A DNA stretch of 64,000 bases from Marinobacter nitratireducens. GTDB taxonomy: Bacteria; Pseudomonadota; Gammaproteobacteria; Pseudomonadales; Oleiphilaceae. A program made the position numbers and the translations under genes. Below are positions 1 to 64,000 of the stretch, piece after piece. The notes under the pieces were generated by a model, which was given only the letters and a program-made list of their open reading frames with translations, searched no databases and was not told the origin of the DNA. Numbering within the stretch: position 1 is the first letter of the stretch; each line of letters starts with the position of its first letter. Location of the stretch: NCBI RefSeq assembly GCF_000708045.1, contig NZ_ANIE01000002.1, positions 62,001 to 126,000 of the forward strand. The letters run 5' to 3'.

Positions 1-353
1 AGCAGCAGCCAGTCGTCTTCGGTCCTGGTGACTCCGAGCGGCCCGCTCTTGGACTGCAGGCGAATCTCGTTTTTGTCCCAGCCCAGTTTGTTGAAGATGA
101 TCCAGGCGCTGGCCAGGGTGGCATGGCCACACAGCGGCACTTCCGTTCCCGGTGTGAACCAGCGGATATGAAAGTCGCTGTCTCTGTCTTCCGGGGTGGG
201 GACAAAAAAGGCGGTTTCGGAAAGATTGTTTTCCGCCGCCAGGGATTGCAGCGTCTCGTCGGGTAGCCAGCTGTCCAGCGGCATCACAGCGGCAGGATTA
301 CCGCCAAAGATCTGGTCAGTAAAGGCATCGACCTGATAGATCGGATAGCTCAT
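1..353 (-). CDS. PhzF-family isomerase/epimerase, N-terminal part (3' end outside window)
   Basis: The minus strand from the ATG at 353 reads MSYPIYQVDAFTDQIFGGNP and then AAENNLSETAFF, the N-terminal signature of the PhzF / diaminopimelate-epimerase-like fold. Glu46 lies where the family's catalytic glutamate is expected. CGHATLAS, the second conserved family motif, follows. About 117 codons are present; the rest lies beyond base 1. Family members catalyse isomerisations on small substrates, but the substrate cannot be read from sequence, so no phenazine role should be assumed. The start overlaps the stop of the upstream 94-aa gene in an ATGA arrangement, which suggests translational coupling. 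Confidence 0.85.
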   Translation of the reverse strand, partial: MSYPIYQVDAFTDQIFGGNPAAVMPLDSWLPDETLQSLAAENNLSETAFFVPTPEDRDSDFHIRWFTPGTEVPLCGHATLASAWIIFNKLGWDKNEIRLQSKSGPLGVTRTEDDWLL

Positions 354-634
354 GCGCAGTTCTCCTGAAGTGAACGTTTAGCGTAGTGGCGCGCCCGGTG
401 CCTGGCAAACTGCTCCAGTTCCAGTGCGCTGTAGAAATGCAGCTCTGGCAGGGCGGCTGTGTGGGTCAGAATCCAGTGTCCCTCGGATCTTTCCATGATC
501 GCGAACCCCAGATCCTTGAGCCAGCGCAGGCTGACATCCACATTCCTGGACGCTCCAAGCGCAGAGCTTCCGAGTGCAAGCAGATCTTTCCGGGTTGCGG
601 CCGGGGGCTGTAGACGTGTGTCGGCGATGCCCAT
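350..634 (-). CDS. Small hypothetical protein coupled to PhzF-like gene
   Basis: A 94-aa soluble protein with no signal peptide or membrane segment. The ATG at 634 is preceded on the minus strand by a GGGAG Shine-Dalgarno. The stop (350-352) overlaps the PhzF-like start by three bases, so the two probably share an mRNA and may be coupled in translation. I recognise no domain. The middle (LRWLKDLGFAIMERSEGHWIL) looks like a compact alpha/beta segment that could be part of a winged helix, but this is only an impression. Confidence 0.6.
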   Translation of the reverse strand: MGIADTRLQPPAATRKDLLALGSSALGASRNVDVSLRWLKDLGFAIMERSEGHWILTHTAALPELHFYSALELEQFARHRARHYAKRSLQENCA

Positions 635-721
635 GATGAAACTCCCTCTTCCGTTTCTGATGGGACTATTGTCGGATTCATTGAGGTTGCGTTACAGATT
701 CAGGTAGGCGTATTTTGGACC

Positions 722-816
722 GGTACAGATGCACTCGTGGATAATCTGTGCTGCTTTCTTTTGGGGGCAACTGTACCGTTCACTGCCGAGATAGATCTGG
801 TGGAATGGCCGTACAG
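722..816. promoter_or_regulatory. Candidate operator repeats for the divergent MocR regulator
   Basis: The 221-bp gap between the divergent 94-aa gene and the MocR gene holds GGTACAG (722-728), its exact complement CTGTACC (771-777) and a third copy CGTACAG (810-816). MocR/PdxR-type regulators commonly bind spaced direct and inverted repeats next to their own gene. Binding here is inferred from position and repetition only. Confidence 0.45.
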
Positions 817-855
817 GATTGAATTAAGTGTTGAATGAACCGGTGAGGATTGGAC

Positions 856-2271
856 ATGGGTGTGCTCTACAACCAGGTGGCGGACAAGCTTCAGGCCCTG
901 ATCCAGGAAGGGGTCTATCGTGATGGCGACCGGTTGCCGGGCGTGAGGGTGCTGAGCCGGCAATTCGGGGTCAGCATTTCAACGGTATTGCAGGCCCACC
1001 AAACCCTGGAAGGGCGGGGCTATTTGCAGGCGCGGGAGCGCAGCGGGTATTTCGTCAAACTGCCCGCGCTGGATGCCCCGGAACCTGTGATGCGGCGCCA
1101 TCGCAGCCGGCCGGTGCCGGTCAGCGCCCGGGAAATGACCCTTGAATTGTGTGCCGACGAACAGAAGCGGATGGTGCCGCTGGCGACGGCGATTCCGCAC
1201 CCTGACTACCTGCCGCTTCGACAGATTCAGCAGTGCACGCTCTGGGCGGCGCGCCGTGGGCTGGAGACCCTGGACTACGCCTTTCCGGGAAAGGAATGTT
1301 TTCGCCGCCAGATTGCTCAGCGCATGGCCACGCTCGGGGTTCCGATCACGCCAGACGACGTGCTGGCGACCAACGGTGCCCAGGAGGCCATCATCCTGGC
1401 GCTGAGGGCAGTTACCCAGCCCGGAGACATTGTGGCGGTGGAGTCTCCATCGTTCCCGGGTATCCTCCAGGCGCTGGAAGTTGTCGGCCTTAAAGTGATC
1501 GAGATTCCAACGCACCCGGCCGAGGGGCTGAGCCTGGAAGGCTTGGAGCTTGCGCTGGAACAGTGGCCGCTCAAGGCCTGCGTGGTGGTCACCAATCACA
1601 GCAATCCCATGGGCGCGAGAATGTCCGATGAGCGCAAGAAGCAGCTGGTGTCGATGCTGGCCGCCGCGAATGTCCCGCTGATCGAGGATGATATCTATGG
1701 TGATCTTCACCATATCGGGGATCGCCCGCGCCCGGCCAAGGCATTCGATCGCACAGACAACGTGATCTACTGCAGTTCCTTTTCCAAAACCATTTCGCCG
1801 GGGCTGCGGCTCGGCTGGATGGTGCCCGGCCGCCACATGGCGAGCGCCCGGCAGCACAAGTATTTCGTGAATCTGGCAACTTCCTCTATCCCGCAAATGG
1901 CCGTGGCACATTTTCTGGAGCAGGGGGGATACGATCGCTACCTGCGAACAGCGCGTCAGCACTATCGTGAGGGTGCCGAGCGGATGCGGGCGGCTGTTTC
2001 CCGCGCCTTTCCGGAAGGAACGGCGGTGAGCCGGCCACAGGGTGGATTTGTGCTCTGGGTGCAGTTACCGGAAGCGGTCTCGGGAACCGAGATCTACCAA
2101 CAGGCCCGGGCCGAGGACATCAATGTGGCGCCGGGGCTGATGTTTTCGACCACCAACAAGTTCGAGAATTGCCTGCGGATCAACACCGCCAATCCGTGGA
2201 GTGAACGCATCGAGCATGCGGTCATGCGCCTGGGGAGTCTTGTCAAAGCTTCGATGACCCAGGTCGAGTGA
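856..2271 (+). CDS. MocR-type regulator: GntR winged helix fused to fold-I aminotransferase domain
   Basis: Residues about 1-70 form a GntR winged helix (LYNQVADKLQALIQEGVY, then SRQFGVSISTVLQAHQTLE). Residues about 110-470 are a fold-type-I PLP aminotransferase domain with TNGAQEAI, the DDIYGDL segment and SSFSKTISPGLRLGW, in which Lys311 should hold PLP. MocR proteins use PLP or an amino-acid aldimine as effector; PdxR is the vitamin-B6 example. ATG 856 is preferred over TTG 850 because GTGAGG (844-848) is well spaced from it. It is divergent from the PhzF pair, a likely target. Its stop abuts the response-regulator stop at 2272. Confidence 0.88.
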   Translation: MGVLYNQVADKLQALIQEGVYRDGDRLPGVRVLSRQFGVSISTVLQAHQTLEGRGYLQARERSGYFVKLPALDAPEPVMRRHRSRPVPVSAREMTLELCADEQKRMVPLATAIPHPDYLPLRQIQQCTLWAARRGLETLDYAFPGKECFRRQIAQRMATLGVPITPDDVLATNGAQEAIILALRAVTQPGDIVAVESPSFPGILQALEVVGLKVIEIPTHPAEGLSLEGLELALEQWPLKACVVVTNHSNPMGARMSDERKKQLVSMLAAANVPLIEDDIYGDLHHIGDRPRPAKAFDRTDNVIYCSSFSKTISPGLRLGWMVPGRHMASARQHKYFVNLATSSIPQMAVAHFLEQGGYDRYLRTARQHYREGAERMRAAVSRAFPEGTAVSRPQGGFVLWVQLPEAVSGTEIYQQARAEDINVAPGLMFSTTNKFENCLRINTANPWSERIEHAVMRLGSLVKASMTQVE

Positions 2272-2931
2272 TCAGTGCTCGTCCCGGCGCAGGTCCAGAG
2301 GATCGATCAGGCCTGCGGCGATGGCGAGCCCTGTCACATCCGGCAGGCGATCGGCGCCCAGCCGTTTCATGACCCGGGCCCGGTACAGATCAATGGTTTT
2401 AACGCTCACGTCCAGTTTTTCGGCGATTTCCCGGCTGGTGTAGCCCTGGGCCAGGGGCAAAAAGACGTCCCGTTCCCGGCGGGTGAGGGTGGCCATCAGT
2501 GCTTCGGTCTGTTCGTCGGACTGGAAGTTGCCACGGTTCGGTTGTTGATGTTCCTGAAGCGCCTGCTGCACGCTGTCCAGCAGCAGCTGTTCGTTGAAGG
2601 GCTTCTCGATAAAGTCGAAGGCCCCGGATTTGAAGGCCCGTACCACGATGGGCACATCCGCATGGCCGGAAACAAAGATGATGGGCAGGTCGAGCCCTCG
2701 CTTTTGCAGCTCTTCCTGAACGTTGAGGCCGCCCAGGCCCGGCATTCGGACGTCGAGCACCACGCAGCCAGCCCTTTCCGAGCTGATGGCTTCGAGAAAT
2801 TTCCGGCCATCGCTGTAGGCCTGGACATCAAGGCCAACGGATTCCAGCAACCATTGAGTGGATTCCAGCATGCCGGCGTCATCGTCCACGACGTACACGG
2901 TGGTTGCTTCATTGGCCGGGCGTTCAGTCAT
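2272..2931 (-). CDS. FixJ-family response regulator (REC + LuxR-type HTH)
   Basis: The 219-aa protein has a receiver domain (about 11-125) with acidic residues VVDDDAG, phospho-acceptor Asp60 in VVLDVRMPG and Lys in IEKPF. A LuxR/FixJ HTH follows (about 147-205; LTRRERDVFLPLAQGYTSREIA, with SVKTIDLYRARVMKRL as recognition region). It overlaps the 3' end of the upstream histidine-kinase gene by 8 bp, so the two form one operon and surely one signalling pair. The divergent acyl-CoA synthetase and permease are the natural target genes, but that is inferred from position. Confidence 0.9.
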   Translation of the reverse strand: MTERPANEATTVYVVDDDAGMLESTQWLLESVGLDVQAYSDGRKFLEAISSERAGCVVLDVRMPGLGGLNVQEELQKRGLDLPIIFVSGHADVPIVVRAFKSGAFDFIEKPFNEQLLLDSVQQALQEHQQPNRGNFQSDEQTEALMATLTRRERDVFLPLAQGYTSREIAEKLDVSVKTIDLYRARVMKRLGADRLPDVTGLAIAAGLIDPLDLRRDEH

Positions 2932-4429
2932 CGGTTCTTGTCTCCGTTCGGTTCGAGGTCTTGTTCTTGTTTCCCGGCGCGGCGGGGAAACGGCAGATCA
3001 GTGCCAGCCCGCCCGTGTCCGCCGGTCGTGCATCGAGAAATCCGCCAAACCCTTCAATGATGGACCGGCTCATCGACAGCCCCAGCCCCAGCCCCTGGGG
3101 TTTACTGGTGTAGAAAGGCTGAAACATCTGGCGAATGCCCTGCTCATCCAGACCGGGCCCCTGATCGGTGACTTCAATCAGGGTCTCGTTTTCACAGTTG
3201 ATGCAGGTGCGTATCCGGATTTTCGTGGGTTCCGGCGATGACACATCCTGCTGCCTTTCCATGTTGGCTTCAATGGCGTTGCGTATCAGGTTGATGAGAA
3301 CCTGCTCCAGCAGAACGGCGTCTGCGGTGATGACCGGGGCGGAGTCTGCCAGCTCCGGGATAATCTGAACACGGTTTTTCTCGGCTTCCCAATGGCAAAG
3401 GCGAGCGACGTTGGTGATGGCGTCGTTGAGGCTGAGCGGTGCCGTGCGTTTCTGTCCCTTGCGCAGAAAGGCCCGCAGCCGTTTGATCACCTCTGATGCC
3501 CGATTGGCATGGTGCACGATTTTCTGAAGCCCGTCATCGACACGGTCCAGGCATTCCGGGTTTTGCCGGGCATTCTTCAGGTAGCGCTGGCTGGCGCTGG
3601 CAAAGTTGACGATGGTGGCCAGCGGCTGATTCATCTCATGGGCAATACTGGAGGCCAGTTCACCCAGTGTTGCCAGGCGGGCGGCGTGGGCCAGCTCATC
3701 GGCCAGTCGCCGGTTGCTCTCCTCCGATTCCACCCGGGCGGTAATGTCACGGGATACGCTGACCACTTCCACCACCGCACCGGTGTAGGTTTCCCGGATG
3801 GCTCGGCTGGCAATTTCAAACCAGCGTTTGCTGCCATCCCGATGCACGATGTCCACGGTCATGGTGGCGTAGCCGTCATCCCTGAGATGTTTGCGCGCTT
3901 CGAGTAGCTGCTCGGTCACGGTCAGCCCGCGAAACACCTCTTCCAGTGACCGCCCCCGCAACTCTTCCGGCCAGTAACCCAACAGGCGCCAGGAGGCAGG
4001 CGTTGCATCAATAAAGCGGCCATCGGGCGCATGGCGAGAGATCAGATCCGTTGTGTTCTCGGTGATCAGGCGATAAAGGCGGTTGGACCGGGTGGCTTCC
4101 TCATGCATACGGACGTCGTCGGTGGCGTCTCTGCCCCGGACCAGCACCTGCCCGTATTCGACTGCTGGTATGAATGTCCACAGGAATATTCGGGCTTCAA
4201 TGCGGGATTCGACGTTCTCGATGGCGCGCCCCTGGCGCAACGCGGAATGGACGAGCGCTTCGGTATTTCCGGGAAGCAGCTCCGAAAGCGCGCTGTAATG
4301 GGTTTCGGCCAGGAGATCCTCTGCCGACAGGTTGCTGGATAACACCTGGGCGTCTTGGTTCAGGGTCAGCCCGGGTTGCGGATCGGCGTCAGGCAGACTA
4401 AAAGCGTTAGGAGCTGGGGTATGAGTCAT
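2924..4429 (-). CDS. FixL-like PAS sensor histidine kinase
   Basis: A 501-aa protein without an obvious transmembrane segment, so probably cytosolic. A weak N-terminal PAS-like region is followed by a clear PAS/PAC domain (about 130-255; RLITENTTDLISRHAPDGRFID). A HisKA box follows with the phospho-histidine near residue 265 (SSIAHEMNQPLATIVN), then an HATPase domain with the N box (NLIRNAIEA), DQGPGL and GLGLGLSMS. FixL, TodS and DctB-type kinases share this HEMNQPL box. I see no haem-binding signature that I can assert, so the ligand is unknown. The start has only a weak Shine-Dalgarno. It is co-transcribed with the FixJ-like regulator. Confidence 0.88.
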   Translation of the reverse strand: MTHTPAPNAFSLPDADPQPGLTLNQDAQVLSSNLSAEDLLAETHYSALSELLPGNTEALVHSALRQGRAIENVESRIEARIFLWTFIPAVEYGQVLVRGRDATDDVRMHEEATRSNRLYRLITENTTDLISRHAPDGRFIDATPASWRLLGYWPEELRGRSLEEVFRGLTVTEQLLEARKHLRDDGYATMTVDIVHRDGSKRWFEIASRAIRETYTGAVVEVVSVSRDITARVESEESNRRLADELAHAARLATLGELASSIAHEMNQPLATIVNFASASQRYLKNARQNPECLDRVDDGLQKIVHHANRASEVIKRLRAFLRKGQKRTAPLSLNDAITNVARLCHWEAEKNRVQIIPELADSAPVITADAVLLEQVLINLIRNAIEANMERQQDVSSPEPTKIRIRTCINCENETLIEVTDQGPGLDEQGIRQMFQPFYTSKPQGLGLGLSMSRSIIEGFGGFLDARPADTGGLALICRFPAAPGNKNKTSNRTETRTDD

Positions 4430-4514
4430 GGTTCGTTTTATAGTAAATGCACCATAATACGTTGGTATAGTTTCTAGTTTTTATCCTATAAAATACTATT
4501 TCTTCCCAGCTAAA

Positions 4515-4537
4515 AGTATAGCTGCTCTAGCTATACT
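4515..4537. promoter_or_regulatory. Inverted repeat in divergent kinase / acyl-CoA synthetase promoter region
   Basis: AGTATAGC (4515-4522) and GCTATACT (4530-4537) form perfect 8-bp arms around a 7-bp spacer. A related half-site GGTATAG lies at 4464-4470. The AT-rich 154-bp region separates the FixL-like gene from the acyl-CoA synthetase. It is a good candidate binding site for the FixJ-like regulator of the same locus; this is an inference. Confidence 0.5.
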
Positions 4538-4583
4538 CCTGAATACGCCATAAGAACAACAGTGCTCACAGAGGACCAAACAG

Positions 4584-6212
4584 ATGACCTCGATTTTTGA
4601 TCAGGGCCTTGAGCCCCTCGATGCCAACTATGCGGTACAGTCCCCAATCGACTTTATTGAGAGAACCGCCAGCGTGTACCCGGACTTTCCGGCGGTGGTG
4701 CATGGCGCTATCCGTTACACCTGGCAGCAGACCTATGAGCGTTGTCTGCGTCTGGCGTCAGCCCTGAAAGGTCGGGGCATTGGTCGCGGCGATACCGTGG
4801 CTGTCATGTTGCCAAACATCCCGGCCATGGTGGAGTGCCATTTTGGCGTGCCGATGATTGGCGCAGTTCTGAACACACTGAATGTCCGTCTGGATGCCGA
4901 CGCCATTGCCTTCATGCTTGAGCATGGCGAAGCCAAGGTGGTGATTGCCGACCGGGAATTCGGTCAGGTGATCAAGGATGCCGTTCGTCACCTGGAGCAC
5001 AAGCCCCTGGTGATCGATGTCGACGATCCGGAATACGGCGAAGGCGTGCAGGTCAGCGATCTGGACTACGAGGCGTTGCTGCAGGAAGGCGATCCGGAAT
5101 TCCAGTGGAGCTTCCCGGAAAACGAGTGGGATGCCATTTCCCTGAACTACACCTCCGGCACTACCGGCAATCCCAAGGGGGTTGTCTACCATCACCGGGG
5201 CGCTTACATCAATTCCCTGGGTAACCAGGCGGTCTGGTCCATGGGCATGCATCCGGTCTATCTCTGGACGTTGCCGATGTTCCACTGCAACGGCTGGTGT
5301 TTCCCCTGGACCGTGACGGCTATGGCGGGTACCCATGTCTGCCTGCGTCGCGTTGATCCCGAGAAGATCCTGCACCTGATCCGTGAGCACCAGGTTACTC
5401 ACATGTGCGGTGCCCCGATCGTCCTGAACGCGCTTCTGAACGTGCCGGCATCGGCAAAAGCGGGGATTGATCACGACGTGAAATCCATGACGGCAGGCGC
5501 TGCGCCCCCGGCTCAGGTCATCGAGGCCATTGAGGATATGGGCATCAAGGTGACTCATGTATACGGCCTGACCGAAGTCTACGGCCCGGTGACCGTCTGT
5601 GCCTGGAAATCCGAGTGGGATGAGCTGCCACTGGATGAGCGTGCCAGGAAGAAAGCACGGCAGGGCGTGCGCTACCACACCCTGGCCGGCACCATGGTGG
5701 GTGACCCCAATACCATGGAACCCGTGCCGAAGGATGGCAAGACCATCGGTGAGATCTTCCTGCGCGGTAATACCGTGATGAAAGGTTATCTGAAGAACCC
5801 GACGGCCACCGAAGAAGCCTTCCGCGGCGGTTGGTTCCACACCGGTGACCTGGCGGTCTGGCACGAAGACGGTTACATGGAAATCAAGGATCGTCTGAAG
5901 GACATCATCATCTCCGGCGGCGAGAACATTTCCACCATCGAGGTGGAGGATACCCTCTACCGTCACCCGGCCGTTCTGGAAGCCGCGGTGGTGGCGCGGC
6001 CGGACGAAAAGTGGGGTGAAACACCCTGCGCCTTCGTGACCCTGAAGCCGGAAGCCGGAGAAGTCTCCGAGGAAGACATCATCAACTTCTGTCGTGAGCA
6101 TCTGGCCCGTTTCAAGGTACCGAAAACAGTCGTCTTCACGGATCTGCCCAAAACCTCCACGGGCAAGATCCAGAAGTTTGTACTGAGGGATCAGGCGAAA
6201 GACCTGAGCTGA
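4584..6212 (+). CDS. Acyl-CoA synthetase (AMP-forming, fatty-acid/short-chain type)
   Basis: A 542-aa ANL-superfamily ligase that activates a carboxylic acid to acyl-AMP and then acyl-CoA in the cytosol. The P-loop is YTSGTTGNPKGVVYHH (about residue 190). YGLTEVYGP (A5), the GWFHTGDLAVWHEDGY adenylate motif (A7/A8) and the C-terminal STGKIQKF lysine motif all follow in order, so it looks fully functional. It resembles the plant-AAE-like acyl-CoA synthetases of bacteria rather than AlkK; chain length cannot be fixed by eye. GAGGA at 4571-4575 gives a good start at 4584. It probably forms an operon with the permease at 6309, under the divergent two-component system. Confidence 0.9.
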   Translation: MTSIFDQGLEPLDANYAVQSPIDFIERTASVYPDFPAVVHGAIRYTWQQTYERCLRLASALKGRGIGRGDTVAVMLPNIPAMVECHFGVPMIGAVLNTLNVRLDADAIAFMLEHGEAKVVIADREFGQVIKDAVRHLEHKPLVIDVDDPEYGEGVQVSDLDYEALLQEGDPEFQWSFPENEWDAISLNYTSGTTGNPKGVVYHHRGAYINSLGNQAVWSMGMHPVYLWTLPMFHCNGWCFPWTVTAMAGTHVCLRRVDPEKILHLIREHQVTHMCGAPIVLNALLNVPASAKAGIDHDVKSMTAGAAPPAQVIEAIEDMGIKVTHVYGLTEVYGPVTVCAWKSEWDELPLDERARKKARQGVRYHTLAGTMVGDPNTMEPVPKDGKTIGEIFLRGNTVMKGYLKNPTATEEAFRGGWFHTGDLAVWHEDGYMEIKDRLKDIIISGGENISTIEVEDTLYRHPAVLEAAVVARPDEKWGETPCAFVTLKPEAGEVSEEDIINFCREHLARFKVPKTVVFTDLPKTSTGKIQKFVLRDQAKDLS

Positions 6213-6219
6213 TCCTTAA

Positions 6220-6245
6220 CGGCTGCGCCTGACCGGGCGCAGCCG
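6220..6245 (+). other. Intercistronic hairpin
   Basis: CGGCTGCGCC (6220-6229) pairs with GGCGCAGCCG (6236-6245) around a 6-nt loop, just after the acyl-CoA synthetase stop. There is no following T-run, so it is more likely an mRNA-stabilising or attenuating hairpin than a strong terminator before the permease gene. Confidence 0.5.
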
Positions 6246-6308
6246 CCCCGAACCACAAAAACAACACTGACTGGCACACGCATTCCGCGTGAGCCCGGAG
6301 ACCCTTTT

Positions 6309-7685
6309 ATGCAAATGTTCCACCGAAACAACGGCGAAGAGCAGCCGTATTGGCCAGCCGGCCCGTTCAAGATCCGTCTTCCCTTTGTGCACTATCGCTG
6401 GGAATTCGCGGAGATGGTTCAGGCATTGATCATGTTTGTGGTCAGTCTGGCGATGATTCCATTGCTGGAAAAGTACCTTGGCGTGCCCTACGACGTGGCA
6501 CTGGCCTACGTGGTGATCTGCGGTATTGGTTTTATGCTGCCGGCCCTGCTGGGCGTTCCCCTGGTGCCGGGCTGGATTACGCCGGGTATTCCGGTGGTTC
6601 TGCTGTTCCTCGGCGATTACGAACCAGGCCCGGAGGCCATTCAGGCATTGTTTGCACTGCAGTTCCTGGTGTTCCTGATTTTCCTGATCCTTGGCGTGAC
6701 CCGTCTGGGCAGTAAGCTGGTGGAGCTAATCCCCCGGTCCATGAAAGGCGGGATTATCATTGGTGCCGGTATTGCCGCGCTCATGGGTGAGATCGAGGCG
6801 GGCGGTCGTCTGGCCAATACGCCGATTTCACTGATCATCGGTGGTCTGGTCTGTCTGTACCTGATGTTCTCTGTATCGTTTAAAGGCTTTGTTGAGAGCA
6901 ACTCCATTGCCCGCAAGATCGCGAACTACGGCATGGTGCCGGGTATGGTCGTGGCGATTCTGGTGGGTTTTGCCACTGGCGAATACGATGTGCCCAACGT
7001 GGAGTGGGGGATCACCCAGCCCGCCTTCGGTGAGCTCTGGAACTACCTGCCGTTCTCCGTCGGCTTCCCGGACGCCAGCGTGTTCATGTACGCGATTCCT
7101 ACCGCTGTGATTGCTTATGTCATTGCCTTCGGAGACATCGTGGTGGGTCAGTCACTGATGAACCGTGTTGACCACCTGCGCAAAGACGAAGACATCGATA
7201 ACAGCATCGACCGGGTTCACCTGGTGACGTCCATTCGTAATGGTATGCACGCGTTTTTCGCGCCGTACCCGGGCCTGGCTGGCCCGATCTGGACAGCGGT
7301 TACCGCGACCATGGCGGAGCGCTACAAGTACGGCCGTAACGCGATGGATTCCATCTACAGTGGTGGCGGCACCTTCTGGATCACCGGTTTCATAGCGCTG
7401 TTTGTGCTGCCGCTGGTCAGTTTTTTCCAGCCCGTGCTGCCGATTGCTCTCTCCCTGACTTTGCTTCTGACCGGTTACATCTGCCTGATGGTGGGCCTGG
7501 AGCAGTTGGAAAACAACACGGAACGGGGCATTGCCGGCACCATGGGTGTGGTGCTGGCGGTCTATGGCGCGGGCTGGGGGCTCGCCACCGGCGCTGTCCT
7601 CTACTTCCTGATTGAGAGAACCCGTTTGCTCGGCTTCACGGCGGATCCTGAAGCCCCGGGTGCCGAGGTTGCGAACGAGCACTAA
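6309..7685 (+). CDS. NCS2/SLC26-like multi-pass permease (resembles DUF3360)
   Basis: A 458-aa integral membrane protein with about 11-13 hydrophobic helices after a short cytosolic N-terminus (PFKIRLPFVHYRWEFAE). Repeated glycine-rich segments such as GWITPGIPVVLLFLG and SMKGGIIIGAGIAALMGEIE recall the NCS2 (xanthine/uracil) and SulP fold. The whole most resembles the uncharacterised DUF3360 family, from memory. Its substrate is unknown. Since it directly follows an acyl-CoA synthetase, a carboxylate substrate of that enzyme is a reasonable guess. CGGAGA lies 8 nt upstream of the ATG. A strong terminator follows at 7737. Confidence 0.75.
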   Translation: MQMFHRNNGEEQPYWPAGPFKIRLPFVHYRWEFAEMVQALIMFVVSLAMIPLLEKYLGVPYDVALAYVVICGIGFMLPALLGVPLVPGWITPGIPVVLLFLGDYEPGPEAIQALFALQFLVFLIFLILGVTRLGSKLVELIPRSMKGGIIIGAGIAALMGEIEAGGRLANTPISLIIGGLVCLYLMFSVSFKGFVESNSIARKIANYGMVPGMVVAILVGFATGEYDVPNVEWGITQPAFGELWNYLPFSVGFPDASVFMYAIPTAVIAYVIAFGDIVVGQSLMNRVDHLRKDEDIDNSIDRVHLVTSIRNGMHAFFAPYPGLAGPIWTAVTATMAERYKYGRNAMDSIYSGGGTFWITGFIALFVLPLVSFFQPVLPIALSLTLLLTGYICLMVGLEQLENNTERGIAGTMGVVLAVYGAGWGLATGAVLYFLIERTRLLGFTADPEAPGAEVANEH

Positions 7686-7693
7686 AGCGATGG

Positions 7694-7761
7694 CCTCCGG
7701 TAGTAATCGGAGGTGATCAACCCCCTGTGTGTCCTTGGGAGGCTTCGGCCTCCCTTTTTTT
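7694..7761 (+). terminator. Rho-independent terminator after permease
   Basis: A weak hairpin CCTCCG/CGGAGG (7694-7713) is followed by a classical terminator: GGGAGGC (7737-7743), loop TTCG, GCCTCCC (7748-7754), then seven T (7755-7761). It closes the acyl-CoA synthetase / permease operon. Confidence 0.9.
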
Positions 7762-7926
7762 GTGCGTGACACGATGTCATTTTGTGACAAGTTGTCGCGA
7801 ATCGTGTCTCCGGCCCTTCCTTGCATTTTTCAAACAGGTATACACTGGCTCTAGTGGTGAATATTTGTCCGTTGTTCGCATTCGATAAACAGAACAAAAA
7901 ACTGCAAATAACAGGAGGCGGCCGCC

Positions 7927-8754
7927 ATGGCTATCAGCTCAACACCCGAGGGCGTATCCGTTCAGCCCCGGCATATTCGTTTTGATGTCAGTGAGGAACT
8001 GAAGACCTTCTGGCATGGCAACGATGCTTTCCGAACCGCGTTTTTCAATGCTCTGTCCCTACAGTTTCCGGACGGAGAGCAGCAATTTATCAATGCGGTC
8101 AGGCTTTACCGGGACAAGATTGATGATCCCAAGCTGAAGTCCGAGATTCGCGGTTTTATCGGCCAGGAAGCACTCCACAGTCGCGAGCACAAGGAGTATA
8201 ACGAGGGCCTGAAGGCCCGTGGCTATGATATCGATGCCATTGACCGCCGGTTCGCCAAACACATGGCGTGGGTCGGGCGCTTGCCGGCCAGTCGGCAGTT
8301 GGCGGGAACCTGCGGTGCTGAGCACTACACGGCCGTGCTGGCGAATGCCATTCTCAGTCACCCGGAGTGGATGGAAGACGCCACCCCGGCAATGGCCAGG
8401 CTCTGGCGCTGGCACGCCATTGAGGAAACCGAGCACAAGTCCGTTGCGTTTGACGTATACAGGGAATGCGTTGGCAATGAGCGTCTGCGCCGCATCGTCT
8501 TCTTGTTTGTCACCTGGAATTTCTTCAAGTATACCTTCCTGAACACCTGCAGCCTGCTGAAGACTGACGGCAAGCTCTGGAGTGTCCGTACCTGGCTGGG
8601 CGGCCTAAACTTTCTCTGGGGCAAGCCCGGGGTGATTCGAAAATGCATGCCTGAGTTCCTGGCGTATTTCCGAAAGGGTTTCCACCCCTGGCAACAGGAT
8701 AACCGCCGGCTGCTCGAGAAAAGCCTGAGTGAGCTGGAGTCGTCGACTCGATGA
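7927..8754 (+). CDS. Predicted metal-dependent hydrolase (PF10118-like, ferritin-type carboxylate/histidine motifs)
   Basis: A 275-aa protein of the uncharacterised 'metal-dependent hydrolase' family COG3687/PF10118. Visible metal-ligand candidates are QEALHSREH (80-88), AEHYT (131-135) and HAIEETEH (163-170). Their ExxH spacing resembles di-iron ferritin-like proteins more than hydrolases, so the family name may mislead. The helical C-terminus has one hydrophobic stretch (VFLFVTWNFFKYTFL) that could touch the membrane. An AGGAGG-type Shine-Dalgarno stands before ATG 7927. The upstream region (7762-7926) has its own promoter space. Function unknown. Confidence 0.75.
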   Translation: MAISSTPEGVSVQPRHIRFDVSEELKTFWHGNDAFRTAFFNALSLQFPDGEQQFINAVRLYRDKIDDPKLKSEIRGFIGQEALHSREHKEYNEGLKARGYDIDAIDRRFAKHMAWVGRLPASRQLAGTCGAEHYTAVLANAILSHPEWMEDATPAMARLWRWHAIEETEHKSVAFDVYRECVGNERLRRIVFLFVTWNFFKYTFLNTCSLLKTDGKLWSVRTWLGGLNFLWGKPGVIRKCMPEFLAYFRKGFHPWQQDNRRLLEKSLSELESSTR

Positions 8755-8866
8755 GAGCATTTGCTGAAATTGTGACCGGGTTGTGTAACACTGGGCGTCA
8801 CGTAGAAAAACAATGACAATAACGGGCCAGCCTATGAGCCACGGCCCGATGCTGGAGGCGCGCACG

Positions 8867-9817
8867 ATGCGAGTTGGTCTGATCGTAGATTCGGCCTGTG
8901 ACTTACCCTATGAGTTCAGCCGCAAGCATGATCTCTTTGTGCTGCCGGTAACGGCAGTGATTGACGGCCAGACGTATATCGATAACCACGATCCCGTTAG
9001 AACTCAGGAGTTCTATCAGAGTGGCCTGCTCCAGAAGGGGCATCATGCGGAAACCCAGGCGTTCACGTCCGAACAGATCCACGACCTGTTCATGGAAGAA
9101 ATCGTCACCCAGTTTGACGTTGCCTTCTGTGAAACGGTCACCCGCAGCCGAAGCCTGATCTTCCAGAATGCAACAGAAGCGATGAACAGTGTCATGGCCA
9201 ACTATGAGAAGGCCAGGGCAGCGGCAGGGAGAGATGGTAAGTTCTCCATGCGCGTTATCGACAGCAAACAGATCTTTGCAGGGCAGGGATTGCTGGCCGC
9301 GCACACGCTCAATCTGATCAAGAAAAAACTCTCCAAGAACGCGCTTCGGCATGAAGTGGAGACTTTCTCCGACAAAATCTACACCTGTGTTATTCCTCGG
9401 GATCTTCACTACATCCGCGAGCGCGCGCGTCGTCGGGGTGACAAGAGCATTTCGGCGGTTGTCGCTTTTCTTGGCAAGGCACTTAACATTACTCCGGTTA
9501 TTTTCGGGCAGGGCGCTGAGGGGCAGCCCGCGGCAAAGACCCGGAACTTCGATATGGCGGTCGAGAAGGTTATGAACTACGCCGCAGCCCGGGTTGAAGC
9601 AGGTTTGTTAACGCCCTACGTGAGCCTGTCCTGCGGTCTTACCTGGACCGAAATAGAGGACCTTCCCGGGCTCAACAATCTCCGGGAAGCCTGTGAGAAA
9701 AATGGCGTCGAGTTGTTGCTCTCGCAGATGGGCATCACCAGCAGTATCTACATCGGCCCGGGCAGTCTATGCCTGGCATTGGCGGCCGAACCTCACAGTT
9801 TCAGTGATTTTCAGTAG
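8867..9817 (+). CDS. DegV-family fatty-acid-binding protein
   Basis: The protein opens with MRVGLIVDSACDLP, the DegV signature (VxDSxxDLP). It has LPVTAVIDGQTYID, FSMRVIDSKQIFAGQGLLA and a C-terminal GPGSLCLAL segment, as in the two-lobed DegV fold that binds a fatty acid between its lobes. I prefer ATG 8867 over 8813 because GGAGG (8854-8858) is 8 nt away and the family motif then begins at once; this gives 316 aa. In firmicutes the homologues (FakB) hand fatty acids to a kinase, but no FakA-like gene is in the window, so its role here is open. Confidence 0.85.
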   Translation: MRVGLIVDSACDLPYEFSRKHDLFVLPVTAVIDGQTYIDNHDPVRTQEFYQSGLLQKGHHAETQAFTSEQIHDLFMEEIVTQFDVAFCETVTRSRSLIFQNATEAMNSVMANYEKARAAAGRDGKFSMRVIDSKQIFAGQGLLAAHTLNLIKKKLSKNALRHEVETFSDKIYTCVIPRDLHYIRERARRRGDKSISAVVAFLGKALNITPVIFGQGAEGQPAAKTRNFDMAVEKVMNYAAARVEAGLLTPYVSLSCGLTWTEIEDLPGLNNLREACEKNGVELLLSQMGITSSIYIGPGSLCLALAAEPHSFSDFQ

Positions 9818-9832
9818 TCCCTGACCTTCTGT

Positions 9833-9857
9833 GCGGCGGGGTTATTTGCCCCGCCGC
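9833..9857 (+). terminator. GC-rich hairpin after DegV gene
   Basis: GCGGCGGGG (9833-9841) and CCCCGCCGC (9849-9857) form a perfect 9-bp stem with loop TTATTTG. It is stable, but no T-run follows, so termination may be partial. Confidence 0.5.
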
Positions 9858-9954
9858 AGCGCTTTCCGGGTATTTTTGGCAAACGGCACCGGCGTTCGAC
9901 CGTGGTAGCCTCGTACCTTGTGAGAAAGCCAACAAATAAAGGAAGCCCGAAGCC

Positions 9955-10989
9955 ATGACCCAGAGCGGTACGGATGTTGCCAACGCCCTGTTTGAACAGC
10001 ACGTTAAATACGAGATGTCAGCTCTAAAAGGGGCCAAGCTTAGGAAATTCCTGGAAAAGGAAGTCACCGAACTGTTGTCCCATGCTGAATCTGTAACCCT
10101 GAGCCGGCTGACTTCCGCGGAGCAGGTTATGGGCGTGATCCAGCGCATAGTGGTAGACATGGAGCTGGATTCGGGAATCCCGGAACTTGCGGCGGAAATG
10201 GCCACGGAGGTGCTGAACGCGTCGGTTCAGGCAGACACAACGCTGGGGGAAATTATTTCCCGTGAACAGGCCACCGGCTTTCTGGAAGAGACTCTGAGCC
10301 TGCGTCAGCAGCGTGAGCGCGTCATCGCGGAGATCATGGCGCACCCGGTGTATCAGGAGCTGGTTTCCAATGTGGTCTATGCCGGGCTGGTCAATTACCT
10401 GTATGAAGACAACCTGATCACCAAGTCCGTTCCGGGTGTTGGCTCGGTGATGAAGTTTGGCAAGAAGATGGCGAACAAGGCAGTACCGGGGCTGGATGAA
10501 ACCTTCGAGCGTCGTATCAAGGCCTGGCTGTCCGACAGCCTGCCGGGGCTGATCGCAAAGAGCGAACAGTTCCTGCACCGGGCGCTCACCGAAGATGAAC
10601 TCCGGGACACGGTGATGGCTGCCTGGGTCTCCCTTGAGGACCGCACCATCGCCGAATTGCACGAAGGGCTGGGCGACATCGAATTGCAGGAATACGTGGT
10701 GCTGGGTTACGAATTCTGGCTGCAGTTCCGAAAAACGGCGTACTTTGAAGGCTGTGCACGATCCGTGGTGGAGCACTTGTTCGTCAAATACGGTGATCGC
10801 CCCATTGTTGACCTGCTAAACGACGTTGGCGTGACCCGGGATGTGATCATGGCCGAGATTGATGCCTACGTGCTTCCGGTTATAGACGTGTTGCGGGAAG
10901 AGGGCTATGTTGAGGCTCTCGTCCGTCGCAGGCTGTCCGGGTTCTACAAGTCTGCCGCGGCCCGTAAGATTCTTGAACCGGAGGGGTAG
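9955..10989 (+). CDS. Conserved-looking hypothetical protein, 344 aa
   Basis: No domain recognised. The protein is mostly helical with charged amphipathic stretches (QHVKYEMSALKGAKLRKFL, ISREQATGFLEETLSLRQQ). A central glycine-rich segment (SVPGVGSVMKFGKKMANKAV) could be a membrane-apposed hairpin, and no signal peptide is seen. Start ATG 9955 follows AAAGGAAG. Codon use matches the neighbours. It lies between the DegV gene and a LysE exporter; a hairpin before the next gene suggests that the two have distinct translation control. Function unknown. Confidence 0.7.
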   Translation: MTQSGTDVANALFEQHVKYEMSALKGAKLRKFLEKEVTELLSHAESVTLSRLTSAEQVMGVIQRIVVDMELDSGIPELAAEMATEVLNASVQADTTLGEIISREQATGFLEETLSLRQQRERVIAEIMAHPVYQELVSNVVYAGLVNYLYEDNLITKSVPGVGSVMKFGKKMANKAVPGLDETFERRIKAWLSDSLPGLIAKSEQFLHRALTEDELRDTVMAAWVSLEDRTIAELHEGLGDIELQEYVVLGYEFWLQFRKTAYFEGCARSVVEHLFVKYGDRPIVDLLNDVGVTRDVIMAEIDAYVLPVIDVLREEGYVEALVRRRLSGFYKSAAARKILEPEG

Positions 10990-10997
10990 CACTCGAT

Positions 10998-11018
10998 GCC
11001 TCCGGTAATGCCGGAGGC
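10998..11018 (+). promoter_or_regulatory. Hairpin that contains the Shine-Dalgarno of the LysE-family gene
   Basis: GCCTCCGG (10998-11005) and GCC-side complement CCGGAGGC (11011-11018) form a perfect 8-bp stem around TAATG. The second arm contains GGAGG (11013-11017), the only good ribosome-binding site for the GTG start at 11024. If folded, the site is closed, so initiation may depend on ribosomes arriving from the upstream gene (stop at 10987-10989) or on another opening factor. Confidence 0.6.
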
Positions 11019-11023
11019 TGATC

Positions 11024-11659
11024 GTGTTTACTGACTTGTTCTGGGCCTATCTGGCCGCCATTACCCTGCTGACCGTGACGCCGGGCGTCGACACGCTACT
11101 GGTGATGCGCAACACCGGGCGGGGCGGACTCGGGGATGGCTGCATTACCAGTGCCGGCATCTGCACAGGGCTGTTTATCCACGCCACGCTGTCTGCTCTT
11201 GGTATTTCTATTCTGTTGGTTGAAACGGCCTGGGCGTTCTCGGCGCTGAAATGGGCCGGTGCCATATACCTTGTCTGGCTGGGCATTTCCTCGCTTCGGC
11301 GGGCGATGGCTCAGGGCAGTGGTGGCCCTGGGGTGGAAACAACGGCGCCTGACCGGCGCCGGGTGCCGGCGATGACGGCGTTTCGGGAAGGCTTGTTATC
11401 CAACGTACTGAACCCGAAAACGGCACTGTTCTACATGGCGTTGCTGCCACAGTTCATTGATCCGGCGGGGAACGCGTTCCAGCAGTCCCTGATTCTGGCG
11501 GGTGTGCATTTCCTGTTGGCGATGCTCTGGCAGTGCGGGCTGGCCTGGGTCGTCTACCGGTTTCGCGGTATTGGTGCGCATCCGCGATTGCGTAAGGCGC
11601 TGAATGCCCTGACCGGTGGTTTCTTCGTGGCGATTGGCGCCAAGCTGGCTACGGCGTGA
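11024..11659 (+). CDS. LysE/RhtB-family amino-acid exporter
   Basis: A 211-aa inner-membrane protein with about six hydrophobic helices. The N-terminal LLTVTPGVDTLLVMRNTGRGG is the LysE/RhtB signature (TPGP-like, here TPGV). GFFVAIGAKLA is the usual C-terminal end. Family members export amino acids or related small molecules; the substrate is not deducible. It starts at GTG 11024 with GGAGG 6 nt upstream, inside a hairpin stem. Upstream is the 344-aa unknown gene. A bidirectional terminator follows. Confidence 0.88.
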   Translation: MFTDLFWAYLAAITLLTVTPGVDTLLVMRNTGRGGLGDGCITSAGICTGLFIHATLSALGISILLVETAWAFSALKWAGAIYLVWLGISSLRRAMAQGSGGPGVETTAPDRRRVPAMTAFREGLLSNVLNPKTALFYMALLPQFIDPAGNAFQQSLILAGVHFLLAMLWQCGLAWVVYRFRGIGAHPRLRKALNALTGGFFVAIGAKLATA

Positions 11660-11692
11660 TTGCCGGCAAATAAAATCGTTGGTTGGCACAAT

Positions 11693-11725
11693 AAAAAAAG
11701 GGAAGCGATCTGCTTCCCTTTTTTT
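11693..11725. terminator. Bidirectional rho-independent terminator
   Basis: A-run, GGGAAGC (11700-11706), loop GATCT, GCTTCCC (11712-11718), T-run (11719-11725). It sits between the convergent LysE-family and fdxA genes and has U-tracts on both strands. Confidence 0.92.
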
Positions 11726-11741
11726 GTCGGCTGAAGGAGCC

Positions 11742-12065
11742 TTATTTTTCGAGATACTGGAGCTTGTCCGGCTTGCCGTCCCACTCTTCTGCATCTGGCA
11801 GAGGATCTTTCTTTTCGGTGATGTTCGGCCACTTGCCGGCCAGATCCGCGTTGATCTCGACAAACTGTTCCTGGCCTGCGGGCAGCTCGTCTTCCGAGAA
11901 AATTGCTTCTGCCGGGCACTCAGGCTCGCACAGGGCACAGTCGATACACTCGTCCGGATCAATTACCAGAAAGTTCGGGCCTTCGTAGAAGCAGTCTACC
12001 GGGCAGACTTCCACGCAGTCGGTGTATTTGCACTTGATGCAGTTATCAGTAACGATAAACGCCAT
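11742..12065 (-). CDS. fdxA: 7Fe ferredoxin FdxA (3Fe-4S / 4Fe-4S)
   Basis: A 107-aa soluble electron carrier. [29 protein letters not shown] holds the first cluster cysteines (family: CxxxxxxCxxxCP around a 3Fe-4S). [12 protein letters not shown] is the second, 4Fe-4S-type, motif. The C-terminal extension ([20 protein letters not shown]) is typical of Azotobacter/Pseudomonas ferredoxin I. It lies next to mutS on the same strand, an order that I recall from pseudomonads. It has its own terminator at 11693-11725. Confidence 0.95.
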
Positions 12066-12208
12066 AGTCAGATCCCTGGTCCAATGGTCAATCTCATCGG
12101 GAGCTCTAAACAGGCTCCATGGTTATGTTTTAATGCGCGATATTGTAGGGAGCGTCCCGCTACCCCGCAAGCATTGGGCCGCTATATCGATATTACCTAG
12201 GTCAAATT

Positions 12209-12232
12209 GGCCGGAAAATCCTTCTTCCGGCC
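12209..12232 (-). terminator. Likely mutS terminator
   Basis: GGCCGGAA (12209-12216) and TTCCGGCC (12225-12232) form a perfect 8-bp stem just past the mutS stop. On the minus strand it is followed by AATTTG, a weak U-tract. Confidence 0.55.
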
Positions 12233-12239
12233 CATTTCA

Positions 12240-14861
12240 TCACTTGCCCATTAACTCCCTGAGCTCGTAAAGCTGGTTCAAGGCGTCACGGGGCGTCAGG
12301 TCGTCCAGATCCAGTGACTTGAGTGCGGTCTCCACGGCACTCGGCTCCAGGCTGGCAAACATGTCTCCCTGCATGACCGGCTCAGACACCTGTTGGGCTG
12401 GCGTGTTTTGCTGGGCCGGTTGACTGCCTTGAGCAACCGGCGCTGCCGGGGAAGCGCTGCCTTCCAGGTGTGAAAGCTGGCTCTTGGCGTTGCGGATGAC
12501 GTCCTGCGGAACCCCTGCGAGCTTGGCGACCTGAAGGCCGTAGCTCTGGCTGGCGGGGCCGTCATGGACGTTGTGCAGGAAGACAATGCTGTCGTCGTGT
12601 TCGGTCGCGGTGAGGTGCACGTTCACCGCGTGGTCGAGATCATCAGCAAGCTGGGTGAGCTCAAAATAGTGGGTGGCGAACAGGGTGTAGCAGCGGATGT
12701 TCTTGGCCAGATGCTCGGCGGTTGCCCAGGCGAGAGACAGGCCATCAAAGGTGCTGGTACCCCGACCAATCTCATCCATCAGGACCAGGCTGTGTTCGGT
12801 GGCATTATGAAGGATGTTGGCGGTTTCGGTCATTTCCACCATGAAGGTGGAGCGCCCGCCTGCGATATCGTCGGAGGAGCCCATGCGGGTAAAGATCCGA
12901 TCCACCGGGCCGAGAACAGCGCGGTTGGCAGGGACGAAGCTTCCTGTGTAAGCCAATAGGGCAATCAGCGCCGCCTGGCGCATGTAGGTGGATTTACCAC
13001 CCATATTGGGACCGGTGATCACCAGCATTCGGCGCTTGGTATCCATCAACAGGTCATTGGGCACGAACGGCTCGTCCAGTAGCTGTTCGACCACAGGATG
13101 GCGGCCTTCTTCAATGTCAAAGCCCGGGGATTCGGTGAATTCTGGTGCAGAGAAGCGCAGGCTGGTGGCCCGCTCGGCGAAGTTGCTGAGCACGTCCAGT
13201 TCCGCCAGGGCCTGAGCGGCATCCTGCAAGGGCGCAAGCTGGGCTGCAACGGTTTCCAGAACCTCGTCGTACAGGCCTTTCTCGCGGGCCAGAGCCCGGC
13301 TCTTGGCGCTCAGCGCCTTGTCTTCGAACTCCTTCAATTCCGGCGTGATGAAGCGTTCGGCATTCTTCAGGGTCTGGCGACGGATGTAATCCACCGGTGC
13401 CTGATCTGACTGCGCCCGGCTGATTTCGATGTAGTAGCCGTGTACCCGGTTGTAGCCGACTTTCAGAGTACTAATGCCGGTACGCTCCCGCTCGTGGGTT
13501 TCGACGTCCAGCAGATACTGGCCCGCGTTCTCGCTGATGTTGCGCAGCTCATCCAGTTCTTCATCAAAGCCTTCGCGGATGACGCCCCCGTCCCGGATGA
13601 CGACCGGTGGATTGTCGATGATGGAACGCTCCAGAAGATCCGCGAGTTCAGGGTATTCACCAATGACGGTGGCCAGCTTGACCACATGGTGGGAGTTCAC
13701 GGGCTTCAGTGTTTCCTGCAATTCCGGCAACGCCTGGAAAGCGTCCCGAAGACGGGCGAGGTCCCGTGGTCTGGCGGAGCGAAGGGCAACACGGGCAAGC
13801 ACCCGTTCAATGTCGCCTACAGCTTTGAGCAGGTCATGCACCGGCTCGTAATGGAAGCCGTCGAGCAGGGCAGATACGGCCTGCTGGCGTTGCTGAACGG
13901 TCTCGGTATCCCGCAGGGGACGATTCAGCCAGCGCCGGAGTTCCCGGCCGCCCATGGCGGTTGCCGTTCTGTCCATCACCCAGGCCAGGGTGTACTGATG
14001 GCCGCCCATCAGGTTAGTGTCGATTTCCAGGTTGCGGCGGCTGGCGGCATCCAGAACCACCGCCTCATCCCGGCGTTCCCGGGTGAGCTTGCGGATGTGA
14101 GGCAGGGCGGTGCGCTGGGTTTCCCGGGCGTACTGGAGCAGGCAGCCCGCGGCGCAGATGGCCAGAGTCAGGTCGTCACAGCCAAAACCGGTAAGATCCC
14201 GGACCTGAAGCTGGTCGGTGATCATCCGGTGCGCGGTGTCGGCCTCGAACAGCCAGGGGCCCTGCCTGCGTACACCGGTAAATCCTTCCAGGACTTCTTC
14301 ATAGGGAAAATCTTCACTGATCAGGATCTCGGCCGGGCGCAGACGTTGCAGTTCACCCTGCAGGGCTTCCAGATTTTCCAGTTCGGACACCGCAAACCGG
14401 CCACTGGAAATGTCCAGGGATGCAAAGCCAAATTGCTCGCGCTGGTTATAGATCGCCACCAGCAGGTTGTCTCGGCGGTCTTCCAGATAGGCATCGTCGC
14501 TCAGCGTACCGGGGGTAACAATCCGCACCACTTGCCGCTCAACCGGTCCTTTGCTGGTTGCCGGATCGCCAATCTGTTCGCAGATGGCAATGGATTGACC
14601 CGCACGCACCAGCCGGGCAATGTAGCCTTCAGATGAGTGGAACGGGATCCCGGCCATGGGAATTGGGTTGCCGCCTGACTGTCCCCGGGCGGTGAGGGTA
14701 ATGTCCATCAGCTCGGCCGCTTTCTTGGCATCCTCGTAGAAAAGCTCGTAGAAATCACCCATTCGGTAGAACACCAATTCGTTCGGATGCTGCCCCTTGA
14801 TTTTCAGGTACTGCTGCATCATTGGTGTGTGCTTGGAAAGATCGGTCTGGGCTGCTGGCAT
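12240..14861 (-). CDS. mutS: DNA mismatch repair ATPase MutS
   Basis: 873 aa, close to E. coli MutS (853). The mismatch-recognition domain holds the phenylalanine wedge in [14 protein letters not shown]. Connector, lever and clamp regions follow, then the ATPase with Walker [10 protein letters not shown] (about residue 617), the [16 protein letters not shown] Walker B/signature and ATHYFEL. A proline/glutamine-rich linker precedes the C-terminal tetramerisation segment ([16 protein letters not shown]). I chose ATG 14861 ([18 protein letters not shown]): the 61 residues upstream in frame are serine-rich and unlike the family. It binds mismatches and recruits MutL. It is divergent from pncC and downstream transcription leads to fdxA. 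Confidence 0.97.
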
Positions 14862-14946
14862 GGACGGTCCGGTTTGTGTTGCGTTCGTGGGATGAAGCGG
14901 TGAATTGTAAGAAAATAATCCCTTGGATGAAATGAAGGAGAGCATG

Positions 14947-15459
14947 ATGGTGGTGTCGGATGTTGAACTGGATGAGGCGGCTTCAGCACTGGGCGAGCTA
15001 CTTGAGGCGCAGGGGCGCATGATCGTGACCGCTGAAAGCTGCACCGGCGGCTGGGTTGCGAAGGCATTGACCGATAAGGCCGGCTCCTCTGCCTACGTAA
15101 CTGGGGGACTGGTAACGTACAGCAACGAGGCCAAAAAACGTCTGCTGGGGGTGAGTGACCAGTCTCTGGTTGAGCACGGTGCGGTCAGTGAGCCGGTCGT
15201 AAGGGAAATGGTCGCCGGGGCCGTCGCGGCCACCGGGGCGGATATCGCTGTAGCCATCAGTGGTGTGGCCGGCCCCGGGGGCGGAAGCCCGGACAAGCCG
15301 GTTGGCACGGTCTGGTTCGCCTGGGGCGACGGAATCCATGGCATCGAGGCCGAGGTAAAACGCTTTGACGGAGATCGGAATGCCGTGCGCCGTCAGTCTG
15401 TTCTGTATGTATTACAGTCGGTTACCGGATTCGTCAGGGCGTTGTCAGCAGATTCTTGA
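14947..15459 (+). CDS. pncC: Nicotinamide-nucleotide amidohydrolase PncC (CinA C-terminal domain family)
   Basis: About 170 aa, the size of stand-alone Pnc[22 protein letters not shown] carries the catalytic-region Ser and conserved TAESCTGG motif. [24 protein letters not shown] and [20 protein letters not shown] follow as in the family. It deamidates NMN to NaMN in the pyridine-nucleotide salvage cycle. ATG 14947 is chosen because AGGAG (14936-14940) is 6 nt away; ATG 14944 is the alternative. It lies immediately upstream of recA, as cinA/pncC genes often do. Confidence 0.92.
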
Positions 15460-15479
15460 TCCGGATCTCGCGGGAGGGG

Positions 15480-15525
15480 TTGGTCTGCACATCGGCTTAT
15501 GTTTTAATACTGTTCAAATATACAG
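15480..15525 (+). promoter_or_regulatory. recA promoter with LexA (SOS) box
   Basis: TTGGTC (15480-15485), 17-bp spacer and TTTAAT (15503-15508) form a sigma70-type promoter. CTGTTCAAATATACAG (15510-15525) matches the gammaproteobacterial SOS box CTGT-N8-ACAG exactly. It lies at the expected start of transcription, so LexA would block recA until DNA damage. Confidence 0.9.
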
Positions 15526-15621
15526 GAAAAGCCTGTAAGCACTGTACAGCATTCCTGCTTCATCATTTCGCGACCGTAGCCTGTCAGAGCTTCGGCGCCA
15601 GGCGACAGAGGGTAAAACGCA

Positions 15622-16662
15622 ATGGAAGATAACCGCAAGAAAGCGTTGAGCGCAGCACTGAGTCAGATCGAGCGTCAGTTTGGTAAGGGCGCGGTCATGA
15701 AAATGGGAGATCAGCCTCGTGAAGCCATTCCTGCGGTATCTACCGGTTCTCTGGGACTGGATGTCGCTCTGGGTATTGGCGGTTTGCCTTACGGTCGGAT
15801 TGTGGAAATCTACGGCCCGGAAAGTTCCGGTAAAACCACATTGACTCTCCAGGTGATTGCGGAAGCCCAGAAGCAGGGTAAGACCTGTGCCTTCGTGGAT
15901 GCCGAGCATGCTCTGGACCCGGTCTATGCCGAGAAGCTGGGCGTGAATGTGGACGACCTGCTGGTTTCCCAGCCGGATACCGGTGAGCAGGCCTTGGAAA
16001 TCGCTGACATGCTGGTTCGCTCCAACGCGGTCGATGTCATCATCGTCGACTCCGTGGCAGCTCTGACGCCGAAGGCGGAAATCGAGGGCGAAATGGGCGA
16101 CAGCCATGTGGGTCTGCAGGCCCGCCTGATGTCCCAGGCTCTGCGTAAGCTGACCGGCAGCGTGAAGCAGGCCAACTGCCTGATGGTGTTCATCAACCAG
16201 ATCCGTATGAAGATCGGCGTGATGTTCGGCTCGCCGGAAACCACCACTGGTGGTAACGCGCTGAAGTTCTATTCCTCGGTTCGTCTCGATATCCGCCGCA
16301 TCGGCTCTGTGAAAGACGGGGACGAGGTCGTGGGTAACGAAACCCGCGTGAAGGTGGTCAAGAACAAGGTGTCACCGCCGTTCCGTCAGGCTGAGTTCCA
16401 GATCATGTACGGCAAGGGCATCTACCACATGGCGGAAGTTCTGGACATGGGCGTTAAGGAAGGGTTTGTTGACAAATCCGGTGCCTGGTATGCCTACAAT
16501 GGTGACAAGATCGGCCAGGGCAAGGCGAATGCCTGCAAGTTCCTGGAGGAAAACATGGACATGGCCACCGAGATTGAAGCCAAGGTCCGTGAGAAGCTGA
16601 TGCCGCAGCCGACCAAGAAAGAGGCAGAAGCGCCGGCAGAAGCCAACGGAGAACTGTTGTAA
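15622..16662 (+). CDS. recA: Recombinase RecA
   Basis: A 346-aa homologous-recombination and SOS coprotease ATPase. The N-terminal polymerisation helix ([20 protein letters not shown]) is followed by Walker A GPESSGKT (65-72), Walker [15 protein letters not shown], and the loop L1/L2 regions [20 protein letters not shown] and [12 protein letters not shown]. The acidic C-terminal tail (about 20 aa) is rich in Glu. It binds ssDNA and ATP and drives strand exchange and LexA self-cleavage. A LexA box lies upstream at 15510. The gene is not followed by recX, unlike many relatives. Confidence 0.98.
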
Positions 16663-16684
16663 GAATCTGAAACGGGGAGGAGGT

Positions 16685-17155
16685 ATGGCTGACAGGAAGA
16701 AATTACTTATTGTTGCTCATGCTCCTTCCCCAAACACCCTGCGACTGCGGGAAGCCGTAGAGCAGGGTGCCCTTCACGAAGACATCGAAAACGTCGACGT
16801 TGTTACCCTGGCGCCTCTTGATGCGGGCCCCGATGACGTTCTCGCCTGCGATGCCATTATCCTGGGCACCACTGAAAATCTCGGTTACATGAGTGGAGCG
16901 CTCAAGGATTTCTTCGATCGTAGCTATTACCCCTGCCTGGAAAAGACTCAGGGCCTTCCCTTCGCTTTCTACATTCGCGCCGGCCACGATGGAACCGGCA
17001 CTCGACGCGCTATAGAAAGTATCACTACCGGCTTGCGCTGGAAGTTGTCGCAGGACCCGTTGCTTTGCCGGGGCGAATACAGCGATACTTTTGAGGAGCA
17101 GTGCCAGGAGCTGGGCATGTATATGGCGGCCAGTCTGGATGCCGGGTTGATCTGA
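16685..17155 (+). CDS. Flavodoxin-fold / NAD(P)H:FMN-reductase-like protein
   Basis: A 156-aa soluble protein with the flavodoxin alpha/beta order. The N-terminal LLIVAHAPSPNTLRLREAV takes the place of the FMN phosphate-binding loop. DAIILGTTENLGYMSGALKDFFDRSY is the typical second flavin-contact segment. FYIRAGHDGTGTRRAIESI forms the third strand and loop. It could reduce quinones or flavins; the partner is unknown. GGGGAGGAGG before ATG 16685 is a very strong Shine-Dalgarno. It starts 22 bp after recA in the position where recX often stands, so it may be partly SOS-transcribed by read-through. Confidence 0.8.
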   Translation: MADRKKLLIVAHAPSPNTLRLREAVEQGALHEDIENVDVVTLAPLDAGPDDVLACDAIILGTTENLGYMSGALKDFFDRSYYPCLEKTQGLPFAFYIRAGHDGTGTRRAIESITTGLRWKLSQDPLLCRGEYSDTFEEQCQELGMYMAASLDAGLI

Positions 17156-17156
17156 G

Positions 17157-17534
17157 TTAGCCTGCGAGGCGATTGTATATGCCCTCGATGCGGGACAGAG
17201 CATTGTCCACCGCGCGGGAGTAGCGTTTTTTGTCCAGGCAATAACTGAACTGCACGCTGACCCGGTAACCTGCCTGGTAGGGGTGGCATTCCACAACCTG
17301 GGCACATACCCGGGATTCGTGAATGTATTTCCCCTCAAAATCCATGAACAGGCGAGTGCCCGTCTCCACAGGGCGAGGGCACAGTACCGCCATCCCGTAC
17401 CGGTTCATATCGAGGCAAGTGACCGTGATTGGCGGTTTGCCCCGACTAAAAAAACCGCGCTCCCGCAGTTGTACTTGAAGACACGAAGCAGGGTATCGAT
17501 CCTTGATCCTGCGATCTGCCAGATTATTCGTCAT
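17157..17534 (-). CDS. PilZ-domain protein (c-di-GMP receptor candidate)
   Basis: 125 aa starting at ATG 17534 (MTNNLADRRIKDRYPASC). The RxxxR motif (Arg9/Arg13) that grips c-di-GMP is present, and a beta-barrel like PilZ follows (ITVTCLDMNRYGMAVLC, VVECHPYQAGYRVSVQF). The second PilZ motif, normally D/NxSxxG, reads DMNRYG here, with Asn in place of Ser, so affinity may differ. Longer in-frame sequence upstream is low-complexity (QNNDNQNND) and lacks a family match, which supports the short form. It ends 2 bp from the stop of the convergent flavodoxin-like gene. Confidence 0.75.
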   Translation of the reverse strand: MTNNLADRRIKDRYPASCLQVQLRERGFFSRGKPPITVTCLDMNRYGMAVLCPRPVETGTRLFMDFEGKYIHESRVCAQVVECHPYQAGYRVSVQFSYCLDKKRYSRAVDNALSRIEGIYNRLAG

Positions 17535-17559
17535 ACGTTGGCATCCATGGCACTGCTTA

Positions 17560-17587
17560 TCGTTGTTCTGATTGTCGTTGTTCTGAT
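17560..17587. repeat. Tandem 13-bp direct repeat
   Basis: TCGTTGTTCTGAT occurs at 17560-17572 and again at 17575-17587 (15-bp period), just upstream of the PilZ start. The rest of the 239-bp gap up to the LonB-like gene shows no clear gene. Confidence 0.6.
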
Positions 17588-17773
17588 ACGGCCGCGAGTT
17601 TTCTGAAAAAAGAACGGGCCGGACACGAGAGTTTAGTTGTGGTACAGCTGTCTGAAAAATGACCGCTTGTCGTTTTGTGAGCCAGGTAACAGTTTCTAGG
17701 GTATTGGACCGGATCGGTAAATCTTCCTCGCACAGGCGACACAAGCGCTTGCAGAATCTACAATGACCGGCCA

Positions 17774-20209
17774 ATGATACAAACGTTACAGGACCACACC
17801 TTGAAGTCACTGTCGCTCCACCAGCTCTACAAAGCCTGCGTACTGAAAGACCTGCCGTTCAAAACCACGAAGCAGCTTGAGCCACTGTCCGAGATTGTCG
17901 GGCAGAATCGTGCCCAGGAAGCTGTGCGATTTGCCCTGGCCATGCCCCATGGGGGCTACAACGTCTATGCCGTCGGCCGTAACGGCCTCGGTAAGCGCAC
18001 CATGATGCTTCGCTACCTGGAGCATCATGTTGATACTGAGCAGCAGAGCCATGACTGGTGTTATGTAGCGAACTTTGAGGAGCCCAGAACGCCGAAGCTT
18101 CTGAAGCTGCCGGCCGGGCAGGGTACCCAGCTGAAGCAGGATCTGGAAAAGCTGATGGCGCGTCTGGTGAAGGTTATTCCCCAGACGTTTGATAGTGACA
18201 ATTTCCTGGAGCGGGCTGAGCAGCTCAAGAACGACTACGGAAAGCGCCAGGAAGATGAGCTTGAGAAAGTGGCTTCCCAGGCCAAGCGAAAAAAGGTCAG
18301 CCTCACCGTCACGACGCCCGGTGGGTATCGACTGGTCGCGATGAATGGCGACGAACCTCACACCGCCGAGACTTTTCAGGCTCTGACCCAGGCGGAGCGG
18401 GACAAGTTCGAGGACGCCATTAACAAGCTGGAGAAAAAGCTCCGTCAGGCGGTTCGCAAGGTGGCGGATCTGGAACAGGAGTATGCGGACAAACAGCAAG
18501 CGCTCAATCAGGAAACTCTGGAGGGTATTTCCGGTCATCAGTTGGATGAATTGGTAGAGAAATACCGTGATCTGCCTGATGTGACGGGTTTTCTGGAGGC
18601 CATTCGCAACGACCTGGAGGAAAATCTCGACATCTTCCTCGAGGACAACGACGAACAGGCGGCCATTGCTTACGCCTCGCTGGACAAGAAAATGCCACGG
18701 CGTTATCTGGTAAATCTGTTGGTTCACCAGAAAACCAACGAGGTCCCGGTAGTGGTGGAAGACAATCCTACCTACCACAACCTGTTTGGCTACGTGGAGA
18801 ATGTTACCTTTAAAGGCACCGTATTCACGGACTTCTCGCTGATACGACCGGGTAGTTTGCATCGTGCCAATGGCGGTTACCTGCTGATGGACGCCATCAA
18901 GGTGTTGGAGCAGCCATTCGTCTGGGATGGGCTCAAGCGTGCGCTGCGATCGAAATCGATTCAGATAAACTCGCTTGAGCGGGAACTTACACTATCCGGC
19001 ACTATTTCAATCGAGCCGGAAGCCGTGCCTCTCGATGTAAAGATCGTTTTGTTCGGTGATCGTGAAACCTGGATGCTGTTGCAGGAATACGATTCCGAGT
19101 TCGCCGAGCTTTTCCGTGTTACAGCGGATTTCGAGAATGAAATGTACCGCACTGACGAGAGTCAGTTGCTGTATTCGAAGTTCATCGCCAGTCTGGTCGA
19201 TGAAAAGAAACTGCTGCATTGCTCAAGCAAGGCTGTGGCCCGGGTCATTGAACACAGTGCACGGATGGCGGAGCATCAGGACCGGCTGTCTCTGCACGCC
19301 GCAGACATTGCGAACCTGCTTCGGGAGTCAGATTTCTGGGCCCGTCAGGCCGGGGCGAAACTTATTCAAAACACCCATGTGGAACAGGCGCTGGAAAGCG
19401 CGCGGTACCGCAGCAGCCGGATCCGGGATCAGTTGTACGATTCCATTCGGGATGGAAGCACGCTGGTATCTGTGACCGGCTCCTGTGTTGGCCAGGTGAA
19501 CGCGTTGTCGGTGTTATCAACGGGCGGGTTCGAGTTCGGGTTGTCAAACCGTGTCACCGCAAGCTGCTACTATGGTGATGGTGCGGTGATGGATATTGAG
19601 CGGGATGTAAAACTCGGAGGGAATATCCACTCCAAGGGTGTCATGATCCTGAGTTCTTGGCTGGCGTCGCATTTTGCGGTCACTGACCCAATGCACCTTT
19701 CCGCCAGTCTCACCTTTGAACAGAACTATGGCGAGGTTGATGGTGACAGCGCCTCCCTTGCGGAGCTCTGTGCGCTGATTTCATCCCTGGCGGAGTTGCC
19801 GGTGCGCCAGGACCTGGCCATGACCGGATCGGTGAACCAGTTTGGAGAAGTGCAGCCAATTGGCGGCGTGAATGAAAAAATCGAGGGATTTTTTGCAACC
19901 TGCAAACTTAAGGGTGGTCTGACGGGCAGCCAGGGCGTAATTATTCCAACGACCAATGTGCAAAACCTGATGTTGGACAGCGAAGTGGTTCAGGCCGTTC
20001 GGGCCGGGAAGTTCTCCGTCTACGCGGTTGATCATCTGGAGCAGGCTGTGACGTTGCTCCTTGGCCGGCCAGCGGGCAAGCAGAATGACAAAGGCAGGTA
20101 CCCGAAGCAGAGCGTTTTTGGCATTATCCAGCAACGGCTCGATAAAATGCGTGAACATGAGCGCCAGGAAAGCGCACGGGACGAGCAAAAAGATCCGTCA
20201 ATTCACTGA
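17774..20209 (+). CDS. LonB/LonH-like ATP-dependent protease (AAA_32 + Lon C-terminal protease)
   Basis: An 811-aa protein like E. coli YcbZ/LonH. An N-terminal segment (LPFKTTKQLEPLSEIVGQNR) leads to an ATPase domain with Walker A GRNGLGKR (68-75; Lys74). The usual Ser/Thr after Lys is Arg, although Thr follows one residue later. A long coiled-coil insertion (about 150-260) and an AAA lid region follow. The C-terminal Lon protease domain has Ser659 in DGDSAS and Lys702 in GVNEKIEG, the Lon catalytic dyad. No membrane anchor is seen, so it acts in the cytosol. The Shine-Dalgarno is weak. It stands alone before a two-component pair. Confidence 0.88.
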   Translation: MIQTLQDHTLKSLSLHQLYKACVLKDLPFKTTKQLEPLSEIVGQNRAQEAVRFALAMPHGGYNVYAVGRNGLGKRTMMLRYLEHHVDTEQQSHDWCYVANFEEPRTPKLLKLPAGQGTQLKQDLEKLMARLVKVIPQTFDSDNFLERAEQLKNDYGKRQEDELEKVASQAKRKKVSLTVTTPGGYRLVAMNGDEPHTAETFQALTQAERDKFEDAINKLEKKLRQAVRKVADLEQEYADKQQALNQETLEGISGHQLDELVEKYRDLPDVTGFLEAIRNDLEENLDIFLEDNDEQAAIAYASLDKKMPRRYLVNLLVHQKTNEVPVVVEDNPTYHNLFGYVENVTFKGTVFTDFSLIRPGSLHRANGGYLLMDAIKVLEQPFVWDGLKRALRSKSIQINSLERELTLSGTISIEPEAVPLDVKIVLFGDRETWMLLQEYDSEFAELFRVTADFENEMYRTDESQLLYSKFIASLVDEKKLLHCSSKAVARVIEHSARMAEHQDRLSLHAADIANLLRESDFWARQAGAKLIQNTHVEQALESARYRSSRIRDQLYDSIRDGSTLVSVTGSCVGQVNALSVLSTGGFEFGLSNRVTASCYYGDGAVMDIERDVKLGGNIHSKGVMILSSWLASHFAVTDPMHLSASLTFEQNYGEVDGDSASLAELCALISSLAELPVRQDLAMTGSVNQFGEVQPIGGVNEKIEGFFATCKLKGGLTGSQGVIIPTTNVQNLMLDSEVVQAVRAGKFSVYAVDHLEQAVTLLLGRPAGKQNDKGRYPKQSVFGIIQQRLDKMREHERQESARDEQKDPSIH

Positions 20210-20248
20210 CCGGATATCATAAGAAAACGGACAGGAGAGAATGTATCC

Positions 20249-20875
20249 ATGAGTGACATCCAGCAGACGGTGTTTGTAGTAGAGGACGACGAGGCGGTTC
20301 GTGACTCCCTAGAACTATTGCTGAAATCCGATGGCAAACCGGTGAAAACCTATGAGAATGCCGCGGCGTTCCTGGAGGACTACTCCGACAAAATGGCCGG
20401 CTGCATTGTTCTGGATATCCGTATGCCTGGCATGGATGGCATGGAGCTCCAGAAGAAGCTGAATGAAAAGCACTCCATTCTCCCGATCATTTTCGTGACC
20501 GGACACGGTGATGTCCCCATGGCGGTCGACGCCATGAAAGAGGGGGCTGTGGACTTTATCCAGAAGCCCTATCGTGAAGAAGCATTGCTGGAAAAAATCG
20601 AAGCGGCCCTGGAACAGGACCGGGAGCAGCGTAAATCCCTGGATGAAAAACAGGAAATTATCCGTCGCGTGAAAAGCCTCACGCCACGAGAGCACGAGAT
20701 CATGGATCGCATGATTGCCGGGCAGGCGAACAAGGTTATCGCCATTGAGCTTGAAATCAGCCAGCGTACGGTGGAGATCCATCGTTCCCGGGTCATGCAT
20801 AAGATGGGCACGCATTCCCTTGCACATCTGGTCCGTATGGTACTGTCCGTAAAGGACCTTATCGACGCACGGTAA
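20249..20875 (+). CDS. FixJ-family response regulator
   Basis: A 208-aa REC + LuxR-type HTH protein. Acidic pocket VVEDDEAVRDS, phospho-acceptor Asp56 in IVLDIRMPGMDGME and Lys in IQKPYR are all intact. The HTH (LTPREHEIMDRMIAGQANKVIA, TVEIHRSRVMHKMG) is FixJ/NarL-like. It is followed 45 bp later by a REC-PAS-histidine kinase, which is probably its partner. GACAGGAGAG precedes the start. It resembles the 2272-2931 regulator in architecture but the DNA-recognition helices differ, so they should read different sites. Confidence 0.9.
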   Translation: MSDIQQTVFVVEDDEAVRDSLELLLKSDGKPVKTYENAAAFLEDYSDKMAGCIVLDIRMPGMDGMELQKKLNEKHSILPIIFVTGHGDVPMAVDAMKEGAVDFIQKPYREEALLEKIEAALEQDREQRKSLDEKQEIIRRVKSLTPREHEIMDRMIAGQANKVIAIELEISQRTVEIHRSRVMHKMGTHSLAHLVRMVLSVKDLIDAR

Positions 20876-20920
20876 TGTCACCGGCATTATACGGTGATGT
20901 TTTCAACCGGCCCCGTTTAT

Positions 20921-22510
20921 ATGACTGAAGCTGTCAGTGATAACTCCGAGGTGACGGTTCTGCTCGTCGATGACAATCCGCAGAACCTGAAAGTCCTCTA
21001 CGAGACCCTGAAAGACAAAGGCTACCGCCTGCTGATTGCCAATGAAGGCGAAAAGGCGCTGGATCTCGCCAGCCGTCATCAGCCTGAGGTAATACTGCTG
21101 GATATCATGATGCCGGAAATGGACGGCTATGAGGTCTGTTCGCGCCTGAAATCTGATCCTCAGACGGCTGACTGTGCAGTGGTGTTCCTGTCTGCTCTGG
21201 ACGATCTTCAGGCCAAGGTGAAGGGGTTTTCACTGGGTGGGGCCGACTACATCTCGAAGCCATTCCAGTCCCAGGAAGTGATTGCCAGGGTTAAAACCCA
21301 CGCTCAGGTGATTCGCCTGGAGCGCGAATTGCAGGCGCGTAACCGTGAACTGCAAGGCGACCAGACTCGCATTCTCAATTCGATCAGTGAGGGCATATAC
21401 GGCCTGGATGAGCATGGTGTCATCGAGTTTGCCAATCCAGCCGCTGCCCAGATCATGGGCTGTCCAGTCGAGGAGCTGATCGGCCGGAATTTTTTTGAAA
21501 CCCATTTCGCCACTGCCTGCGAGAACACTGATGGTTTGCCTGCGCATGCGACCTGTCGTAAAGGCGTAGCCGAGAACCAGCGCAACATCCGCATGACCCG
21601 GGTCGATGGTAGCTGCTTCCCGGCGGAGTACCGTTCGACGCCGAAACTCGATGGGGGAGAGCTTCACGGTGCGGTTGTGGTCTTTCGCGATGTGACCGTC
21701 GAGCTGGAGAATGAAGCCGAGCTCGAAGCGACCAGGGCGCTGGTTCAGGAGCAGCGGGATCAGCTGGCCCATGCTTCCCGTCTGACAACCATGGGTGAAA
21801 TGGCGGCCGGCTTCGCGCACGAGATCAATCAGCCTCTTACGGCCATCACCAACTATGCGCGGGTGTCCAAGCGGATGATGGGGAAGGAGTCGCCGGACTT
21901 GGCGCTGTTGGGGGAAACCCTGGATAAAATCGAGGCGCAGTCCCACCGGGCAAGTGAGATTATCCGGCGAATCCGAAGCTTTATGAAGAAGCCCGCCACA
22001 GGCAAGGAAGTTATTTCAGTGGCCGCGATGCTGGAGGATACCCGACAGTTCGCAGAGGTGGACATGCGGAACAACGAAGGCGGTATCGAGGTGTCTGTTG
22101 CGGATGGCGTGCCGGATGTATTGGCGGACCCCATCCAGGTGCAACAGGTTGCATTGAATCTTATCCGCAATGCCCTCGAGGCGACCCGCAGTGCGGGCAC
22201 CGCGGCGCCTGTTGAGGTTAGTGCTCAGCCTGTCGGGCCCCAGTGTGTCCGGATTCAGGTCAGGGATCATGGTATCGGTTTACCCGATGATGCCGAAGAA
22301 AAGTTATTCCTGCCGTTCTACACGACCAAGTCCGAGGGCATGGGTATCGGGCTTGCTACGTGCCAGTCTCTCATCCAGGCCCAGGGCGGCGAGATCGGGT
22401 TCGAGAGGCCCGAAGGTGGTGGTGCGCTTTTCTTCTTTACTCTGCCGGTAACAGGCGTTGATGGCGGCTCCTGCGCCGACGTCACTGAGTCCCGAGAGGC
22501 GCAATCCTGA
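20921..22510 (+). CDS. Response-regulator/PAS/histidine-kinase hybrid (REC-PAS-HisKA-HATPase)
   Basis: About 529 aa from ATG 20921; an in-frame ATG/GTG at 20894-20897 is possible. The domains in order are: REC (about 10-125; LLVDDNPQNLKVLYETL, phospho-acceptor Asp in ILLDIMMPEMDG); a coiled linker; PAS (about 145-260; ILNSISEGIYGLDEHG); HisKA with His near 299 (GFAHEINQPLTAITNY); HATPase with NLIRNALEATRS, DHGIGLPDD and GMGIGLATCQS. There is no transmembrane helix, so input is cytosolic or comes through REC phosphorylation by another kinase. It likely phosphorylates the adjacent FixJ-like regulator. Confidence 0.87.
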   Translation: MTEAVSDNSEVTVLLVDDNPQNLKVLYETLKDKGYRLLIANEGEKALDLASRHQPEVILLDIMMPEMDGYEVCSRLKSDPQTADCAVVFLSALDDLQAKVKGFSLGGADYISKPFQSQEVIARVKTHAQVIRLERELQARNRELQGDQTRILNSISEGIYGLDEHGVIEFANPAAAQIMGCPVEELIGRNFFETHFATACENTDGLPAHATCRKGVAENQRNIRMTRVDGSCFPAEYRSTPKLDGGELHGAVVVFRDVTVELENEAELEATRALVQEQRDQLAHASRLTTMGEMAAGFAHEINQPLTAITNYARVSKRMMGKESPDLALLGETLDKIEAQSHRASEIIRRIRSFMKKPATGKEVISVAAMLEDTRQFAEVDMRNNEGGIEVSVADGVPDVLADPIQVQQVALNLIRNALEATRSAGTAAPVEVSAQPVGPQCVRIQVRDHGIGLPDDAEEKLFLPFYTTKSEGMGIGLATCQSLIQAQGGEIGFERPEGGGALFFFTLPVTGVDGGSCADVTESREAQS

Positions 22511-22528
22511 GGGCAGAAAGCTGCCCTC
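22509..22528. terminator. Hairpin between convergent genes
   Basis: GAGGGCAG (22509-22516), AAAG loop, CTGCCCTC (22521-22528). It overlaps the 3' ends of both the kinase and the MaoC genes. The T-run is poor, so it is probably a weak shared terminator. Confidence 0.45.
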
Positions 22529-23405
22529 AAAGCCAGTCAATCCGCCCGCTCAGATGTGGGGCATCACCCTTGGCATTCAGAAGCTGATAGTCCCAGCCGG
22601 AATCGCCAGTCTTCCAGTTCAATTGCGCGGTTCCCGGCAGGAACAGTGGTTTTTTGAACTGGCAGCTCACTGTGAAAGCTTCTGATTTCCAGCCCTCCTG
22701 CTGCTCCAGTAACGCCAGCGCGTGAGCTTTGCTCCACATCCCATGGGCAATGGCTCTTGGAAATCCAAAAGCCTTGGCGCTCAACGCGTGCATGTGAATG
22801 GGGTTGCGGTCGCCTGACACACTGGCGTATTGACGACCGATCGACTCGGGAGCGTTGATGCTCAGGGTGTTGGGGTAACGCTCAAGCTTTGGCGGCGATG
22901 GTTTCTTGCCGGAACCGTTGCCTGATTCGCTCGCCTGCCGAAACAGGTTTGTGCTTGATTCTTCCCAGACCAGTCGTCCAGCGGAGTAGGCTTCGGTAAT
23001 AAGGTCGAACTCGATGCCTCGGCTGGTTTTCTCCTGCTGACCCAGTCTGACTTCGATGTCGAGGTTCTCGCCGTGCCCAATTCCGCGATGCTGGGTGATG
23101 GTGTTTCGTAGGTGGACCAGACCCAGTAGCGGGATTGGAAATTCGCTGTCGGTCAGCAGTTTCAGGTGAAGCGGAAAAGCCATGATGTGGGGCCAGGTCG
23201 CCGGTACCCGGCTGCCTTTTTCGAAACCGCAGATTGATTGGTAGCGGGCCAGTGTGTCGCTTGATGTACTGGCGCCCACCAGGCTTGAAGCGATTTCCGG
23301 AATACTGATTGGGGAGTTGCCTTTTCCGGACTTTGGCATCAGTGCCCTGGCGTATAGCGGAAGCAGGGCCGGCGGACGGTTGTGATAGATGATGTTGTCA
23401 GTCAT
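22527..23405 (-). CDS. MaoC-like acyl dehydratase (hotdog fold)
   Basis: A 292-aa protein with a C-terminal MaoC/hydratase-2 domain. YASVSGDRNPIHMHALSAKAFGFPRAIAHGMW contains the (R)-hydratase catalytic pair Asp/His in GDRNPIH and the GMW glycine segment. The N-terminal half (about 20-150) looks like a degenerate second hotdog, so this is the double-hotdog type. It would hydrate 2-enoyl-CoA or dehydrate 3-hydroxyacyl-CoA in fatty-acid or PHA metabolism. It is divergent from an AraC regulator at 23652, with 246 bp between them. That gap holds no convincing gene. Confidence 0.8.
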   Translation of the reverse strand: MTDNIIYHNRPPALLPLYARALMPKSGKGNSPISIPEIASSLVGASTSSDTLARYQSICGFEKGSRVPATWPHIMAFPLHLKLLTDSEFPIPLLGLVHLRNTITQHRGIGHGENLDIEVRLGQQEKTSRGIEFDLITEAYSAGRLVWEESSTNLFRQASESGNGSGKKPSPPKLERYPNTLSINAPESIGRQYASVSGDRNPIHMHALSAKAFGFPRAIAHGMWSKAHALALLEQQEGWKSEAFTVSCQFKKPLFLPGTAQLNWKTGDSGWDYQLLNAKGDAPHLSGRIDWL

Positions 23406-23651
23406 TGACTGGGCTCCTCAACCCGATATTCCGATAATCTTTTGTATGATAACAACGACGTAAGTACCGGGAATTTTTACATTCTGGTACAACTGTGCCT
23501 ATGTGGCCTGATATGCTCTAATATAAGACCATGGTCGAAGACGTTTTGATCAGTCTGGCAAAGGAGGTCCGGGCAGACATTGACCCGGTATGCCCAGTCA
23601 AATGTCCGGTAGGTCAAAGCAGTATCCAATAAATAAGAAAAGTGGGATCTT

Positions 23652-24683
23652 ATGCAGGAACTTCGTGATGCGGGAGTTATGTTGCGCCTGATTTATGAGG
23701 CGATGAAAAAGAAAGGCATAGATACCGACGCGATTTTCAGTCGCCTTGGGGTGGATGAAAATTACGTATACAGTGATCAGCTCAGAACGCCCCACAATGC
23801 CCAACTCTACTTCTGGCAGGCCGTTGAGGACGTTTCCGGAGACCCGGATGTCGGGCTGCATCTCGGGCAGCTGTTGCCAGCCTACAAGGGCCAGGTGCTC
23901 GAATATCTTTTTCTGAGTAGCCCAACCTTTGGCGAGGGCCTGAGGCGGGCTCAGAACTATCAAAGGCTCTTGAGTGATGCCGCCAATACCGGGTTCTTCC
24001 TGGAGGGCGATGAAGCCTGTATGGTTCTGGACACAGCCTCTGAGGAGGTGAGTCGCCTCCGGCATTTCAATGAATGCTTCGTTCAGGGCCTGATCACTTT
24101 TTTCAAGACCATCACTGACGACTCATTTTACCCTTCCAGAATTGAGTTTGAGCACGAGCGCGAACAGGGCCAGGACCATGTTGCCGAGGTGCTCGGCTGT
24201 GACGTTGTCTTTGGTGCTGAAGAGAACCGGCTCTATTTTCCGGCCAAGCTTCTTGCTCACGCATCGCCCCACGCCGAACCGGAGCTGCTCGACCTGCACG
24301 AACGTTTCGCCAGTGAGCAGGTGGCGCGCCTGGAGAAGAAGGACATCGTCGGGCAGGTTGAAAGAATTGTTGCGGAACTGCTGGATAGCGGCGAAGTCAC
24401 TCTGGATGCCGTTGCTGAACGGCTGGGCATCAAACCCCGGACACTCCGGACCCGACTCACCGAGGCTGAGACAAGCTTCAACCAGGTTCTGGCAGATTTC
24501 CGTTATCGCCTCGCAAGGCAGTTGCTGGCAACCACCGACGAATCGATTGACGAGATTGTCTATCTGACTGGATTTTCGGAGCCAAGCACTTTCTACCGTG
24601 CGTTCAAGCGCTGGTCGAATATGACGCCAATCGAATATCGCAAAACTGCCCAGGGCAAGGATGCGATGGTTGATGCCATGTAA
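23652..24683 (+). CDS. AraC-family regulator (OruR/ArgR-type, 'arabinose-binding' N-terminal domain)
   Basis: A 343-aa protein. The N-terminal ligand domain (about 1-220) is of the PF12625 type common in Pseudomonas and Marinobacter. The C-terminal AraC domain has two HTHs (VTLDAVAERLGIKPRTLRTRL and SIDEIVYLTGFSEPSTFYRAFKRW). Regulators of this group often control fatty-acid, lipid or amino-acid catabolism. It is divergent from the MaoC dehydratase, its probable target. The Shine-Dalgarno is weak (AAGTGGGATCTT). Its end is 136 bp from tRNA-Asp. Confidence 0.88.
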   Translation: MQELRDAGVMLRLIYEAMKKKGIDTDAIFSRLGVDENYVYSDQLRTPHNAQLYFWQAVEDVSGDPDVGLHLGQLLPAYKGQVLEYLFLSSPTFGEGLRRAQNYQRLLSDAANTGFFLEGDEACMVLDTASEEVSRLRHFNECFVQGLITFFKTITDDSFYPSRIEFEHEREQGQDHVAEVLGCDVVFGAEENRLYFPAKLLAHASPHAEPELLDLHERFASEQVARLEKKDIVGQVERIVAELLDSGEVTLDAVAERLGIKPRTLRTRLTEAETSFNQVLADFRYRLARQLLATTDESIDEIVYLTGFSEPSTFYRAFKRWSNMTPIEYRKTAQGKDAMVDAM

Positions 24684-24717
24684 ATCTGTTTTTTCTGAAG
24701 TTTTTTCGGAAAAAGCG

Positions 24718-24745
24718 TTGACATAGTCGGGCGCCTCTATATAAT
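24718..24745 (+). promoter_or_regulatory. Promoter of tRNA-Asp
   Basis: TTGACA (24718-24723), 16-bp spacer, TATAAT (24740-24745): both hexamers are perfect sigma70 consensus. The following GCGCCCTC is a GC-rich discriminator typical of stringently controlled stable-RNA promoters. Confidence 0.92.
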
Positions 24746-24819
24746 GCGCCCTCGTTGTCACCGAGCAGTCACACCCCTGACTGCAACGCCGTTCACCGGC
24801 AAGACGTGACAGCCATCGC

Positions 24820-24896
24820 GGAGCGGTAGTTCAGCTGGTTAGAATACCGGCCTGTCACGCCGGGGGTCGCGGGTTCGAGTCCCGTCCGCTCCGCCA
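24820..24896 (+). tRNA. tRNA-Asp (GTC)
   Basis: A 77-nt cloverleaf with acceptor GGAGCGG/CCGCTCC, a D arm, an anticodon stem CCGGC with loop CTGTCAC (anticodon GTC), a T arm with GGTTCGAGTCC, discriminator G and encoded CCA. It is the kind of Q-type tRNA (GUN anticodon) whose wobble base is queuosine in many bacteria. Confidence 0.97.
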
Positions 24897-24991
24897 TTTT
24901 CTTTCCTCTCGCTAGTCCAAAACCTTCTCGTCATACTTCTGTCATCTTTTCTCAATACACTGTTCCTGAACTCAACGGACAGGAAAATCCC

Positions 24992-25078
24992 ATGCTGGAA
25001 TATGAAGAAGAGCTGATAGAGATTCAGTTTGAAGAATTTGATGACGACGATGGTCTCGACGACGCCACAGAGCTCTAG
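24992..25078 (+). CDS. Candidate 28-aa acidic small protein
   Basis: ATG 24992 follows ACAGGAAAATCCC, a good Shine-Dalgarno (AGGAA) about 6 nt away. The predicted peptide starts MLEYEEELIEIQFEEFDDDD and ends GLDDATEL; over half of its residues are Asp or Glu and it has no Lys or Arg. It sits about 95 bp after tRNA-Asp on the same strand, and its stop overlaps the 3' end of the convergent AraC gene. It is very short, so it may be spurious; the strong composition bias and ribosome-binding site argue that it is real. Function unknown. Confidence 0.45.
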   Translation: MLEYEEELIEIQFEEFDDDDGLDDATEL

Positions 25079-26130
25079 TGTCTCTCTTTGTCCGAATTGA
25101 AGACCTTTCTGTGCTCGCCAGGGCTGATGTCGAACCAACGTCTGTAGGCCTTGTGAAATGCCGCCGGGTTTGCGAAGCCCAGTAACCAGGCGATTTCAGT
25201 CAGTGAGCTGCCTGTCTCCCGTATGTAATCCCTCGCCAACAGTTTTCTGGTGTCGTCCATCAATTCCCGAAATGTCGTTCCCTCGCGGGACAGGCTGCGT
25301 TGCAGTGTCCAGGGCGAAAGTCCGAGCTTGTCGGCGATGGTTTTGAGGCTGGGCGTTTCTCCCTGGAAAAGAGGGGTAAGAAGGTTTTTGACCTGATCCC
25401 CGGTGCTCCATCCCCGTTTAATCTGCTGCAATTCCGCCTCGCACATGTCTCGCAACTTCGAGTGCATTGCCGCTTGCGCCTGTCCGGAAGGCAGAGACCA
25501 GGCCTCGGGGCAGATCACGACCTGGTTTTGCTTTGCTCCGAATCTAACCGGGCACCGAAACCAACCTTCGAAAAGATCGTCCAGTCCTGTCGAGGGGTAC
25601 TCGATGGAGACCTCCTCCAGAACCTCATTTCGTCCGGTCAGGTGCCGGGCAAACTGGGCCCAGGCCGCCAGGACAGAGTCCACCACAAAGTAATTGAAGT
25701 CGTTGTAGGGGCGAATTGAGTAAAAGTTTACCGAGCGATTCCGGTGATCAATCGATGCGTTCCCGCGAATGCTCTGGCTCCCGAGCAGGGCGTAGCGAAC
25801 CAGCGTGTCGAAACCCTGGGCCACGGTTGGTGCTGAAGCGCCTGCCAGACCGGCGATGCCGACATCGACGGGGCGGGTCATTGCGCCCATCCGGAGGCCC
25901 AGCGCCCGATTGCCGGTGAGCTGAATGGCGGCATGGCCAAGGCGCATCAATCGGGGAAGGCTGATTCTGGCAGCTGGGGAGCTAAGGGTTTGCTCACTCA
26001 GGTTAAAGCGGTCCATCAGGTCAGCAATGTTCGCGCCCTCGGCCTCGGCGGCCCGCAGTAGTACGGCGACGTAGAGTACGCTGATATCGCCCAGGGTATT
26101 CGCAGAGCCTGTTTTCCGGGATGAGGGCAT
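25075..26130 (-). CDS. AraC-family regulator (second, OruR-like)
   Basis: A 351-aa protein with the PF12625-type N-terminal half (LLRAAEAEGANIADLMDRF, LGLRMGAMTRPVDVGIAGL). The C-terminal AraC DNA-binding domain has SLKTIADKLGLSPWTLQRSL and SLTEIAWLLGFANPAAFHKAYRRW. It is divergent from fadH (131 bp between the two starts), which makes fadH the most likely target. It is distinct from the 23652 regulator; the two share only family-level similarity by eye. Confidence 0.88.
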   Translation of the reverse strand: MPSSRKTGSANTLGDISVLYVAVLLRAAEAEGANIADLMDRFNLSEQTLSSPAARISLPRLMRLGHAAIQLTGNRALGLRMGAMTRPVDVGIAGLAGASAPTVAQGFDTLVRYALLGSQSIRGNASIDHRNRSVNFYSIRPYNDFNYFVVDSVLAAWAQFARHLTGRNEVLEEVSIEYPSTGLDDLFEGWFRCPVRFGAKQNQVVICPEAWSLPSGQAQAAMHSKLRDMCEAELQQIKRGWSTGDQVKNLLTPLFQGETPSLKTIADKLGLSPWTLQRSLSREGTTFRELMDDTRKLLARDYIRETGSSLTEIAWLLGFANPAAFHKAYRRWFDISPGEHRKVFNSDKERH

Positions 26131-26162
26131 AGCTTGTCTGACATGTTACCTGAAGATAATAG

Positions 26163-28331
<2,169 letters not shown>

Positions 28332-28392
28332 TTGCGGTCTCATAGGCTGGTTTGATCACAAATCTTTGCAGTTTTTCCCTGTGCACCAGAGA

Positions 28393-28432
28393 TTGTCTGG
28401 CTAGACTGTTATGCTGAAGTCTGGCCAGACAA
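28393..28432. repeat. 15-bp inverted repeat between fadH and coiled-coil gene
   Basis: TTGTCTGGCTAGACT (28393-28407) and AGTCTGGCCAGACAA (28418-28432) are complementary except for one base, with a 10-nt loop. Each arm is itself nearly palindromic around GTCTGG/CCAGAC. TTTTT follows at once, so it may be the fadH terminator. The internal dyads also allow a double operator for the next gene at 28454. Confidence 0.65.
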
Positions 28433-28453
28433 TTTTTATTTGGGGAATAGCAA

Positions 28454-29698
28454 ATGGTATCTGCCGACCAGGCAACTGATGGTTATGCGGCGGTGTTTTT
28501 TATGGAAGGTGGGCGGGTTGCCCGGCAGATGCGCGCCACTGAGTTTGGTGCCTTCCTGGATGGTTACGTGGGGTTGTCTGACCTTGCCGAAACAGATGTT
28601 CGGGCGGTGTTGGTTGACCTGAGCCCGAGCCTGCATGTTCGTTCGCTGGTCTTTTTCCGGATTTGGTTTGATGAGGAGGGGCGAGCTGATTCCAGCTGGA
28701 ATGTGCCGATAGAGAGCCTTGCGCTGAAGGGGGCCAAAGGGCCGGATATGGGCGCCGGGCCGATTCGTCTGGTCTGCAAGAGCCAGTGCCCGGAGCCCAG
28801 GTTTGCAGACGACCTGTGGGACCCCGACATGACACCGGGCAGTAACCACTTCCAGGCAATTCGAAAAGCCGTTGAGTCAAACTCCCTAAAGTTTCAGAAG
28901 ATTGAGCCGGAGCCGGAAGAAGATATTCCCGTACTCAACGCGTCTGAGTCTGAACAGAAACAGGAAGAATCCGCTGTATCGATAGACCGTGCCCGCCTGG
29001 CGCAGCTCATCCGTGAGCATCGTCTGCGTATTAAAACCCTTCAGAGTGTCCATCGGGATTCGTTGTCCGAGATCCAGCGCGAGCACCGGCTTGAGCTGCA
29101 GTCGCTGCGCAGTGAATTCGCAGACCTCGAGCAGAAGCATGAGCGCCTTCGACTGACCAATGAACAGCTGAAGAAGCGTCTGTCGGAACGCAATGAGCAG
29201 TATCTGGCAATGCAGGAGGAAATGGGGTCTGGAGAGGAAGCGAAGCAGCGGGATGACAGCAATACCGAGGCCGAGCTGGTTTTGCTCAGGGAACAGCTTG
29301 AGCGGCGCCAGAGGGAGCTTGAGCTTCGCGACGAAAAGATCGTTGCTCTTGAACAGGAGCTTCATGAGCTGAAGGAGCGCGAACCGCCCGAAGATTCCAT
29401 TCTGGGCGAACTCCAGAAGCAAACGGTCTTTCTGGTTGCCTATCACCCCGGTGTTGGCCACATCACCCTGCCGTATAGCGATATCGAAACCTACTTCAAC
29501 AACCCCGTAGCCTATGCAGCCGAGCGCTGCGATATGAATGAGCCCGCCTACAGGGAGTGGCTGGAGCATTATGAAAACCCGGTATGCGGGCACAAAGGCG
29601 AGGATGGCAAGGTGTGTGGTGAACCCATCATGCGGATTAGCCAGCCGGCTGAGTTTCGTGCCGGCGTCGACGACAGATGTGAGAAGCATCAGTCCTGA
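28454..29698 (+). CDS. Coiled-coil protein with C-terminal Cys/His cluster, function unknown
   Basis: 414 aa. The N-terminal globular part (about 1-150) contains ARQMRATEFGAFLDGYVGL. A long charged coiled coil runs from about residue 180 to 320 (heptads in RLRIKTLQSVHRDSLSEIQ and onward). A C-terminal domain (about 320-414) has CGHKGEDGKVCGEP plus CEKH, which could bind one zinc. No signal peptide. GGGGAA lies 7 nt before ATG 28454. It stands upstream of nadK, where I recall an uncharacterised gene in Pseudomonas too. No function is known to me. Confidence 0.75.
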   Translation: MVSADQATDGYAAVFFMEGGRVARQMRATEFGAFLDGYVGLSDLAETDVRAVLVDLSPSLHVRSLVFFRIWFDEEGRADSSWNVPIESLALKGAKGPDMGAGPIRLVCKSQCPEPRFADDLWDPDMTPGSNHFQAIRKAVESNSLKFQKIEPEPEEDIPVLNASESEQKQEESAVSIDRARLAQLIREHRLRIKTLQSVHRDSLSEIQREHRLELQSLRSEFADLEQKHERLRLTNEQLKKRLSERNEQYLAMQEEMGSGEEAKQRDDSNTEAELVLLREQLERRQRELELRDEKIVALEQELHELKEREPPEDSILGELQKQTVFLVAYHPGVGHITLPYSDIETYFNNPVAYAAERCDMNEPAYREWLEHYENPVCGHKGEDGKVCGEPIMRISQPAEFRAGVDDRCEKHQS

Positions 29699-29807
29699 CC
29701 CGGGATCTTTTTTCAGTATCAGGCCCACTTTCGTTAAACTGTACCGAATTTGTGAAGGGGGAGGGTGAGTCCTCTCCCGACGGCACCCCGAGATCACAGG
29801 ACACCTC

Positions 29808-30692
29808 ATGGATCAGTTCAGGAATATTGGCGTTATTGGGCGAATGGGCAGCGTCAAAGTGGTTGAGTCGCTGCGACAGCTCAAGCAGTACCTGGTCGCG
29901 AACAACTATCACGTCATTCTGGAAGAAGATACGGCGGGCATGTTGCCTGGCCACGGCTTGCAGGTCGCCAGCAAAAAACTGCTGGGCGAGATCTGTGATC
30001 TGGTCATCGTCGTTGGCGGTGATGGCAGTCTATTGGGCGCTGCCCGGGAGCTGGCCAAGTCCAAGATCCCGTTGCTGGGGGTTAACCGTGGGCGCCTCGG
30101 ATTCCTGACCGATATTTCCCCCTCCGATCTCGAAGAGCGCCTGGGCCAGGTGCTCGAAGGTGATTACATGGAAGAAACCCGTTTTCTGCTTGATGGCAAT
30201 GTCGAGCGCAACGGGCAGCCCCTTGGTTTCGGTACCGCATTGAACGATGTGGTTCTCCATCCGGGCAAGTCTACGCGGATGATCGGGTTTGACCTGTTTA
30301 TTGATGGGCACTTTGTCTACAGCCAGCGTTCTGATGGTCTGATTGTATCCACGCCTACAGGGTCAACGGCATACTCGTTGTCCGCTGGCGGTCCGATCAT
30401 GCATCCCAAGCTGGACGCCATCGTTCTGGTTCCCATGTTCCCTCACACCCTGAGCAGTCGCCCGATCGTGGTTGATGGCAAGAGCGAGATCAAACTCGTT
30501 ATTGGTGAGACCAACGAAACCTATCCGCAGATCAGTTTCGACGGGCAGATGAACATTGCCTGCGCGCCGGGCGATATCATTCGTATCACCAAAAAGCCAT
30601 TCAAGATCCGCCTCATCCACCCCACGGATCATAATTTCTATGCCACCTGCCGTGACAAGCTTGGTTGGGCCAGCGAAATAGCAGCGAGTTGA
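29808..30692 (+). CDS. nadK: NAD kinase
   Basis: A 294-aa cytosolic enzyme that phosphorylates NAD to NADP. The catalytic GGDGSLLG (70-77) and the NRGRLGFLTD and STPTGSTAYSLSAGG loops are all present, as are DGLIVSTP and RPIVVDG. Length matches E. coli NadK (292). The downstream metallophosphatase starts 2 bp after the stop, so they share an mRNA. Confidence 0.97.
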   Translation: MDQFRNIGVIGRMGSVKVVESLRQLKQYLVANNYHVILEEDTAGMLPGHGLQVASKKLLGEICDLVIVVGGDGSLLGAARELAKSKIPLLGVNRGRLGFLTDISPSDLEERLGQVLEGDYMEETRFLLDGNVERNGQPLGFGTALNDVVLHPGKSTRMIGFDLFIDGHFVYSQRSDGLIVSTPTGSTAYSLSAGGPIMHPKLDAIVLVPMFPHTLSSRPIVVDGKSEIKLVIGETNETYPQISFDGQMNIACAPGDIIRITKKPFKIRLIHPTDHNFYATCRDKLGWASEIAAS

Positions 30693-30694
30693 TC

Positions 30695-31708
30695 ATGGCT
30701 GTTAAAAAAAGCGCCGCTGCTCGCGGCTACGATATCATCGGTGATATCCACGGGTGTGCCCATACGCTTGAGCTTCTTCTGGAGCAAATGGGGTATCGGA
30801 AGGTAAACGGTGTCTACAAGCACGATCGTCGCCAGGTCATTTTTATCGGCGATATCATTGACCGCGGCCCACGGATTCGGGAAGCCCTGCATCTGGTGCG
30901 GGACATGGTTGAGCATGGCTCCGCCCGCATCGTGATGGGCAATCATGAGTACAACGCCCTTGGTTATTGCACCAGAGCCAGGCCGGGCAGTGGCAAGACC
31001 TGGCTGAGGGAGCATAATCCCCGCCATGATCGGCTGATCCGCGAGACCCTTGAGCAATTCGAGCATTATCCCCATGAATGGAATGAGTTTCTTGAATGGT
31101 TCTATACCATTCCTCTGTTCATTGAGGAGGAAAACTTTCGGGCGGTGCATGCCTGCTGGGACGGTGACCTGATCGAGAAGTTCAAGCGTACCCAGGGAGG
31201 AGCGTGCATTGATGATGACTTCCTCCATGCGTCGGCTGCGCTTGAGTCATTTGCCGGGCAGGTGATGGATACCTTGCTGCGGGGCACGGACCTTCGTCTG
31301 CCGGATGGCATGTCGATAACCGGTCGTGACGGCTACGTTCGGGAGTTTTTCCGCACCAAGTTCTGGGCGGACAACCCGCAAACCTATGCCGATGTCGTTT
31401 TTCAGCCGGACCCTTTGCCGCCGGAAGTGGCAAAACGGGTGCTGACGGATGGAGAACGCAAGCAGTTGATCAGCTACCCGCTGGAGGCGCCACCGGTCTT
31501 CGTTGGCCATTACTGGATGGAGGGCAAGCCGGCGCCGCTCAAGGCCAATGTAGCCTGCCTCGATTACAGTGCTGTGAAATACGGCAAGCTGGTTGCGTAC
31601 CGGTTGGACGATGAGCGCGTACTTTCGCCGGACAAGTTTGTCTGGGTGGATGTCGAGCGCCCGGAAATGCCGGATTCACCCGGTATGGAAGACAGTGTGG
31701 CCCGATAA
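30695..31708 (+). CDS. Metallophosphoesterase (PPP-like, calcineurin fold)
   Basis: 337 aa from ATG 30695. The three metal-binding motifs are GDIHG (16-20), GDIIDRGP (52-59) and GNHEYNALG (82-90). HACWDGDLI and FVGHYWM supply further histidines. This is the signature of the serine/threonine phosphatase / Ap4A hydrolase superfamily; the exact substrate is not readable. It begins two bases after nadK. Given that neighbour, nucleotide or bis-phosphate substrates are plausible but unproven. Confidence 0.88.
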   Translation: MAVKKSAAARGYDIIGDIHGCAHTLELLLEQMGYRKVNGVYKHDRRQVIFIGDIIDRGPRIREALHLVRDMVEHGSARIVMGNHEYNALGYCTRARPGSGKTWLREHNPRHDRLIRETLEQFEHYPHEWNEFLEWFYTIPLFIEEENFRAVHACWDGDLIEKFKRTQGGACIDDDFLHASAALESFAGQVMDTLLRGTDLRLPDGMSITGRDGYVREFFRTKFWADNPQTYADVVFQPDPLPPEVAKRVLTDGERKQLISYPLEAPPVFVGHYWMEGKPAPLKANVACLDYSAVKYGKLVAYRLDDERVLSPDKFVWVDVERPEMPDSPGMEDSVAR

Positions 31709-31747
31709 CCAGTCGGTAGCCCTGAACCCCTGGCGGCGAGGTTATTT

Positions 31748-32611
31748 GTGTACCGCGTAAAGCAATTGGATACTTCGGTGAACCTTGCCGATTTCAGCCA
31801 GTGGCTGAGACAGCAGGGTGTGGCTCATCGCATCAGTGAGGAAGGTGGGTTTCAGGTTCTGTGGCTGGAGAACCCCGATCATGCGGAGCCGGTGCTGGCG
31901 GCGCTGGATCGTTTCCTGGCGGAACCTGAACTCCGGCAGGCGGTTGAGGAAAGAAATCGGTCGCCGGTCCACGTCGCTGGGCGTTGGCAGCCATCGCCTC
32001 GCCACGCGCCGACGGTTCTCGGGGTGATTGGTATCGGCGTTCTGATGGCGTTCCTGACATCGCTTGGCCGAAACGAGATCTCTGCTCTGCTCATGTTCGT
32101 GGATCCGCGTTACTATGACTGGGGCTCCCTCGCGGTGCGGACGGACGCAGTGCTCGACACCTTGTCTGGCGGGCAGGTCTGGCGCCTGATTACTCCGGAT
32201 TTTCTGCATTTCAGCTGGTCTCACATTCTCTTTAATTCCGTCATGCTGTGGTTTTTGGGAAGCCAGATCGAATGGTTTGATGGACGCGGCCGGTTGCTTG
32301 TTCTGTTCCTGATAACCAGTGTGTTCTCGAACAGCCTTCAATATCTGGTTTCCGGCCCCTTGTTCGGGGGGCTGTCCGGTGTTGTATACGGTATTCTGGG
32401 TTATTGCTGGCTCAGTCAGCGTCAACATCCACGGTTCCAGTTTCCGCCTGCCCTGATTACGTTTGCCGTGGTGTGGATGGTGATTGGCTTTACTCCGCTG
32501 CCCGAGGTGATCGGATTAGGGCGAATGGCTAATGAGGCTCACCTGGGTGGGTTTGTGGCCGGTTTGGTTTGTGCCCTTGTCTTGCCGGCGAGGCGCCGTC
32601 GGGCGAGTTGA
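31748..32611 (+). CDS. Rhomboid-family intramembrane serine protease
   Basis: A 287-aa protein starting at GTG 31748, with GAGG 6 nt upstream. The N-terminal cytosolic domain (about 1-85) resembles the GlpG cytoplasmic domain in size. Six transmembrane helices follow. The active-site Ser210 lies in GGLSGVVYG and the partner His265 in NEAHLGG; the HxxxxN oxyanion motif is HILFN (159-163). The fold matches GlpG. It is a second rhomboid-type protein in the window besides the rhombosortase at 56862. It follows the metallophosphatase by 39 bp. Confidence 0.92.
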   Translation: MYRVKQLDTSVNLADFSQWLRQQGVAHRISEEGGFQVLWLENPDHAEPVLAALDRFLAEPELRQAVEERNRSPVHVAGRWQPSPRHAPTVLGVIGIGVLMAFLTSLGRNEISALLMFVDPRYYDWGSLAVRTDAVLDTLSGGQVWRLITPDFLHFSWSHILFNSVMLWFLGSQIEWFDGRGRLLVLFLITSVFSNSLQYLVSGPLFGGLSGVVYGILGYCWLSQRQHPRFQFPPALITFAVVWMVIGFTPLPEVIGLGRMANEAHLGGFVAGLVCALVLPARRRRAS

Positions 32612-32627
32612 GCGAGAGCAGGAATGT

Positions 32628-32714
32628 AAAAAAATGCCCCACCGAAGGGTGGGGCTAAAAGAGCTTTTAGCTCCTGATGAGAGAGACCAAATGAAACGAC
32701 CGTTGTCATTTGGT
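32628..32714 (-). ncRNA. Candidate Fur-repressed small RNA (PrrF/RyhB-type), about 87 nt
   Basis: The minus strand carries a promoter (see 32717-32750) with a predicted start near 32714. The transcript would fold into three hairpins. The 5' one has ACCAAATGA/TCATTTGGT (32714-32706 with 32694-32686). A small GAGC/GCTC one lies at 32661-32673. A 3' terminator GCCCCACC/GGTGGGGC (32655-32636) is followed by ATTTTTTT (32635-32628). The T-run is on the minus strand only, although both flanking genes run on the plus strand, so the terminator needs a minus-strand transcript to serve. No ORF of note is inside. The PrrF class is inferred from layout, not sequence homology. Confidence 0.65.
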
Positions 32715-32716
32715 GA

Positions 32717-32750
32717 GTTAATGATAATTATTATCGTTTGCGGTTGTCAA
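32717..32750 (-). promoter_or_regulatory. Promoter with overlapping Fur box
   Basis: On the minus strand: TTGACA (complement of 32745-32750), 18-bp spacer, TATCAT (complement of 32721-32726), 5 of 6 to consensus. The plus-strand 19-mer at 32717-32735 matches the Fur consensus GATAATGATAATCATTATC at 17 of 19 positions and covers the -10 element. Fur with iron should therefore shut this promoter. Confidence 0.75.
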
Positions 32751-32793
32751 ACGATTACCGGGAATTTTTTTAAGTTTTTTTGGGGAGGCTCAA

Positions 32794-33105
32794 ATGACCT
32801 ACGATGAATTGATTGAACGGCTTGATCCCAATGTCTACCGTAGCCTGCGCCAGTCACTGGAGCTGGGCAAATGGCCGGATGGCAGGAAATTGACCCGGGA
32901 GCAACGGGAAATAACCCTGCAGGCCGTGATTTATTACGAGAATCTGCATAACGTCCCGGAGGCAGAAAGAACCGGCTACATTGACCGTGGCGAGAAAGCA
33001 GGCACGGCGTGTGATCCTTCCGTCCAGTTTATGTCAGCAAGCAGCAAGGCGACTGACAAGAATGAGGACATCGATCCAGATCAGTTTGTTGAGGTCAAAT
33101 CTTGA
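32794..33105 (+). CDS. DUF1315 (YeaC-like) protein
   Basis: A 103-aa soluble protein. MTYDELIERLDPNVYRSLRQSLELGKWPDGRKLT and the QREITLQAVIYYENLH segment are the DUF1315/YeaC signature. No catalytic motif known. GGGGAGG before ATG 32794 is a strong ribosome site. Its TGA stop overlaps the TTG start of the DUF2797 gene (TTGA), so the two are coupled, and pepN follows. The Fur-box region lies 59-77 bp upstream, but its best promoter points the other way. Confidence 0.85.
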   Translation: MTYDELIERLDPNVYRSLRQSLELGKWPDGRKLTREQREITLQAVIYYENLHNVPEAERTGYIDRGEKAGTACDPSVQFMSASSKATDKNEDIDPDQFVEVKS

Positions 33106-33941
33106 GCAACGCCGTAGATGTAACCGGCCGGTTCCGAAAAATGCCGGCTGAGGCTGGCAACCCGGTCACTTATACACTGGCGGTTGGCGACGACCGCGTC
33201 GACCTGAATGATCTGCTTGGGCAGCTAGTCCAGATTGATTTCGATGGCGTTATCCGCTGCATCCACTGTGACCGGGTCACGAAGAAGAGTTTTAATCAGG
33301 GCTTTTGTTACCCGTGTTTCCGCAAGCTGGCGGCCTGTGATAGCTGCATCATGAGTCCGGAGAAGTGCCACTTTCACCTCGGAACCTGCCGAGAACCGGA
33401 GTGGGGTGAAACCCACTGCATGGTTGAGCATGTGGTCTATCTTGCCAATTCCTCCGGCCTCAAAGTTGGCATCACTCGGGCAACCCAGGTCCCGACCCGT
33501 TGGATCGATCAGGGCGCCGTTGCCGCTATCCCGATGCTTCGTGTTGCCAGCCGTTACCTGGCCGGGTTGGTGGAGGTGGCGTGCAAGAGCCACGTGGCTG
33601 ATCGAACCAACTGGCGAGCCATGTTGAAAGGGGATGTACCTGAACTGGACCTGGCGCAGGAACGGCAACGCATGCTGGGGCTGATTGAGGATGACCTGGC
33701 TGCCTTGCGCGAAGTGCACGGCGAAGATTCGATTCGAGCCGTCGACGAGAGCGGTCTGGATCTCAGTTACCCCGTCGAGGTTTGGCCGGAGAAGGTCAAG
33801 ACACATAATCTGGACAAAACGTCACATGTGGAGGGTGTCCTTGAGGGCATCAAGGGGCAGTACCTTATCCTCGATACTGGCGTGATCAATATCCGGAAAT
33901 TCACCGGATACGAAGTCCGTTTTCGGGTGCAGGCGGAATAA
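33102..33941 (+). CDS. DUF2797 protein with zinc-ribbon-like cysteines and GIY-YIG-like segment
   Basis: A 279-aa protein that starts at TTG 33102, inside the previous stop. CIHCDRVTKKSFNQGFCYPC and CDSCIMSPEKCHFHLGTC give two clusters of four cysteines, likely two zinc sites. HVVYLANSSGLKVGIT then resembles the core of a GIY-YIG nuclease domain, which would suggest nucleic-acid work. The family is uncharacterised. The DUF1315-DUF2797-pepN order is one I recall from Pseudomonas. Confidence 0.8.
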   Translation: MSNAVDVTGRFRKMPAEAGNPVTYTLAVGDDRVDLNDLLGQLVQIDFDGVIRCIHCDRVTKKSFNQGFCYPCFRKLAACDSCIMSPEKCHFHLGTCREPEWGETHCMVEHVVYLANSSGLKVGITRATQVPTRWIDQGAVAAIPMLRVASRYLAGLVEVACKSHVADRTNWRAMLKGDVPELDLAQERQRMLGLIEDDLAALREVHGEDSIRAVDESGLDLSYPVEVWPEKVKTHNLDKTSHVEGVLEGIKGQYLILDTGVINIRKFTGYEVRFRVQAE

Positions 33942-34015
33942 GGCTCACCCTTTGAATCTGATGTGCCCCGGCTGATCAGTTGAGAGTCCGGGGCAAAGCA
34001 ATCTGGAGACGACTG

Positions 34016-36658
34016 ATGCGTACCAATCAGCCAAAAACCATCTACTTGAGTGAATACCGGGTCCCTGCGTATCTGGTGGATTCTGTTGACCTGACGTTTG
34101 AACTGTTTGAAGAGGGCGCTCGGGTTCACAGTGTTCTTTCGGTGCGCCGTAACCCGGATTCGGACGCTGGCCCAGCGCCACTGGAACTGGACGGGGACAG
34201 CCTTAAGCTAGAATCGTTGGCCCTGGATGGCAAGACACTGGACGAGGGGGCGTTCGAAGATCTGGGGGATCGCCTGGTTATCCCAGGCGTTCCTGAGACC
34301 TTCGAATTGACTGTCGTGACCTGGATTGAGCCCCAGAACAACACCCGCCTTGAGGGGCTTTACAAGTCCTCCGGCATGTTCTGTACCCAGTGCGAAGCGG
34401 AAGGTTTCCGTTGCATCACGTACTTTCCGGACAGGCCTGATGTCATGTCCCGGTTCCGCACCCGCATTGAAGCCGAAAAGTCGGCGTACCCGGTGCTGCT
34501 GTCAAACGGCAACGATGTCGACCGCGGTGATCTGGCCGATGGCCGGCATTTCGTTACCTGGGAAGATCCATTCCCAAAGCCTTGCTACCTGTTTGCATTG
34601 GTTGCAGGCGATCTCGTTGAGAAGCGCGACAGTTTCACGACCTGTTCAGGGCGTGAGATCGATCTTCGTATGTACGTAGAGCCGCGGAACGCCGAGAAAT
34701 GTGATCACGCCATGGATTCTCTCAAGCGTTCCATGCGTTGGGATGAGGATGTCTACGGTCGTGAGTATGACCTTGATATCTTCATGATTGTGGCCGTGGA
34801 TGACTTCAACATGGGCGCGATGGAGAACAAGGGCCTTAACATCTTCAACTCGTCGTGTGTGCTGGCAAGCCAGGAAACGGCGACGGATATGGCGTTTCAG
34901 CGGATTGAAGCCATTGTTGCCCATGAATACTTTCACAACTGGTCGGGCAATCGCGTGACCTGCCGCGACTGGTTCCAGTTGAGCCTGAAGGAAGGTTTTA
35001 CCGTCTTCCGGGATGCGTCCTTTTCGGCGGACACTGGCTCCCCAACGGTAAAGCGTATTGAGGACGTGACCCTGCTGCGCACCGCGCAGTTTGCCGAAGA
35101 TGCGGGACCGATGTCGCATCCGGTGCGGCCGTCTTCCTACATGGAGATTTCCAACTTCTACACCCTGACGATCTATGAGAAGGGTGCCGAAGTCGTCCGC
35201 ATGATTCACTCACTCCTGGGCCCGGACATGTTCCGCAAAGGCAGCGATCTCTACTTTGAGCGCCACGATGGCCAGGCGGTGACAACCGATGACTTCGTGC
35301 GCGCGATGGAAGACGCCTCAGGGCGCGATCTCAGCCAGTTCCGCCTCTGGTATGAACAAGCGGGCACGCCGGTGCTGGACGTTTCAGACGAATTTGACGC
35401 CAGTGCGGGCATTTATCGACTGACGATTCGCCAGAGCATTCCGGATACTCCGGGGCAGAGCAACAAGCAGCCGCAGCACATTCCCTTTGCTATGGGGCTG
35501 CTAGGGGCGCAAGGGCAGGCACTGCCTTTGAGGTTGCGGTCTGGAGACACCGATGCCCCGCTCGAGCGCGTTCTGGAACTGACGGATGCGGAGCATACTT
35601 TCGAGTTTCACGGTCTGGACGAACGTCCCGTACCGTCGTTGTTGCGGCATTTCTCCGCACCGGTTCGCGTCAGCTATCCCTGGACACGTGAACAGCTCCA
35701 GTTCCTGATGAGTCACGACCCGGATGGTTTCAATCGCTGGGACGCCGGGCAGCGACTGGCGGTGGATGTCATTCAGGGGCTGGTAGGAAACCCGGATGAA
35801 GATGCGATCGATAGCCGGTTGGTGGACGCTTATCGTCAACTGATCTCCGACAGTTCCCTGGACCAGGCGTTGGTGGCGAAAATGCTGCAGTTACCGTCTG
35901 AGGCCTATCTGATCGAACTGTCAGAGGCGGCAGACGCTCCTGCGATTCATGCGGCGCGTGAGCGTGTGCTCAAGCGCCTGGCGACGGCCCTCCGTGACGA
36001 GCTCGTGGCTTGTTACAACCGTAATCACCAGAGTGGGCCCTATCGGGTGACGCCGGAGCAGATTGCCGGTCGTAGTCTGCGTAATACAGCGCTTTCCTGG
36101 CTGTTGTTGATCAATGACGACGAAGGGCGTGAGCTGGCATCCCAGCAGTTCCGGGCCGCCGACAACATGACGGATCGCATGGGGGCGCTCAGGGCGCTGG
36201 TGAATTCTGACTACGAAGCGGATCGCGAGCGGGTGCTGTCAGAATTCTATGAGCGCTTCCGCCATGATCCTCAAGTGGTGGAGCAGTGGTTCTCGGTCCA
36301 GGCCGCCAGTGGTCAGGCTGGCCGCCTTCCGCAGATTCGGGCGCTGCTTGAGCATGAGGCCTTTGATTGGAAAAATCCCAACAAAGTGCGCTCTGTGATC
36401 GGCGCGTTTGCCGGCCAGAACCTGGCGGAATTCCATAAACCCGATGGGTCGGGGTATGAATTCCTGGCCGAGCAGGTGTGTCGCCTGGACGACAGCAATC
36501 CCCAGATTGCGGCCAGACTGGTAACTCCGCTTACCCGCTGGCGCAAGTTTGCACCCTCCTACGGTGAGCAGATGAAAGCCGGTCTGGAGAAGGTTCGTGA
36601 CAAGGCCGGGCTGTCCCGGGATGTCTACGAGGTCGTGCATAAGAGTCTCGCCGACTGA
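34016..36658 (+). CDS. pepN: Aminopeptidase N (M1 zinc metallopeptidase)
   Basis: 880 aa from ATG 34016, with GGAGA 6 nt upstream; E. coli PepN is 870. The exopeptidase motif is GAMEN (NMGAMENKGLN). The zinc motif HEYFH starts at His303 (His303, Glu304, His307), with the third ligand Glu in LKEGFTVFRD. The C-terminal helical superhelix completes the fold. It is a cytosolic broad-specificity aminopeptidase that recycles peptides. A longer start at 33980 has no family support. Confidence 0.97.
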   Translation: MRTNQPKTIYLSEYRVPAYLVDSVDLTFELFEEGARVHSVLSVRRNPDSDAGPAPLELDGDSLKLESLALDGKTLDEGAFEDLGDRLVIPGVPETFELTVVTWIEPQNNTRLEGLYKSSGMFCTQCEAEGFRCITYFPDRPDVMSRFRTRIEAEKSAYPVLLSNGNDVDRGDLADGRHFVTWEDPFPKPCYLFALVAGDLVEKRDSFTTCSGREIDLRMYVEPRNAEKCDHAMDSLKRSMRWDEDVYGREYDLDIFMIVAVDDFNMGAMENKGLNIFNSSCVLASQETATDMAFQRIEAIVAHEYFHNWSGNRVTCRDWFQLSLKEGFTVFRDASFSADTGSPTVKRIEDVTLLRTAQFAEDAGPMSHPVRPSSYMEISNFYTLTIYEKGAEVVRMIHSLLGPDMFRKGSDLYFERHDGQAVTTDDFVRAMEDASGRDLSQFRLWYEQAGTPVLDVSDEFDASAGIYRLTIRQSIPDTPGQSNKQPQHIPFAMGLLGAQGQALPLRLRSGDTDAPLERVLELTDAEHTFEFHGLDERPVPSLLRHFSAPVRVSYPWTREQLQFLMSHDPDGFNRWDAGQRLAVDVIQGLVGNPDEDAIDSRLVDAYRQLISDSSLDQALVAKMLQLPSEAYLIELSEAADAPAIHAARERVLKRLATALRDELVACYNRNHQSGPYRVTPEQIAGRSLRNTALSWLLLINDDEGRELASQQFRAADNMTDRMGALRALVNSDYEADRERVLSEFYERFRHDPQVVEQWFSVQAASGQAGRLPQIRALLEHEAFDWKNPNKVRSVIGAFAGQNLAEFHKPDGSGYEFLAEQVCRLDDSNPQIAARLVTPLTRWRKFAPSYGEQMKAGLEKVRDKAGLSRDVYEVVHKSLAD

Positions 36659-36674
36659 CTGGGAATGCCTGAAA

Positions 36675-36708
36675 CCGGCTGTGACAAGGCGACCTGAGTC
36701 ACAGCCGG
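36675..36708 (+). terminator. Hairpin downstream of pepN
   Basis: CCGGCTGTGAC (36675-36685) and GTCACAGCCGG (36698-36708) form an 11-bp perfect stem with a 12-nt loop. No T-run follows on either strand, so it is a strong hairpin of uncertain terminator strength. Confidence 0.55.
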
Positions 36709-36837
36709 AAACAAAATCGCACTTTCGGTCGATAGACTTTGTTGCCTGATCCGCTAATCTGAGTGAAAGTCTGTGACTCCAACAGGCAAATAATAAAAGC
36801 CCACCCAGAGGCTTCCAGACGGATTTAAGGTTAAATA

Positions 36838-38226
36838 ATGAGATACAACAAAAACACGATCCTCAGCGGCCTTGTGGCCCTATCGCTGGCTGCGGCTCCG
36901 GCCTATGCTGCTGTGTCAGCCAGTGAAGCAGCACGCCTTGGTAAAGATCTGACACCGTTTGGCTCTCCCAAGGCCGGTAACGCATCCGGTACTATTCCTG
37001 ACTGGACCGGGGGGCTGACGCAACCTCCGGCCGGTTATGAGGGGAGCGGTCAACACCATCCAGACCCGTTCCCGGAAGATGAAGTCCTTTTTACCATCAA
37101 CGCCTCCAATGCGGATCAGTACAAAGAGCATCTGACTGACGGTGTTCTGGCCATGCTCGAAACCTACCCGACCACGTTCAGGCTGCCGATCTACAAGAGC
37201 CGGCGGAGCCACGCGGTTCCGGCTTGGGTGGCAGAAAACACCAAAGAAAACGCAACCAGTGCCGAGATCGTTGGTGAAAGTGCTGGTATCAAGGGCGCCT
37301 TTGGTGGCTATCCGTTCCCGATTCTCAGCGGCAACAACGAACAGAAAGCCTGGCAGGTAATCTGGAACCATCTGACTCGTTGGCGCGGTGTGTCATTGAC
37401 CCGCCGAGCCAGTGAGGTTGCTGTTCAGCAGGATGGTGAGTACTCGCTTGTTACCTCCCAGCAGGAAGCGTTCTTCAACTTCTACAACCCCGAGGGTAGT
37501 GAAGATACGCTGGACAACATCATTTTCTATTATCTGTCCTTTACCCAGTCGCCGCCCCGTCTGGCCGGTGGCGCAATCCTGGTCCATGAAACCATGAACC
37601 AGATTATCAATCCCCGGAACGGATGGGGCTACAACGCGGGGCAGCGTCGTGTCCGTCGTGCGCCCAACCTGGGCTATGACTCCCCGATAGCTGCGGCTGA
37701 TAACCTGCGTACCGCCGACGATACTGACATCTTTAACGGTGCGATGGATCGCTACACCTGGACCTATGAGGGCAAGCGCGAGATCTATTTACCCTACAAT
37801 AACTACAAGATCGCCCAGCAGGGACTGCCATATTCCGAGATTCTGGGAATGTCCCACCTGAATCCGGACCTTATGCGCTGGGAATTGCATCGCGTTCACG
37901 TAGTTACTGCTACTCTCAAGGAAGGCGAGCGTCACATCTACGCAAAACGCCGTTTCTATGTCGATGAAGACAGCTGGAATACCGCGTTGCTCGATCAGTA
38001 CGATGGTCGCGGTGAGCTCTGGAGAGTGAGCATGGGCGTTCTGAAGAACTATTATGAGTTGCCCGGCGTGTGGACAACGCTTGAGGCCTTCCATGATCTG
38101 CAGGCTCGCCGATACCACGTTCAGGGACTGGATACCGAAGAGCCCAACACCCGGGTCTTCACAAACGATGTTCCAAACAAGCGTTACTTCTCGCCAGCGT
38201 CACTGCGTCGCCGGAGTGTCCGCTAA
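36838..38226 (+). CDS. DUF1329 periplasmic/outer-membrane-associated protein
   Basis: 462 aa with a signal peptide (SGLVALSLAAAPAYA, cleavage near residue 24). LGKDLTPFGSPKAGNASGTIPDWTGGLT is the DUF1329 N-terminal signature, and VWNHL-like WQVIWNHLTRWRG and the RRAPNLGYDSP region follow. DUF1329 proteins resemble LolA/LolB-like lipid-carrier folds and stand next to RND/MMPL transporters and usually a DUF1302 protein. It starts the three-gene cluster with the YCF48-like and RND genes. The typical DUF1302 partner is not next to it. Confidence 0.9.
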   Translation: MRYNKNTILSGLVALSLAAAPAYAAVSASEAARLGKDLTPFGSPKAGNASGTIPDWTGGLTQPPAGYEGSGQHHPDPFPEDEVLFTINASNADQYKEHLTDGVLAMLETYPTTFRLPIYKSRRSHAVPAWVAENTKENATSAEIVGESAGIKGAFGGYPFPILSGNNEQKAWQVIWNHLTRWRGVSLTRRASEVAVQQDGEYSLVTSQQEAFFNFYNPEGSEDTLDNIIFYYLSFTQSPPRLAGGAILVHETMNQIINPRNGWGYNAGQRRVRRAPNLGYDSPIAAADNLRTADDTDIFNGAMDRYTWTYEGKREIYLPYNNYKIAQQGLPYSEILGMSHLNPDLMRWELHRVHVVTATLKEGERHIYAKRRFYVDEDSWNTALLDQYDGRGELWRVSMGVLKNYYELPGVWTTLEAFHDLQARRYHVQGLDTEEPNTRVFTNDVPNKRYFSPASLRRRSVR

Positions 38227-38367
38227 GACACACGGCCGCGCAGCTCCTGTGTGAGCGAGAGGAACAGGAAGTGATTCAACCGGCATCTGGAAAGGTGCCG
38301 GTATTTCTACAGTTAGAGCCGGCATTACCGGCCAGAGACACAGTAAAACAACCAATAGGCAAACCGA

Positions 38368-39513
38368 ATGGCTACAAGCTTGATGTGTAAAACCCTTGGT
38401 GCTGCATGCCTTGGGCTTTCCATGGCCTGTGCGTCCCCGATTGCATTCGCGCTTGAGGACGTCATTGATAAACCTGCCCGACCGACGGAGCTTGCACCAG
38501 AAAGCCTCCTCAATGATGTTGTCCGGGCTGGCGACCGAATTGTCGCGGTTGGTGAGCGTGGGCACATTATCTATTCTGATGACGAGGGCCAGAGCTGGAC
38601 CCAGGCGCAGGTGCCTGTATCAGTAACGCTGACCGGTATCGATTTTTCATCGGATGCCAAAGGGTGGGCCGTCGGTCATAGTGGCGTGGTGCTTCACTCT
38701 GAGGATGCCGGCGCCAACTGGGAGATTCAGTTGACCGGTATCCGTGCGGCCGAACTCGCCATTGCCAGCCAGGAAGACGCCATTGCCGACATGGAGGCGC
38801 GAGTTGAGGCGGCTCCGGAAGACGAGAAGGGCGATCTCGAATGGGCGCTGGACGATCTCTACTTCTCCCTGGAGAACATGCAGGCCGACCTTGATATCGG
38901 GCCGGTAAACCCGTTTCTGGACGTCTGGTTCGGTGATAACGATAACGGATTTGTGGTCGGCGCCTACGGCATGCTGTTCCATACCAAAGATGGCGGTGAA
39001 ACCTGGCAGGACTGGGCACCAAAGCTTGAGAATCCCCAGAAGTTCCACCTTAACTCTGTAACCCGGGTTGCTGGCGGCGCCATGGTCATTGTCGGCGAAG
39101 CCGGTCAGATCCACGTGTCCGTCGATGGCGGAGATACCTGGGAGCGCCGGGAAAGCCCCTATCCGGGGTCGTTGTTCGGGGTGATCGGCACCGGTCGCGT
39201 CAATGAAATTCTGGCGTTTGGGCTCAGGGGGACCCTGATGTTTTCTTCCGATCTCGGAAAGTCCTGGTCCATGGTCAATACCGGCTCCACCGCGACGCTG
39301 AATGACGGCATGGCAGAGGACGACCGGGTTGTGCTCGTGGGTAACGGCGGAACCGTTCTGACCAGCGGAAATGGTGGTGATACCTTCCGTGATTACGTGC
39401 GGGCTGATCGTCAGGGACTGATGAGTGTTGTACCTGCCGATGGCACCGATCTGCTCATGGTTGGTGAAAGTGGCGTGACAATCACTGATGCCCAAGGCAA
39501 GAACCTTCAATAA
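38368..39513 (+). CDS. YCF48/BNR-repeat periplasmic protein
   Basis: 381 aa with a signal peptide (CLGLSMACASPIAFA, cleavage near residue 29). The rest is a beta-propeller of BNR/Asp-box-like repeats (YSDDEGQSWTQAQ, HSEDAGANWEIQ, TKDGGETWQDW, VSVDGGDTWERR, SSDLGKSWSM). Residues about 135-175 form a charged helical insertion (QEDAIADMEARVEAAPEDE). Plant and cyanobacterial relatives (HCF136/YCF48) help photosystem II assembly; in proteobacteria such proteins usually sit between a DUF1329 and an RND gene, as here, and may help assemble or gate that transporter. Confidence 0.85.
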   Translation: MATSLMCKTLGAACLGLSMACASPIAFALEDVIDKPARPTELAPESLLNDVVRAGDRIVAVGERGHIIYSDDEGQSWTQAQVPVSVTLTGIDFSSDAKGWAVGHSGVVLHSEDAGANWEIQLTGIRAAELAIASQEDAIADMEARVEAAPEDEKGDLEWALDDLYFSLENMQADLDIGPVNPFLDVWFGDNDNGFVVGAYGMLFHTKDGGETWQDWAPKLENPQKFHLNSVTRVAGGAMVIVGEAGQIHVSVDGGDTWERRESPYPGSLFGVIGTGRVNEILAFGLRGTLMFSSDLGKSWSMVNTGSTATLNDGMAEDDRVVLVGNGGTVLTSGNGGDTFRDYVRADRQGLMSVVPADGTDLLMVGESGVTITDAQGKNLQ

Positions 39514-39561
39514 CGGCCCTGATGCGGCAATAACAGAACAGAGACATAGAGGGGCTTTTGA

Positions 39562-41949
39562 ATGTCCAACCCGAAGCACGACAAGGGCGAACATTACCTG
39601 ACAACACCCAAGGCGGAACCGTTCCTGGAACGGCTGATTTTTAACAATCGCGCCGCCATTCTGATCGGATTCCTGGTGTTGACACTTTTCCTTGGTTACA
39701 ACGCCGTCAAGATCCAGCCAGATGCCAGCTTTGAGCGGATGATCCCGCTTGAGCATCCATACATTATCAACATGCTGGATCACCGTAATGACCTCCAGAA
39801 CCTGGGCAACTTTGTGCGCATTGCCGTTGAGGTCAAAGAGGGCGATATTTTCACGCCGGAATACATGGAGACCCTCAAGCAGATTACCGATGAGGTTTTC
39901 TATCTAAGTGGTGTTGACCGTTCCGGGCTCAAGTCGCTCTGGACCTCCAACGTGCGTTGGGTAGAGGTTACGGAGCAGGGCTTCCAGGGTGGTACTGTCA
40001 TCCCGGATGAGTACGACGGTTCGGCAACCAGCCTTGAGCAGCTGCGGCAGAATGCCTTGCGTTCCAACGAAGTGGGCCGCCTCATTGCTGACAACTTCAA
40101 GTCCACGATTGTCTATGCGCCGCTCTACGAGAAAAACCCTGAAACCGGCCAACCGCTGGACTACGGCGCGTTTTCCCGTCAGCTGGAAGAGAAAATCCGT
40201 CAGAAATACGGTGCCACGAACGACAATATCGAGATTCACATTGTTGGCTTTGCCAAGAAGGTTGGCGATCTGATTGAGGGCATTGGCTCCATTGCATGGT
40301 TTGCCGGCATCACGATTCTGCTGACAACGTTGCTGCTGTTCTGGTACTCCCGTTCCATCACCGGCACTCTTGTGCCCGTGTTTACCTCTATCATCGCGGT
40401 TTTCTGGCAGCTTGGCGCTTTGCGACTGCTGGGCTATGGGCTTGATCCCTATTCGGTTCTGGTTCCGTTCCTGGTATTTGCTATTGGCATCAGTCACGGT
40501 GTTCAGATTGTTAACGCCATGGCTGTGGAGGCTGCCAAGGGCTTTGATGCGGTTACGGCGGCCAGGCTGGCATTCCGCGCACTCTACATCCCGGGCATGC
40601 TAGCGTTGATCTCGGACGCGTTTGGCTTCCTGACCCTCTTCTTCATCGAAATCGACGTCATCCGCGACCTGGCTGTTGCGGCCGGTATCGGTGTTGCCTT
40701 CGTTATCGTTACCAACCTGGTTCTTCACGTTCTGATCATGTCCTATCTGGGCATTTCCAAAGGGGGCATTCGTCACGTCCAGAATCATGGTGAAAAACAG
40801 GATAGGAAATGGCGAGTACTATCTTATTTCTCTCACCCGGGAGTGGCTCCGATTTCACTGCTGATTGCGGTGATTGGACTTGGGCTTGGCGTTTACTACA
40901 AGCAGAATCTCAAGGTAGGGGATCTGGACCGGGGGGCGCCGGAATTGCGCGCGGACTCCCGTTATAACAAGGACAACGCGTTTATCATCGACAATTACTC
41001 CACCAGTGCCGATGTTCTGGTCGTGATGGTTAAAACGCCGGAAGAGCAGTGCACTCAGTACAGTGTACTGCGCGCGATGGATGCGCTGCAGTGGGAGCTG
41101 CAGAACACGCCGGGCGTGCAGTCCTCGGCGTCGCTATCGGATGTGTCGAAGATCGTTACCAAGGCCCTGAACGAGGGGAACTGGAAATGGTTTGAGATAT
41201 CGCGAAACCAGACCATCATCAATGCTTCGATTCGAAGTGCGCCGTCCGGCTTGATCAATACCAACTGCAGCCTCACGCCGGTACTGGTATTCCTGGAGGA
41301 TCACAAGGCGGAAACACTGCAGACGGTCGTTGCAGAGGTTGAAGCCTTTGCTGAAGAGAACAGCAATGAGGAGCATACATTCCTGTTGGCAGCCGGTAAT
41401 GCCGGGGTTGAGGCGGCGACCAACGAGGTGATCTCCAAAGCCAAGGACATGATGCTGATCTTTGTCTATGGCGTGGTGAGTTTGCTCTGCTTCCTGACGT
41501 TCCGCTCACTCCGTGCGGTGCTGTGTATTGTAATTCCTCTGGGCCTGACGTCCGTGTTGTGTGAAGCCATTATGGCGGTTTCCGGAATCGGAATTAAGGT
41601 TGCGACTCTGCCGGTTATTGCTCTGGGTGTTGGTATCGGTGTTGATTACGGCATCTATATCTACAGCAAGCTCGAGAAGTACCTGCTTGAGGGCAAAACG
41701 TTGCAGGAGGCTTACTTCCAGACACTGCGCTCAACGGGTAAAGCGGTTGTATTTACCGGTGTCACCCTGGGCCTGGGTGTCGTGACCTGGATCTTCTCTC
41801 CGATCAAGTTCCAGGCGGATATGGGCTTCCTGCTGTTCTTCATGTTCCTCTGGAATATGGTGGGCGCCATCTGGCTGCTTCCGGCGCTGGCCCGCTTCCT
41901 GCTGCGCCCTGATCGCATGCTTGCCAAGGCCCGAGGCGCTGGCAAATAA
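39562..41949 (+). CDS. RND/MMPL-superfamily transporter
   Basis: 795 aa with about 12 transmembrane helices in two repeats of 1+5, each with a large periplasmic loop. TM2-6 (about 230-400) and TM8-12 (about 630-780) carry sterol-sensing/MMPL motifs such as GIGVDYGIYIYSKLEKY and AIGISHGVQIVNAM. It is the 'predicted exporter of the RND superfamily' type (COG1033) that lacks a fused TolC-adaptor, and it probably moves lipids or hydrophobic molecules. It starts 49 bp after the YCF48-like gene. A strong terminator follows at 41979. Confidence 0.9.
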   Translation: MSNPKHDKGEHYLTTPKAEPFLERLIFNNRAAILIGFLVLTLFLGYNAVKIQPDASFERMIPLEHPYIINMLDHRNDLQNLGNFVRIAVEVKEGDIFTPEYMETLKQITDEVFYLSGVDRSGLKSLWTSNVRWVEVTEQGFQGGTVIPDEYDGSATSLEQLRQNALRSNEVGRLIADNFKSTIVYAPLYEKNPETGQPLDYGAFSRQLEEKIRQKYGATNDNIEIHIVGFAKKVGDLIEGIGSIAWFAGITILLTTLLLFWYSRSITGTLVPVFTSIIAVFWQLGALRLLGYGLDPYSVLVPFLVFAIGISHGVQIVNAMAVEAAKGFDAVTAARLAFRALYIPGMLALISDAFGFLTLFFIEIDVIRDLAVAAGIGVAFVIVTNLVLHVLIMSYLGISKGGIRHVQNHGEKQDRKWRVLSYFSHPGVAPISLLIAVIGLGLGVYYKQNLKVGDLDRGAPELRADSRYNKDNAFIIDNYSTSADVLVVMVKTPEEQCTQYSVLRAMDALQWELQNTPGVQSSASLSDVSKIVTKALNEGNWKWFEISRNQTIINASIRSAPSGLINTNCSLTPVLVFLEDHKAETLQTVVAEVEAFAEENSNEEHTFLLAAGNAGVEAATNEVISKAKDMMLIFVYGVVSLLCFLTFRSLRAVLCIVIPLGLTSVLCEAIMAVSGIGIKVATLPVIALGVGIGVDYGIYIYSKLEKYLLEGKTLQEAYFQTLRSTGKAVVFTGVTLGLGVVTWIFSPIKFQADMGFLLFFMFLWNMVGAIWLLPALARFLLRPDRMLAKARGAGK

Positions 41950-41972
41950 GCCTGACTTCCATGGTAAGAAAC

Positions 41973-41999
41973 AAAAAAGCCCGCAATGCGGGCTTTTTT
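41973..41999. terminator. Bidirectional rho-independent terminator
   Basis: A-run, GCCCGC (41979-41984), AAT loop, GCGGGC (41988-41993), six T (41994-41999). It ends the DUF1329/YCF48/RND unit. Confidence 0.92.
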
Positions 42000-42139
42000 G
42001 TTGGTGGTTCAACCGGTTAGGCTCCGATCTGCTACTTTATTTATGCTCAGAACTGGTCTATGTTCTAAATCGGACTCAAGGTTTGTCCGTCCGTTGGCGG
42101 ACTTACCGACAATAACGAACAGAAGAAGGAAGATCTCAC

Positions 42140-43123
42140 ATGACACTGAAGCTCAAGGTATCCGCTCTTGCTGTTGCAGCTGCTGTCAGCTTTGGCACTG
42201 CCTCTACCGCTGTCTCTGCTCAGGAACAGCGTTTCGTGACCATTGGTACCGGTGGTGTGACCGGTGTTTACTACCCGGCTGGTGGTGCAATTTGTCGTCT
42301 GGTGAATATGGATCGTAAGGAGCACGGCATCCGTTGTTCTGTTGAGAGTACCGGCGGCTCTGTTTATAACCTGAATGCGATTCGTCAGGGCGAACTGGAC
42401 CTTGCGGTTGCCCAGTCTGACTGGCAGTACCATGCCTACAATGGCACCAGTCAGTTCAAGGAAGATGGCCCGAACAAGGATCTTCGTGCTGTATTCTCTC
42501 TGCACCCGGAACCATTCACCGTTGTGGCGAGCAAAGGCTCTGGCATCAAGACATTTGAAGACCTCGAAGGCAAACGGGTTTCCGTTGGTAATCCAGGGTC
42601 CGGTCAGCGTGCGACAGCTGAGGTTCTGATGAACGAAATGGGCTGGGGTATGGACAAATTCTCCCTGGCAGCGGAGCTGAAAGCCGCGGAGCAGTCCCAG
42701 GCCCTTTGTGATGGCAACATTGATGCGTTCTTCTATACCGTTGGCCATCCGTCCGGTTCCATCAAAGAGGCCACAACGTCCTGTGACAGCGTTCTGGTGA
42801 ACGTCGACAATGCGGCCACCAAGGCGTTGATTGACGAAAACCCATACTACCGTAAGGCGGTTATCCCGGGTGGTATGTACCGTGGCAGCGATGAAGACAC
42901 CACCACCTTCGGTGTGGCGGCGACGTTTGTTTCATCCACCGATGTACCTAACGATGTGGTCTATGAAGTCGTGAAGGCTGTGTTTGAGAACTTTGACAGC
43001 TTCAAGCGTCTGCACCCGGCCTTTGCCAACCTGAAGAAAGAGGAAATGGTTTCTGACGCTCTGAGTGCCCCCCTGCACCCGGGCGCAGCCAAGTACTACA
43101 AAGAAGCTGGTCTGATCGACTGA
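42140..43123 (+). CDS. TAXI-family TRAP transporter substrate-binding protein
   Basis: 327 aa with a signal peptide ([20 protein letters not shown], cleavage about residue 27). [25 protein letters not shown] is the TAXI-TRAP signature. [11 protein letters not shown] and [18 protein letters not shown] are further conserved segments. It delivers a ligand to the fused permease encoded next. TAXI ligands are poorly known. AAGAAGGAAG gives a good ribosome site. A hairpin terminator (43146) before the permease may let the binding protein be made in excess. Confidence 0.93.
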
Positions 43124-43145
43124 TCTGACTCAGTGGTGAAATCGA

Positions 43146-43172
43146 CCGTGGGCCTGCGAGCCCACGGTTTTT
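43146..43172 (+). terminator. Intercistronic (attenuating) terminator
   Basis: CCGTGGGC (43146-43153), CTGCGA loop, GCCCACGG (43160-43167), five T (43168-43172). It sits between the TAXI binding-protein gene and its permease gene. Confidence 0.8.
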
Positions 43173-43208
43173 CATGACCCTCCCGTTTTCCTCTGACAGG
43201 ACTCAGCT

Positions 43209-45806
43209 ATGACCAATAGCGACCCGAGAGCCGGGGAAGATACCGATAAGCAGAAGGTTGAAGAATTTCTTCAGACCGAGTCCGGTGGAAGGGCTACCAC
43301 GGGGCCTGCCGCCGTTATCCTTTTCGTCGTCCCTCTGCTCTGGTCTCTTTTTCAGCTATGGATAGCATCCCCGCTACCGTATATTTTTGAATTTGGCGTG
43401 TTTAATTCCACGGAAGCGCGCTCGATTCACCTGGCCTTTGCGGCTTTTCTGGCCTTCGCAGCTTTCCCGATGATCAAAGGTAAGCATGCGAACCATGTGC
43501 CGGTCTACGACTGGATTCTGGCACTTGCGGCGGCTTTTGCGGCGTCGTATTTGTACGTCTTCTATGATCAGCTTGCCACCCGGCCGGGAGCTCCGAATAC
43601 CCAGGATATGGTTGTGGCCCTGGGTGGCCTGGTGCTGTTGCTGGAGGCGACTCGCCGATCTCTTGGATTGCCGCTCACCATCGTGGCGGCGGTCTTTATT
43701 ACCTACTCGCTGGCCGGCCCGTATATGCCGGATGTGATCTCCCACAAGGGTGCCAGTCTGAGCAAGCTGGCGTCGCACCAGTGGTTGGGAACCGAAGGTG
43801 TGTTTGGTGTTGCACTGGGCGTGTCTACCAGTTTTGTTTTCCTGTTTGTTCTGTTTGGCGCTCTGCTTGAGCGGGCGGGCGCAGGAAATTACTTTATTCA
43901 GGTGGCTTATGCCCTGTTGGGTCACATGCGTGGTGGTCCCGCCAAAGCGGCGGTTGTCTCCAGTGGACTGAGCGGTGTGATTTCCGGTTCCTCCATTGCA
44001 AACGTGGTGACCACGGGTACCTTCACCATCCCGCTTATGAAGCGTGTCGGCTTCCCGGCGACCAAAGCTGGCGCGGTTGAGGTGGCAGCCTCAACCAATG
44101 GTCAGCTTACGCCGCCGATTATGGGGGCGGCCGCCTTCCTGATGGTGGAGTATGTGGGTATTTCCTATCTGGAAGTCATCAAGCATGCCATCCTGCCTGC
44201 GATGATCTCCTACGTTGCCCTGATTTACATCGTGCATCTGGAAGCCTGCAAGTTGAACATGAAGGGAATTGAGCGCCTGAATCGCCCAACGCTGGCTCAG
44301 AGAATGCTGAACTGGGTTGTGCTCTTGCTGGGGCTTAGCATCCTGACTCTGGTGGTTTACTACGGCATCGGCTGGATGAAAGATTGGCTTGGCGCGGCAG
44401 CGATCTGGGTACTTGCGCCCCTGCTTCTGATTGTCTATATCGGTCTTGTTGCTTACTCCACGCGGTTTCCGGATCTGGAAGAGGATGATCCGGAAAAGGC
44501 AATGGATGAACTGCCGGAAGTCGGTCCTACGGTTAAAACCGGTCTGTACTTCCTGTTGCCGGTGGTTGTGCTGGTCTGGTGCCTGACCGTTGAACGCTTT
44601 TCTCCGCAGTTGTCGGCGTTCTGGGCCACGGTTTTCATGATCTTCATCGTGATTACCCAGGATCCGATCAAGGCATTTTTCAACAAGCAGGGTGGTTATG
44701 GTGCGCTTGTGAAACAAGGGGTGGTGGATCTCGGCCACTCCCTCGTAACCGGTGCCCGGAACATGGTCGGTATCGGCGTAGCGACTGCCACAGCGGGTAT
44801 TGTTGTGGGTACAGTCACCCTCACTGGTATCGGGCTGGTTATGACTCAGTTTGTTGAGTTCATTTCGGGCGGCAACCTGTTGTTGATGCTCATCTTTACC
44901 GCATTGATCAGTTTGATATTGGGTATGGGGCTGCCGACCACGGCTAACTACATCGTGGTCTCTACCCTGATGGCGCCTGTGATCGTGACGCTCGGCGCCG
45001 CGAATGGGTTGCTTGTACCTCTGATTGCGGTTCACCTGTTTGTGTTCTACTTCGGGATCCTTGCTGATGATACGCCGCCCGTGGGGCTTGCGGCCTATGC
45101 AGCGGCAGCGATATCCGGGGGCGATCCCATACGAACGGGGGTTCAGGGCTTCACCTACGACATCCGCACGGCGATCCTGCCTTTCATGTTCATCTTCAAC
45201 ACGCAGTTGTTGCTGATCGGACTGACCGGTTGGGTGGATCTGCTGATTACCATTTTCAGCGCGGTGACAGCCATGCTGGTATTTTCCGCAGCAACCCAGG
45301 GTTTCTGGTTCACCAAGACCCGTTGGTGGGAGACGGTGCTTCTGCTGCTGATTACGTTCACCTTGTTCAGGCCGGGATTCTGGTGGGATATGGTCTATCC
45401 GCCCACGGAAGATCGACCTGGAACCGAAATTCTGGAATATGTTGATGGAGTTCCGGCAGGTGATCCGATCATCATTCAGGCTTCTGGTATGTCGATCGAC
45501 GGCACCGATGTGTCCAAGTACCTGAGGTTGCCTTTGCCGGAGGCAGATAGCCCCGAGCAACGTCTCGCGGCGGCCGGCCTGGAAGTATCTCCAAGCGGGG
45601 ATCAGATGGTGGTGGACTTCGTGAACTTTGGCAGTGTTGCCGAACAAGCCGGTATCAGTTTTGGCTGGACCATTGACGCCGTGCAGGTGCAGAAAGAGCG
45701 TCCACCTAAAGAGCTGATGTTTATTCCGGCGTTAATCCTGCTCGGTATTCTGGCGTTCGGACAGCTCCGAAGAAGGGCGCGGGAAGGTGTACCCAAGGCT
45801 GCCTGA
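43209..45806 (+). CDS. Fused TRAP transporter permease (DctQM-type, TAXI) with C-terminal DUF3394-like domain
   Basis: An 865-aa inner-membrane protein. The N-terminal about 200 residues form the small 4-TM (DctQ-like) part. The large 12-TM DctM part follows, with SGSSIANVVTTGTFTIPLMKRVGF, STNGQLTPPIMGAAAF and GMGLPTTANYIVVSTLMAPV as signatures. The last about 150 residues, after the final permease helices, include a soluble periplasmic region (TEILEYVDGVPAGDPIIIQA) and one more helix near the C-terminus, like DUF3394. TRAP transport is driven by the sodium or proton gradient. A terminator follows at 45836. Confidence 0.92.
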   Translation: MTNSDPRAGEDTDKQKVEEFLQTESGGRATTGPAAVILFVVPLLWSLFQLWIASPLPYIFEFGVFNSTEARSIHLAFAAFLAFAAFPMIKGKHANHVPVYDWILALAAAFAASYLYVFYDQLATRPGAPNTQDMVVALGGLVLLLEATRRSLGLPLTIVAAVFITYSLAGPYMPDVISHKGASLSKLASHQWLGTEGVFGVALGVSTSFVFLFVLFGALLERAGAGNYFIQVAYALLGHMRGGPAKAAVVSSGLSGVISGSSIANVVTTGTFTIPLMKRVGFPATKAGAVEVAASTNGQLTPPIMGAAAFLMVEYVGISYLEVIKHAILPAMISYVALIYIVHLEACKLNMKGIERLNRPTLAQRMLNWVVLLLGLSILTLVVYYGIGWMKDWLGAAAIWVLAPLLLIVYIGLVAYSTRFPDLEEDDPEKAMDELPEVGPTVKTGLYFLLPVVVLVWCLTVERFSPQLSAFWATVFMIFIVITQDPIKAFFNKQGGYGALVKQGVVDLGHSLVTGARNMVGIGVATATAGIVVGTVTLTGIGLVMTQFVEFISGGNLLLMLIFTALISLILGMGLPTTANYIVVSTLMAPVIVTLGAANGLLVPLIAVHLFVFYFGILADDTPPVGLAAYAAAAISGGDPIRTGVQGFTYDIRTAILPFMFIFNTQLLLIGLTGWVDLLITIFSAVTAMLVFSAATQGFWFTKTRWWETVLLLLITFTLFRPGFWWDMVYPPTEDRPGTEILEYVDGVPAGDPIIIQASGMSIDGTDVSKYLRLPLPEADSPEQRLAAAGLEVSPSGDQMVVDFVNFGSVAEQAGISFGWTIDAVQVQKERPPKELMFIPALILLGILAFGQLRRRAREGVPKAA

Positions 45807-45835
45807 CGGCTGTCTTTGTTTCTTTTGCGCTGCAC

Positions 45836-45865
45836 AAGCCCGGCATTAACCTGCCGGGCTTTTTT
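45836..45865. terminator. Rho-independent terminator
   Basis: AAGCCCGGCA (45836-45845), TTAACC loop, TGCCGGGCTT (45852-45861), T-run to 45865. It separates the TRAP operon from thrS. Confidence 0.92.
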
Positions 45866-45970
45866 CTGGTAGACTTCCGCTCCAAATGGCCCGTGGTTTG
45901 TATCACGGCAGGCCATCACCATGTGATCTCTGGTATAGATCACCGCTGACTCAACCTACAGGAGCTTTTC

Positions 45971-47896
45971 ATGCCCGTCGTTACTTTGCCCGATGGCAGT
46001 CACCGCAGTTTTTCCGAATCCGTTACCGTTCATGATGTTGCAGCCGATATCGGTGCAGGACTTGCCAAGGCCGCTCTGGCCGGACGTGTAAACGGTAAGC
46101 TGGTGGACACGAGCTATCAGATCGATGAAGACATTGAACTGGCCATCGTAACCGAGCGGGACGAGGATGGTGTCGATATTATTCGCCATTCCACCGCTCA
46201 CCTTTTGGCGATGGCCGTCAAGGAGTTGTTCCCGGAAGCGCAGGTCACGATCGGCCCCGTGGTGGATAACGGCTTCTACTACGACTTCAAGTTCGATCGT
46301 CCGTTTACCAATGACGATCTGGCGCGTATCGAAAAGCGTATGGAAGAGCTGGCCAAGCAGGACATTCCGGTATCGCGGTCTGTCATGTCACGTGGTGATG
46401 CGGTAAAGCTTTTCGAGGACATGGGCGAGGAATACAAGGTCCGAATCATCGAAGACATTCCTGGCGACGAAGACCTTTCGTTCTACCGCCAGGGTGATTT
46501 CATCGATCTTTGTCGTGGGCCGCACGTGCCCAGCACCGGCAAACTCAAGGCTTTCAAACTGACCAAGGTGGCAGGCGCCTACTGGCGTGGGGACACCAGC
46601 AACGAGCAGTTGCAGCGGGTCTACGGTACTGCCTGGGGCAACAAGAAGGAGCTCAAGGCCTACCTGAACCGCCTGGAAGAAGCGGAAAAACGTGACCACC
46701 GCAAGGTCGGCAAGAAACTGAACCTGTTCCATATGCAGGAAGAAGCGCCGGGCATGGTGTTCTGGCACCCGGACGGTTGGTCTCTGTACCAGGAAGTAGA
46801 ACAGTACATGCGTCGCAAACAGCAACAGCATGGCTACAAGGAAATTCGTACACCGCAGGTGGTTTCCCGCACGCTCTGGGAAAAGTCGGGGCACTGGGAC
46901 AAGTTCCAGGACGACATGTTCACCACCGAGTCCGAAAAGCACGATTACGCCATCAAGCCGATGAACTGCCCGTGCCACGTTCAGGTGTTTAACCAGGGCC
47001 TCAAGAGTTATAAGGATCTGCCTCTGCGGCTGGCAGAATTTGGCTCTTGCCACCGGAATGAGGCATCCGGTGCCTTGCATGGCCTGATGCGTGTTCGTGG
47101 CTTTACGCAGGATGATGCGCATATCTTCTGTGAGGAAGACGCGATTCAGACTGAAGTGTCCGCCTTTATCGAAATGCTGCACGAAATCTATACGGACTTC
47201 GGTTTTACCGAGATTCTGTACAAGCTCTCGACCCGTCCGGAAAAACGTGTTGGTTCGGATGAGGTCTGGGATAAGGCTGAGGCCGCCCTTGAAGAAGCGC
47301 TGAACCGCGAGGGTGTCGACTGGGAGCTGCTGCCGGGTGAGGGGGCTTTCTATGGCCCGAAGATCGAATTTTCCCTGAAAGACTGTATCGGCCGTGTTTG
47401 GCAGTGCGGCACCATTCAGGTTGATTTCTCCATGCCGGGACGCCTGGGTGCCCAGTATGTGGCCGATAATTCCGAGCGCAAGACACCGGTTATGCTGCAC
47501 CGGGCGGTGCTCGGTTCTTTCGAGCGCTTTATCGGTATTCTGATAGAAGAGTATGAGGGATCGTTCCCGACCTGGCTCGCGCCGACTCAGGTTGCGGTCC
47601 TCAATATCACCGATAATCAGCGTGATTTTTGTCAGGATCTGGAGAAAAAGCTAGAATCTTGCGGCTATAGGGTTAATGCTGACTTGAGAAACGAGAAGAT
47701 CGGCTTTAAAATCCGCGAGCATACTCTTAACAAGGTTCCCTATCTTGTCGTCGTTGGCGACAAGGAAGTAGAGAACAATGCCGTTGCAGTACGTACTCGC
47801 AAGGGCGAAGATCTGGGAACTATGTCGATCGATGAGTTCAAGCAACTTCTTGCAGATGACGTCGATCGCAAAGGTAGAACTAAAACGGAGATCTGA
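45971..47896 (+). CDS. thrS: Threonyl-tRNA synthetase
   Basis: A 641-aa class II synthetase. The TGS domain (about 1-60; [20 protein letters not shown]), the editing domain ([16 protein letters not shown] and the HxxxH zinc site), the catalytic core with [27 protein letters not shown] and [12 protein letters not shown], and the anticodon-binding C-terminus are all intact. ACAGGAGC precedes ATG 45971. A GTGATC/GATCAC hairpin lies at 45923-45943 in the leader; whether it is an operator cannot be told. infC starts inside the TGA stop, so the two are coupled. Confidence 0.98.
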
Positions 47897-48435
47897 TTAT
47901 TAAACAGCGAGCGAATCGGGGACGCGCACCAAAAGCGCCGATCAACGAGAATATTGATGCAACTGAAGTCCGTCTGATTGACGCGGAAGGCAATCAGGTA
48001 GGGGTGGTTCCCATTGAGGAAGCCCTCAAGCTGGCGGAAGAGGCGACTCTTGATCTGGTTCAGGTTACGGATTCCGATCCGATCGTCTGTAAGATAATGG
48101 ACTATGGCAAGAAAATCTTCGAAGAGAAGAAAGCCAAGGCCGCTGCCAAGAAAAAGCAGAAGCAGACTCAGATCAAAGAGCTTAAGTTCCGTCCAGGAAC
48201 TGAAGAAGGGGATTATCAGGTCAAACTACGCAACCTGGTACGTTTCCTTGAAAACGGGGACCGCGGCAAGATCACAATTCGCTTCCGTGGGCGTGAGATG
48301 GCACACCAGGAAATTGGTATGAAGCTCATGCAGCGGATTGAAGAAGATGTGGCCGAGCTGGGCCAGGTGGAACTGCGGCCGAAAATGGAAGGCCGTCAGA
48401 TGACCATGGTCGTGGCGCCCCGCAAGAAGAAGTGA
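47896..48435 (+). CDS. infC: Translation initiation factor IF-3, ATT start
   Basis: 179 aa. The only suitable start is ATT at 47896 ([20 protein letters not shown]), which overlaps the thrS stop TGA by one base. The N-domain ([24 protein letters not shown]) and C-domain ([21 protein letters not shown]-like region, [13 protein letters not shown]) match IF-3. Use of ATT is known in E. coli infC: IF-3 itself discriminates against non-canonical starts and so represses its own translation. A gene call from the first GTG (48004) would lose 36 residues. Confidence 0.96.
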
Positions 48436-48453
48436 ACCTGATCCAATGACGGG

Positions 48454-48473
48454 TCCCCCGCATCGGCGGGGGA
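48454..48473 (+). other. Intercistronic hairpin infC-rpmI
   Basis: TCCCCCGC (48454-48461), ATCG loop, GCGGGGGA (48466-48473). The only weak T-tract is TTTG. In E. coli the infC-rpmI region carries structure for L20 autoregulation; a link here is possible but not shown. Confidence 0.6.
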
Positions 48474-48527
48474 TTTGTCGTTCAGGGGCACATGTGTTTT
48501 TTTATAATAGAATGCGGAGTTTTAAAA

Positions 48528-48719
48528 ATGCCGAAGATGAAAACCAAAAGTGGAGCTACTAAACGGTTCAAGAAGACCGCCAATGGCTTCAAGCACAAGC
48601 AGTCCTTCACCAGTCATATTCTGACCAAGAAGAGCCCAAAGCGTAAGCGTCAGCTCCGTGGTACCAAGCTGATCGCCAAGTCTGATGTGGCTTCCATCAA
48701 GCGTATGACCGCGTGCTAA
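48528..48719 (+). CDS. rpmI: 50S ribosomal protein L35
   Basis: 63 aa from ATG 48528 ([20 protein letters not shown]). Basic, full length for L35. An upstream GTG/ATG reading (48492, MCFFIIECG) adds residues that are not L35-like, so it was rejected. AGGAG-like GGAG precedes the start. Typical order rpmI-rplT after infC. Confidence 0.97.
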
Positions 48720-48770
48720 CGCAGGCGCTAACGATTCCTGAAAAGGTTTAGAAGGTAGAAGGATTAAAGT

Positions 48771-49124
48771 ATGGCTCGTGTAAAACGTGGTGTGGTAGCA
48801 CGCCGTCGTCACAAGAAAGTTCTTAATCAGGCTAAAGGCTACTACGGTGCCCGCAGTCGTGTATTTCGTGTAGCCAAGCAGGCGGTTATCAAGGCCGGTC
48901 AGTACGCGTACCGTGACCGTCGTAACCGCAAGCGTGCGTTCCGCGCTCTGTGGATTGCTCGTATCAACGCTGGTGCCCGCGCAAACGGCCTGTCTTACAG
49001 CCGTCTGATCGCTGGTCTGAAAAAGGCTAACGTTGAAATCGATCGTAAGGTTCTGGCAGATCTGGCCATGAACGAACAGCAGGCGTTTGCTGCTGTTGTC
49101 GAGAAAGCCAAAGCATCCCTGTGA
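48771..49124 (+). CDS. rplT: 50S ribosomal protein L20
   Basis: 117 aa. [20 protein letters not shown] and the [26 protein letters not shown]-terminal domain match L20. It binds 23S rRNA early in 50S assembly, and in E. coli it represses its own operon by binding the rpmI leader. AGAAGGTAGAAGG precedes the start. A terminator-like hairpin at 49192 separates it from pheS. Confidence 0.98.
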
Positions 49125-49191
49125 TCGCTTAAGCTCTTCATCGATTGATGATCGATTTGGGCGTCTCATGGCATCATGAAGGCGCCTTCTG

Positions 49192-50260
<1,069 letters not shown>

Positions 50261-50318
50261 TCACGCGTCGGACAGATTCAAAAATTCAGGCGAAATCGCA
50301 TCAGGACAAGGCAATAAC

Positions 50319-52691
50319 ATGAAATTCAGTGAACAGTGGCTGCGCGAGTGGGTTAATCCGGAAATTGGCACTCAGGAATTGATGGATCAGATCACCATGG
50401 CTGGTCTGGAAGTGGATGGTTTTGAGCCCGTGGCGGGTGATTTCACCGGCATTGTGGTCGGTGAGGTTCAATCCGTTGAGGCCCATCCGGATGCAGACAA
50501 GCTCCGCGTTTGCCAGGTCAGTGACGGCAGCAATGTGGTGCAGGTGGTTTGCGGCGCGCCCAATGTTCGGCAAGGCCTGAAAGTACCATTTGCGGTGGTG
50601 GGTGCGGTGTTGCCCGGAAATTTCAAGATCAAAAAGGCGAAGCTTCGTGGTCAGCCCTCCGAGGGCATGCTGTGTTCTGAGTCCGAGCTCGGGCTTTCTG
50701 ACAACCACGATGGGTTGATGGAGTTGCCTGCCGACGCACCGGTTGGCCAGGCTGTGGCTGAGTACCTGAAGCTCAATGACGTCACCATCGATGTCGACCT
50801 CACACCGAACCGCAGCGATTGTCTGTCTATCAAGGGGATTGCACGGGAAGTTGGCGTTCTGAACAGTACCCAGGTTGAAAGCCCGGTCATCGAGGCTGTC
50901 GACGCGGTGCACTCCGAGGTGCCGGATATTCGTATTGAGGCTCCGGCGGGCTGCCCTCGTTATTTGGGGCGCGTTCTCCGCAACGTAAACATCCAGGCGC
51001 AAACGCCGCTCTGGATGAAAGAGAAACTGCGCCGTTCAGGCATCCGCTCCATCGACCCCGCGGTTGATGTGACGAACTACGTGTTGCTTGAACTGGGCCA
51101 GCCGATGCATGCGTTTGACCGCGATGAACTCAAGGGCGGGATTGTTGTGCGCATGGCGAGCCAGGGCGAGAAGCTGGTATTGCTGGACGGCCAGGAAGTT
51201 GAGCTTACCGAGCAGACACTGATCATCGCCGATCATGAGAAGCCCGTTGCTATTGCTGGGGTAATGGGCGGCGAGCACTCCGGCGTGAGCACAAAGACCC
51301 GGGACCTGGTGCTTGAAGCAGCGTACTTCGACCCAATCATTCTCGCGGGTAAGGCGCGTCATTATGGTTTGCACACCGATGCGTCCCACCGGTTTGAGCG
51401 TGGCGTTGATTACAAGCTCGCTCGTGACGCCATGGAGCGGGCAACGCGCCTGTTGATGGATATCGTCGGCGGTGAGCCTGGGGAGGTCGTGGAAGTTGTC
51501 AGCGAGGAGGACCTTCCTGCAGACAAGCTCGTTCAGTTGCGTGCCAAGCGCCTGACGGATGTTCTGGGGCTGGAAATTGATCGCACCACAGTTGAAGAAA
51601 TCCTGACCCGTCTCGGTCTGCATGTGGAAAAACTGCTCAAGGATGGCTGGGAGATCAGCGTCCCGAGTTTCCGTCCCGATATCTCCATTGAAGAAGACCT
51701 GATCGAAGAAGTTGGCAGGATCTATGGGTATAACAACCTGCCGGTGACCGAACCGAACGGCTCTCTGGGCCTGCGTCCACGCGAGGAAGCGACTCGCCCA
51801 GTCTCTGCCATCCGGAATTTCTTCGTCGACAATGGGTATCAGGAGGCGATTACGTACAGCTTCGTGGATCCGAAAATCCAGAAGCTCGTTGATCCGGAAA
51901 ATGAAGGTATCGCTCTGGCGAATCCTATCTCCTCGGATCTCTCTGTCATGCGGACCAGTCTCTGGAGCGGCCTGCTGAAGACGGTTGCGTACAACCAGAA
52001 TCGTCAGCAACCGCGTATCCGCCTGTTTGAAACCGGCTTGAGGTTCCAGCAGGATGGCGAGCGTATCGATCAGCAGCCAATGCTTGCAGGTGTTGTGGTT
52101 GGCTCACAGTATCCGGAAAACTGGGTAAACGGTCGCAGAACCGCGGATTTCTTTGATGTAAAAGGGGATCTTGAGAGTCTGTTCCGGGTGCTTGGTATCG
52201 AAATCCAGTTTGTTGGTAGTCAGCATCCTGCGCTGCATCCTGGCCAGACTGCGGAGCTTCTGCGGGATGGTGAGCATGTCGGCTGGCTCGGTACCTTGCA
52301 CCCGCAAGTGCAGAAAAATCTTGAACTTAATGGCACGATCCTGATGTTTGAGCTATTCTTGAATTCGATCGTTACCGGTTATGTGCCTAATTTCAAAGAA
52401 ATTTCAAAATTCCCGGAAGTTCGCAGGGATTTGGCTATCATTACCGGGAGCGAGGTGGCGTTTGCCGAGGTTGAGCGTGTGGCTAGAAAGCACGCAGGCG
52501 AGCACCTTACGGCGTTGCGTGCGTTTGATGTCTATGAAGGCGAGAGTCTGGGCGAGGGTAACCGTAGCCTGGCTTTGAGCCTGTTCTGGCAGCATCCCGA
52601 GCGCACGTTGAACGAGGATGAAGTGCATTCGCTCTTCAACGGTGTGATTGACGCATTGAAAGAAGAGCTGGGGGCAACACTGAGGAGTTGA
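50319..52691 (+). CDS. pheT: Phenylalanyl-tRNA synthetase beta subunit
   Basis: 790 aa, near E. coli length (795). The N-terminal tRNA-binding OB-fold (GLEVDGFEPVAGDFTGIVVGEV) is followed by B3/B4 and B5 domains. The editing site region is near TKTRDLVLEAAYFDP. The inactive core-like module and the C-terminal FDX-ACB anticodon domain (FKEISKFPEVRRDLAIIT) complete it. Only 3 bp separate it from ihfA. Confidence 0.98.
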   Translation: MKFSEQWLREWVNPEIGTQELMDQITMAGLEVDGFEPVAGDFTGIVVGEVQSVEAHPDADKLRVCQVSDGSNVVQVVCGAPNVRQGLKVPFAVVGAVLPGNFKIKKAKLRGQPSEGMLCSESELGLSDNHDGLMELPADAPVGQAVAEYLKLNDVTIDVDLTPNRSDCLSIKGIAREVGVLNSTQVESPVIEAVDAVHSEVPDIRIEAPAGCPRYLGRVLRNVNIQAQTPLWMKEKLRRSGIRSIDPAVDVTNYVLLELGQPMHAFDRDELKGGIVVRMASQGEKLVLLDGQEVELTEQTLIIADHEKPVAIAGVMGGEHSGVSTKTRDLVLEAAYFDPIILAGKARHYGLHTDASHRFERGVDYKLARDAMERATRLLMDIVGGEPGEVVEVVSEEDLPADKLVQLRAKRLTDVLGLEIDRTTVEEILTRLGLHVEKLLKDGWEISVPSFRPDISIEEDLIEEVGRIYGYNNLPVTEPNGSLGLRPREEATRPVSAIRNFFVDNGYQEAITYSFVDPKIQKLVDPENEGIALANPISSDLSVMRTSLWSGLLKTVAYNQNRQQPRIRLFETGLRFQQDGERIDQQPMLAGVVVGSQYPENWVNGRRTADFFDVKGDLESLFRVLGIEIQFVGSQHPALHPGQTAELLRDGEHVGWLGTLHPQVQKNLELNGTILMFELFLNSIVTGYVPNFKEISKFPEVRRDLAIITGSEVAFAEVERVARKHAGEHLTALRAFDVYEGESLGEGNRSLALSLFWQHPERTLNEDEVHSLFNGVIDALKEELGATLRS

Positions 52692-52694
52692 GAC

Positions 52695-52997
52695 ATGGCG
52701 GCTTTGACAAAGGCGGAGATGGCCGAGCGGTTGTATGAGGAGTTGGGCCTGAACAAGCGTGAAGCCAAGGAAATGGTGGAAGCTTTTTTCGACGAGATCA
52801 GAGGCGCACTCAGTCACAACGAGCAGGTCAAGTTATCAGGGTTTGGTAACTTCGACCTGCGCGACAAGAAGCAGCGGCCGGGACGGAACCCGAAAACTGG
52901 TGAAGAAATTCCAATCAGTGCACGGCGCGTAGTTACGTTTCGTCCAGGGCAAAAACTGAAGCAGAAAGTAGAAGCGTATGCTGGAACCCAGTCATAA
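52695..52997 (+). CDS. ihfA: Integration host factor alpha subunit
   Basis: 100 aa. The HU/IHF fold with [21 protein letters not shown], the beta-arm [29 protein letters not shown] and conserved Pro of the arm (NPKTG) are intact. It heterodimerises with IhfB to bend DNA. It is directly downstream of pheT, as in other Gammaproteobacteria. Its end overlaps the MerR-like start by 20 bp. Confidence 0.98.
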
Positions 52998-53343
52998 CAA
53001 TGAACTCCCCGCGATTCCGGGGAAGCGCTATTTCACGATTGGTGAAGTGGCTGAGCTGTGTGCGGTAAAAGCGCACGTCCTGCGCTATTGGGAACAGGAG
53101 TTCCCGCAGCTGTCGCCAGTGAAACGTCGGGGCAACCGGCGTTACTATCAGCGCGCGGATGTCATCACAATCCGACAGATTCGCAGCCTGTTGTATGATC
53201 AGGGGTACACCATCGGTGGGGCCAAGCAGAAGCTCAGCAGCCACGAGGTGAAAGACGATACCTCTCAGTACAAGCAGCTGATCAGGCAAATGATTACCGA
53301 GCTTGAAGAGGTTCTGGAAGTTCTCAACTCTCCAGCCGGGTAA
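52978..53343 (+). CDS. MerR-family helix-turn-helix protein (HTH downstream of ihfA)
   Basis: 121 aa. The winged-helix signature [31 protein letters not shown] and [27 protein letters not shown] is that of MerR proteins. The C-terminus is a short dimerisation helix with no effector cysteines. The pheT-ihfA-merR order is standard in Gammaproteobacteria; the gene's targets are not known to me. Its start overlaps ihfA by 20 bp, so it is translated from the same mRNA. Confidence 0.92.
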
Positions 53344-53357
53344 TGTTTGCTGACCAG

Positions 53358-53394
53358 AAAGCCGAAGGCGTCTTTGCATGACCCCTTCGGCTTT
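53358..53394. terminator. Bidirectional terminator
   Basis: AAAGCCGAAGG (53358-53368) and CCTTCGGCTTT (53384-53394) form an 11-bp stem. It ends the thrS to merR operon and could also end the convergent DUF2892 gene. Confidence 0.82.
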
Positions 53395-53409
53395 GTCGTT
53401 TCTTAATCA

Positions 53410-53595
53410 TTATTTTTTGCAGGTTTTAATTCCAAAAATGGAATAGGCCGGGCAGTTACCCATCAAAGCGGTCACCAGGGGCACAATGCCGATCCATCCC
53501 CAGGGGGTTTGTGGCCCGACGAAGACCAACGCGATCAGGATGATGCCAATTACGGCGCGGATAGTTCTGTCTGCAGATCCCATATTCACAGTCAT
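53410..53595 (-). CDS. Small DUF2892 membrane protein
   Basis: 61 aa with two short hydrophobic helices (VIGIILIALVFV, WIGIVPLVTALMG) and the family end GNCPAYSIFGIKTCKK. MGSADRTIRAVIG is the usual start. The two cysteines (CPAYSIFGIKTC) are typical of the family, which appears as a fused or separate partner of rhodaneses (YgaP). GGAGAAAG precedes ATG 53595 on the minus strand. It is divergent from a Crp/Fnr regulator, the likely controller; see the site at 53662. Confidence 0.88.
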   Translation of the reverse strand: MTVNMGSADRTIRAVIGIILIALVFVGPQTPWGWIGIVPLVTALMGNCPAYSIFGIKTCKK

Positions 53596-53661
53596 CGCTC
53601 TTTCTCCTCTGATGAGCGTCGTTGATGATGCGACTATAGAGCGACACGCCGCATAGCTTCA

Positions 53662-53674
53662 GTGATAAAGTCAC
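53662..53674. promoter_or_regulatory. Candidate Crp/Fnr-type operator between DUF2892 and its divergent regulator
   Basis: GTGATAAAGTCAC is an inverted repeat GTGA-N5-TCAC. TATAGT on the minus strand (complement of 53633-53638) is a good -10 for DUF2892, with a start predicted near 53626. The repeat centre is then about 42 bp upstream, the class-II activator distance. Spacing differs by one base from the CRP consensus GTGA-N6-TCAC. Confidence 0.5.
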
Positions 53675-53708
53675 ATTCAGCGTTTGGGTATCGAACGAGG
53701 AAGAATCA

Positions 53709-54329
53709 ATGCCAGCCCATAGCATTCTCAATACATTGAACGATGCACTTCGCCGGGATGCACTGGAAAACATTGGCAAAATGCACATGCCCGCCGGCTC
53801 GGTGGTTTTCAGCGCGGGTGAGCAATGCCGGGGATTGCCGCTGGTTACCGGGGGAAGCATCAAGGTCCAGATGACCGGGCTTTCCGGGCAAAGTATCGTG
53901 CTTTATCGCATGGGGGCTGACGATATTTGCACACTTTCAATTGGCTGTCTGATGACCGGTCGGGGTTACCGTGCTGAGGCTGTGGTGGAAGAGGATGCCG
54001 AAGCTTTGATGATTCCAAGAGGCCTATTTGACCGACTGATGGATCAGTCAGAAGATTTCCGGCTTGGAATTATGGAATCATACGGGCGCCGCCTTGACGA
54101 TTTGATGCTGCTGGTTGAAGAGGTTGCGTTCCGACGGATGGATGAACGCCTGCGCGAGTGGTTGGCCGCCCGGTCCGGGAAACGTGTATTGGCTATTACC
54201 CATCAGGAGTTGGCTGTTGAGCTGGGAACAGCGCGCGAGGTCGTCAGTCGGTTGCTGAAGGAGATGGAACGCAATGGTGAGGTCCTATTGTCTCGCGGGA
54301 AAATCGCGCTCCCGGGGAGTTTTGAGTGA
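53709..54329 (+). CDS. Crp/Fnr-family transcriptional regulator
   Basis: 206 aa. A cyclic-nucleotide-binding-like beta-roll (about 10-120) is followed by a dimer helix and an HTH (ITHQELAVELGTAREVVSRLLKEMER). The FNR 4-Cys iron-sulfur signature is absent; only Cys residues at about 41 (EQCRGL), 76 (DICTLS) and 81 (GCLM) are seen. No typical CRP cAMP-ligand pattern stands out, so the signal is unknown. A thiol or sulfide cue is a guess from the DUF2892 neighbour. The gene's last codons overlap the next start (GTGA). Confidence 0.87.
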   Translation: MPAHSILNTLNDALRRDALENIGKMHMPAGSVVFSAGEQCRGLPLVTGGSIKVQMTGLSGQSIVLYRMGADDICTLSIGCLMTGRGYRAEAVVEEDAEALMIPRGLFDRLMDQSEDFRLGIMESYGRRLDDLMLLVEEVAFRRMDERLREWLAARSGKRVLAITHQELAVELGTAREVVSRLLKEMERNGEVLLSRGKIALPGSFE

Positions 54330-55441
54330 GCCGAGCTGGGAAGCCTCGTATTCTCCTGTTGTCCGGGTATGACGCAGGCAGTCATCGTCGGTGGTACAAG
54401 CAGTTGGTCGCCCTGCTGGATGACTTTGACTGGACGATTCTGTCGCTTTCGCCACGATTTTTCCGCTGGCGCATCCGGGGGAATCCGTTGACTTGGCTTC
54501 ATGAGCCTGCCCTCAGAGAGCAATGGGATCTGATTATCGCAACCTCCATGGTGGATCTGTCGACATTGCGCGGTATCCACCCGCATCTTTCGACCGTGCC
54601 GTGTGTGCTGTACATGCATGAGAACCAGTTTGCCTACCCCGCTTCAGGCGCGCAGCCTTCGTCGGTCGATCCGCAGATGGTCAATCTCTATAGCGCTCTT
54701 TCTGCAGATCGTGTGGTGTTCAACAGCTCGTGGAACCAGAAGAGTTTTCTCGACGGTGTTGAAGCCTTGATGAGCAAAATGCCTGATGGTGTTCCGGAGG
54801 GCCTGGTGGGGGAATTGGAGAAAAAATCCCAGGTCGTCCCCGTTCCGATTGAGGATCGCTTGTTTGTTAAGCAGCCGGTTGAGAAAAACTGGCAGTGTCC
54901 TCACCTGCTATGGAACCATCGTTGGGAATACGACAAGGGGCCGGAACGATTGCTGGCGCTGCTGCAATCGTTGGAGCGGCGGAAGGTACCCTTCAGGTTG
55001 AGTGTCGTCGGGGAGCGGTTTCGGCGCTATCCACCGGTGTTTGACTCGATCCATGAGCAGTTCGGGCATAGGATCGAAAGATGGGGATACCTGGAAAGCC
55101 GGGCGTCGTACGAGCAGCTTCTTCTTGAGTCCGATGTCGTTGTATCCACTGCCGTGCATGATTTTCAGGGACTCTCCATGCTTGAGGCCATGGCAGCGGG
55201 TTGTATTCCCCTTGCGCCGGATCGCCTGGCATACCCGGAATATGTCCCCGGCGACTGTCTTTATACCGATCACATGAATGACCCTCCGGCGGAGGGAGAG
55301 TCGGCTGCAGATCGTCTGGAGACATTGATGCGAGAGCGGCCTCTACCGAGGTTGCCCACAGGTTGGAAGGCTTCAAAGCTTGGACCGGAGTACCGCCGCC
55401 TTATCAAGCAGCTTGCGGGGGATGCCTCGGCTTATCCATGA
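54326..55441 (+). CDS. DUF3524/GT4-like glycosyltransferase (tRNA-queuosine mannosyltransferase-like)
   Basis: 371 aa. The N-terminal part (ILLLSGYDAGSHRRWYKQLV, LYMHENQFAYPAS, PHLLWNHRWEYDKGPERLL) matches the DUF3524 N-terminal domain of QTMAN/GTDC1 proteins. A C-terminal GT4 nucleotide-sugar part follows (VVVSTAVHDFQGLSMLEAMAAGCIPLAPDRLAYPEYV). QTMAN adds mannose to queuosine of tRNA-Asp in animals; a bacterial role is inferred only. GTG 54326 overlaps the Crp/Fnr stop by 4 bp, so translation is coupled. Confidence 0.8.
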   Translation: MSRAGKPRILLLSGYDAGSHRRWYKQLVALLDDFDWTILSLSPRFFRWRIRGNPLTWLHEPALREQWDLIIATSMVDLSTLRGIHPHLSTVPCVLYMHENQFAYPASGAQPSSVDPQMVNLYSALSADRVVFNSSWNQKSFLDGVEALMSKMPDGVPEGLVGELEKKSQVVPVPIEDRLFVKQPVEKNWQCPHLLWNHRWEYDKGPERLLALLQSLERRKVPFRLSVVGERFRRYPPVFDSIHEQFGHRIERWGYLESRASYEQLLLESDVVVSTAVHDFQGLSMLEAMAAGCIPLAPDRLAYPEYVPGDCLYTDHMNDPPAEGESAADRLETLMRERPLPRLPTGWKASKLGPEYRRLIKQLAGDASAYP

Positions 55442-55571
55442 ATCATTGGTCGCGATAGCCCATTTGGGTCATTGTTTCCCGAGGAGAATCCTCGTAAACA
55501 TGTAGGTTGCATGTCTTGAATCGGGTAGTTGTTATGATCCGGGCGTACCTTTCGTCATATTCTGCCAATTG

Positions 55572-56600
55572 ATGCCGATGGCCGTTTTCGTCGTGATACG
55601 GGCATTCGGTTATACCTTGTTGGTCCGGTGTTGCAGGGCTGTTTCGCTGATTGGGGGGGCGGTGTGCCTGTTTGTCGCCGGCGTGGTATGCAGTGAGCCT
55701 GTCACAGAAGGCGAAACGAGAGATACGCTGGTCGTCCTGAAACAGGAAAGCGAGACGCACAGCGAATTCATGAAGGGGCTCTCAACGTGCTATCTCCCTG
55801 GGCAAGAGGCTGGCGCTCGGCTCAGGGTGGCTGGAATTGGTGAGTTAGAGCCCGAAGACGACCTGCGAGGTGTGCACAGTATTGTCGCGGTGGGCGTTGA
55901 GGCCACACAGTCTGTCATGGCCATAAAGGCGGGTCCTCCGATCATCAGCGCCATGATCCCGCGCGTGACAATTCAACACTTGTCGCCTGTCGGAAGGCTC
56001 GGACCAAGGATTCACAGTGTCTTTGTGCTTGATCAACCTTTGTCGCGACACCTATCTTTAGTGAGAAGCCTGCTACCGGATGCGAAGAATCTCGGTGTGA
56101 TTCTTGGGCCGAATACCGGACTCTATGAGGCTGAGCTGAACCGCGAAGCCAGCCTGCGCGGTTTTTCCATACAGTCAGGGCTGGTAACCACACGGCAGGA
56201 TTTGCCCGACGTCTTGCCCGGCATACTCGCCAGCAGTGATGCACTACTATTGTTGTACGACCCCGTGCTCACTGCCCCCAGTGGGATCAGGTTTGTTTTG
56301 TACTCTGCGTACCAGAAGCGTGTCCCCGTTTTTGGTTATTCCGAAGGGTATGTAAAAGCCGGTGCCCTGGCAGCTGTCTACTCTATGGCGACTGAGCTGG
56401 GTTGCCAGGTGGGTGAGTCCCTGGGGCAAAGCACCGGCTTCGCGCAGGGAACAACGACAGATGGTGGCATCAAGGTGAACTACCCGGGTTTCTTCCGCTA
56501 CAAAATGAATCACTCGGTCGCCCGTTCGCTTTCGCGGGTGACAGGTAAGCTGCCGGATGGACAGCCGATGACAGGGGAGCCGGGCAGTGAAAGTCGCTGA
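55572..56600 (+). CDS. COG2984-like periplasmic substrate-binding protein, without transporter genes
   Basis: About 342 aa from ATG 55572 (TTG 55569 and ATG 55578 are alternatives). A hydrophobic N-terminus (AVSLIGGAVCLFVAGVVCS) looks like a signal peptide, perhaps lipoprotein-like. The rest is like the ABC_sub_bind family: VVLKQESETHSEFMKGL, VGVEATQSVMAIKAGPPIISAM, RIHSVFVLDQPLSRHLSLVRSLL and ALLLLYDPVLTAPSGIRF. There is no permease or ATPase nearby. The gene overlaps the sensor fragment by 14 bp, so it may have fed that sensor. Confidence 0.72.
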   Translation: MPMAVFVVIRAFGYTLLVRCCRAVSLIGGAVCLFVAGVVCSEPVTEGETRDTLVVLKQESETHSEFMKGLSTCYLPGQEAGARLRVAGIGELEPEDDLRGVHSIVAVGVEATQSVMAIKAGPPIISAMIPRVTIQHLSPVGRLGPRIHSVFVLDQPLSRHLSLVRSLLPDAKNLGVILGPNTGLYEAELNREASLRGFSIQSGLVTTRQDLPDVLPGILASSDALLLLYDPVLTAPSGIRFVLYSAYQKRVPVFGYSEGYVKAGALAAVYSMATELGCQVGESLGQSTGFAQGTTTDGGIKVNYPGFFRYKMNHSVARSLSRVTGKLPDGQPMTGEPGSESR

Positions 56601-56865
56601 GTTTGGTCTATCGAGCATTCGGGCCCAGATAATTATTGGTGGTCTGCTTCCGCTCTTGCTGGTGGCTGCTATTTTCAGCGTCCTGGTCGGTAGTATCGGC
56701 CTCCGGGACAAGCAGGAGTCCATCGAGAGCCAGGCCGGGCTTATTGTCGACAACCTTGCGCAGGCGGGGGAGTACTACCTGTTCTCTGGTGATCAGGACG
56801 TGTTGCAAGAGCTGGTTGCCGGTGCGCTGGAATCATCGCCAGCCTTATCATCCCGATCGCAATGA
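56587..56865 (+). pseudogene. Truncated sensor-kinase N-terminus
   Basis: GTG 56587 with GGGGAG 8 nt upstream gives 92 aa: IRAQIIIGGLLPLLLVAAIFSVLVGSIGL, a first transmembrane helix of BarA-like hybrid kinases, then a short periplasmic segment (SIESQAGLIVDNLAQAGEYYLFSGDQDVLQELV). It breaks at about 56840 and reads an unrelated tail (SSPALSSRSQ). HAMP, HisKA and HATPase parts are all missing. The next frame is the rhombosortase, so an internal deletion joined the two genes. It overlaps the substrate-binding gene by 14 bp, as an intact kinase would. Confidence 0.65.
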
Positions 56866-56882
56866 GCGTCATTGCGATCGGG
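56852..56882. repeat. Perfect 14-bp inverted repeat at the sensor/rhombosortase junction
   Basis: CCCGATCGCAATGA (56852-56865) and TCATTGCGATCGGG (56869-56882) with loop GCG. It covers the stop of the sensor fragment and the ATG of the rhombosortase (56862-56864). Confidence 0.9.
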
Positions 56883-57401
56883 ATCGGTATGTTTCACTCC
56901 GAGACGGCCGAGGCTCTGCAATACAAATCTGATTTCGTGCAGGGTGGGGAAGTGTGGCGTCTGGTGACGGCGCACTTTGTCCATCTGGACTGGGTTCATC
57001 TTCTCCTGAATCTCGGAGGCCTGTGGCTTGTCTGGCTGATTGTCGGGAGCTCATTCAGCAATGATCAGTGGCTGCTGCTGATCGTTTTGATGGGGTGCGC
57101 GATTACGTTTGGTCTCTGGCTCTGGGCGCCAGAAGTCAGCTGGTACGTCGGGCTGTCTGGATTACTCTATGGCATGCTCGCGACCGGCCTCGTGAGGCAA
57201 GCAAGGCGTATGAAATCCCTGTCCGTGTTATTGCTGGTCACGATCCTGATAAAAACAGCAATCGATGGCCTATACGTGCCACTGAGCGTGACGACGCTGA
57301 CGAACCATCAGATTGTCGTTGAGGCCCATGTTTTGGGCATTGCGGCCGGGATGATATTCAGCGTGGTGTATCGGCTGGTGTGTCCGGAGAAGGGTAGATA
57401 A
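56862..57401 (+). CDS. rrtA: Rhombosortase (rhomboid-family protease of GlyGly-CTERM proteins), start probably truncated
   Basis: 179 aa with five to six hydrophobic helices. WRLVTAHFVHLDWVHLLLNLGGLW is the rhombosortase signature. Ser99 in VGLSGLLYG and His156 in VEAHVLG form the catalytic pair. The first helix is cut: the reading frame continues upstream without any ATG, GTG or TTG to a stop at 56790, and the missing helix residues (IIASLIIPIA) lie before the ATG. No Shine-Dalgarno stands before it, and the start is inside a 14-bp stem. It would cleave GlyGly-CTERM proteins; none is seen here. Confidence 0.78.
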   Translation: MSVIAIGIGMFHSETAEALQYKSDFVQGGEVWRLVTAHFVHLDWVHLLLNLGGLWLVWLIVGSSFSNDQWLLLIVLMGCAITFGLWLWAPEVSWYVGLSGLLYGMLATGLVRQARRMKSLSVLLLVTILIKTAIDGLYVPLSVTTLTNHQIVVEAHVLGIAAGMIFSVVYRLVCPEKGR

Positions 57402-57436
57402 AACAAAGCCCGGACCTGTCGGCCCGGGCTTTGTTT
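57401..57436. terminator. Bidirectional terminator rrtA / tRNA-Pro
   Basis: AAACAAAGCCCGG (57401-57413) pairs perfectly with CCGGGCTTTGTTT (57424-57436), 13 bp with a 10-nt loop. It serves the convergent rhombosortase and tRNA-Pro transcripts. Confidence 0.85.
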
Positions 57437-57444
57437 GGGGAATC

Positions 57445-57521
57445 TGGTCGGGACGGTAGGATTTGAACCTACGACCCCCTGCACCCCATGCAGGTGCGCT
57501 ACCAAGCTGCGCTACGCCCCG
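57445..57521 (-). tRNA. tRNA-Pro (GGG)
   Basis: A 77-nt cloverleaf on the minus strand with acceptor CGGGGCG/CGTCCCG, anticodon loop ATGGGGT (anticodon GGG), T arm GGTTCAAATCC, discriminator A and encoded CCA (57445-57447). The 113 bp upstream to 57634 hold no clear gene. Confidence 0.96.
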
Positions 57522-57634
57522 AAATGCTTTGCCTTTGAGAAACTTGAGAGTTAACTCAGTGGCTTAGCGGGAGCGAAGTCTACACTAGCCCAACCCAAAA
57601 ATAAACAGGATTTGAGGCTTTAACTGAGGGATTT

Positions 57635-59278
57635 TCATTGCAGCTTGGTTTCCCTGAGCTTGAGTATGAATTCTGGCGGTTCAAAGGAGTTGGAGTCTGC
57701 CTTGGGCCAATATCTGTCGAATACCGGAAGGCCGGTTTCTCCATCAAGAAGTGCGCCTGGCTGCAGGAAATCAAACAGGTCCAGGTAGGTGTGGACTTCG
57801 GTCTTCGACACCCGTCGGACCACATGCTCGGGGCCCAGTTCGGATGTATGCCGGAGTCCTGAGGCCTCGAGAAGATGTCTGAGGGCGTCCAGGGTGTTTT
57901 TGTGGAAGTTGTAGACGCGCTGGCTTTTCAGTTCCACATCCAGCTTTTCACCGCGCCGCGGATCCTGGGTGGCCACGCCGCTGGGGCAGCGGCCGGTATG
58001 GCAGTTCAGTGCCTGAATGCAGCCCAGTGAGAACATGTACCCCCGTGCCGAATTGCACCAGTCTGCGCCCAGAGCAATCGTTCTGGCGATGTTGAATGCG
58101 GACGTGACTTTCCCTGCTGCGCCTATGGCGATGTCCTCGCGGAGGTTGGTGCCAACCAATGTGTTGTGCACCAGAAGCAGAGCTTCGGTCATCGGTGTTC
58201 CGAGGCGATTGATAAACTCCAGTGGGGCGGCCCCCGTGCCGCCTTCACCGCCGTCCACAACGATAAAGTCAGGCTTTCTGCCGGTCTCCAGCATCGCTTT
58301 CACAATGGCAAACCATTCCCACGGATGGCCGATGGCCAGTTTGAAACCGACGGGTTTGCCACCCGAGAGATCTCTCAGATGATCAATGAACTCCAGCAAT
58401 TCGACCGGGGTGCTGAAGGCAGAATGGCTGGCCGGAGATACGCAGTCTTCACCAACCGAAACACCACGGGCTTCGGCAATTTCCGGCGTGACCTTGGCGC
58501 CGGGCAAAATGCCGCCATGGCCCGGTTTGGCACCCTGAGATAGTTTGAGCTCTATCATTTTGACCTGATCAAGGCTGGCATTAGTGCGGAACATATCGGC
58601 GTTGAAGGTGCCGTCCTTGTTTCTGCAACCGAAGTAGCCAGAGCCAATCTCCCACACCAGGTCGCCACCCGGCTGTTTGTGGTAGCGGGAAATGGAGCCC
58701 TCGCCGGTGTCATGATAAAAACCGCCCATTTTCGCACCCGTATTGAGACTGGTGATGGCGTTGGCAGACAGTGCGCCAAAGCTCATGGCAGAAATGTTGA
58801 ACACGCTTGCGCTGTATGGGTGTTTGCAGTTTTTCCCGATCACGATTCGGAAATCGCTGTCTGTGATTCGAGTAGGCGTCAGGGAATGATTCATCCACTC
58901 AAACCCCTCCTCATACATGCTTAGCTGTGATCCGAACGGTCGCTTATCGAGTACGTTTTTCGCACGCTGGTAGACAATAGTGCGTTGTTCGCGGGAGAAC
59001 GGGCGCTCTTCGGTATCAGACTGAATGAAGTACTGGCGGATTTCAGGACCAACGGATTCAAACAGATAGCGGAAGTTGGCGAGTATTGGGTAATTTCGGC
59101 TGACCGTGTGTCGCCGCTGGAGCATGTCGTAGGTGCCTAACGCGGAAAAAGCGGCAAATATGATGGGGAATATGTACCCGGCTCCGACATACAGGCTGAT
59201 GGCCAGTGAAACAAAAAAGCCCACAATGCTCAGAGCGAATGCGGTGTAGCGGAGCGGGAAAGTGCTTGTTTTCTCCAT
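57635..59278 (-). CDS. Membrane-anchored FMN-binding glutamate-synthase-family protein
   Basis: 547 aa. Two N-terminal hydrophobic helices (YTAFALSIVGFFVSLAISLY, GYIFPIIFAAFSALGTYDML) precede a glutamate-synthase TIM barrel with NISAMSFGALSANAITSLN, GGDLVWEIGSGYFGCRNKDG, KPGHGGILPGAKV, DFIVVDGGEGGTGAAPLEF and GCIQALNCHTGRCPSGVATQ, the last with Cys for a 3Fe-4S site. It lacks the glutaminase and GXGXG domains of full GltB, so it is not a complete GOGAT; the YerD-like group has an unknown electron donor and product. Divergent from the BCCT gene. Confidence 0.85.
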   Translation of the reverse strand: MEKTSTFPLRYTAFALSIVGFFVSLAISLYVGAGYIFPIIFAAFSALGTYDMLQRRHTVSRNYPILANFRYLFESVGPEIRQYFIQSDTEERPFSREQRTIVYQRAKNVLDKRPFGSQLSMYEEGFEWMNHSLTPTRITDSDFRIVIGKNCKHPYSASVFNISAMSFGALSANAITSLNTGAKMGGFYHDTGEGSISRYHKQPGGDLVWEIGSGYFGCRNKDGTFNADMFRTNASLDQVKMIELKLSQGAKPGHGGILPGAKVTPEIAEARGVSVGEDCVSPASHSAFSTPVELLEFIDHLRDLSGGKPVGFKLAIGHPWEWFAIVKAMLETGRKPDFIVVDGGEGGTGAAPLEFINRLGTPMTEALLLVHNTLVGTNLREDIAIGAAGKVTSAFNIARTIALGADWCNSARGYMFSLGCIQALNCHTGRCPSGVATQDPRRGEKLDVELKSQRVYNFHKNTLDALRHLLEASGLRHTSELGPEHVVRRVSKTEVHTYLDLFDFLQPGALLDGETGLPVFDRYWPKADSNSFEPPEFILKLRETKLQ

Positions 59279-59439
59279 GGATACCTCGAGTGTTCCGAAT
59301 TGCCGTCAGCCGGGGGTGATTCAGGCACAGTATATCCATACGAGTCGATTTCTGTAGTGGGTGGTGTATCCCCCGGCCTTTTCAGAAATTGATGTTGGTC
59401 TATGCTTAAAGGCGAGCGCGCGAATCGGAACGGGTTTTG

Positions 59440-59459
59440 ATGTTTTGATGTCAAAACAT
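59440..59459. promoter_or_regulatory. Palindromic operator candidate upstream of BCCT gene
   Basis: ATGTTTTGA (59440-59448), TG, TCAAAACAT (59451-59459): a perfect inverted repeat with 9-bp arms and a 2-bp spacer, about 75 bp upstream of the BCCT start. TTTTGATG is also repeated in tandem just before it. It looks like a dimeric repressor site (TetR or GntR type); the protein is unknown. Confidence 0.55.
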
Positions 59460-59532
59460 TAGGATGACGCGTTTGTAACGTTTGAATTCCGATTCTGAAA
59501 AGAAGATCCACCCAACTCAGGAGGCGCCGAAC

Positions 59533-61122
59533 GTGGGCGAGGTAGTTAAAGACGAATATCAGACGGATTACGTCGCAGGCCAGGATAATATAACTCCTTT
59601 CGGTCTCGATCTTCACGCTCCGGTATTCCCGATTACGGCAATACTGGTGGTGCTGTTTGTGGTAGGAACCTTGCTGTTCCCTGCCGAATCTAAATCGATG
59701 TTGGACGGTGCAAAGTGGGACATCATTGCAACGTTTGACTGGTTCTTTCTGATCAGCGCAAACATCTTCGTGGTGGTTTGTCTTGCACTGATCTTTTTGC
59801 CGGTCGGCAAGATCCGGCTTGGCGGTATGGACGCCAAGCCCGAGTTCTCCACCATGTCCTGGTTTGCGATGCTGTTCGCGGCTGGTATGGGGATTGGTCT
59901 TATGTTCTGGGCAGTGGCTGAGCCGACGGCCTATTACACCGGATGGTACAAAACCCCGTTCAACGTAGAGGCGAACACGCCGGCGGCGGCAGATCTGGCC
60001 ATGGGGGCCACCATGTATCACTGGGGCCTCCACCCCTGGGCGATATACGCGGTTGTTGCGCTATCCCTGGCATTCTTCGCGTTCAACAAAAACATGCCCC
60101 TGACCATCCGTTCAGCATTTTTCCCGTTGCTGCGGGACAAGGTATGGGGATGGCCAGGCCATGTCATCGATATCCTGGCGGTTGTCGCAACCATCTTTGG
60201 TCTGGCGACCTCTCTGGGTTTTGGTGCTCAGCAGGCGGCATCCGGTCTTAACTATCTCTTTGATGTCGGTGCTGGCGTCAACATCCAGATGGCCATCATC
60301 GTCGGTGTTACTGCGGTTGCGCTGATGTCGGTTCTTCGTGGCCTGGATGGTGGTGTAAAGGTACTGAGTAATATCAACATGGGCCTTGCCGGTCTGCTGT
60401 TGTTCTTCATTATCTTCGCTGGCCCCACCATGTCGATTCTCGAAACCATGTGGGTCACCTCATCCAGCTATGTTGCAAATGTCCTGCCGCTGAGTAATCC
60501 GTTTGGCCGCGAAGACGAAGCCTGGTTCCAGGGCTGGACTGTATTCTACTGGGCTTGGTGGATTTCCTGGTCGCCGTTCGTTGGTATGTTTATCGCCCGG
60601 GTATCCCGTGGACGTACGGTTCGTGAGTTTGTAACCGCGGTTCTGATCATTCCGACCGTGATCACCATGGTCTGGATGAGTTCTTTCGGTGGTACGGCTC
60701 TTGAGCAGATTATGGACGGTATCGGCGCGCTGGCTGCAAACGGTCTGACCGATGTACCTCTGGCCATGTTCCAGATGTTCGATAACCTGCCCCTGACCGG
60801 CGTGATCTCGTTTGTTGGCATCATCCTGGTTCTGGTGTTCTTCGTGACCTCATCGGATTCGGGTTCGTTGGTGATCGATAGCATTACCGCCGGTGGTAAA
60901 ACCGACGCACCGACCGCTCAGCGCGTGTTCTGGGTTGTGATGGAAGGCTGCATCGCTGCTGCGCTTATTTTTGGCGGTGGTGAGGATGCTCTGGGTGCTA
61001 TCCAGGCTACGGCGATCAGCGCAGGGCTGCCATTTACGGCAATTCTGTTGATCATGACCTGGGGGCTCCTGAAGGGGCTGACCCATGAGCGGAAGCTGCT
61101 GATCGCTCGGGGCGAGCTCTGA
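59533..61122 (+). CDS. BCCT-family betaine/choline/carnitine transporter
   Basis: 529 aa with 12 transmembrane helices. MYHWGLHPWAIYAVVALSLAF and AWWISWSPFVGMFIARVSRG are the BCCT signature segments (Trp-rich substrate box). The protein takes up quaternary ammonium compounds such as glycine betaine, which are osmoprotectants. GTG 59533 is preferred because AGGAGG (59519-59524) is 8 nt upstream; TTG 59482 is an alternative. A palindrome at 59440 and a terminator at 61141 bracket the gene. Confidence 0.9.
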   Translation: MGEVVKDEYQTDYVAGQDNITPFGLDLHAPVFPITAILVVLFVVGTLLFPAESKSMLDGAKWDIIATFDWFFLISANIFVVVCLALIFLPVGKIRLGGMDAKPEFSTMSWFAMLFAAGMGIGLMFWAVAEPTAYYTGWYKTPFNVEANTPAAADLAMGATMYHWGLHPWAIYAVVALSLAFFAFNKNMPLTIRSAFFPLLRDKVWGWPGHVIDILAVVATIFGLATSLGFGAQQAASGLNYLFDVGAGVNIQMAIIVGVTAVALMSVLRGLDGGVKVLSNINMGLAGLLLFFIIFAGPTMSILETMWVTSSSYVANVLPLSNPFGREDEAWFQGWTVFYWAWWISWSPFVGMFIARVSRGRTVREFVTAVLIIPTVITMVWMSSFGGTALEQIMDGIGALAANGLTDVPLAMFQMFDNLPLTGVISFVGIILVLVFFVTSSDSGSLVIDSITAGGKTDAPTAQRVFWVVMEGCIAAALIFGGGEDALGAIQATAISAGLPFTAILLIMTWGLLKGLTHERKLLIARGEL

Positions 61123-61140
61123 GTGAGAGCGTGAAATAAA

Positions 61141-61170
61141 AAAAACCGGGGCGTTTGCCCCGGTTTTTTT
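61141..61170. terminator. Rho-independent terminator after BCCT gene
   Basis: A-run, ACCGGGGC (61145-61152), GTTT loop, GCCCCGGT (61157-61164), T-run to 61170. It can also serve the convergent ATP-grasp gene. Confidence 0.92.
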
Positions 61171-61211
61171 ATGCCCGATGACATATCGATTCGACGTGTT
61201 TGTTGGCGACG

Positions 61212-62159
61212 TTAAAGGGCTGCGAACGTGTCCATGGCAAACGTCGCGCGTTCCTGGGGGATAAAGTGCGGGCGCTTCAGGGCTTCGATGGTGCGCAATC
61301 TTGGCAACAAGCCCCGGCCATTGGCCATCTGGATCGCCAGGCCCGGGCGGGCGTTCAGTTCCAATAGTAAGGGGCCGCGATTGGCGTCCACCACCAGGTC
61401 TACCCCCATATAGCCCAGCCCTGTGGCTTCATAGCAACGGGAGGCCATTTCCAGCATTTCCTGCCAGGCATCAATCTGAATGTTTTCCAGTGCCAGTCCG
61501 GTATCTGGATGCAGGCTGATAGGGCGGTTGAACTGAACTGCGTTGAGGCTGCGCCCAGTGCCGATATCCAGGCCAACGCCCACTGCGCCCTGATGAAGGT
61601 TCGCTTTGCCATCAGAGGCTTTGGTAGCCAGTCTCAGCATTGCCATCACCGGATAGCCCTGGAATACCACAATGCGGATGTCAGGTACTCCCTGGAACGA
61701 GTAGCGGGCAATCTCCGGGGCCGATTCGACCAGGCTTTCCACGATCGCCACATCCGGTGTACCGGCCAGTGAGTAGAGTCCGGCCAAAATGTTAGTCAGG
61801 TGGCGCTTCAGGTAATCTGCATCAACACGCGCTCCGGACGCCTTGATGTAGGCGTCGTCGTCACGGCCGGTGATGACTGTAATACCCTTCCCACCCGACC
61901 CTTTGGCGGGCTTTATCGCGAATCCGCCCAGATCTTCCGCCATTTCCCGAAAATGAGAAATTTCATGCTGCTGGCGGACAATCTGCAGGAGCTCCGGTGT
62001 TTTGACCCCATATTCGGCGACCACCAGCTTGGTTTGTAGCTTGTTATCGACCAATGGGTACGACGAGCGATCATTGTACCGGGCAATGTAATCCACGTTG
62101 CGTCGGTTCATGTTCAGCATCCCGAGGCGGTTCAGCTGACGTGGAGAGATCCAGTCCAT
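61212..62159 (-). CDS. Alpha-L-glutamate-ligase-like (RimK-type ATP-grasp) protein
   Basis: 315 aa. ATP-grasp hallmarks include FAIKPAKGSGGKGITVITG (glycine loop), DIRIVVFQGYPVMAMLRLA and VDLVVDANRGPLLLELNARPG (metal-binding segment). RimK relatives ligate glutamate or other amino acids to acceptors; the acceptor here is unknown. It starts one base after the 7TM-transglutaminase stop, so the three minus-strand genes (63675+, 62161, 61212) form one operon. A shared osmoadaptation role is likely from what is known of such clusters and from the nearby BCCT gene. Confidence 0.83.
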   Translation of the reverse strand: MDWISPRQLNRLGMLNMNRRNVDYIARYNDRSSYPLVDNKLQTKLVVAEYGVKTPELLQIVRQQHEISHFREMAEDLGGFAIKPAKGSGGKGITVITGRDDDAYIKASGARVDADYLKRHLTNILAGLYSLAGTPDVAIVESLVESAPEIARYSFQGVPDIRIVVFQGYPVMAMLRLATKASDGKANLHQGAVGVGLDIGTGRSLNAVQFNRPISLHPDTGLALENIQIDAWQEMLEMASRCYEATGLGYMGVDLVVDANRGPLLLELNARPGLAIQMANGRGLLPRLRTIEALKRPHFIPQERATFAMDTFAAL

Positions 62160-62160
62160 A

Positions 62161-63678
62161 TCAGTCGTAAACCTTCATCGGGGTAAATCGCTTGAGCTCG
62201 CTGAGTTTGTAACCGGTGTATTGACCCATTAACAGGATCAGGCCAAGCACCACCAGGTGCAGCTCCGGGAAGTTGAACGTCAGGTGGCCTGCCAGAGGGG
62301 CGCTCATCAGGAGGTAGGCGCAGATGGCCACAAACAGACTGCCTGCACCCTGAATAAGGACCTCGCGGCCACCTTCCTCTTCCCAGAGAATCGACATGCG
62401 TTCGATGGTCCAGGCGATGATGACCATCGGGAAGAAAGTGACGGTCATGCCGGTGTTGAAGCCCATCTGGTAGCCAATGATGCTCATGCCGGCGGTAATA
62501 AAGATAACCAGAATGATGAGTGCCGAAATACGGGAGACCAGCAGCAGGTTGAGGCTGGAGAGGTAGCCGCGCATCAGCAGGCCAATCGACACTACGGCCA
62601 GGAACGCAATCAGGCCAGGTACCAGGGTTGTCTGTACGAACGCGACGGCAATCAGAACCGGCATAAACGTGCCGGAGGTTCGTATCCCGATCACCATTCG
62701 CATAAAGGCCACAACGAAGGCGCCGAGGGGCAGCAGAAGTAGCATGCGGAACATGCTCTGTTCTTCAATGGGCAGCTCATAGAAACTGAGAAAGCCAAGC
62801 CCCTTACTTTCAAACTGCATGGTAGCCAGCTGCAGCGCCGGCACAGTCTGGCGCAGGATCGAGAAACCAACTTCGGAGTTGTCGGCTCCAATCACATCCA
62901 GCAGGGAGCCAGCGCCCTGCCGCCAGAGTAGCAAGTTTTCGGGGACGCCCTGCTCAGCGGTTTTCGGATCAAAAGTCAGCCAGCGTTCACCGTTATAGAT
63001 CTGCAGGAACGGGGTCAGTTGCTGGCGGCGGCGGGCATCTTCAAGTTTCAGGCCGTCCGCTGTCCGTGCCGGAATGCCCGCATGGTTGAGCATGTCTTCC
63101 AGCAGCCTAAGGTAGTTCTCTTCGGCGACCAGAAGCGTCGTGTTCTGTGTGCGGGTATCGGGCTGCATCAGGCGAATCAGTTCGCGGGTCAGGCTCTCGG
63201 GCGTGCTGGATCGCGCGGTAGCCTGGTCCAGGATTTCTCGAACCGCTGTGGCCTGGGGCTCTTCCCAGAAGACTTTTCGTGCCTTGGGCGGTCTCAGCGG
63301 CGGTGTGGGCTCAGCGCTGGGCTCAGGAATGAACTGCGCCTTGAAATACAGAGTTTGCGGACCGGACGCCTGTCGTTTTGACCACTCGGCACGGCGGCTT
63401 CCCGACTTCTCGATAACGGAAAAGCCATAACCAGGAGATGCTGCCTGCTCACTGAGAACCCGAAATCCCGGTGGTTGCTCGGGGACATTCAGGCTGGCGA
63501 GGACTGAGTCGTCCCGAGCGTCGAAGTCGACGCGTGCTTCCACCATCCAGATTGGACGCTGTTCTCCGGTAAGCCAGGGAATACCCAGCTCCATGTGTCG
63601 CCATATCGCGAGGGATATCCCGGCAGCGATCAGCAGAAAGACGGCAATGTAAAAGGGCAGGCGGGAGCGGCTGGTCAC
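62161..63678 (-). CDS. Inactive-transglutaminase-like domain fused to seven transmembrane helices
   Basis: 505 aa. One N-terminal membrane anchor (FYIAVFLLIAAGISLAI) is followed by a periplasmic transglutaminase-like domain (about 40-300). The usual Cys is missing: LVAEENYLRLLEDMLNHAGIPAR is where catalytic residues would lie. The C-terminal half (about 305-480) has seven hydrophobic helices (RMLLLLPLGAFVVAFMRMVIG and onward). It probably senses or transfers a signal across the inner membrane to the ATP-grasp partner. Stop and start overlap the retropepsin-like gene by 4 bp. Confidence 0.83.
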   Translation of the reverse strand: MTSRSRLPFYIAVFLLIAAGISLAIWRHMELGIPWLTGEQRPIWMVEARVDFDARDDSVLASLNVPEQPPGFRVLSEQAASPGYGFSVIEKSGSRRAEWSKRQASGPQTLYFKAQFIPEPSAEPTPPLRPPKARKVFWEEPQATAVREILDQATARSSTPESLTRELIRLMQPDTRTQNTTLLVAEENYLRLLEDMLNHAGIPARTADGLKLEDARRRQQLTPFLQIYNGERWLTFDPKTAEQGVPENLLLWRQGAGSLLDVIGADNSEVGFSILRQTVPALQLATMQFESKGLGFLSFYELPIEEQSMFRMLLLLPLGAFVVAFMRMVIGIRTSGTFMPVLIAVAFVQTTLVPGLIAFLAVVSIGLLMRGYLSSLNLLLVSRISALIILVIFITAGMSIIGYQMGFNTGMTVTFFPMVIIAWTIERMSILWEEEGGREVLIQGAGSLFVAICAYLLMSAPLAGHLTFNFPELHLVVLGLILLMGQYTGYKLSELKRFTPMKVYD

Positions 63679-64000
63679 GATTCGCCTCTGCGATTGGTAA
63701 TGGATTCGGGCAGCTCGGTGGCAAACTCTTTACCCACATCAATAAGCATGACGTCACGCAGAATATTGCGACCTATGAGTACCTCGTGGGTCAGGTTTGC
63801 CCGGTCAGTCAGTGTAAATTCGGCGACCTGCTCGTGGTCACCAATGGCAAACTGGAGTTCCACAACCACCCGACGTTCCGCCTCGTCTGCACTGGCCTGA
63901 ATGACTTTGACCCGGCGGGAGATCTCCTTTTCCATGGTCACCAGTTCGTTGGTTCCGCGAACGGGTACATCGAACCTGACCCAATTGTTCCCATCCCGCT
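63675..64000 (-). CDS. Retropepsin-like 'ATP-dependent zinc protease' (RimB-type), 5' end outside window
   Basis: About 108 codons are visible. Reading from the window edge: NNWVRFDVPVRGTNELVTMEKE, a beta-sheet protein with VVVELQFAIGDHEQVAEFTLTDR and VLIGRNILRDVMLIDVGKEF, as in the Zn_protease/retropepsin-like family PF05618 (Asp-protease fold). The active-site Asp motif (DTGA-like) should be in the missing N-terminal part. The family is usually adjacent to ATP-grasp ligases, as here. Confidence 0.78.
   Translation of the reverse strand, partial: RDGNNWVRFDVPVRGTNELVTMEKEISRRVKVIQASADEAERRVVVELQFAIGDHEQVAEFTLTDRANLTHEVLIGRNILRDVMLIDVGKEFATELPESITNRRGES

Follow-up and report, generated by a model that had tools for sequence, protein, structure and literature searches.

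A probable deletion scar joining a sensor-kinase fragment to a rhombosortase gene in Marinobacter nitratireducens, with a hairpin over the rhombosortase start codon

Dedicated pairs of rhombosortase and GlyGly-CTERM protein have been described (Haft and Varghese 2011, PMC3237569; Gadwal et al. 2018, PMC6219818). The former places the catalytic Ser in TM4, a His in TM6 within the motif AHxxGxxxG and the motif WRxxS/T in loop 1, and reports a further His, four residues after the catalytic Ser (SGxLH), in virtually all rhombosortases. On the side of expression control, a review of translational coupling (PMC12548453) describes downstream genes that are silenced by a stem over the start and opened by the ribosomes of the upstream gene, or that are translated by reinitiation after the upstream stop. 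Our literature search found no paper with both rhombosortase and translational coupling.

The window analysed here, a stretch of 64,000 nucleotides (G000:C2:62001-126000), lies inside contig C2 of a 3.89-Mb genome of M. nitratireducens (22 contigs, 99.92% complete); all positions below are those of the window. It is like the rhombosortase/GlyGly-CTERM systems in that its rhomboid protease passes the TIGR03902 cut-off, and unlike these pairs in apparently lacking the substrate gene, in having Tyr for the His, and in that the tail of the relatives' protein goes unscored by TIGR03501. It is also like the hairpin-inhibited, translationally coupled pairs treated in PMC12548453, having an ATGA overlap and a stable stem that holds the downstream start; unlike the known coupled pairs, its arrangement was apparently made by a deletion.

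A sensor-kinase fragment and a probable 18-kb deletion

The features of the locus are as follows.

55569-56600, plus strand: open frame for an ABC-transporter-type substrate-binding protein (PF04392), directly before the kinase and overlapping the kinase fragment by 14 bases
56587-56865, plus strand: kinase-fragment ORF, 92 aa, GTG start, TGA stop at 56863-56865, with homology to full-length BarA-like hybrid kinases
56587-56835, plus strand: kinase-derived part of about 83 codons, covering the N-terminus, the first hydrophobic stretch and the beginning of what follows; delimited to within a few bases by aligning the protein with those of four relatives
56793-56861, plus strand: open stretch in the rhombosortase frame, ending just before its ATG and itself free of ATG, GTG, TTG and CTG
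56836-56840, plus strand: approximate deletion junction, placed from the alignments on both sides and the relatives' coordinates; rhombosortase sequence follows from about 56841
56850-56884, plus strand: perfect 16-bp inverted repeat with a 3-base loop, its left arm holding the rhombosortase ATG and the kinase-fragment TGA
56862-57401, plus strand: rhombosortase ORF, 179 aa, ATG start, assigned by TIGR03902, motifs and a GlpG-like predicted fold
57401-57436, plus strand: inverted repeat with 13-bp arms after the rhombosortase, from the inverted-repeat listing; terminator-like in our reading
57445-57521, minus strand: tRNA-Pro (ggg), found on the right side in all five loci scanned

The 92-aa fragment was 57-70% identical, over about 81-84 residues, to the N-termini of four kinases of the genus with open frames of 920-952 codons, and the similarity ended past these residues in the protein alignment. 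The fragment matched no Pfam family at E 0.01, so that it is without HisKA, HATPase and receiver domains, and it matched BarA (NF008318) at E 0.002 only. The kinase of one relative, G056, is like BarA-type hybrid sensor kinases in carrying HAMP, HisKA, HATPase and receiver domains and a sub-threshold Hpt; BarA was its best match at 462 bits, but under the BarA cut-off of 890. Unlike the BarA-type kinases (NF008318), the window keeps only about 83 codons. A preliminary description of this DNA had proposed a sensor N-terminus of about 85 recognisable residues; its BarA-like start and the point at which the match stops were borne out, and the length is here refined to about 83 codons.

Among 124 genomes of the genus (the genome of the window, G000, included), close orthologs of the kinase N-terminus were found in four others, G056, G019 (Marinobacter flavimaris LMG 23834), G083 (Marinobacter MAG Kmv20) and G014, each with a homolog of the substrate-binding protein directly 5' of the kinase, and close orthologs of the rhombosortase (52-55% identity) in the first three. 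In these three both genes are whole. The kinase and rhombosortase of G056 (C1:1928693 and C1:1910059) both lie on the minus strand and those of G019 (C12:401474 and C12:419888) both on the plus strand, about 18.1 kb apart with six complete genes between them. The order in both genomes is regulator gene, substrate-binding protein, hybrid kinase, TonB-dependent receptor, response regulator (on the other strand), PPIC-type isomerase, secreted protein of about 610 aa, giant protein of about 2550 aa, protein of about 765 aa, rhombosortase and tRNA-Pro, followed by a gene that we take to be glutamate-synthase-like. G083 keeps this order for the genes of the cluster; they are divided between two contigs, and the genes to their left are different. 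The protein families of the cluster were each tested on one representative.

In the window, the substrate-binding protein, kinase codons 1 to about 83 and the rhombosortase stand in succession and the rest is absent; the gene coordinates of G056 and G019 put the missing DNA at about 18.1 kb. Of this stretch, four regions were searched for in G000: the giant, the 609-aa protein, the tail protein of 765 aa and the kinase remainder. The giant and the 609-aa protein each gave no match in G000 and were each found in 3 of the 5 genomes examined. For the tail protein, G000 yielded only one 60-residue match in the TSP3-region repeat, and a model of the sorting tail found nothing there better than E 0.88; the same model scored 2.4e-19 to 6.5e-26 on the three relatives, by construction, since it was made from them. 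The remaining 838 residues of the kinase, present as 64-72% identical copies in the three relatives, have no ortholog in G000, the best match being a 32% paralog, a different kinase with a 973-codon frame. A second copy of the kinase or of the island elsewhere in G000 was thus rejected for the searched parts, and the full-length copy of the joined kinase that the preliminary description had named as a possible objection was not found. The draft state of the genome, with its 22 contigs, might suggest that the junction is an assembly artefact; a false join, however, would leave the 18 kb elsewhere, and the four searched regions lack an ortholog in an assembly of this completeness, while the flanks keep the order of the relatives (substrate-binding protein on the left, tRNA-Pro and the next gene on the right), and we regard an artefact as very improbable.

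Taken from the aligned sequences, these data support a deletion that joined the sensor kinase at about codon 83 to the start region of the rhombosortase, and the deletion itself appears clear. Since both end genes are truncated here and whole in three relatives, loss is the simpler direction; that it was one event is what we infer. The nearest orthologs of the two remaining pieces are 50-68% identical over the aligned codons, and with no close relative among the 124 genomes the deletion can neither be dated nor be demonstrated to be single. An internal deletion fusing kinase and rhombosortase had been proposed beforehand, and the comparison with other Marinobacter genomes that it called for gave full-length genes in three and the short arrangement in none of them; the two genes are not neighbours there, however, and the loss exceeds the earlier claim, taking about 18.1 kb with six complete genes, the probable substrate included.

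That substrate would be the 765-aa protein, which contains a choice-of-anchor U domain; its C-terminus consists of a Gly run and RFD, followed by a hydrophobic stretch and then Arg-rich residues. As judged from these residues the tail is of sorting type, and the protein is likely the dedicated substrate of the rhombosortase. TIGR03501 exceeded its cut-off in none of four genomes (G000 and the three relatives), with one sub-threshold match in G083 and no match in G000. As a search for remaining substrates this was uninformative, since the relatives' tails were missed too.

The surface-protein cluster (L065/L066, L067/L068, L069/L070) is uncommon, the tail protein being full-length in only 3 of the 124 genus genomes; its response regulator is of LuxR type and its rhombosortase a variant. 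In G014 (G014:C58:106747-114503, L071) the kinase, receptor and regulator are kept, followed by a 1745-aa protein and other genes before tRNA-Pro, so that the content of the locus differs in at least two ways. Two of 293 genomes sampled, from another family of the same order (L118/L119 and L120/L121), carry a homologous giant of about 2976 aa (36% identity) with a protein of about 578 aa, isomerase and regulator. No rhombosortase match was detected in the 35 kb read from each. Next to these genes lies a 272-274-aa protein whose tail, VPLPAWALVLL... in G368, is of another kind and possibly also serves sorting; this could point to the same machine working with a different anchor.

The rhombosortase and its start codon

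The 179-aa product is a rhomboid by Pfam and scores 135.6 bits with TIGR03902 (cut-off 84; model positions 2-152 of 154). Alignments place the catalytic-type Ser99 in GLSG, His156 in AHxxGxxxG and the WRxxT motif at W32-T36. The His four residues after the catalytic Ser is absent, the window and its three orthologs reading SGLLY with Tyr103 (57168-57170). Among 40 readable loci, the window group included, this position is H in 28, Y in 8, F in 3 and Q in 1 (44 rows minus L018 and L020, where the pattern was misplaced, and the repeats L074 = L006 and L075 = L007); with Y, F or Q in other rhombosortase loci the His hallmark is not universal, and the window protein was filed as a variant since the curated TIGR03902 still accepts SGLLY. 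The AlphaFold model (mean pLDDT 82.3) forms its first helix only at residues 2-11 and 13-19, with pLDDT 60 and 73, and a structure search of the PDB with this model returned GlpG in the first 34 ranks, with a TM-score of 0.68 at rank 1. The predicted fold thus resembles that of GlpG, and its first helix is short and modelled at lower confidence.

The 23 codons in frame before the ATG contain no ATG, GTG, TTG or CTG; ATC, a rare start in table 11, is present. The best 19-residue Kyte-Doolittle mean of the first hydrophobic segment is 1.06 from the ATG and 2.50 with the upstream codons, and the corresponding values in the relatives are 1.77-2.04 from GTG in all three and 1.71 from its ATG in G056. 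The preliminary description had placed the missing helix residues in this startless frame: the 23 codons do extend the hydrophobic segment, but in our reading no more than about the final 7 seem to come from the rhombosortase (S-L-I-I-P-I-A-M, compared with S-L-W-V-P-A-T-M in G083).

The N-terminus of the rhombosortase was likely, not certainly, lost and TM1 clipped, as far as start positions indicate. In the relatives a longer start, GTG, lies 44-47 residues before the GE.WRL motif and overlaps the stop of the substrate gene by 4-11 bases, a distance that fits most rhombosortases: the first in-frame ATG falls 43-57 residues before the motif in 30 of 38 other rhombosortase loci, and in the remaining eight at 21, 22, 39, 41, 71 and 73, with none within 75 residues in two. 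The removal of the N-terminus, as proposed earlier, agrees with these counts; its uncertainty comes from the window ATG, 28 residues before the motif, which is conserved in all three relatives, where it is possibly an internal Met. If this conserved ATG were the true start in all four genomes, no residues would have been lost, the upstream gene would merely have been exchanged, the kinase fragment taking the place of the substrate gene, and the enzyme would be intact and hairpin-gated. The conservation of both the ATG and the hairpin over it, and the poor conservation of the 16-19 codons between the relatives' GTG and ATG, speak for such a start, but it would stand only 28 residues from the motif against the distances given above for the other loci and for the relatives' GTG, it leaves the window TM1 weakly hydrophobic, and it disregards the overlap of the GTG with the substrate gene's stop; we hold it to be unlikely.

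The hairpin over the ATG

The hairpin over the rhombosortase ATG is new, going beyond what the preliminary description had observed. The window region 56840-56900 folds at -30.4 kcal/mol (z -6.5), and the same region in G056, G019 and G083 at -28.7, -31.3 and -30.8 kcal/mol (z -7.2, -5.2 and -5.3, respectively), no shuffle folding as low in any of the four genomes (60-61-base folds). Twenty Markov versions of the 64 kb gave arms of at most 12; besides the ATG hairpin, the real window holds an arm of 16 at 41970 and two arms of 14, each flanked by A or T like a terminator. In G019, the ATG hairpin is the only stem of at least 12 bp (loop 3-9, up to 3 G-U) in the 22.5 kb scanned. The three relatives share one register, with the stem starting 8 bases before the ATG, and two of its pairs are changed on both sides; this covariation fails its shuffle control, 70 of 500 shuffles reaching 2 pairs, three sequences being too few. 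The window hairpin is shifted in register by about 4-5 bases and made largely of other letters, which indicates that the stem over the ATG, not the sequence, was kept.

A stem of at least 14 bp near the start was found in 4 of 42 distinct rhombosortase loci (44 rows minus two repeats of the same gene, recounted with checked anchors), these four being the window and its three orthologs; the other 38 had none, so that a general rhombosortase feature was rejected. Stems of 11 bp occur in L028 and L078, and near the start folding energies of -24 to -26 kcal/mol per 44 nt are reached by L023, L028, L031 and L032 without a stem of at least 14 bp. Allowing up to 3 mismatches, the assembly contains the window hairpin sequence only once (control matches, 0); a repeated genomic element or a protein-binding palindrome was rejected on this single place and on the difference from the relatives. 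A palindrome made by the deletion was likewise rejected, as the relatives have their own hairpin at the same place.

Its origin can be read in two ways: a masked ATG may have been selected for, or template switching may keep the two arms of the inverted repeat matched. According to PMC8794818, template switching can create perfect stems and compensatory changes. The hairpin may have nothing to do with translation, being either an intragenic attenuator or mRNA stabiliser between the substrate and enzyme genes of the relatives, or a by-product of template switching, which could explain the perfect stem of the window with its shifted register. The failed covariation control fits with this, and so does TTTTTGTT, which directly follows the hairpin in G083 (L070:1043-1086, reverse strand); the window stem, too, scored as terminator-like, though the scan gave 3 such sites against a shuffle average of 2.2. 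This T-run is, however, absent in G056 and G019, and a strong stem over the same ATG in all four orthologs, which in G019 has no equal in the stretch scanned, is hard to obtain by mutation alone. We give a hairpin unrelated to translation a substantial but minor chance, and a weak attenuator role is possible. The hairpin of G083 with its TTTTTGTT resembles an intrinsic terminator inside the rhombosortase gene.

Expression and present role of the rhombosortase

The overlap of the rhombosortase ATG with the fragment's TGA, noted before, was confirmed as ATGA between the ORFs 56587-56865 and 56862-57401. No Shine-Dalgarno-like purine run was evident by eye before 56862. Given this, the lack of an upstream in-frame ATG, GTG or TTG, and the ATG overlapping the TGA, rhombosortase expression would most plausibly need ribosomes coming off the kinase fragment, and the hairpin over the ATG, which the preliminary description did not report, makes such coupling more plausible. 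Ribosomes would translate the kinase fragment, stop at the TGA and melt the hairpin, and the 179-aa frame, startable only at the hairpin Met, would be translated, if at all, by those ribosomes. An ATGA arises in one of three junction phases, so that it may be luck and need not have been selected. With the rhombosortase frame open as far back as 56793, and with a strong hairpin beyond, a frameshift might instead yield a kinase-rhombosortase fusion in which the startless codons restore the helix; the kinase-frame codons before the hairpin, though, showed no X XXY YYZ heptamer, and the first TM of the kinase would presumably orient the fused TM1 oppositely, by what we assume of rhomboid and sensor topology, which leaves this fusion scarcely credible.

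Both remaining frames are still open. With the topology assumed, dN/dS on the window branch is 0.12 for the kinase fragment and 0.19 for the rhombosortase, not different from other branches, and omega = 1 fits worse (2dlnL 4.1 and 15.9, respectively). The open frames and low ratios may leave room for continued function, and the low ratios may reflect only the time before the deletion, because synonymous sites are saturated; for the same reason, and with the topology assumed, the codon-model test for post-deletion decay had no power.

We propose that the deletion removed the remainder of the kinase, six genes including the likely dedicated substrate, and the rhombosortase's own upstream start region. 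The clipped TM1 and the loss of the probable substrate lead us to read the enzyme as an orphan, and the locus is probably the scar of an approximately 18.1-kb deletion in which the rhombosortase is a relic with little or no sorting role, and with coupled translation if any. As read from its sequence it is most likely a weakly expressed orphan relic whose predicted catalytic residues are intact. It is decidedly unlikely, in our judgement, that the conserved hairpin masks the start and ties the enzyme to translation of the upstream gene, normally the substrate, that the deletion rewired this control to the sensor fragment, and that the orphan protease now acts on other, unrecognised targets.

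Deletion scars are ordinary, and the start hairpin common to four orthologs is the part that deserves specialist attention. The scar described here is a clean one with both halves readable, in which a surface-protein cluster was lost and its sorting enzyme left behind. The hairpin at the ATG, present in four diverged genomes with different letters, offers a directly testable case of a processing enzyme that may be tied to its substrate, and the same case could show what happens once the substrate is deleted.
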